From a virus: a stretch of 21,943 bases of DNA. The stretch is taken from positions 1 to 21,943 of IMG/VR virus record IMGVR_UViG_3300032053_000597. One strand, written 5' to 3'. Both the position numbers and the translations under genes were made by a program. Positions within the stretch are counted from its first letter, which is position 1, and the number at the start of each line of letters is the position of its first letter. Positions 1-21,943 of the stretch are shown here, piece by piece. Below the pieces are notes generated by a model. It searched no databases. It saw nothing but the letters and a program-made list of their open reading frames with translations, and had not been told where the DNA came from.

Positions 1-4
1 TATG

Positions 5-301
5 TTAATTTGTTGTAAATTCTTCTGTCTGGCTGGGTCTGATATCGAAGATCACATGCTCAACTTTCTTACGAACAATCACAAAGCCTTCGAATTCCAA
101 CAGCGTGGCCGCTAGATTGGTCATACCAATGGCCATACCAGGGTCCTGAAAATGTTCTGTGGCAAAACATCGAACACCTGGGCCCAGGACGGGATCACCT
201 GCGATCATCGAAAAATGCCAGTGCATCTTTTCAATGGCCTCTCGGAGGGCACTAGCATTCTCTGTCTCAATCGTAATATGACACTCGTAATCACTTTCCA
301 T
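5..301 (-). CDS. Conserved phage-type protein of unknown function (98 aa)
   Basis: A complete 98-residue soluble protein with no signal peptide or membrane segment. It opens with a CHITIE-like beta strand and has a central segment WHFSMIAGDPVLGPG followed by FATEHF. The C-terminal part is basic (VIVRKKVEH). The mix of alternating strands and conserved-looking Trp, His, Gly and Asp residues looks like a small folded domain, and I have a vague memory of similar proteins in T4-related phages, but I cannot name a family. Its start overlaps the end of the upstream gene by 11 nt. It is the last complete gene of the operon that begins at the promoter near 1150. Confidence 0.75.
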   Translation of the reverse strand: MESDYECHITIETENASALREAIEKMHWHFSMIAGDPVLGPGVRCFATEHFQDPGMAIGMTNLAATLLEFEGFVIVRKKVEHVIFDIRPSQTEEFTTN

Positions 302-491
302 TGATCACCACCTTAAAACAATCCGACGTTTTAATCACTGTTCCCATGCGCGGAGCAAAAGTAGACACCATCGTGGATTCCACAGTCTGCTTGGCTTCTT
401 GACAATGTTCCATGGTCATGAATGGACCCACTTGAATGATAGGTTGAACCGAATTCCACGACATCATAATAAATGCCCAGGCAATCAACAT
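291..491 (-). CDS. Small secreted or membrane-anchored hypothetical protein (66 aa)
   Basis: The N-terminus MLIAWAFIMMSW is strongly hydrophobic and could be a signal peptide or a single anchor. About 45 polar residues follow, with two cysteines (EHCQEAK and SDCFKV) that could pair outside the cytoplasm. A good Shine-Dalgarno (AAGGAAAG) lies about 6 nt before the ATG. It sits between two soluble unknown genes and its 3' end overlaps the next start by 11 nt, which suggests coupled translation. No family was recognised. Confidence 0.7.
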   Translation of the reverse strand: MLIAWAFIMMSWNSVQPIIQVGPFMTMEHCQEAKQTVESTMVSTFAPRMGTVIKTSDCFKVVINGK

Positions 492-504
492 ATAGACTTT
501 CCTT

Positions 505-912
505 TCACATCAAACGTACGTACGTCACGGGCCCTGTGGGTGCATGGTACACAAACCCAACGGTCTTGGCATACAGTTCTAGGAGGGTCATAATCGTGGT
601 CTCCATAATATGAAGGGCCCACTTAGAGTCCTTGACTAGGACACCAGAGAATCCTGTACGGGCCAGGTTATCTGCATAGGTAAACACATCCGTGAAGGTC
701 GACACAAACGGAGGGTCCATATGAGGGACACCTTCTTTGAGCGTAGTCAAAAGTACATGATAGCGTTCCCTACCTTCTGGAAGGTCAATGGACCTGGGTT
801 CAGGTCCATACTTCTTGACCACATCATCAAAGTAGGCAAAGACCACCTCTTTGGTCATAAGATCATAGTGAAAGGAGAACCCGTCAAATTGTGTGGGTTG
901 TGTATTACTCAT
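505..912 (-). CDS. Hypothetical phage protein (135 aa)
   Basis: A soluble 135-residue protein with aromatic-rich segments (FSFHYDL, VVFAYFDDVVKKYG) and a helical C-terminal half (KWALHIMETTIMTLLELYAKTVGF). No catalytic motif, cysteine cluster or transmembrane helix is visible. It overlaps the end of the upstream membrane-protein gene by 8 nt, so the two are probably translated together. Function unknown. Confidence 0.72.
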   Translation of the reverse strand: MSNTQPTQFDGFSFHYDLMTKEVVFAYFDDVVKKYGPEPRSIDLPEGRERYHVLLTTLKEGVPHMDPPFVSTFTDVFTYADNLARTGFSGVLVKDSKWALHIMETTIMTLLELYAKTVGFVYHAPTGPVTYVRLM

Positions 913-1105
913 ACAAGTACCGATAGATCAATTGAAAGGGCCAGACGATAATCTGGTAGAGTCCAAAGCATAAAAACATGACCAGGGCTACGAGCACCAT
1001 GATAATCATGATGGCGATGGCCAGAATCACAGGTAGCAGGAAGATCACAGGGACCGCGAGCACGGCCGCAAGGATAATAAACAGGATGATTGTGAGTGGG
1101 TCCAT
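905..1105 (-). CDS. Small membrane protein, about two helices (66 aa)
   Basis: About 45 of 66 residues are hydrophobic. After MDPLT there is one long apolar stretch (residues 6-48) that can form two closely spaced membrane helices broken near the VPVIFLLP prolines. A second amphipathic part (IIVWPFQLIYRYLYE) follows. It is the first gene after a consensus promoter (1129-1157) and has a strong Shine-Dalgarno, AAGGAG, 5 nt before the ATG. A holin-like or superinfection-exclusion role is possible but nothing in the sequence proves either. The overlapping frame that starts at 1157 is rejected because its start lies within the promoter. Confidence 0.72.
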   Translation of the reverse strand: MDPLTIILFIILAAVLAVPVIFLLPVILAIAIMIIMVLVALVMFLCFGLYQIIVWPFQLIYRYLYE

Positions 1106-1128
1106 AAGGTCTCCTTAGATGATAGAAC

Positions 1129-1157
1129 AGTATAGCACAGGCAGGAGAGAATGTCAA
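1129..1157 (-). promoter_or_regulatory. Consensus sigma70-type promoter
   Basis: Reading the minus strand: -35 TTGACA (1152-1157), a 17-nt spacer, then -10 TATACT (1129-1134) preceded by TGC (extended -10). The predicted start is near 1122, leaving a leader of about 17 nt with AAGGAG before the ATG at 1105. It lies directly after a terminator, so it marks the beginning of the four-gene operon 1105-5. Confidence 0.85.
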
Positions 1158-1160
1158 GAG

Positions 1161-1194
1161 AAAAACTGAGGGGCAGAGTTGATCCCTGCCCCTC
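1161..1194 (-). terminator. Rho-independent terminator after the lipoprotein gene
   Basis: On the minus strand a perfect 9-bp GC-rich stem (GAGGGGCAG / CTGCCCCTC) with a 9-nt loop spans 1168-1194 and is followed by AG and five T (1161-1165). It starts 12 nt after the lipoprotein stop codon and just before the next promoter. This is the clearest transcription stop in the window. Confidence 0.9.
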
Positions 1195-1206
1195 TGAGGT
1201 TACCGA

Positions 1207-1827
1207 TTAGTGGCCGCCGCTATTACCACCATTGCCACCGTTACCACCATGGCCACCTGCCCCACCGTTGCCACCTGCACCGCCAAATCCATTGCCACCG
1301 TTACCCCCTGTGGCATGATTACTATTGGCATTGAAATTGCTAGAGGACTGCCCTTGTAGCTGTCCCTGACCCTGACCCTGCAATTGCCCCTGTCCCTGGG
1401 CCTGGTTTCCACCATTAGACGAGGTATTGTTGGTCGTGCTGGATCTTGAATCACGAATTCCATCTGCCAATAACGCGGAAGCCCCCAGGATCGCTCCTGC
1501 TTGAATCAATGGGGTGGCCAATCCATTCACATAGGGAGAATAGGTCACAAAGTTTGTGCCTGGTTGTTCCGCGGTGAATGTGCAAGGCTGGACATATTCT
1601 GTCTCAGTCCATTTGAATGAGCCATTCTTTTGCTTGGTGTCTTTCCGCTGGCAGACTTCCATCCAAGACCTCTGGGTACCTGGGGAAAACGCATGAGGAT
1701 CAGAGACCGTGCGTTGACCTAATGTGGTACCATTAGTAAAGTCATGCACAGGCAGGAATGAGTTGGTCGAACAACCCACGATGAATAGCATCATGAAACT
1801 GAATAGCACCGACAAACCTTTGAACAT
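1207..1827 (-). CDS. Glycine/glutamine-rich lipoprotein (206 aa)
   Basis: The N-terminus has a basic start, a hydrophobic core and a lipobox (IVGC, Cys19), so the mature protein should be lipidated and sit in an envelope membrane. Residues 20-130 form a polar domain with Trp- and Cys-containing segments (RSWMEVCQRK, EYVQPCTF). Residues 143-161 are a GQGQLQGQ repeat, and 171-206 are almost only Gly, Asn, Ala and His (GGNGGN repeats). Such tails are flexible and sticky, so a surface or spacer role is plausible. A strong Shine-Dalgarno (AAGGAGG) precedes the ATG, and a terminator follows the stop. A frame inside the repeats (1200-1463) is an artefact of biased composition. Confidence 0.88.
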   Translation of the reverse strand: MFKGLSVLFSFMMLFIVGCSTNSFLPVHDFTNGTTLGQRTVSDPHAFSPGTQRSWMEVCQRKDTKQKNGSFKWTETEYVQPCTFTAEQPGTNFVTYSPYVNGLATPLIQAGAILGASALLADGIRDSRSSTTNNTSSNGGNQAQGQGQLQGQGQGQLQGQSSSNFNANSNHATGGNGGNGFGGAGGNGGAGGHGGNGGNGGNSGGH

Positions 1828-1869
1828 AAGAACCTCCTTGTGAATGTTAAATGGGGGACTATCAACTAT

Positions 1870-2097
1870 CTATATAGGTAGTTTAGGAAAATGCTTGGAC
1901 TTCATGAGATTCATGTCTTCAGCATTCGCCGCAATTTTTTGCTTGAGGCTCACACTGACCAAACGCGCCGCGACTTCAATCTCCAGGCCTGTCTGCTCAC
2001 AGAGATAGATGATCGCTTCCAGATGGGTCATCTGATGTTCGACCACAGTCTGTTCGACCTTAATAGAAAAATCGAATTGTTCTTGTTTGGTTGGCAT
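1870..2097 (-). CDS. 33: Late-promoter transcription coactivator, T4 gp33-like (75 aa)
   Basis: The pattern FSIKVEQTVVEH, then THLEAIIYLCEQTGLEIE, then AARLVSVSLKQKI resembles the small late-transcription coactivator family of T4-like phages (T4 gp33), which tethers host RNA polymerase to the sliding clamp and late sigma factor. The protein is almost entirely helical. T4 gp33 is longer (about 112 aa), but related phages have short versions of this size. The adjacent dsbA-like gene supports the call, because T4 has the order rnh-dsbA-33. The stop of dsbA and the ATG of this gene share one base. Family assignment is by pattern recognition only. Confidence 0.75.
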   Translation of the reverse strand: MPTKQEQFDFSIKVEQTVVEHQMTHLEAIIYLCEQTGLEIEVAARLVSVSLKQKIAANAEDMNLMKSKHFPKLPI

Positions 2098-2399
2098 TAC
2101 TTTTTCGTGGTATTTGTTGTCACTGAGACATACAAACGCTCAAACAGTTCATGATCGGCCACTTCAGCTTCAAAATCTTGCTTGAAGAATGTTTTGACAA
2201 GCTTATTGAAGATTTTCTTGGGGATTTCAGTTTCCGCCACGATCTTCTTGACCGTTTCTGTGACGTATTCCCGTTCACCGCGAGCCCGTGTCATGGCACC
2301 CGCACATTCTTTCACGCCATGATAAATCTTGGATCGTTTCTCGTCGGAGAGATTGTTGATACTAAAATCGCCCTTGGGGGTCTTGGACACTTTACTCAT
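2097..2399 (-). CDS. dsbA: DsbA-like double-stranded DNA-binding protein (100 aa)
   Basis: The C-terminal half (IVAETEIPKKIFNKLVKTFF, then FEAEVADHELFERLY) parallels T4 DsbA, where a helix with 'MFNRLLALYHK' is followed by an acidic segment and 'ELYDTVF'. T4 DsbA is a small dsDNA-binding protein that binds near late promoters and can modulate late transcription. This version has an extra basic N-terminal segment of about 25 residues. It ends on the start codon of the gp33-like gene. The weak Shine-Dalgarno is GGGAGCC, about 6 nt before the ATG. The T4 protein is unrelated to the disulfide-bond enzyme of the same name. Confidence 0.68.
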   Translation of the reverse strand: MSKVSKTPKGDFSINNLSDEKRSKIYHGVKECAGAMTRARGEREYVTETVKKIVAETEIPKKIFNKLVKTFFKQDFEAEVADHELFERLYVSVTTNTTKK

Positions 2400-2473
2400 G
2401 ATCGAGGCTCCCTATAAATTTACAGTTATTGAAATGGTATCGAGACATCACATTACACCAGACAGCATTTTAG

Positions 2474-2479
2474 CTACAT
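2474..2479 (-). promoter_or_regulatory. Start-stop ORF (ATG-TAG) with strong Shine-Dalgarno in the dsbA leader
   Basis: In the 116-nt gap between the wall hydrolase and dsbA, an AAAGGAG sequence stands at correct spacing before ATG, and the next codon is TAG. A ribosome initiating here would stop at once. It could act as a regulatory minimal ORF in the leader or be the relic of a lost gene. The rest of the gap holds a short ATG-CTG six-codon frame and no other feature I can support. Confidence 0.35.
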
Positions 2480-2515
2480 ATTCTCTCCTTTCTTGATTTG
2501 GAATAATGTGGTGGT

Positions 2516-3058
2516 TCATTCGTCTCTATAAAAAATATGATGATCAATTTGGACCACTCGCTTCTTGTGATTTGCCCATGATGGATATACATATGAGGCA
2601 TGAAAAAATTTCGCATCCCCCACTTGAGAGAGTATAGCACGACTGAAGGTGTTTGTCAAGACTCTTTTTGCAAGATCGTGTGATTCATGCCATATTTTAA
2701 AATTCACCTTTCGAGTCGGCTCACAATGAAAGGAGAACTGGCAGATTCGTTTCTCATTGACCACAAAGGATTGTGTGATTACACCACAAATGGAATTGGG
2801 GTATCTCCGACTCACGAACCGATTCACGATGACCAGTGCCACCGCTTCTTTTCCTGCGACACTTTCCCGTCCTGCCTCATAGTAAATGGCGCGGGTCAGG
2901 CATTGGACATCTTTCGGTTGAGTCTTATAAGGTACAAAGATTGGATGTTGCTCAAACATTGGCGGAGGGGTGGAATGATGGGTTTCCTCATAGAGGATTC
3001 CCATAGAACCGAGGAGGAGAGTGATTCCCAGAAGGATTCTACTAAGACAGTGCCCCAT
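2516..3058 (-). CDS. SleB/CwlJ-type cell wall hydrolase with N-terminal signal/anchor (180 aa)
   Basis: After a hydrophobic N-terminus (residues 5-22, ILLGITLLLGSMGIL) comes a proline-rich linker and then the hydrolase core: CLTRAIYYEAGRES, GKEAVALVIVNRF, YPNSICGVI and a C-terminal DAKFFHASYV...PSWA. This is the Hydrolase_2 (SleB) pattern, with the catalytic Glu in YYEAG. Such enzymes cleave peptidoglycan. In a phage this fits an endolysin exported by a signal or anchor segment, though a virion or host-modifying role cannot be excluded. Its start overlaps the exonuclease gene by 17 nt. A promoter-like sequence lies within its coding region at 2631-2659. Confidence 0.85.
   Translation of the reverse strand: MGHCLSRILLGITLLLGSMGILYEETHHSTPPPMFEQHPIFVPYKTQPKDVQCLTRAIYYEAGRESVAGKEAVALVIVNRFVSRRYPNSICGVITQSFVVNEKRICQFSFHCEPTRKVNFKIWHESHDLAKRVLTNTFSRAILSQVGDAKFFHASYVYPSWANHKKRVVQIDHHIFYRDE
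2631..2659 (-). promoter_or_regulatory. Promoter inside the wall-hydrolase gene
   Basis: On the minus strand: TTGACA (2654-2659), 17-nt spacer, TATACT (2631-2636) preceded by TGC. The match is as good as the intergenic promoters and uses the same GTGCTATACT core. A start near 2624 would make an mRNA with a leader of about 225 nt reading into dsbA and gene 33, which would allow those genes to be expressed apart from the upstream operon. Confidence 0.6.
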
Positions 3059-3728
3059 ACGTTTTTAATACCTTATATAAATCGTCTAGATGATCTCTAG
3101 TCTTTTCGCAAAAGATGGTAGGCTTGGTCTGACCTTCGACGGCAATTAATACCGCAAGCTGAGGTACCCGGAGGCCTGTGCGTTCATTAATCATCAAGGC
3201 ATAGGCAGCACATTGTAACAAGTAATGATGGACCCATTCACGGCGCTTGGGTTTGCTTGAGGTTTTATAATCCACGACCGTGAGTACCCCATCAATGGAA
3301 ATGATCACATCACACGTACCGGCAAGCTTGAGGGTGTCGGAATAGAGGGGAACTTCGGTACCGTGGACGGTCTCGACATGTTTATCTAACCATGGGCGAA
3401 GCTGTCGGAATAACTTATCGGTGCGCTCAGGCAACTCAATGATGGTTGAAGGTGTGAGGTCGTTATTCAGATAGGATTCACAGACTTTATGGAGATTCGT
3501 GCCTCGCCCGGCTGCATCACTGGCTACTCTCGTGGCTTCGTGTTCGCCGACTCGTTTCCTCCAGGCGATAATCACCCCTTGGTTAATCTTCCCCATGACA
3601 CTTGAAACGGATGGATAGCGAGCACCAGACGGGGTCAAGTAGGTGCGCCCCTGGGAGGAGTTTTCTTGAATCAATTGATAGGTTAATCCATCCAGAGGTG
3701 CATGTTCGAAATTCTTCAAAATGGACAC
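3042..3728 (-). CDS. PD-(D/E)XK family exonuclease (228 aa)
   Basis: The nuclease core is visible: AGRGTNLHKVCESYL (a helix with conserved His/Glu, about residues 73-87), GTCDVIISIDG with the metal-binding Asp (about 137), VVDYKTS (the D-x-K motif, about 151-157) and QCAAYALMI (the Q-xxx-Y helix). This resembles the RecB/MGME1-like nucleases common beside phoH in T4-related phages, where they are thought to process DNA ends. The N-terminal SGARYPSVSSVMG motif is also typical. It overlaps phoH upstream (13 nt) and the wall hydrolase downstream (17 nt), so it belongs to a coupled operon. Confidence 0.85.
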   Translation of the reverse strand: MSILKNFEHAPLDGLTYQLIQENSSQGRTYLTPSGARYPSVSSVMGKINQGVIIAWRKRVGEHEATRVASDAAGRGTNLHKVCESYLNNDLTPSTIIELPERTDKLFRQLRPWLDKHVETVHGTEVPLYSDTLKLAGTCDVIISIDGVLTVVDYKTSSKPKRREWVHHYLLQCAAYALMINERTGLRVPQLAVLIAVEGQTKPTIFCEKTRDHLDDLYKVLKTYGALS

Positions 3729-4429
3729 CGCTCCCGATAGGAGGTTTCGGCAATCAAAAAATCCTTGACCAGATCATCGCGTACAATGTCCTGTGTCCCG
3801 AATTCAATGCAGCAAAATTTTCCCATATCACGAAGGATTTCCATAAAATGTCCAAGTCCTGTGCGTTCATCATGCCGCTGAAGATCCGATTGGCGATAAT
3901 CACCACAGAAAATCAGACGGCAGTTCTTGCCTATGCGCGTGATAATGGTATGCAATTCATGATAGGACATATTCTGCATTTCATCGACCACAATGACCGC
4001 GTCGGAGAATGTGACCCCGCGCAGGTATGAGGTGGTGGTAAACTTCAAACTCCCTCGACCTTTGAGGTGTTCATAGCCATCGGCTCGTTCAAGAAGGTCA
4101 TTACAGATATCACGATAGGGATCTTCATAGACTGCAATTTTTTCCTTTAAGGTACCTGGCATGAACCCAATTTCGCGTGACGGTACAACAGAGCGAACGA
4201 TAATCACTTTATCGTATAACGGAATAATCTGGGCCGGGGTTGGGAGCGTCATCATCAAGGCCAGATTCAGAGAAATAAACGTCTTCCCTGTGCCTGCCAC
4301 ACCATGGAGTAAGAGATGATCGCCTCTGTGAAAGGCCTTGAATGTGTCGGATTGATTGATCGTGAGCGGCTTGACTCGTCGGAGGATTAGTGGTGATGCC
4401 ACAATATCTACGGGCTTGCGTTTGGCCAT
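3716..4429 (-). CDS. phoH: PhoH-like P-loop ATPase (237 aa)
   Basis: Walker A is GVAGTGKT (about residues 43-50) and Walker B is VIVVDEMQN (about 146-154), followed by the PhoH-typical MSYHELHTIITRIG and CGDYRQSD motifs (sensor region). The length fits the single-domain PhoH core. Phage PhoH proteins are widespread; an RNA helicase or ATPase role is proposed but the phage function is unsettled. The Shine-Dalgarno AAAGGTGG lies 8 nt before the ATG. The next gene, the exonuclease, starts within its last codons. Confidence 0.93.
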   Translation of the reverse strand: MAKRKPVDIVASPLILRRVKPLTINQSDTFKAFHRGDHLLLHGVAGTGKTFISLNLALMMTLPTPAQIIPLYDKVIIVRSVVPSREIGFMPGTLKEKIAVYEDPYRDICNDLLERADGYEHLKGRGSLKFTTTSYLRGVTFSDAVIVVDEMQNMSYHELHTIITRIGKNCRLIFCGDYRQSDLQRHDERTGLGHFMEILRDMGKFCCIEFGTQDIVRDDLVKDFLIAETSYRERCPF

Positions 4430-4477
4430 GCGCGTTCCACCTTTCGATGTTAGAAATAAAATGTCTCACAGATTCCA

Positions 4478-4774
4478 TTATATTTCTCGGCTGCCTTTAT
4501 ATGAGCGGGATTCGATGTTACCAACTTTGGTATGACCATCATGGGAGGTGGCTTTCTTCCAGTAACGTTTCATGGGTTCAAGGATTCCGTGACGAAAATC
4601 ATCAGGAACCTTCTGTACCCCCAAATGGAAGGGATCACCAATTCTGGTAGCAGCAAGAAAGACGATGCTATATTGCGGGTTTGTCGCTTGCCACTCCGAT
4701 TGCGCCTGAATTGTGGCAAACGTATATTCAACAATCTCTTTGGTCTCGATATGCTGAAATGAATTTGTTACCAT
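4478..4774 (-). CDS. Conserved phage hypothetical protein (98 aa)
   Basis: The layout is an N-terminal beta part (ETKEIVEYTFATIQAQSEWQ, then NPQYSIVF), a central RIGDPFHLGVQKVPDDF motif, and a basic C-terminus with EPMKRYWKKA. Many T4-related cyanophages encode short proteins of this layout (an FmdB-like N-terminus followed by a 'GD..LG..K.P..F' motif), but no function is known and the assignment is from memory of the pattern. It precedes phoH by 48 nt. A hairpin lies in its leader. Confidence 0.72.
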   Translation of the reverse strand: MVTNSFQHIETKEIVEYTFATIQAQSEWQATNPQYSIVFLAATRIGDPFHLGVQKVPDDFRHGILEPMKRYWKKATSHDGHTKVGNIESRSYKGSREI

Positions 4775-4794
4775 AATGTGTATTTAGCCTCGTT

Positions 4795-4820
4795 GACGGA
4801 TACGGCCATTCGTATCCGTC
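4795..4820 (-). promoter_or_regulatory. 10-bp hairpin between two genes
   Basis: A perfect 10-bp inverted repeat (GACGGATACG / CGTATCCGTC) with a 6-nt loop lies after the 4837-5211 gene and before the 4774 start. No T-run follows on either strand, so it is not a classical terminator. It may protect or define a processed mRNA end, or act as weak attenuation. Confidence 0.5.
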
Positions 4821-4836
4821 TATCATTCCTTCTGTC

Positions 4837-5211
4837 TTAGACTGCAACGAGTTCGTTCGACTCGACCGCATCAGCGACCGGTACCGCGACTGTCGCTGTT
4901 GGAGCAACGGCCTTGGTGAGTCCGATAAGATCAGGAACGATAGCCCCTGCGTTTCGGCGTCCCTGCAAATAGGCCAGCATTGTCTCCCGATTCGTTAGGG
5001 TATAGGTCGTATTCTGTTTTGAGCCGGCCCGGGTAATCAGGGCCCCGCGCTTCTTGAGTTCCCACATATAGGTAGGAATGCGCTCAGGGGCGATAAGGTT
5101 CAGTGTTCCTAGAATTTCACTATGGCTCACTGTACGCATTGACGGACCCATCATGAGGACCACCAAAATTTGCTCAGCCACCGACATCTTCTTATGTAAC
5201 GTACCGGACAT
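4837..5211 (-). CDS. Winged-helix-like putative DNA-binding protein (124 aa)
   Basis: The start is set by GGAGG five nt before the ATG at 5211. Residues 10-75 look like a winged helix-turn-helix: a first helix (AEQILVVLMMGP), then a SHSEILGTL...RIPTYMWELKKRGAL recognition region and a basic strand pair ITRAGSKQNTTYTLT. The C-terminal 45 residues are Ala/Val-rich and low complexity (VAPTATVAVPVADAV). A regulator of transcription is the likeliest role, but no target is known. It has its own consensus promoter at 5258-5286 and a leader resembling that of the 5754 gene. Confidence 0.7.
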   Translation of the reverse strand: MSGTLHKKMSVAEQILVVLMMGPSMRTVSHSEILGTLNLIAPERIPTYMWELKKRGALITRAGSKQNTTYTLTNRETMLAYLQGRRNAGAIVPDLIGLTKAVAPTATVAVPVADAVESNELVAV

Positions 5212-5216
5212 ACAAA

Positions 5217-5242
5217 CCTCCATTAAATAATTGCACCGAGTT
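5217..5242 (-). repeat. Leader repeat copy 1 (translation start region)
   Basis: The minus strand reads AACTCGGTGCAATTATTTAA followed by TGGAGG, just before the 5211 start. A near copy lies at 5761-5785 before the next upstream gene. The shared core is AACTCGGTGyAATT plus an A/T-rich TTAA and the Shine-Dalgarno. Two neighbouring unrelated genes sharing a leader suggests duplication or a common RNA-binding regulator. Confidence 0.6.
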
Positions 5243-5257
5243 TACTATCATGTATTA

Positions 5258-5286
5258 AGTATAGCACATTCCCACCGACTTGTCAA
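5258..5286 (-). promoter_or_regulatory. Consensus promoter for the winged-helix gene
   Basis: Minus strand TTGACA (5281-5286), 17-nt spacer, TATACT (5258-5263) with TGC before it. The -35 is the centre of a 13-nt palindrome, GACTTGACAAGTC (5277-5289), which could be an operator. The predicted start is near 5251, giving a leader of about 40 nt. Confidence 0.82.
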
Positions 5287-5299
5287 GTCTTTTTTATGG

Positions 5300-5464
5300 T
5301 TATGGTATCCTTTCCTCGTCCATCAGACGGATAAGCTCCTTGGGTGTCATAGTATACCGAATACCATGACTCGCCGAACGGATCACACCACTATTCAAAA
5401 GTAAACGAACAGCTTTCCTTCGTTGCTTTCGACGGCGCCATATATCTTTAATATATTGTAACAT
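5300..5464 (-). CDS. Small basic hypothetical protein (54 aa)
   Basis: An open frame of 54 codons begins MLQYIKDIWRRRKQRRKAVR and ends in a helical acidic tail (PKELIRLMDEERIP). It starts 2 nt after the stop of the 5467-5754 gene. The Arg/Lys cluster at residues 10-20 suggests nucleic-acid binding; SASHGIRYTMT looks like the wing of a small helix-turn-helix. A 25-nt hairpin (5346-5370) lies within the coding sequence. No family was recognised. Coding tightness and position between two genes support it as real. Confidence 0.62.
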   Translation of the reverse strand: MLQYIKDIWRRRKQRRKAVRLLLNSGVIRSASHGIRYTMTPKELIRLMDEERIP

Positions 5465-5466
5465 GA

Positions 5467-5754
5467 TTACTTCGCTTTCGTTTTTGCCTTTTTCTTTGGT
5501 CCATTGGTGACCCAGGTGTTGAGGGACTTCCTCAAGCTGACCGATCCTTGCTTCCAGGACATGCCGTGCCCCTTGGCTTCCTGCGGCATGCCGTGCCCCT
5601 TGGGTGGAGGCAACAGTGCCGAACCAAACGAATAGGCATCATGAGGCTTGATCTGCTTGATTTTGCCTCCATCGGCGACCCATTCATCCACCATGGCCTT
5701 CAGTTCCTCACGGGTGATCTCTTTGTTTGCTAATAGTTCATCACGTACTTGCAT
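5467..5754 (-). CDS. Lysine-rich hypothetical protein with internal repeat (95 aa)
   Basis: The N-terminal 40 residues are helical and acidic (ITREELKAMVDEWVADGGK). The middle has two copies of KGHGM (PKGHGMPQEAKGHGMSW), made by an in-frame DNA direct repeat around 5563-5600. The C-terminus is a basic tail (GPKKKAKTKAK) suited to DNA or RNA binding. The Shine-Dalgarno GGAG lies 6 nt before the ATG, within the repeated leader element. No known family was recognised. Confidence 0.7.
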   Translation of the reverse strand: MQVRDELLANKEITREELKAMVDEWVADGGKIKQIKPHDAYSFGSALLPPPKGHGMPQEAKGHGMSWKQGSVSLRKSLNTWVTNGPKKKAKTKAK

Positions 5755-5760
5755 TGAATA

Positions 5761-5785
5761 CTCCTTTAATAAATTACACCGAGTT
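5761..5785 (-). repeat. Leader repeat copy 2 (translation start region)
   Basis: The minus strand AACTCGGTGTAATTTATTAA followed by AGGAG precedes the 5754 start. It matches copy 1 (5217-5242) at most positions. It begins at the stop codon of the upstream membrane-protein gene (TAC TAA CTCGG). Confidence 0.6.
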
Positions 5786-6239
5786 AGTATTGCAGATCCT
5801 TCGGGGTTCTCCGAGTCTTCTTGTGGGGTTTTGGTTTCTTGGCCTTTAGTTGGGTAATGATATCACGAAGTTCTGAATTTTCAGTTATCCAGACCATCGC
5901 CGATTCCCTGGCATCATTATGTCTGCGGGTCATTATGCCTAGCAAGTTTTCCAACTTTTCAATCTTCTCCAAGGCGATTTGGTGCTGTTCTCTTAGGGCA
6001 ACATTTTCATCTTCGACTTGGTTTTTGCGAATCAGGGCTTGTGTATAGACTTCTTCCCTGGCCTCATCATAGGTTGAGAGTTTGTTGATAATGTCCTCAG
6101 ATTCTTGATTCCGCTGTCTCAGGGACTTGATAATCAACCAAGGCAGAAAGCGTTTCAGATTCAGCGCATACCCTAGCATGGCCAAGAACATACCCAACAA
6201 CAACGCAAACGCCACCCACACATTCCATGTCATTTCCAT
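5784..6239 (-). CDS. Membrane-anchored coiled-coil protein (151 aa)
   Basis: The start at 6239 is chosen because GGAAGG lies upstream at good spacing and the previous small ORF ends there (TAATG overlap). A longer in-frame extension to 6437 only reads over neighbouring genes. One transmembrane helix (WVAFALLLGMFLAMLGYAL, about residues 7-25) is followed by a long charged helix with heptad-like leucines (residues 40-140; EDENVALREQHQIALEKIEK) and a very basic tail (KKPKPHKKTRRTPK). The topology fits an inner-membrane anchor with a cytoplasmic coiled coil. An Rz/spanin-like role is conceivable but unproven. Confidence 0.75.
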   Translation of the reverse strand: MEMTWNVWVAFALLLGMFLAMLGYALNLKRFLPWLIIKSLRQRNQESEDIINKLSTYDEAREEVYTQALIRKNQVEDENVALREQHQIALEKIEKLENLLGIMTRRHNDARESAMVWITENSELRDIITQLKAKKPKPHKKTRRTPKDLQY

Positions 6240-6385
6240 TATGATTTTCCTTCCATTGTACACAACATCAGTGAGGCGATCCCATAACACAACCAAATCA
6301 CGGCCCACTTGGGGTGCCCATGGTACAGTGAGTGGGACATGGCTGCCATATTCACGATCCCATTGACCATCACAAAGTAATTCAT
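6239..6385 (-). CDS. Short hydrophobic protein in overlap chain (48 aa)
   Basis: The frame of 48 codons starts at the ATGA overlap with the stop of the 6382-6696 gene and ends in TAATG, sharing a base with the start of the coiled-coil protein. Residues 26-43 (PKWAVIWLCYGIASLMLC) can cross a membrane once. Both ends being exact stop/start overlaps is strong evidence that it is translated, since no gap would otherwise be explained. Its position just before a membrane-anchored coiled coil suggests a linked function. Confidence 0.65.
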   Translation of the reverse strand: MNYFVMVNGIVNMAAMSHSLYHGHPKWAVIWLCYGIASLMLCTMEGKS

Positions 6386-6696
6386 GCGCCGTCTTCCTGG
6401 GCATCATCCGCCCCGTTTCCTGCTTCGATATCTTCAAAGACCAAGGGCGTCAACAACCCTTCGTTCAGCTTCACACAGTCCTGATACATCAGGAGGCTCT
6501 CATTCAAATCCTCGATGCGGTCGGCCAGATAGAGGCGGAGTTTTTCGGTCCATTCAGCATCCTCTGTACCAGAGGACAGGCGGACCAGGCACTTCTGGAT
6601 ATCCTCGGTTCGCTTGCCGAGCCACCAGAGCAGATCCGATTCTGATGGCGGATGGGGTTGGGAGGGGTCTAATGGTTCATCTAATACAATACTCAT
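6382..6696 (-). CDS. Acidic hypothetical protein (104 aa)
   Basis: A soluble, strongly acidic protein. The middle is helical (LLWWLGKRTEDIQKCLVRL and RLYLADRIEDLNESLLMYQD) and the C-terminus is very acidic (EDIEAGNGADDAQEDGA). It starts in an ATGA overlap with a 26-codon ORF and ends in an ATGA overlap with a 48-codon ORF. Acidic small phage proteins often bind host enzymes or mimic DNA, but nothing specific is visible. Confidence 0.7.
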   Translation of the reverse strand: MSIVLDEPLDPSQPHPPSESDLLWWLGKRTEDIQKCLVRLSSGTEDAEWTEKLRLYLADRIEDLNESLLMYQDCVKLNEGLLTPLVFEDIEAGNGADDAQEDGA

Positions 6697-6773
6697 TCTT
6701 GCGATCCTTTCGGCTTATGCTGTTTGAATGCCATTATACGGTCAATCCACTCTATCCATTCGGATGGAGTCAT
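6693..6773 (-). CDS. Micro-ORF in overlap chain (26 aa)
   Basis: The peptide starts MTPSEWIEWIDRIMAFK and ends KPKGSQE. Its ATG overlaps the stop of the zinc-ribbon gene (ATGA) and its stop overlaps the next ATG (again ATGA). It fills exactly the gap between two genes, so ribosomes can step through. It may be a functional amphipathic peptide or simply a coupling device. Confidence 0.55.
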   Translation of the reverse strand: MTPSEWIEWIDRIMAFKQHKPKGSQE

Positions 6774-7357
6774 ATTCCCAATTCCTTTCGACACACAGGA
6801 CCGATACCAAATTCCCGGCTTACTTCATCAGTCAACTGCTTTTTGCAATGACCACAACGTCCGATCTGTTTCCCGAACCGCTTCAGAGCGCCGATGGGGT
6901 CCTTGGCAATTTCTGTGAAAATGGCAGAACGTTCCTGATAGTCTCGCATGGGCAGATGATTTTCCCCGCTGACTTCGCTCAGGAAGATATGGCCGAGCCA
7001 CTTGCCTTCTGCCGGTTTCCTCACCTGATAGAACCTCAATGTGCCATCGGTCGGATGATTCACGGCATAATATCCTTGTTCGATCTTTGCGCCAATCCAA
7101 ACGGGGGTCAGCTTCACGTTTGCGGGGCGTGGTGCCCAGGGAAGTCCAACAAGCCAAGAAATCATATCAATCATCCCTCGTTTGGTGAAGGTACCGATAG
7201 ACATGAGCAACTTAGTACGCTGTTCCTCACTCAACTGCTTTTTCTCGACCAATGACTTGAAATAACTGATCTGCTTATCAGAGGGACCCAGGGCGCCAGG
7301 CTGCGGCATCGCGGGTGCTTGCGTTTGTGGGACTGCTATTTGTGACCAGAGACTCAT
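6770..7357 (-). CDS. Phage protein with C-terminal zinc-ribbon-like motif (195 aa)
   Basis: The start at 7357 (MSLWSQ) follows the upstream stop by 2 nt. The first 25 residues are Pro/Ala/Gln-rich. SDKQISYFKSLVEKKQL starts a helical region, the middle is beta-rich (TLRFYQVRKPAEGKWLGHIFL), and the end is RCGHCKKQLTDEVSREFGIG followed by PVCRKELG. That C-terminal CxxC...GIGxxC pattern matches the DUF6011-type zinc ribbon seen in many phage and bacterial proteins of unknown role. Nucleic-acid binding is an inference. Confidence 0.75.
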   Translation of the reverse strand: MSLWSQIAVPQTQAPAMPQPGALGPSDKQISYFKSLVEKKQLSEEQRTKLLMSIGTFTKRGMIDMISWLVGLPWAPRPANVKLTPVWIGAKIEQGYYAVNHPTDGTLRFYQVRKPAEGKWLGHIFLSEVSGENHLPMRDYQERSAIFTEIAKDPIGALKRFGKQIGRCGHCKKQLTDEVSREFGIGPVCRKELGI

Positions 7358-7359
7358 GA

Positions 7360-7830
7360 TTAGAACACCCATCCGGTCTGAATCGTCACCATGTTCATTC
7401 CGATATTCGGACCATCAGCGGTATTCAGACCCAGGGCTTTTCCATTCGACATATGCCACAACTCAACACCCAAGCGAAAATCTTTGTATCCTACGCTCAC
7501 TTGTCCGCCCAGACCAAACTGGGTCCGCTGGGGCAATTCGATCTGTGAATGATCGACATACGAGACACCGAATCTCGGCGTCAAGGTCACACTGTAATCT
7601 GGCTTCGGCTCAAACTTGAAGCCGTATTGTAACTCGGTGCCATAGAAACCGTTGGTGGTCGCTTTGGCGTTCACACCCCAACCCTTGTCACAAGTCTGCA
7701 CTGAGACAATCGCGGCATTTCCCGCGGTATTCTGGTGCTTGGACTGTTTGAAATGAAAATCTGTGCTTGCCATGTATCCTGCCATGAGGACCGGCGCCAG
7801 ACATAATGTACCAACTTCTCTGATGTTCAT
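7360..7830 (-). CDS. Outer-membrane beta-barrel, PagL-like (156 aa)
   Basis: A signal peptide (residues 1-22) is followed by alternating amphipathic strands ending in an aromatic residue (IQTGWVF), as in outer-membrane barrels. Near the C-terminus, ELWHMSNGKALG and then GPNIGMN recall the H-x-SN...NxG signature of PagL lipid A 3-O-deacylases (catalytic His and Ser). The Glu that completes the PagL triad is not obvious here, so enzyme activity is uncertain; a plain 8-stranded barrel is the fallback. If active it would alter lipopolysaccharide, for example the phage receptor. It has its own promoter-like sequence at 7871-7899. Confidence 0.7.
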   Translation of the reverse strand: MNIREVGTLCLAPVLMAGYMASTDFHFKQSKHQNTAGNAAIVSVQTCDKGWGVNAKATTNGFYGTELQYGFKFEPKPDYSVTLTPRFGVSYVDHSQIELPQRTQFGLGGQVSVGYKDFRLGVELWHMSNGKALGLNTADGPNIGMNMVTIQTGWVF

Positions 7831-7870
7831 CTAAATCCCCTTTTTGATCTCTGTTCTCTGCTACAGTATT

Positions 7871-7899
7871 AGTATCTCATAGTGGGGCGAGAAAAGCAA
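7871..7899 (-). promoter_or_regulatory. Probable promoter of the barrel gene
   Basis: Minus strand TTGCTT (7894-7899), 17-nt spacer, GATACT (7871-7876) with an extended TGA before it. This is weaker than the TTGACA/TATACT promoters, but it sits in the only 128-nt gap nearby, with the leader carrying AAAGGGG before the ATG. The rest of 7900-7958 is A/T-rich without a supported gene or terminator. Confidence 0.5.
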
Positions 7900-7958
7900 G
7901 CAAAAAATGGTAGATTAGAGAATTATAATGTTCCTGGAAGTCCAATAAAATCAACTAC

Positions 7959-8243
7959 TTATAAGTCATTGATATCATTGAGATGTTCGATATTAGTGGG
8001 GAGTGGATCGCATAGGACAAAGCGGTATCTGGTATATTCCTCGGTTTTTGTTTTGCTAACACAACGTAAACTGGCTAGCTGACAAAAACGCTCTAAATCG
8101 CCCTCAAACGAGAGATCGTCACAACAGGCGATCAATTCATCACCTGGCGATAGTTCGTTGATCCTGAGCCGAATGTGGAGGATTGGGAAGGGACATACCA
8201 TGCCCCGGCAATCGACAATTGGGATACCGTAATCTGACATCAT
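7959..8243 (-). CDS. TusA/SirA-like sulfur carrier protein (94 aa)
   Basis: The N-terminal signature DCRGMVCPFPILHIRLRI is the TusA pattern (D-x-RG-xx-CPxP, then a helix), with the persulfide-carrying Cys about residue 17. GDELIACCDD follows, where family members have 'GE.l.v..ddp'. The C-terminal 25 residues are extra. TusA relays sulfur for the 2-thio group of U34 in certain tRNAs and for other sulfur pathways. In a phage with many tRNAs the tRNA link is attractive but inferred. Its ATG shares a base with the preceding TAA. Confidence 0.78.
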   Translation of the reverse strand: MMSDYGIPIVDCRGMVCPFPILHIRLRINELSPGDELIACCDDLSFEGDLERFCQLASLRCVSKTKTEEYTRYRFVLCDPLPTNIEHLNDINDL

Positions 8244-8410
8244 TATTCCTGTAATAATTCAGCTTTACTTTCGTTGGTCGATTCTTTTGCCAGGGACGAG
8301 AGATTTTGGCGCATCAGGGCGACCAACTTACTTTGTAGGACGGCAATATTCCCTTCGTTCTTTTCGATTTGTGCGACTAATTCTCTGATCTGTTCATCGA
8401 CGGTTTTCAT
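8243..8410 (-). CDS. Small coiled-coil protein (55 aa)
   Basis: The start at 8410 is set by GGAGG 7 nt upstream; the two earlier in-frame ATGs lie on or before that site. The whole protein is a predicted amphipathic helix (VDEQIRELVAQIEKNEGNIA, then VLQSKLVALMRQNL), probably a dimeric coiled coil. It ends in TAATG with the TusA-like gene. Function unknown. Confidence 0.62.
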   Translation of the reverse strand: MKTVDEQIRELVAQIEKNEGNIAVLQSKLVALMRQNLSSLAKESTNESKAELLQE

Positions 8411-8570
8411 GTTCATTCCTCCGATCATAATCAGCGAACTCCGATGCCGTTTCTTGGTATCGAGGTTCCCGATAGGGTTTAGGTTTTTTGGTCTGCTGAA
8501 CGTCCTTTTCCTTATTGTCCCGAAACTTCTGTGGCTTTTTATTCTTTTCTATCAACCGAGTGCCGAACAT
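8394..8570 (-). CDS. Small highly charged protein, probably disordered (58 aa)
   Basis: The ATG at 8570 follows AAGGAG with 8 nt spacing, which decides the start over the upstream in-frame ATGs near 8618. Lys, Arg, Glu and Asp make up about half the residues (IEKNKKPQKFRDNKEKD, then RRNEHENRR). No fold is evident. It overlaps the coiled-coil gene start by 17 nt. Confidence 0.58.
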   Translation of the reverse strand: MFGTRLIEKNKKPQKFRDNKEKDVQQTKKPKPYREPRYQETASEFADYDRRNEHENRR

Positions 8571-8592
8571 GTCCTGTTCTCCTTTATATGAA

Positions 8593-8859
8593 TTATTCTG
8601 CGCTTGCACGACCATCATCGATATGATGATGCTGAAAATCTAACCAGGCATGTCCCAATTCATGCAAGAGGATATACCGTTTTCTGTTGAGAGGAAGACT
8701 TTTCCGAATATAGATGGTGCGACGATCTACCTCCCAGAGACCATCAGAACCATGATCCCTTCGATTGAAGTCACCATTGCTGAGTTGCTTGACCGTGATA
8801 ATATACCCAAACGGCAGGACCACCTTCCTGGGCATTCGGCATTGTCCTAGCTGTGCCAT
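8593..8859 (-). CDS. Small HExxH metallopeptidase-like protein (88 aa)
   Basis: The zinc-protease signature ILLHELGHAWLDFQHHH lies at about residues 63-79 (His-Glu-x-x-His). The context, a strand RTIYIRKSLPLNRKR before the helix, is like ImmA/IrrE-type or SprT-type minimal metallopeptidases. At 88 aa it is shorter than most, so a stand-alone core or a non-catalytic remnant is possible. It starts within the last codons of the glycosyltransferase (13-nt overlap). Confidence 0.75.
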   Translation of the reverse strand: MAQLGQCRMPRKVVLPFGYIITVKQLSNGDFNRRDHGSDGLWEVDRRTIYIRKSLPLNRKRYILLHELGHAWLDFQHHHIDDGRASAE

Positions 8860-9560
8860 GGTAGTTGTTCACCATATTGTGAAGTGACGTATTGGTTACC
8901 ATTCATGAAAAATTGTAATGCGGGTGAAGTCGCCGAGGCCCCTAACCGATAATTAACGGTATGTTGTTTGGTGCTTCGGCAATTCGGAAAGTAGTGGGTC
9001 AGATTCCCAAAAAATTGTCGATCTGCGGCATACTGACCATACCAGGTATGTCCGACTTTGGTCGCAATCTCCCGCGGTATCGCAAAACAGGAGGTGTCGA
9101 TATGATGGGAGTCCACCGTTCCTGCAATCGGATACTTGGGACCCAGACTTTCACAGTTGTCAGGACACAGAAACTCACCTTTAAGAGAGACGATATTCCG
9201 AAGGGTAAACGCCCAGGAACCTGGTGAGAGGACCTTTCGATAGGCCTCAATAAAATTAGGTTCCACAAAGTTATCTTCGTCCAGATAACACAGGATATCT
9301 TCGTTCACCAAAAAAGACGCGGCCGCATAGGCGCGATGCCCATACCAGCCACCGGCGCCAATATTTTCAGTGAGCCAAATAAATTTGATTTTATCTGTGA
9401 GTCCCACGCGCATGACGATCTTATTCACGGCCGCATTGTATTGAGAACCATCGACGATGATATACTGCACACAGTCCTGGTGCTTCAAGGACTCAATACA
9501 TTGTTCCAGTTCAGGTTTACCAATCGTCGGTGTGACCACAGCAATAGTTCCAGTGAACAT
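8847..9560 (-). CDS. GT2-like (GT-A fold) glycosyltransferase (237 aa)
   Basis: The start at 9560 shares a base with the upstream TAA and has GGAGGTCAAGG before it. The N-terminal Rossmann-like half shows TIAVVTPTIGKPELEQCIES, then YIIVDGSQYN and NIGAGGWYGHR. A YLDEDN motif (about residues 91-96) is the metal/nucleotide-sugar DxD equivalent. The rest includes WYGQYAADRQFFGNL. Phage glycosyltransferases modify host surface glycans, phage DNA bases or virion proteins; the substrate cannot be told from the sequence. Confidence 0.85.
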   Translation of the reverse strand: MFTGTIAVVTPTIGKPELEQCIESLKHQDCVQYIIVDGSQYNAAVNKIVMRVGLTDKIKFIWLTENIGAGGWYGHRAYAAASFLVNEDILCYLDEDNFVEPNFIEAYRKVLSPGSWAFTLRNIVSLKGEFLCPDNCESLGPKYPIAGTVDSHHIDTSCFAIPREIATKVGHTWYGQYAADRQFFGNLTHYFPNCRSTKQHTVNYRLGASATSPALQFFMNGNQYVTSQYGEQLPWHS

Positions 9561-9994
9561 TATGCCTTGACCTCCCATGGCATATCAGGATAGGCTTGCT
9601 TGACTAGTGCGGCGGTCAAATGGGGAACACTGAGGGTCTTCCGAATGACAGATTCCAACAAGAAGGCTTCATCCTTGTGGAGACAGGCCAATAAGGTATG
9701 GAGATTCTGTTGAGCTTTGCGAGGCGTCATGGTCCCTACCCTGGATGGATGATTCTTGATAAAGACATACAATTTTTTCACTTCTTGTTCCAGATAGGCC
9801 AAATTCAGTCCAGCCGGATCGACCGATGGCTTATATTTCGGGACTTCCACCTCAAACACCGTGGCAGGATTGAAGGCATAGTTCAAAAATTCCTTGAGCC
9901 CAGGGCTCGTATATTCACGGAGTATTCGCACTCGTTCCGCATCGTTGGGGGCGAGTTTGACCTTATCGAAAATTTCTGAGAATAAGTAAATCAT
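9560..9994 (-). CDS. Conserved phage protein of unknown function (144 aa)
   Basis: The start at 9994 (MIYLFSEIF) follows AAGGGA at good spacing, 10 nt after the RNase H stop; an earlier in-frame ATG lies inside that gene. The pattern ERVRILREY...LKEFLNYAFNPATVFEVEVPKYKPS, then the helical C-terminus (LHTLLACLHKDEAFLLESVI), matches my memory of a helical protein found in many T4-like cyanophages next to replication genes. No function is known. Confidence 0.75.
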   Translation of the reverse strand: MIYLFSEIFDKVKLAPNDAERVRILREYTSPGLKEFLNYAFNPATVFEVEVPKYKPSVDPAGLNLAYLEQEVKKLYVFIKNHPSRVGTMTPRKAQQNLHTLLACLHKDEAFLLESVIRKTLSVPHLTAALVKQAYPDMPWEVKA

Positions 9995-10004
9995 GATATC
10001 CCTT

Positions 10005-10871
10005 CTAAAATTCATCAATCACGGAGATTAACTGAGTGAGTTGCTTCTTGACGAGGTATTGGAGAAATTGAGTTCTAGTGGCCTTCGGCGCCTCTATATG
10101 GGCGGCGATGATCTCAGTTTTCAGGATCGTGGGGATATGCTTCAGATCGATCAACATCTGATTCCGATGATAATTCCGTAACATATTCGTGTCACAGAAT
10201 GCCTCTGGTGGTTGAATCAACCATTGCAGTAATTTCTTTTCTGAGATAGGTTTCTGTCGTCCACCGGAGACAAACACATCATCAGGGGAGAGGATATTGG
10301 GTATACCATCATCCTTGTCGCCGCGAATGATCAGTTGCTTCAATTGCATGGCCGGCAATGATTCAACAATAAACTTTTTAAGCACTGGGGCATATTGTCG
10401 GACATTACCATCAATTTGTAACTGAGGAAAGTCTTTATCGCCAGAGATAATCAGAACAGGCTCCTTCGCCGCGAAATGAGGCACCAGCGTACCAATCACA
10501 TCATCAGCTTCGGCCCCATCTACCTTGACAGAGGTATAGGGCGTATAAAGGAATAATTCACCTAGGATGGTCTTCATGTGGATATGGATCGAGTCCCAAT
10601 CGAACGTGGAACTAATACGATTCGCGGCTCGCCTTGCTTTATAGTGCGGAAAGAGATTCCTGCGCCAGTAGGTCGAGGAATCGAATGCCAGCACCACCCC
10701 GATGGATTGGGAAGAATTCGCATAGACTTGTTTGAATTTATTGACGTTGCTCCGAAGAGAATTCAAGACAATCGCCCTGAGCAAGTCTTCATTGATTGGG
10801 GCATCCTTTTGCATCGCAATGTGTTGGAACATCGACGCATAGGCGATATTTGAGATGTCAATGATAATCAT
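10005..10871 (-). CDS. rnh: T4-type RNase H / 5'-3' flap exonuclease (288 aa)
   Basis: FEN-family metal-binding motifs appear in order: MIIIDISNIAYA (N-terminal Asp), DSSTYWRRNLFPHYKARR, VDGAEADDVIGTL (about 110-122), IISGDKDFPQL (about 137-147) and RGDKDDGIPNIL (about 179-190). The length fits T4 RNase H (305 aa), which removes RNA primers from Okazaki fragments. No clear Shine-Dalgarno is seen before the ATG, unlike most genes here. A TATAAATA box at 10914-10921 lies 42 nt upstream. Confidence 0.9.
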   Translation of the reverse strand: MIIIDISNIAYASMFQHIAMQKDAPINEDLLRAIVLNSLRSNVNKFKQVYANSSQSIGVVLAFDSSTYWRRNLFPHYKARRAANRISSTFDWDSIHIHMKTILGELFLYTPYTSVKVDGAEADDVIGTLVPHFAAKEPVLIISGDKDFPQLQIDGNVRQYAPVLKKFIVESLPAMQLKQLIIRGDKDDGIPNILSPDDVFVSGGRQKPISEKKLLQWLIQPPEAFCDTNMLRNYHRNQMLIDLKHIPTILKTEIIAAHIEAPKATRTQFLQYLVKKQLTQLISVIDEF

Positions 10872-10884
10872 AATATGGGTATCG

Positions 10885-12012
10885 TTATAGAACTTTGAGT
10901 AACAGACAATCCTTATTTATACGTCCAGTAAGTAGCTTCTCTTTGGCATGAATAGCTGCCAGAAAATGTTTGGTGACCACCTTTCCTGCGCTGATTAACT
11001 GGGGGATCTGTTCTGTGGGCTTTCGTAGCGTTTTCCCCACAGAACGGGATTCGGTATAATTCAAAATAGAGGAACCTTTGACAGATAATCCCTCGTCCGT
11101 GTCGGCAATATAGACACCCAATTGTCGGGTCTTGATATTAAACACATACAACGCCGAGGCCCCAATGATCTTTTTGGTATCGATGGAACTGATTGATTGC
11201 TCCCCGAATTGCTCTGGTTCCGTATGATACTTGAGTTTCTTGGTGAGTTGTTCGGGGGTCTTGATTTTTTTCTTTCGGGGTGCCTTCTGTTGAATCACCT
11301 CTCCGATGGTCAATAGCGCATCCGAGATGATTTGATCGGTATAGGATTCCAGTTTCATAATTTCTGGTACCGTAAAATTTGAATATCCTTCGACCAACTG
11401 TGCGTCGGTTCCTGCCAGAACAATTCGATATTCGTCCCGCATTTGTTTAAACTTATTGATGATTGCTGGAATCTGATCGCGGGTCAGTTCGTGCTTTTGG
11501 ATGATCGTCAAAGGCGATTGGCTCCGCTTACAGTCCGAAAGAATATATTCATCCACGGCCTGATCCAAGGCACCAAGACATGCAGAGAGTTGGGCCTGTG
11601 AGGATGTATTGGCGGCTTTGACTTTGACTGGCTTGGGTCGATCTGAGGTATCGCCCTTGAGTGTATTGATCGCGGGTAATGTGGTGTCCTGTTCCATTTT
11701 CTGTATGGCTTCCTGGAGCCACACCGACGCATTATGTGACAGCACGGCGCCACGCATCAGCATTCGGCACACATAGCCTAGTGTATTGGGGCGACTCTTG
11801 ATTTTGGTTTCGGTATAGGCAATATTATGTTTGGTACAAAAGGTCTGTAGGTATTTGTGAGCATGGGAGGTGTCTCGATGCTGATTATACCAGTTAAGGT
11901 GTCGGCATAGTTCCATTTCTTCTAGAGGCACCAAACCATCAAAGGTCGGTTCTTCGCCACCACTAATGGCATGGAGTCTGGATTCGTTGGATTCTTTTTT
12001 TGAAGAAGGCAT
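10885..12012 (-). CDS. Large conserved phage protein of unknown function (375 aa)
   Basis: The N-terminus includes LCRHLNWYNQHRD and LGYVCRMLMRGA. A charged linker (residues 110-140) is followed by a helical middle region. A lysine-rich patch (QKAPRKKKIKTPEQLTKKLK) comes next, and then a beta-rich C-terminus with IIGASALYVFNIKTRQLGVY, SVKGSSI and TLRKP. This layout occurs in several T4-like cyanophages as an uncharacterised protein; I recall no function. The Shine-Dalgarno is GAGGA, 3 nt before the ATG. It is directly followed by rnh. Confidence 0.8.
   Translation of the reverse strand: MPSSKKESNESRLHAISGGEEPTFDGLVPLEEMELCRHLNWYNQHRDTSHAHKYLQTFCTKHNIAYTETKIKSRPNTLGYVCRMLMRGAVLSHNASVWLQEAIQKMEQDTTLPAINTLKGDTSDRPKPVKVKAANTSSQAQLSACLGALDQAVDEYILSDCKRSQSPLTIIQKHELTRDQIPAIINKFKQMRDEYRIVLAGTDAQLVEGYSNFTVPEIMKLESYTDQIISDALLTIGEVIQQKAPRKKKIKTPEQLTKKLKYHTEPEQFGEQSISSIDTKKIIGASALYVFNIKTRQLGVYIADTDEGLSVKGSSILNYTESRSVGKTLRKPTEQIPQLISAGKVVTKHFLAAIHAKEKLLTGRINKDCLLLKVL
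10914..10921 (-). promoter_or_regulatory. T4-late-like promoter box TATAAATA
   Basis: An exact match to the T4 late -10 element on the coding strand, inside the 3' end of the 375-aa gene and 42 nt before the rnh ATG. A gp33-like coactivator in the same window makes late-type promoters expected. An 8-nt A/T motif can occur by chance, so confidence is limited. Confidence 0.45.
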
Positions 12013-12023
12013 AAGTCCTCGCG

Positions 12024-12395
12024 TTATGTAATAATATTTCTGGGATCAGGAAGATTGTTCTCTGGTGGACCAAATGGGTATCGATCATCGATGATTGGGG
12101 CATATCTGGTAAAGACAAATGAAGGGGTACACGGACATCGAAGCACCATCGGGGCATTAATCACCTTGCAATTCGGGCAACGCCATCCTTCAGGCACTTC
12201 GGTCGACCGGCCTTCACAGAAGGTATAGGCAGATTCCGTCAACGGCCACGGTCGATGCTCGGCAAATACTATGGTCGCTTTGCTGGAAAAATCGTAATTG
12301 AGTATACCTGGTCCGCCGGCTGAACCTCCCCGCGGTTCTCCGTCACATCGACCTGTTCGTCTACACGCACCTGAGCAATTACAGACAGACATCAT
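12024..12395 (-). CDS. Cysteine-rich, zinc-ribbon-like hypothetical protein (123 aa)
   Basis: Two Cys clusters are seen: CNCSGACRRTGRCDG at the N-terminus (residues 5-19) and WRCPNCKVINAPMVLRCPC (about residues 71-89), the second spaced like a zinc ribbon. The rest is Pro/Tyr-rich. Two adjacent ATGs follow AGGTGC. No family was recognised; zinc binding is likely. Confidence 0.68.
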   Translation of the reverse strand: MMSVCNCSGACRRTGRCDGEPRGGSAGGPGILNYDFSSKATIVFAEHRPWPLTESAYTFCEGRSTEVPEGWRCPNCKVINAPMVLRCPCTPSFVFTRYAPIIDDRYPFGPPENNLPDPRNIIT

Positions 12396-12403
12396 GCACC
12401 TAT

Positions 12404-12670
12404 TTAGAATCGTATGTTGGCGTCATCCCCATCTTTGTCTATGCCACGCTCATAAATGGCCGAGGTGGCCACCACTGTGACCTTGACATAGGTTGGGGTA
12501 CCACACTTGGGGCAATCATACGGTGAATGCCTGTTGATATCTCCTAATACCGCCATAGGAACATTGTCTAAGGTATAGACATCCAGGAGGCATTCACCAG
12601 ACTTGGATTGAAATTCGATATCCTTGTGACATTTAGGACAAGGCACCATGACGCTATCAAACATACCCAT
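12404..12670 (-). CDS. Zinc-ribbon hypothetical protein (88 aa)
   Basis: Two CPKC knuckles (CPKCHKDIEF near residue 11 and CPKCGTPTYV near residue 53) form a four-Cys zinc ribbon with beta strands between them. The N-terminal MGMFDSVMV is common in small phage zinc-ribbon proteins. A strong Shine-Dalgarno AAGGAG is 7 nt before the ATG. It could bind nucleic acid or protein; unknown role. Confidence 0.75.
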   Translation of the reverse strand: MGMFDSVMVPCPKCHKDIEFQSKSGECLLDVYTLDNVPMAVLGDINRHSPYDCPKCGTPTYVKVTVVATSAIYERGIDKDGDDANIRF

Positions 12671-12674
12671 ATGA

Positions 12675-12941
12675 TTACTCCTTTGGAACTTTAGCGGCTA
12701 ACATTCTCACACGCTCGGCAATCGGATAACATCCATACCCATCATCTTCTGGAATGCCAGCCCTAGTCAATTCCAACTCCACGGACCTGAAGTCATCACA
12801 ATGATCCTTACAAGCGAATTCAAATAACTGTCGATTATGATAGGCCGTATCCATCAGGTTCTGCATTTCTGCTAGCAGTTCTTCTCGGGTATAAGTCTCA
12901 TAATCTTCTGGAACAATTTTCGGTGCATCTTTTAATGGCAT
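12675..12941 (-). CDS. Hypothetical protein (88 aa)
   Basis: The ATG at 12941 is preferred to a TTG at 12980, because the TTG region is the end of the upstream micro-ORF and GGGGG stands before the ATG. The protein is mostly helical and acidic (DYETYTREELLAEMQNLMDT) with three Cys (FACKDHCDDF and GCYPI). It follows the upstream stop by one base (TGA T ATG). Confidence 0.65.
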   Translation of the reverse strand: MPLKDAPKIVPEDYETYTREELLAEMQNLMDTAYHNRQLFEFACKDHCDDFRSVELELTRAGIPEDDGYGCYPIAERVRMLAAKVPKE

Positions 12942-12942
12942 A

Positions 12943-13038
12943 TCAATTTTTCCCCCAGGGGCTACCCCAAAACGCGACAATTAAGAGGACCACAAAAACG
13001 ATGGTTCCACAGATTTCTTTGACCATTAACTCAGTCAT
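12943..13038 (-). CDS. Small single-span membrane protein (31 aa)
   Basis: After MTELMVKEIC comes a clear membrane helix (GTIVFVVLLIVAFWG), then SPWGKN. The purine-rich GAGAG before the ATG is a plausible ribosome site. The stop lies one base before the next ATG. The hydrophobic design and exact packing support it as a gene. Confidence 0.6.
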   Translation of the reverse strand: MTELMVKEICGTIVFVVLLIVAFWGSPWGKN

Positions 13039-13051
13039 ATTTATCTCTCTT

Positions 13052-13279
13052 TCACTCGGTAATACGAATATCCGACTCTGTGTGAATGGCGACACGGGCC
13101 CCACAGGGCAACAAGGTCTTATCGTTCCCTGAGTAGATGACCTCAGAAGGTCCGAGTATTTCTACGCGATGGCAATAGGTATTCTTGCGCCCCTGCTTGA
13201 TCGTCAACACAGGGTCATTCGCGCCTGTTTTCTTATTGGCGCGAATGACCTGCTGGTTCACATGAATCCAGGTGACCAT
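13052..13279 (-). CDS. Hypothetical beta-rich protein (75 aa)
   Basis: Mostly short strands (TWIHVNQQVIRANKK, PVLTIKQGRKNTY, EVIYSGNDKTLL) suggest a small barrel-like fold. AAAGGA lies 4 nt before the ATG, and the same GTGTGAAAGGATAATATG start context recurs before the phosphatase at 13688. No family was recognised. Confidence 0.68.
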   Translation of the reverse strand: MVTWIHVNQQVIRANKKTGANDPVLTIKQGRKNTYCHRVEILGPSEVIYSGNDKTLLPCGARVAIHTESDIRITE

Positions 13280-13280
13280 A

Positions 13281-13688
13281 TTATCCTTTCACACGCTTCT
13301 CATGTGCGGCCAAATATCTCTCTGAGATCATACGCACCAGTTCAGGGTCACGGTATCCGAAGTTATCGGGGATATTCAAACACACCACAGGCGTTTCAAG
13401 ATGGAGTTTTTCCAACCGACACGAAACATCCAATTCCTGATCTGAAGTCATGACCACAAACTCATCCGCCCATTCCAATAACACTTGGTCCAATGGCACC
13501 AAGGCAAACTCAGGCACAAGGCCCACGGCCCGTGTGTTGAAGTTCCAGGGTTCCTGTGAGAGGACGACGGCCGCTGTGGGTGAACGCAGCAATCCCGCCG
13601 AACAGACACAAACCACCCGCTTATACTTCTGAAAGTTCTGATACCGGTTTTGAGTGTTCCCTAACCGATTCATGAGATAGGGGTCCAT
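13281..13688 (-). CDS. LMW-PTP-like protein tyrosine phosphatase (135 aa)
   Basis: The segment RVVCVCSAGLLRSPTAAVVL (about residues 24-43) has the CX5RS phosphate loop (CSAGLLRS) of low-molecular-weight-type phosphatases. Later IPDNFGYRDPEL carries Asp residues that could serve as the general acid. It resembles the short predicted tyrosine phosphatase family (COG4551-like). Substrate unknown. It is transcribed directly after rtcB and has the same start context as its downstream neighbour. Confidence 0.82.
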   Translation of the reverse strand: MDPYLMNRLGNTQNRYQNFQKYKRVVCVCSAGLLRSPTAAVVLSQEPWNFNTRAVGLVPEFALVPLDQVLLEWADEFVVMTSDQELDVSCRLEKLHLETPVVCLNIPDNFGYRDPELVRMISERYLAAHEKRVKG

Positions 13689-13689
13689 A

Positions 13690-14862
13690 TTATCCTTTCA
13701 CACAAAGAACCTGGCGCAGTTGTGCCACGATCTTGACAAGATCCTTCTGGTTCTCCATCACCTGGTCGATATTCTTGTACGCCCCAGGCAATTCATCAAT
13801 GATGCCAGCGTCCTTGCGGCACACAATCCCCGCGGTCTGTGATTCCACATCGGCTACGGTAAACGCTTTCTTCGCTTTACCGCGCGACATAACTCGCCCG
13901 GCACCATGTGAGCAAGAACAAAACGATTCGCTGTTGCCCAGGCCTTCGACGATATACGAACGGGTGCCCATCGATCCAGGAATAATACCCATGTCACCAA
14001 CCCGAGCACGAACAGCCCCCTTGCGCGTAACGATAACATTCTCCCCATAATGATCCTCTCGCTCTGCATAATTATGATGTGCATTCACCGTGAGTAGAGG
14101 GGTCACCACGGTGTCCTTGTCTCCAAAAATCACTTCAGCCACAGACTGCATCACCAACTTCATCATGACTTCGCGGTTCCTCATGGCATACCGCTGGGCC
14201 CACTGAAGGTCCCGCCAGTACTCATTGAACAACTCAGTCCCATCAGTCAGGTACGCAAGGTTCGGGTCTTCCAACTTGATCTGTTCCACTTCCATGATCT
14301 TCTTGGCTTGATCGATATAATAGTTCCCGATCTTGTTCCCAATACCGCGGGAACCTGAATGCAGCATGACCCAGACTTGTTCTTCCAAGTCAATACACAC
14401 TTCGATGAAATGGTTGCCCCCACCGAGGGTGCCCATCTGCTTGACCACACGCATAGGATCATCCTGAATCTTCTCAGGCAACCACTCATACCCTACCATT
14501 TCAAACGGCACGGTCGCAGAATTGTGCATGTCGAACCCCACAGGCACGGCCTTGGAAATCGAGTCAAACAATCCCTGCAAGTTATCAGGCAACCGCTTAG
14601 ACTTGAATGGCATCTTGGAGGCCATCATACCGCAGCCGATATCCACACCAACACACGCAGGGACCACCGCACCCTTGGTGGCGACAACAGATCCAACAGT
14701 CGCCCCGATGCCATAATGCACATCAGGCATGACCGCGACATGCTTATAGATAAACGGAAGGCCAGCGGTACGCTTGAGTTGTTCCAGGGCCTGGGATTCC
14801 ACCGTCTCAATAGGAGACCAAATCTTGATCGGCTTCGGTGCTGAATTTATGACGTTAAACAT
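13690..14862 (-). CDS. rtcB: RtcB RNA ligase (390 aa)
   Basis: Family motifs in order: VMPDVHYGIGATVGSV, VGVDIGCGM (metal-binding Cys/Asp), GTLGGGNHFIEV, LHSGSRGIG, VNAHHNYAERE, and GSMGTRSYIVEG followed by CSHGAGR with the His that takes GMP. RtcB joins 2',3'-cyclic phosphate or 3'-phosphate RNA ends to 5'-OH ends using GTP and Mn2+, and repairs cleaved tRNAs. Length matches bacterial RtcB (about 400). In a phage with a tRNA/tmRNA locus, repair of tRNAs cut by host anticodon nucleases is a reasonable inference. It starts within the last codons of the zinc protein. Confidence 0.95.
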   Translation of the reverse strand: MFNVINSAPKPIKIWSPIETVESQALEQLKRTAGLPFIYKHVAVMPDVHYGIGATVGSVVATKGAVVPACVGVDIGCGMMASKMPFKSKRLPDNLQGLFDSISKAVPVGFDMHNSATVPFEMVGYEWLPEKIQDDPMRVVKQMGTLGGGNHFIEVCIDLEEQVWVMLHSGSRGIGNKIGNYYIDQAKKIMEVEQIKLEDPNLAYLTDGTELFNEYWRDLQWAQRYAMRNREVMMKLVMQSVAEVIFGDKDTVVTPLLTVNAHHNYAEREDHYGENVIVTRKGAVRARVGDMGIIPGSMGTRSYIVEGLGNSESFCSCSHGAGRVMSRGKAKKAFTVADVESQTAGIVCRKDAGIIDELPGAYKNIDQVMENQKDLVKIVAQLRQVLCVKG

Positions 14863-15164
14863 GATTCTCTTTCTAGGTTGACCACATACCTGGCATACTT
14901 TTGTGCATCTGAATTGACCGCTCTGAGATATGCCGCTGCCGTGTAATTATCAAAAGGGTCGGTCTCGTTTCCTGAACCATCACATTCTTCACAGTCATGC
15001 TCATGGCCCAGGTCACATTCCTGATAACCTTTTCCATGACATTCTCCACATTTACCAGGATATAGAGGCTTCGGTGTTTCCATGGTATCAAACTCACGCC
15101 GTAGATCATCCTGGTTGTCCAGAATCCACAGGTGAAATGGGATAGGGCTTTTAGGTGAAAACAT
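14847..15164 (-). CDS. DnaJ-type cysteine-rich zinc protein (105 aa)
   Basis: Two CxxCxGxG-like modules, CGECHGKGYQEC (about residues 39-50) and CEECDGSG (about 58-65), form the zinc-binding hairpin known from DnaJ. No J-domain is present. Stand-alone modules of this type occur in phages and bacteria and may bind unfolded protein or RNA. It overlaps the rtcB start by 16 nt. Confidence 0.78.
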   Translation of the reverse strand: MFSPKSPIPFHLWILDNQDDLRREFDTMETPKPLYPGKCGECHGKGYQECDLGHEHDCEECDGSGNETDPFDNYTAAAYLRAVNSDAQKYARYVVNLERESCLTS

Positions 15165-15174
15165 TTTATTCTCT

Positions 15175-15543
15175 TTATTTAGGGATCTGTTTAATTATTG
15201 CGATATGAAGTGATTTTTTGACGGCTCGGACGATCAGATTACCCAATTCAATTCTGGGTATCCCCTCAATGATTTTCTGTTCTTCTGGTAGTGGGGTACC
15301 TGGTTCCGGCTCAGCATCGACGATAGACAAGATCCGATCTCGTTCTGTGTTGATTGCAGAGGTGATGGCCTTGTCGCGTTCTTGTGTGGTATCGGCCGAT
15401 TCCTTCTGGAATGCCCAAAGTATTGTGTCAATTTTTTCAGTGAGTTCTTCGCTGGTAAACGGGGCCCAGCCGTCTTTGGGGTTCTTACGATACGAGAGAA
15501 CCCCGTTGACAACCTTCTCTTGATGAAATGCTGTGGCGCTCAT
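15175..15543 (-). CDS. Hypothetical protein from a leaderless-type promoter (122 aa)
   Basis: A soluble, helical, charged protein (EELTEKIDTILWAFQKESAD, ERDKAITSAINTERDRILSI) with a Pro/Glu linker (DAEPEPGTPLPEE). The ATG at 15543 is the likely start. It is exactly 6 nt after a TATAGT -10 box, so transcription would begin at or next to its first base. The upstream TTG at 15561 would lie over the promoter itself. No later methionine is available. Function unknown. Confidence 0.75.
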   Translation of the reverse strand: MSATAFHQEKVVNGVLSYRKNPKDGWAPFTSEELTEKIDTILWAFQKESADTTQERDKAITSAINTERDRILSIVDAEPEPGTPLPEEQKIIEGIPRIELGNLIVRAVKKSLHIAIIKQIPK

Positions 15544-15549
15544 GATTCT

Positions 15550-15578
15550 ACTATAACACAACTCAACAATAATGTCAA
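15550..15578 (-). promoter_or_regulatory. Leaderless-type sigma70 promoter
   Basis: Minus strand TTGACA (15573-15578), 17-nt spacer, extended TGT then TATAGT (15550-15555). Six nt separate the -10 from the ATG, so the expected start site is the A of the ATG, and there is no room for a Shine-Dalgarno. Confidence 0.75.
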
Positions 15579-15596
15579 GTTAATTATTCTGGTATG

Positions 15597-15707
15597 CTAT
15601 CTGGCATTCCAGATAACAATAGAAAACCCAATCCAAAATACGATCACAATCAACAGACCAAAGGAAACAAACATAACGAGAGCCGACATCAGTGCTATTT
15701 CTAGCAT
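15597..15707 (-). CDS. Small membrane protein (36 aa)
   Basis: The peptide is MLEIALMSALVMFVSFGLLI followed by VIVFWIGFSIVIWNAR, almost wholly hydrophobic with one long membrane span and a basic end. Its ATG shares a base with the upstream TGA (TGATG), indicating re-initiation. The last codons form a 7-bp hairpin (TATCTGG / CCAGATA) just before the next promoter. Confidence 0.6.
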   Translation of the reverse strand: MLEIALMSALVMFVSFGLLIVIVFWIGFSIVIWNAR

Positions 15708-15916
15708 CAGACGTAGATCATCCGTTTTCGTTCATAATCCTCAAGAATCCACTGGACCTGACGGTCCGACAGAAGAGGACTCACAAAACCAGTGACCGAA
15801 TTGAATAGGAGAATGTCTATCTTCAACAAACCCCCAGTATTTACATAGACTTTCAGGTGTTCTTTAGTCCTGGACCACACCAATACCAAATCCAGATCTG
15901 AAATTTCTTTACTCAT
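15707..15916 (-). CDS. Hypothetical protein (69 aa)
   Basis: A beta-rich N-terminal half (LDLVLVWSRTKEHLKVYVNT) and a C-terminal helix (DRQVQWILEDYERKRMIYV). It overlaps the DNA ligase end by 8 nt and ends on the start of a membrane micro-ORF. No family was recognised. Confidence 0.66.
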   Translation of the reverse strand: MSKEISDLDLVLVWSRTKEHLKVYVNTGGLLKIDILLFNSVTGFVSPLLSDRQVQWILEDYERKRMIYV

Positions 15917-17060
15917 AATCCCTCACAATAATGCCCACAGGGAAAATAGGAATCCCATCGTCACTGAGGGTCTGATAGCGAACAGTCAATTCTTTACCTA
16001 TGTAGGCCTTGCGATTCTTCCACTGTTCCTGGCGGACTTCATCAGCCCCTTTGCATCGGACACTGAAGGTCTTGCTGTTCTTGATCTTGCAGACGAATAT
16101 CGCCTTGCCTTCATCTTTGCCTGTTCCTTCATCACACCCGACAATCTCAAACTCTGCATCCAAAAAGTCTTTGTGCTTCTGGAGTTGATTGTCACGATAT
16201 TGGAAGTTATATGGCTCATTTCCACCTGAGCGAATGATCGAACCTTCGTAGCCCGCGGCCATATACTCGGCATGGATCTTGTCGATATTCTTGGGAGACA
16301 GGATCTTGATCGTCTCAACCAATCGGAGATAGTTCAAGCCATTAGGAATCATCTGGCGATACTGTATGTATCGATCTGCAAATCCCAACTTGTCGGTCGT
16401 CGGACGATCATAGCACCAGAATTTCACATACTTTTTCAGCTTGGCCAATTCCGGCGTCTTCTCGTCCTTAATCAGAGACATCAATTCTTGAAAGGTCAGG
16501 TCCCCGTGGTTATACATTTCCCCATCGAGGATATCCCCGTTTTTCATGAAACTGAGAAACTCCTGTTCCATGTACAGATTGAAATTCTTATACTGCTTGG
16601 ACTTACGCGACCAAAAGATGATCGTGTTGTCTTTTCGTTCGACCAAACAACGGACCCCGTTCAGCTTCGGCTGGATATACGCAGGCCATACAAGATGTTG
16701 AGACCTCTCTTTATACTTCTGCGCCAGCATCGGTAGAAGCTTGAGTTGGATTTTCCCCATCCCTTTGTCAATCGTAGGCATGTGGATAGAGTAATTGCTA
16801 TCATGTTTTTTCTTCCATTTTGATTCGGCCTCCAAACAGGCCTGCTCATACGGCGAGGTCTCATTGGACTTGCCGATGTTCATACCAGCGCGAATCGTTT
16901 CGGGTGAATGCTGAATCTTGCCGCCGAGTTGTCCATGTGAGACCGTAATCACGGCATCCTTGGCATATTCGGAAACCTGAATATCCCACACCTTGGTCAC
17001 CCCTTTGGAGGAGGTGCCGTAAAGCGTAGGGAATTTTTTAGTAGATTTGGGAAGGGTCAT
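15909..17060 (-). CDS. ATP-dependent DNA ligase with N-terminal WGR-like domain (383 aa)
   Basis: Residues about 1-85 resemble a WGR-like domain (YGTSSKGVTKVWDIQV...GQLGGKIQ). The ligase core shows motif I YIQPKLNGVRCL (nucleophile Lys in KLNG), motif III DILDGEMY, IIIa KFWCYDRP, motif IV YEGSIIRS, motif V QLQKHKDF, and an OB-fold end (GKELTVRYQTLSDDGIPIFP). It seals nicks during replication or recombination. The ATG at 17060 has AGGAG 8 nt upstream. An in-frame ATG at 17090, adding ten residues, lies 6 nt after a -10 box and could be a leaderless start; I cannot decide between them. Confidence 0.9.
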   Translation of the reverse strand: MTLPKSTKKFPTLYGTSSKGVTKVWDIQVSEYAKDAVITVSHGQLGGKIQHSPETIRAGMNIGKSNETSPYEQACLEAESKWKKKHDSNYSIHMPTIDKGMGKIQLKLLPMLAQKYKERSQHLVWPAYIQPKLNGVRCLVERKDNTIIFWSRKSKQYKNFNLYMEQEFLSFMKNGDILDGEMYNHGDLTFQELMSLIKDEKTPELAKLKKYVKFWCYDRPTTDKLGFADRYIQYRQMIPNGLNYLRLVETIKILSPKNIDKIHAEYMAAGYEGSIIRSGGNEPYNFQYRDNQLQKHKDFLDAEFEIVGCDEGTGKDEGKAIFVCKIKNSKTFSVRCKGADEVRQEQWKNRKAYIGKELTVRYQTLSDDGIPIFPVGIIVRDYE

Positions 17061-17089
17061 GTTGGAGGCTCCTGTTTGCTTGCTGTTCA

Positions 17090-17152
17090 TATTAAGAGTA
17101 TAACATAGCAGGGGGCAGGAGTCAAGAACTATTTTGAGGGGTAAGTCGTTGA
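17090..17152 (-). repeat. Promoter cassette, copy A
   Basis: A 63-nt unit shared with 19597-19660. Identical blocks on the minus strand are TCAACGACTTAC, CAAAATAGTTCTTGAC and TATACTCTTAATATGA. The spacers differ. The 5' part encodes the end of an upstream ORF (STTYxxK then TAG) in both copies, and the 3' part carries a promoter and ATG. Confidence 0.75.
17097..17125 (-). promoter_or_regulatory. Promoter of the DNA ligase gene (cassette copy A)
   Basis: Minus strand TTGACT (17120-17125), 17-nt spacer, extended TGT then TATACT (17097-17102), then CTTAAT and ATG. The start would fall on the ATG at 17090, or give a 30-nt leader with AGGAG for the ATG at 17060. The surrounding bases match copy B at 19604-19633. 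Confidence 0.78.
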
Positions 17153-17227
17153 TTTGGAAGGGTTTGGGAGAGGTCGTCTCTTTTTCTTGATGAATGCCCG
17201 CTCTACCCGAAGATAATTTTGGCGCAT
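17129..17227 (-). CDS. Short basic ORF, possible remnant of a phosphatase C-terminus (32 aa)
   Basis: GGAGG stands 5 nt before the ATG. The product (MRQNYLRVERAFIKKKRRPL followed by PNPSKSTTYPSK) looks like the last helix and tail of a dual-specificity phosphatase, where 'A..fvk.rRp..nP' is usual. It ends STTYPSK-TAG, and the full phosphatase at 19637 ends STTYCTK-TAG in the same position relative to a promoter. It may be a leftover of a duplication or a functional short peptide. Confidence 0.5.
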   Translation of the reverse strand: MRQNYLRVERAFIKKKRRPLPNPSKSTTYPSK

Positions 17228-17249
17228 AATCGCCTCCGCATTATTCACC

Positions 17250-17696
17250 TCATCCTTTGGGATTGTTTTCATTGGAGGGAATTCCTTTCGATTGAAGAAA
17301 TGCTTCGATCCATGCCAGAGTCAAGGCACCAGGAAGACGGAAAATTCCATAGTCATCAGTCTGCGCTTGAATCATCACCCCCGTCGGTGTATGTTTGGAA
17401 TGCCGACAGAGTTGTACGATCCAACCATCGATACCAATACGGAGATTCAACCAACATTCCTCTGGTGGGCAATGGGACCAGAGCCACATCGCTTGTTCCA
17501 TTGAATCTTGAGGATGCCACTCGGATCGTGACGCCACCCCCGATCTGGACCACAGATCTGGCGGCAACTTCTCCCACGATTCAGTATTGAGATCCCGTTG
17601 ACCTGGGGATAATCGGGGAAGATTCAGCGCCTTGAGTGAGTCAATGTGTGCGGTCCAATCATCAGAGCATTCTTGTCGATCTTTAGACATGAGCAT
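17250..17696 (-). CDS. Tryptophan-rich hypothetical protein (148 aa)
   Basis: A soluble protein with many Trp residues (WEKLPPDLWSRSG, AMWLWSHCPPEECWLN) and a strand-rich middle (RIGIDGWIVQLCRHSKHTPT). The C-terminus ALTLAWIEAFLQSKG is helical. It starts 14 nt inside the end of the PEP-CTERM gene. An alternative start is the ATG 6 nt later. No family was recognised. Confidence 0.7.
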   Translation of the reverse strand: MLMSKDRQECSDDWTAHIDSLKALNLPRLSPGQRDLNTESWEKLPPDLWSRSGVASRSEWHPQDSMEQAMWLWSHCPPEECWLNLRIGIDGWIVQLCRHSKHTPTGVMIQAQTDDYGIFRLPGALTLAWIEAFLQSKGIPSNENNPKG

Positions 17697-18489
17697 ACTT
17701 TCTGAATCCCATGACCATTCCTACCGCCAGGAACAGATAGATCCAGGTTGACGGTTCGGGCACATTTGTCTGCGGCACAACGGGAGGAACAAGAGGAGTC
17801 GTAGGAGTAAACGAAGTAAACAAGATCGGCGCATCATACGAACACGGTTGAGCGATCTGTTGACAGACTCGGAGATTATCAAAGCCCACCGTGAACCCAG
17901 GGGTCGTCGTGACATGCCCAAAATTAAACACCAGGGCGCCTATCGGGGCATTATGTGCAAATTCTGGAGGATTATTCGTATTGATCGGAATGTTCATGGT
18001 ATCCAGGTCATAGTGGAACCATCCAGTTCCAGGCTGGATGCCGATACCCAGTGCAAACACATTCGGTCCAGCATCGGGACCTTCGTTCCCTAAAATATTG
18101 ATCTGCAAAAAGGCGGCATTATCATGGTAGATATCCACGCCCTTGAAGGTAAACTCAGCATCATGCTTGCCAGGAAGACCCAGGGCCGGAATGTAGGTCA
18201 TCATATTCGTGGACAAATTTTGAAATATATCAGTCGTGGCCATGTGATTAAAAATGGCATTCGTTGAATTCCCACCGATACCAGATTCCAAGTTCCAATC
18301 GACCAATGAGGCCACTTGACCCATGCGAAACGGGCCCGCATTCACGGTAGGCGGTTCGATGCCTGGAAAACCATTCAATTGATTTGTGGCTGACACGACC
18401 GGCACCAGTGCATCAAAATTGATTGTCGTGGCCCCCGCGGTCGTCACCATAAGGAACAGGCCCAGTAGACAGAATAGTAGTCGTTTCAT
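17683..18489 (-). CDS. Exported protein with PEP-CTERM sorting signal (268 aa)
   Basis: A typical signal peptide (MKRLLFCLLGLFLMVTTAGA) precedes a beta-rich, Asn/Gly-rich domain with INFDALVP at its start and GFTVGFDNLRV near residue 200, as in many PEP-CTERM proteins. After a Pro/Thr linker the end reads NVPEPSTWIYLFLAVGMVMG and FRKYAHV: the VPEP motif, a membrane helix and basic residues, the recognition tag for exosortase in Gram-negative bacteria that make exopolysaccharide. Host exosortase would cut it and send it to the surface or matrix. AGGAG stands 7 nt before the ATG, downstream of a CATAAATA box. Exosortase itself is not in this window. Confidence 0.9.
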   Translation of the reverse strand: MKRLLFCLLGLFLMVTTAGATTINFDALVPVVSATNQLNGFPGIEPPTVNAGPFRMGQVASLVDWNLESGIGGNSTNAIFNHMATTDIFQNLSTNMMTYIPALGLPGKHDAEFTFKGVDIYHDNAAFLQINILGNEGPDAGPNVFALGIGIQPGTGWFHYDLDTMNIPINTNNPPEFAHNAPIGALVFNFGHVTTTPGFTVGFDNLRVCQQIAQPCSYDAPILFTSFTPTTPLVPPVVPQTNVPEPSTWIYLFLAVGMVMGFRKYAHV

Positions 18490-18510
18490 CTTATTTCTCC
18501 TATGATAAGT

Positions 18511-18518
18511 TATTTATG
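18511..18518 (-). promoter_or_regulatory. T4-late-like box CATAAATA
   Basis: This box fits the NATAAATA late consensus and lies 21 nt before the ATG of the PEP-CTERM gene, leaving a short leader with AGGAG. The spacing is what a T4-style late promoter needs. It could be chance in an A/T-rich gap. Confidence 0.4.
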
Positions 18519-18538
18519 GGTAAAAGGGATTGGTCATG

Positions 18539-18772
18539 TTAGTTCAATTCCATCGTGGAGGTCTTCTCTGGAAACGATACCTCAAAATTTGGATCGTTCT
18601 TCGGATCGACCCAACGACAATCTTTGCCATCTTGGCTACGAATGAACAGGCGCCCATCAGAAGGCGTCACCCCGGCCATCGTGGCTCTGTCAAGGTCCCA
18701 TAGAAACCCGCGGTTATGGCAGACCGTCTTGCCCTTGCGGGTCTTGGGTATCAATTGGACTCGTTTGTTCAT
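18539..18772 (-). CDS. Hypothetical protein (77 aa)
   Basis: A basic N-terminus (MNKRVQLIPKTRKGKTVCHN) and a Trp/Asp-rich remainder (GFLWDLDRATMAG, CRWVDPKNDPNFEV). It starts in an ATGA overlap with the upstream gene. No family was recognised. Confidence 0.68.
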   Translation of the reverse strand: MNKRVQLIPKTRKGKTVCHNRGFLWDLDRATMAGVTPSDGRLFIRSQDGKDCRWVDPKNDPNFEVSFPEKTSTMELN

Positions 18773-19077
18773 GGCTGCACCTCATTCACCTTGGACAACT
18801 GCCGTTCTAACTTTGTGCGTTGCTCTCTCATGTCGTTCATGCCATTGTAAAAGGCCATCTTCCCCGCACATTGCTCGTCCCGCGCCTGGGTCAGACCGAT
18901 CACATCTTCAGTTAAGCCGTCGATCTCCGCATCCTTGGCTTCGATCATATCCAGAAGGAATTGGATATCCTTCTGCCCTTGTCGGATAAACCTGTTGGTA
19001 TCGTTCAGGCCCTTCAAGGGGTCCAAGGATTCCCAACGCCCAGCAATATCAATCATCGTTTCAATTGTCTTGTCCAT
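18769..19077 (-). CDS. Coiled-coil hypothetical protein (102 aa)
   Basis: The start at 19077 (MDKTIETMIDIAGR) follows AAGGAG and lies inside the end of the HD gene. Residues 45-100 are a charged helix (EAKDAEIDGLTEDVIGLTQA, then MREQRTKLERQL), probably a coiled coil. A longer frame to 19167 only reads over the HD gene. Confidence 0.68.
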   Translation of the reverse strand: MDKTIETMIDIAGRWESLDPLKGLNDTNRFIRQGQKDIQFLLDMIEAKDAEIDGLTEDVIGLTQARDEQCAGKMAFYNGMNDMREQRTKLERQLSKVNEVQP

Positions 19078-19597
19078 CTTTGTGATTCTCCTTCCAGATT
19101 TCATACGCTTCGGCCCACAACTCAGGGTCCCCTTTGCACAAGAACGACAACAGGTCCCGCAGTTCACTTAAAAATACCTTGGCAAATTTAGGATCGTGTT
19201 CGATGATACTCTTGGCATTATCGATCAAATCTGCTAACTTGATTGTCTGGGCTTCAGCAGGGGCAAGATAGAGCCTCTGGCATTCAGAGACCTTGCGGGT
19301 CTGACGGTTGCCTGGCACTTCCACCGCGGTCAACCATACCACCAAACTAGTGACTTCGTTGCCGAATTCCGTTCTCAGGGTCGCCTCTGTAACTTTGGTA
19401 TCCTCCAACACATCATGCAATAGAGCCGCGCATACCGCAGCATCAGGCCGATTGACTAGTGCCACTCTAGTGGCCACACTGAGCGGGTGCACAATGTAGG
19501 GGTCATTCGTATACTTCCGAAGTTGCCCCACAGCCGCATGGGCCGCCGTCGCAAACACCCTGGCTTTTTCGATCTGTCTTTCGTTGCTATTCATCAT
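19061..19597 (-). CDS. HD-domain (p)ppGpp hydrolase-like protein, MESH1/SpoT type (178 aa)
   Basis: Motifs of the RelA/SpoT hydrolase domain are RKYTNDPYIVHPLSVA (metal His), ALLHDVLEDT (HD pair plus ED) and TIKLADLIDNAKS (Asp/Asn). The length fits stand-alone small alarmone hydrolases; no synthetase or TGS domain follows. By family it removes the 3' pyrophosphate of (p)ppGpp, so it could block the stringent response in infected cells. The start (ATG at 19597) has no Shine-Dalgarno and lies 6 nt after a TATACT box, so the mRNA is probably leaderless. Confidence 0.88.
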   Translation of the reverse strand: MMNSNERQIEKARVFATAAHAAVGQLRKYTNDPYIVHPLSVATRVALVNRPDAAVCAALLHDVLEDTKVTEATLRTEFGNEVTSLVVWLTAVEVPGNRQTRKVSECQRLYLAPAEAQTIKLADLIDNAKSIIEHDPKFAKVFLSELRDLLSFLCKGDPELWAEAYEIWKENHKDGQDN

Positions 19598-19660
19598 ATT
19601 AAGAGTATAGCACAGGAGGCACAAGGATGTCAAGAACTATTTTGTGCAGTAAGTCGTTGA
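19597..19660 (-). repeat. Promoter cassette, copy B
   Basis: The counterpart of 17090-17152. It contains the last codons of the phosphatase (STTYCTK-TAG), the promoter and the first codon of the HD gene. Shared blocks total over 40 nt at nearly the same spacing (64 versus 63 nt). Confidence 0.75.
19604..19633 (-). promoter_or_regulatory. Leaderless-type promoter of the HD gene (cassette copy B)
   Basis: Minus strand TTGACA (19628-19633), 18-nt spacer, TGC then TATACT (19604-19609), CTTAAT, ATG. The expected start is the A of the ATG. The -35 begins 3 nt after the stop codon of the phosphatase gene. Confidence 0.8.
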
Positions 19661-20071
19661 ATTATAAGGGGTTTTGCTATCGGGTAACCAGTGTCTTCGA
19701 TCTTCGACCTCTTTTCGCTTAGACATAAGCAAAATATAGGCCTGATCTATCGACATGGCACGATACTTCATGAGATACCAGACAATGGTCAGAGGTGAGC
19801 GTTCGACCCCATAAGCACAATGCACCAGGACTTGGTGGCCTTGTGAAAGATGGAGATGAATCCAGTCAGCGGCTTCATCCATTTTGGTGGGATCGGCGAC
19901 GATTTGATCCTGGGCGTTCCAGGTCGTGGTGGGAATAGAATGGGCGCGATTAGGTCTCCCTGGTTCCCCTTTCCACATGACACAAAGAATGTGCATGTCC
20001 TTGGGGGCGACGGCCGCGCCAGTCCGACTGCCTAGAAAGAGATTCTTACTAATTTCATCATATCCAAACAT
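19637..20071 (-). CDS. Dual-specificity-type protein phosphatase (144 aa)
   Basis: VLVHCAYGVERSPLTIVWYL (about residues 81-100) is the HCxxGxxRS active-site loop of DSP/PTP enzymes. The preceding NAQDQIVADPTKMDEAADWI and the C-terminal SIDQAYILLMSKR helix fit the DSP fold. Substrates may be phosphoproteins or phosphorylated RNA or sugar. The ATG lies only 5 nt after the CCA end of tRNA-Val with no Shine-Dalgarno, so tRNA processing would leave an almost leaderless mRNA. Confidence 0.85.
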   Translation of the reverse strand: MFGYDEISKNLFLGSRTGAAVAPKDMHILCVMWKGEPGRPNRAHSIPTTTWNAQDQIVADPTKMDEAADWIHLHLSQGHQVLVHCAYGVERSPLTIVWYLMKYRAMSIDQAYILLMSKRKEVEDRRHWLPDSKTPYNSTTYCTK

Positions 20072-20076
20072 AATAT

Positions 20077-20150
20077 TGGTCGACCCTACAGGTTACGCTC
20101 CTGTCTCTCAGCAATGTCAATGCCGCATTCTGCTAATGAACTAAGGGTCG
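20077..20150 (-). tRNA. tRNA-Val (anticodon GAC), CCA encoded
   Basis: Complete cloverleaf of 74 nt: acceptor CGACCCT/AGGGTCG (7 bp), D-stem GTTC/GAAT, anticodon stem CGGCA/TGCTG with loop TTGACAT, T-stem ACAGG/CCTGT, then ACCA. The D-loop (ATTAGCA) lacks the usual GG and the T-loop is AGCGTAA instead of TTCRANN, so the D/T tertiary contact is lost or altered. It may be a structurally unusual or decaying phage tRNA. The stop codon of the preceding ORF lies inside its first 10 nt. Confidence 0.7.
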
Positions 20151-20284
20151 ATATTGTGAATGTGTTTCCATACTGCAAGGTCAAATCGAAAACCAAGTTG
20201 CTCAACTATACCTCTATCTAGTTCTAACTGAATCCATAGTGACGCTGGAATACCGTCTTTGTCGCATGGCTCATTGGTCATCAT
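20141..20284 (-). CDS. Small ORF between two tRNAs (47 aa)
   Basis: The frame starts MMTNEPCDKDGIPASLWIQL and ends WKHIHNIDP. Its ATG is 5 nt after the CCA of tRNA-Arg(UCG) in the same ATATTATG context as the phosphatase gene after tRNA-Val, and its stop overlaps the 5' end of tRNA-Val. No Shine-Dalgarno is present. It fills the space exactly. No family was recognised. Confidence 0.55.
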   Translation of the reverse strand: MMTNEPCDKDGIPASLWIQLELDRGIVEQLGFRFDLAVWKHIHNIDP

Positions 20285-20289
20285 AATAT

Positions 20290-20367
20290 TGGTCTCCCTG
20301 ACAGGATTCGAACCTGCATAGGCCCGCGTTCGAAGCGCGGTCGGCGTCCAATTGCCATCACAGGGAG
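20290..20367 (-). tRNA. tRNA-Arg (anticodon UCG), CCA encoded
   Basis: Acceptor CTCCCTG/CAGGGAG, D-arm GGC-AATTGGAC-GCC, anticodon stem CCGCG/CGCGG with loop CTTCGAA, T-arm CAGG-TTCGAAT-CCTG, then ACCA. The body closely resembles the tRNA-Arg(UCU) at 20857, so the two are probably paralogues. It reads CGA codons. Confidence 0.88.
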
Positions 20368-20368
20368 G

Positions 20369-20770
20369 TTAGATCAAAAATTCTTTCCATTGAATATCAA
20401 AAATACAATTATCAGGCGCTCCACGAAACATCGGGGCGATCTGCTTATTGGTGTATCCGGCTAGCCCGCAGCCGATTCGCGTCACAAAAAATACATCATC
20501 CTTCTTGAATCGTGCATACTCCAAAAACTCTTTCACATAATGCTCAATAGACTCAAGTGCCAGGGACTCTACAAATTCGTCCTTTGTTGGAATGGCATAG
20601 GCTTGTCCTGTGGGTCCTCGACCCACACCATTCTTGGCACCATAGATATCACGGGCATACAGGGCCGCGCCGCGTCCATGTCGACCGGCGAGGTTCGACC
20701 CAAACACGAAAATGGCATCGGCAAAATCCCCGCTATGTCGTGCCTGTGTTTCATCAAAAAATTGCATCAT
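20369..20770 (-). CDS. A1S_2505-type phage non-structural protein (133 aa)
   Basis: The pattern AIFVFGSNLAGRHGRGAALY, then GRGPTGQAYAIPTKD and FFVTRIGCGLAGY...IAPMF is the A1S_2505-like family common in phages and some bacteria. The Gly-rich GSNLAGRHGRGA loop resembles a macro-domain-like nucleotide-binding site, so binding of ADP-ribose or a related ligand is possible but unproven. GAGGA lies before the two ATGs. It sits between tRNA-Arg(CCU) and tRNA-Arg(UCG), with one base between its stop and the latter. Confidence 0.87.
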   Translation of the reverse strand: MMQFFDETQARHSGDFADAIFVFGSNLAGRHGRGAALYARDIYGAKNGVGRGPTGQAYAIPTKDEFVESLALESIEHYVKEFLEYARFKKDDVFFVTRIGCGLAGYTNKQIAPMFRGAPDNCIFDIQWKEFLI

Positions 20771-20777
20771 ATCCTCA

Positions 20778-20852
20778 TGGTGCCACGGGTGGGATTCTAA
20801 CCCACGTTGTCCCGCTTAGGAGGCAGGTGCCTTTACGCTAGGCTACCGCGGC
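20778..20852 (-). tRNA. tRNA-Arg (anticodon CCU), CCA encoded
   Basis: Acceptor GCCGCGG/CCGTGGC with one G-U, anticodon stem CCTGC/GCGGG with loop CTCCTAA, T-stem GTGGG/CCCAC with loop TTAGAAT, then ACCA. The T-loop has A in place of the conserved C56 and the D-loop has no GG, a matched departure from the norm. It reads AGG codons. Confidence 0.88.
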
Positions 20853-20856
20853 GTTA

Positions 20857-20931
20857 TGGTGTCCCTGACAGGATTCGAACCTGCATGTGCCCGGTTAGAA
20901 GCCGGGGTGCCTTCCAATTGGCAACAGGGAC
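20857..20931 (-). tRNA. tRNA-Arg (anticodon UCU), CCA encoded
   Basis: Acceptor GTCCCTG/CAGGGAC, D-arm GCC-AATTGGAA-GGC, anticodon stem CCCGG/CCGGG with loop CTTCTAA, T-arm GCAGG-TTCGAAT-CCTGT, then ACCA. Only 4 nt separate it from tRNA-Arg(CCU), so they are processed from one transcript. It reads AGA codons. Confidence 0.92.
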
Positions 20932-20941
20932 GTAAAATTAA

Positions 20942-21021
20942 GTCCAGGTCGGTAGGGTGTGTCGTAGAGTAAACTACTGGTCCCTTCCTGTTGAATATCT
21001 CAGATACATGTGGACCCGGAC
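20942..21021 (-). other. Folded 80-nt spacer between tRNAs
   Basis: Ends GTCCGGG and CCTGGAC can pair over 7 bp (one G-U). Inside are hairpins TATC-TGA-GATA and GTAG-TTTACT-CTAC, the latter enclosed by an AGGG/CCCT pairing. The overall size and closing stem resemble a tRNA, but no anticodon arm, TTC loop or CCA can be placed. It may be a tRNA relic or a small structured RNA. No ORF is supported here. Confidence 0.3.
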
Positions 21022-21024
21022 ACT

Positions 21025-21099
21025 TGGTGCTCCCACTGGGTATCGATCCCAGTTTTTCTGATTGAGAATCAGATGAACTAGCCAGTATTCGATGGGAGC
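21025..21099 (-). tRNA. tRNA-Glu (anticodon CUC), CCA encoded
   Basis: Acceptor GCTCCCA/TGGGAGC, D-stem GAAT/GTTC with GG in the loop, anticodon stem TCTGA/TCAGA with loop TTCTCAA, T-stem CTGGG/CCCAG with loop ATCGATA, then ACCA. 75 nt. It reads GAG. It follows the tmRNA by 6 nt. Confidence 0.88.
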
Positions 21100-21105
21100 G
21101 TATTT

Positions 21106-21435
21106 TGGTGGAGATGCCGGGAATTGAACCCGGGTCCAAAAGAAACGTCAAAGTCGGATATTCCATGCTAGTCATTCAACACTTACAGGAGAAGTGGAAT
21201 GACACCGTTCTCCCTGGGCGACCAGGTAGTTCGCGGCCCCCATGATCTGATCTTCCATCATGAGGCGCTATCCTATAATGACGCTTCCCTACTTATAGGC
21301 GTGGGTAGTTCAGCGAGTCGCCTAAGCGGCTAGTGCGAATTCTTCGACACTTCGGTTTTTCCAAGTATTAACGAGGTCCTGGTCCTCGGCATGTCCGTGC
21401 TTCTCTGTTATCCTCTGTCGATACCTGTCATCCCC
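21106..21435 (-). ncRNA. ssrA: tmRNA (ssrA), one-piece, phage-encoded
   Basis: 330 nt. 5' GGGGATG pairs with 3' CATCTCC before ACCA, including the G3-U wobble that marks alanine charging. The 3' domain has GACCCGGG-TTCAATT-CCCGG. The 5' part has the tmRNA-typical CATGCCGAGG and then a tag frame ending GAA GAA TTC GCA CTA GCC GCT TAG, that is EEFALAA; the resume codon may be the first GAA or further upstream (NRSVEEFALAA). tmRNA rescues stalled ribosomes, and the LAA end marks the product for ClpXP. It starts 8 nt after the stop of the 63-aa gene and is cotranscribed with tRNAs. Confidence 0.93.
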
Positions 21436-21443
21436 TTTCATTG

Positions 21444-21635
21444 TTACCATGAGTCATAATCGGTGATATTGACCATTGTTTTCGTGGTGTTGTTCTGTAC
21501 TTCTACCACCGTACCTATCCCCGTAGACGAAAAGTGAAACGAATAGGTCGCTCGGATGCCCTTGGCCAATCTCTTCTGTTTGCGCTGAAAGTCAGCTAGG
21601 CGTTCAATTTCTAGTGTATTCAATTGAAATGTCAT
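21444..21635 (-). CDS. Hypothetical protein (63 aa)
   Basis: The ATG at 21635 follows GGAG and sits 14 nt after the end of tRNA-Ser(UGA); the longer frame to 21701 would read over that tRNA. The product has a helical start (LNTLEIERLADFQRKQKRLA) and a beta-rich end (ATYSFHFSSTGIGTVVEV). No family was recognised. Its start context GGAG-TATAGTATG nearly matches that of the 27-aa ORF upstream. Confidence 0.65.
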   Translation of the reverse strand: MTFQLNTLEIERLADFQRKQKRLAKGIRATYSFHFSSTGIGTVVEVQNNTTKTMVNITDYDSW

Positions 21636-21649
21636 ACTATACTCCAAAA

Positions 21650-21734
21650 TGGCGGAAGTGTGAGTAGTCGAAACCCAACCTTTCGGTCCCACCCGCTTCA
21701 AACGGGGTCCAGTGCCCTGACTGGTTACACTTCC
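21650..21734 (-). tRNA. tRNA-Ser (anticodon UGA), CCA encoded
   Basis: Acceptor GGAAGTG/CACTTCC, D-stem CCAG/CTGG, anticodon loop TTTGAAG on CCCG/CGGG, long variable arm ACC-GAAA-GGT, T-stem TGGGT/ACTCA with loop TTCGACT, then GCCA. 85 nt, as expected for a class II tRNA. It reads UCA. Confidence 0.88.
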
Positions 21735-21737
21735 ATA

Positions 21738-21821
21738 TTATCCTAGAAGCCAGGTGGCTACGGCACCGATGGTCGCCGTAATCACAAAGGCGAGTCCTAA
21801 TGCTTTCCAATTGATCTGCAT
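21738..21821 (-). CDS. Membrane micro-protein between two tRNA-Ser genes (27 aa)
   Basis: The product is MQINWKALGLAFVITATIGA followed by VATWLLG, one membrane helix. GGAGG stands 6 nt before the ATG. It lies 14 nt after tRNA-Ser(GGA) and 3 nt before tRNA-Ser(UGA). The strong ribosome site supports expression; function unknown. Confidence 0.62.
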   Translation of the reverse strand: MQINWKALGLAFVITATIGAVATWLLG

Positions 21822-21835
21822 ACTATACCTCCAAA

Positions 21836-21923
21836 TGGCGGAAGAGACAGGATTTGAACCTGCGTGGCTTTGACACCGCATCCCTTTCCAAGGGAGCCCG
21901 ATTAGCCTCTCTGGCACTCTTCC
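21836..21923 (-). tRNA. tRNA-Ser (anticodon GGA), CCA encoded
   Basis: Acceptor GGAAGAG/CTCTTCC, anticodon stem CTCCC/GGGAT with loop TTGGAAA, long variable arm (TGCGGTGTCAAAGCCACG region), T-arm CAGG-TTCAAAT-CCTG, then GCCA. 88 nt, class II. It reads UCC and UCU. Confidence 0.92.
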
Positions 21924-21933
21924 AAAAAACTTA

Positions 21934-21943
21934 TGGCGGAAGA
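21934..21943 (-). tRNA. 3' end of a further tRNA, cut by the window edge
   Basis: The last bases on the minus strand read TCTTCCGCCA, the same 3' end as the neighbouring tRNA-Ser. Only 10 nt are visible, so identity cannot be given; another tRNA-Ser-like gene just outside is likely. Confidence 0.4.

Follow-up and report, generated by a model that had tools for sequence, protein, structure and literature searches.

The sorting of proteins by exosortase is known from cellular organisms. The closest known counterpart of the gene described here, the PEP-CTERM/exosortase (EpsH) system, is recognized by the models TIGR02595, PF07589 and PF09721. In the model of this system, a substrate is exported by Sec, loses its leader, is retained by its C-terminal helix, and is then recognized at the PEP motif and released outward (Haft et al. 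2006, PMC1569441; PMC12188702). The floc protein of Aquincola (PMC9850573) and the substrates of cyanoexosortase B (PMC12188702), which carry the same kind of tag, are implicated in aggregation, biofilm or sheath attachment. Both are products of cellular genes, whereas the gene described here belongs to a phage.

The window, which is the whole stretch of 21,943 nucleotides analysed from an IMG/VR virus record, carries one gene of this kind. It resembles the described system in having a signal peptide, a non-homologous mature domain, a PEP motif, a C-terminal helix and some basic end residues, and in the presence of EpsH in the candidate host group. It differs in being phage-encoded, in its borderline score and weak basic cluster, and in an apparent late promoter. 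No description of phage PEP-CTERM proteins was found in the titles, abstracts and selected passages of the literature covered, nor was phage remodelling of a host surface via exosortase found there. Judged from its sequence, the window gene encodes an exosortase-type substrate and belongs to a class that recurs and has apparently not been described before.

It is read here, with moderate confidence, as a phage cargo gene whose exported product is processed by exosortase and alters the surface or matrix of infected Nitrospira. The host Sec system would export the phage protein, signal peptidase would take off the leader, and the C-terminal helix would keep the protein in the inner membrane. Host exosortase (EpsH) would then recognize PEP, cut off the tag and send the mature domain to the outer surface or the exopolysaccharide. 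The most likely purpose would be to alter the infected Nitrospira cell or its aggregate at the surface or in the matrix. For example, the protein might mask receptors, which would keep virions from being caught on debris, or it might bind the matrix or loosen it.

The gene, its tag and its leader

The features of the locus are as follows.

17683..18489, minus strand: PEP-CTERM protein gene (open reading frame; TIGR02595 16.1 bits; orthologue in contig G001 88% identical; dN/dS 0.195)
18433..18489, minus strand: predicted signal peptide, MKRLLFCLLGLFLMVTTAG plus the next Ala (hydropathy; DNA homology with G001 starts here)
17764..18432, minus strand: mature domain, about 222 aa, with many N, T, G and P and few K or R residues (no known homologue beyond G001)
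17686..17763, minus strand: PEP-CTERM tag, VPEPSTW-IYLFLAVGMVMGF-RKYAHV (TIGR02595 and PF07589 alignments to residues 243-264)
18510..18518 (within a base), minus strand: late promoter element CATAAATA, T4-type, about 30 nt 5' of the ATG (YATAAATA motif)
18494..18500 (approximate), minus strand: Shine-Dalgarno-like AGGAG before the start codon (sequence)
17250..17696, minus strand: downstream ORF of 148 aa that shares 14 bases with the end of the PEP-CTERM gene (first residues MLMSKDRQ also in G001)
15909..17090, minus strand: ATP-dependent DNA ligase, marking a conserved slot (PF01068, phrog_114; same order in G001)
18539..18772, minus strand: upstream ORF of 77 aa, phage family phrog_1653 (similar DNA in G001)

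The PEP-CTERM gene starts with ATG and encodes 268 aa. The protein begins with MKRLLFCLLGLFLMVTTAGA, followed by TTINFD, and ends in VPEPSTWIYLFLAVGMVMGFRKYAHV. Its leader consists of MKR, a hydrophobic run at residues 4-20 (mean 2.26) and a cleavage-like site between AGA and TT. The second clear hydropathy maximum lies at residues 246-262 (1.51), straight after VPEP, and RKYAHV comes next. Between signal peptide and tag, hydropathy reveals no clear membrane segment, the weak peak at residues 222-238 (1.19) being Pro/Thr-rich. The signal peptide, the VPEPSTW motif and the single hydrophobic helix noticed earlier are therefore borne out by the ORF and its hydropathy, with RKYAHV as the end of the protein. 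Asn, Thr, Gly and Pro are abundant in the mature domain, and Lys and Arg account for 0.9% each. The beta-rich domain that had also been proposed is weakly supported: an AlphaFold model from two sequences contains some strands, but its mean pLDDT of 31 makes it not usable as a model of the mature domain.

One relative of the whole protein was found by an IMG/VR scan, on the 89-kb contig G001, with 88% amino acid identity; no other was found in IMG/VR, and none in GenBank phages or genome contigs. PDB sequences included no homologue, the tail alone matching channel helices weakly, and outside the tag the mature domain has no match among the PEP-CTERM families of NCBIfam. It also has no homologue in 175 Nitrospira-family genomes, where the one weak match (L131) falls in a region without a clear PEP-CTERM ORF.

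Against TIGR02595 the window tag scores 16.1 bits, the curated cutoff being 16 (E=3.5e-5 with the contig alone as search space; match at 17698-17763). PF07589 gives 18.4 bits, under its cutoff of 20.7, and taken alone the window tag is a borderline case. The tag of the G001 orthologue reaches 20.9 and 21.1 bits, respectively, above both cutoffs in single-genome and Pfam searches; against the whole NCBIfam library the G001 protein matched one PEP-CTERM family weakly (E 0.01), and TIGR02595 was not listed. The profile check suggested in the earlier note was thus passed narrowly by the window protein and clearly by its orthologue. The two tags share 25 of 26 residues, with a single K/R change in the tail, and the preceding linker is variable. 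The basic residues after the helix are R, K and H in the window and R, R and H in G001, and the basic end of the window tag is weak.

Candidate host and its exosortase

The host of the window phage is probably Nitrospira, since G001 carries a beta subunit of 2-oxoacid:ferredoxin oxidoreductase (POR beta) that is 84% identical to that of Nitrospira, and exosortase is widespread in this group. The G001 protein has 303 aa, and almost all of the matches listed for it, at 80-87% identity, carry Nitrospira, Nitrospirales or Nitrospirae in their titles. POR beta is also present in a 176-kb relative. The gene is absent from the window contig, whose host is therefore inferred through the relative. Lake Baikal Nitrospirota viruses with genes of the reductive TCA cycle (PMC7678222) are likewise T4-related and carry such ferredoxin oxidoreductase genes, resembling G001 in genome arrangement and in the Nitrospira-like character of these genes; the term PEP-CTERM is absent from that paper. 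Phage-borne POR beta, a component of the reductive TCA cycle, was located at L002:6815-7726 and also at G015:34144-35034, with 84% identity to Nitrospira.

Exosortase (PF09721) was detected in 25 of 36 Nitrospira or Nitrospirales genomes and in 1 of 14 control genomes. The 11 genomes in which it was not detected are mostly MAGs and possibly incomplete. PEP-CTERM matches occur in 29 of the same 36 genomes, 26 of them above the cutoff. The expectation that the predicted host should possess exosortase is thus in agreement with what this group encodes. None of the 11 phage records examined carries an exosortase of its own.

The pattern VPEP[STA]TW is present in 3 of 172 Nitrospira-family genomes, one occurrence being a plausible tag. 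Because the PEPSTW form is seldom seen in Nitrospira tags, the tag does not narrow the host range as had been assumed; it is other genes that point to the host. The use of the tag as a host identifier was dropped for the same reason. Stretches shared by the window and Nitrospira genomes are short or 66-74% identical, often at a M78-like gene. This gene, at 8593-8859 of the window (minus strand), encodes a short metallopeptidase of the M78/IrrE-like kind, and its DNA is about 70% identical to that of many Nitrospira genomes.

Similar tags on other viral contigs

A scan of IMG/VR with a degenerate DNA pattern for VPEP[STA]TW returned at least 83 matches, which lie in the 80 loci listed. In 54 of the 83 matches listed, the ORF is a longer one whose stop codon comes 15-40 residues after the motif, with a hydrophobic helix behind the motif; a hydrophobic stretch at the N-terminus is seen as well in 44 of these 54 tag-like proteins. 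With a permuted control pattern of equal composition, none of 64 matches was a tag-like protein. Not all of the 54 are proven viral, since host flanks are possible in IMG/VR. Six PEP-CTERM-like proteins on unrelated phage contigs of this database are given below with their surroundings.

L195:4441-5118, 163-kb contig: gene of the Npun_F0296 exosortase-dependent family amid 27 tRNAs and a tmRNA
L203:7616-8353: near DNA polymerase, primase and annealing protein; the tag itself is below TIGR02595
L210:3198-3926: near primase
L151:10121-10786: near terminase
L199:579-1223: near a virion protein
L160:1697-2377: near helicase

Many of these viral PEP-CTERM proteins form one loose similarity group, and the window protein stands outside it. 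The search of viral databases for the same protein end had a divided outcome: many uncultured viral contigs matched, and four protein queries found no PEP-CTERM protein in 50,697 GenBank phages. The tag is not confined to the window phage, because similar tags recur on many uncultured viral contigs, and to that extent the earlier view of such a phage as unusual is unsupported. Together with the GenBank result, this recurrence suggests a class of cargo genes that is not represented among cultured phages. Since genes of this kind are also present in other, unrelated uncultured phages, the sorting machine of the host may be used by some phages. A wider generalization, that unrelated phages, lytic ones included, repeatedly gain PEP-CTERM proteins which host exosortase places on the surface or in the matrix, is tentative and perhaps somewhat short of an even chance.

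The strongest competing explanation is that the C-terminal helix simply anchors an unprocessed periplasmic domain, acting for example in superinfection exclusion or lysis control, and that the likeness to PEP is incidental. The borderline profile score and weak basic end of the window tag would fit such a protein, as would the rarity of the PEPSTW form in the predicted host family. It is nevertheless rather unlikely, given that the G001 orthologue exceeds both cutoffs, that the tag is conserved at all but one position, and that the combination of motif and C-terminal helix is no chance product when the listed matches are set against the permuted control.

Phage context and maintenance of the gene

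Genes for an ATP-dependent DNA ligase, T4-type RNase H, RtcB, PhoH and a phage exonuclease are present in the window, and one of its proteins is common to large phages of Rhizobium, Sinorhizobium and Caulobacter, among others. G001 contributes T4-type genes for baseplate wedge, hub-lysozyme, tube cap, SSB and primase; structural genes are found on G001 and none on the window contig itself. From the replication genes of the window, the baseplate and hub genes of G001 and the YATAAATA motifs, the window phage is classified as T4-like. Seven tRNA genes and a tmRNA occupy 20077-21923 of the window (minus strand), the tmRNA tag being EKHGHAEDQDLVNTWKNRSVEEFALAA. A tmRNA was also called in G001, and its tag differs from that of the window.

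The PEP-CTERM genes of the window and G001 share the slot beside DNA ligase. Between the two, dN/dS is 0.195, compared with 0.07-0.18 for seven neighbouring genes. DNA homology begins at the codon of the Ala before TTINFD, which is the predicted signal-peptide cleavage site. The sequences 5' of this codon are unrelated, yet each encodes a leader, so that the leaders differ between the two phages. Among 20 records examined, this type of gene occurs in two and is absent from 18 relatives, mostly fragments; of ten ligase-bearing loci, none apart from that of G001 had a gene of this architecture at the corresponding position.

On the coding strand of G001 (minus, L004-L008), YATAAATA was observed 13 times against 2.1 expected, in some cases before tail genes. 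This motif is taken here to be the T4 late-promoter form and is read as a sign of late transcription. In the window phage, a T4-type late promoter thus probably drives the PEP-CTERM gene late in infection. The G001 copy is without the element, and the support for late expression is limited to the window. Considered together, dN/dS, the ligase slot, the late-promoter element and the Shine-Dalgarno sequence indicate that the gene is maintained by the phage.

These data also bear on the idea that the phage acquired a host PEP-CTERM gene by chance and carries it as a passenger of no use to itself. Two observations fit this idea: Nitrospira genomes often have PEP-CTERM genes, and the other related phage records have no such gene. 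It is improbable all the same in view of purifying selection between two diverged phages, a fixed slot with a phage-type late promoter, and a mature domain with no counterpart in 175 Nitrospira-family genomes. A bacterial origin of the stretch, or a chimeric contig, as might be supposed because PEP-CTERM otherwise marks cellular genomes, is hardly credible and already contradicted by phage genes flanking the gene on both sides and by the same order in the independent, baseplate-bearing contig G001. The viral nature assumed in the earlier note is confirmed by these flanks, the T4-like replication genes and the origin of the window in a virus record. Of the objections that note had anticipated, none came true: the contig is viral, TIGR02595 was passed and the predicted host group has exosortase.

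If exosortase processing of the phage protein is correct, phages would gain easy access to the outer surface or matrix of bacteria that form biofilms and flocs, nitrifiers of wastewater and soil among them. Infection might then depend on exosortase as a host factor. The window also encodes other proteins with possible effects on the envelope, namely a PagL-like deacylase, a cell-wall hydrolase, a glycosyltransferase and a putative glycine-rich lipoprotein, which makes an envelope-remodelling gene set plausible.

Several of the remaining window genes have features of their own. The PagL-like lipid A 3-O-deacylase at 7360-7830 (minus strand) contains an HMSN motif and is 97% identical in G001, where the copy passes PF09411. 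The PagL-like protein has no PHROG match, and a search of Nitrospira genomes for a homologue, run without a positive control, gave no match. A TusA-like sulfurtransferase at 7959-8243 (minus strand) lacks a PHROG match at E 0.001 and has a CPFP motif. The putative lipoprotein, at 1207-1827 (minus strand), combines a VGC lipobox with a low-complexity tail rich in Gln, Gly and Asn.
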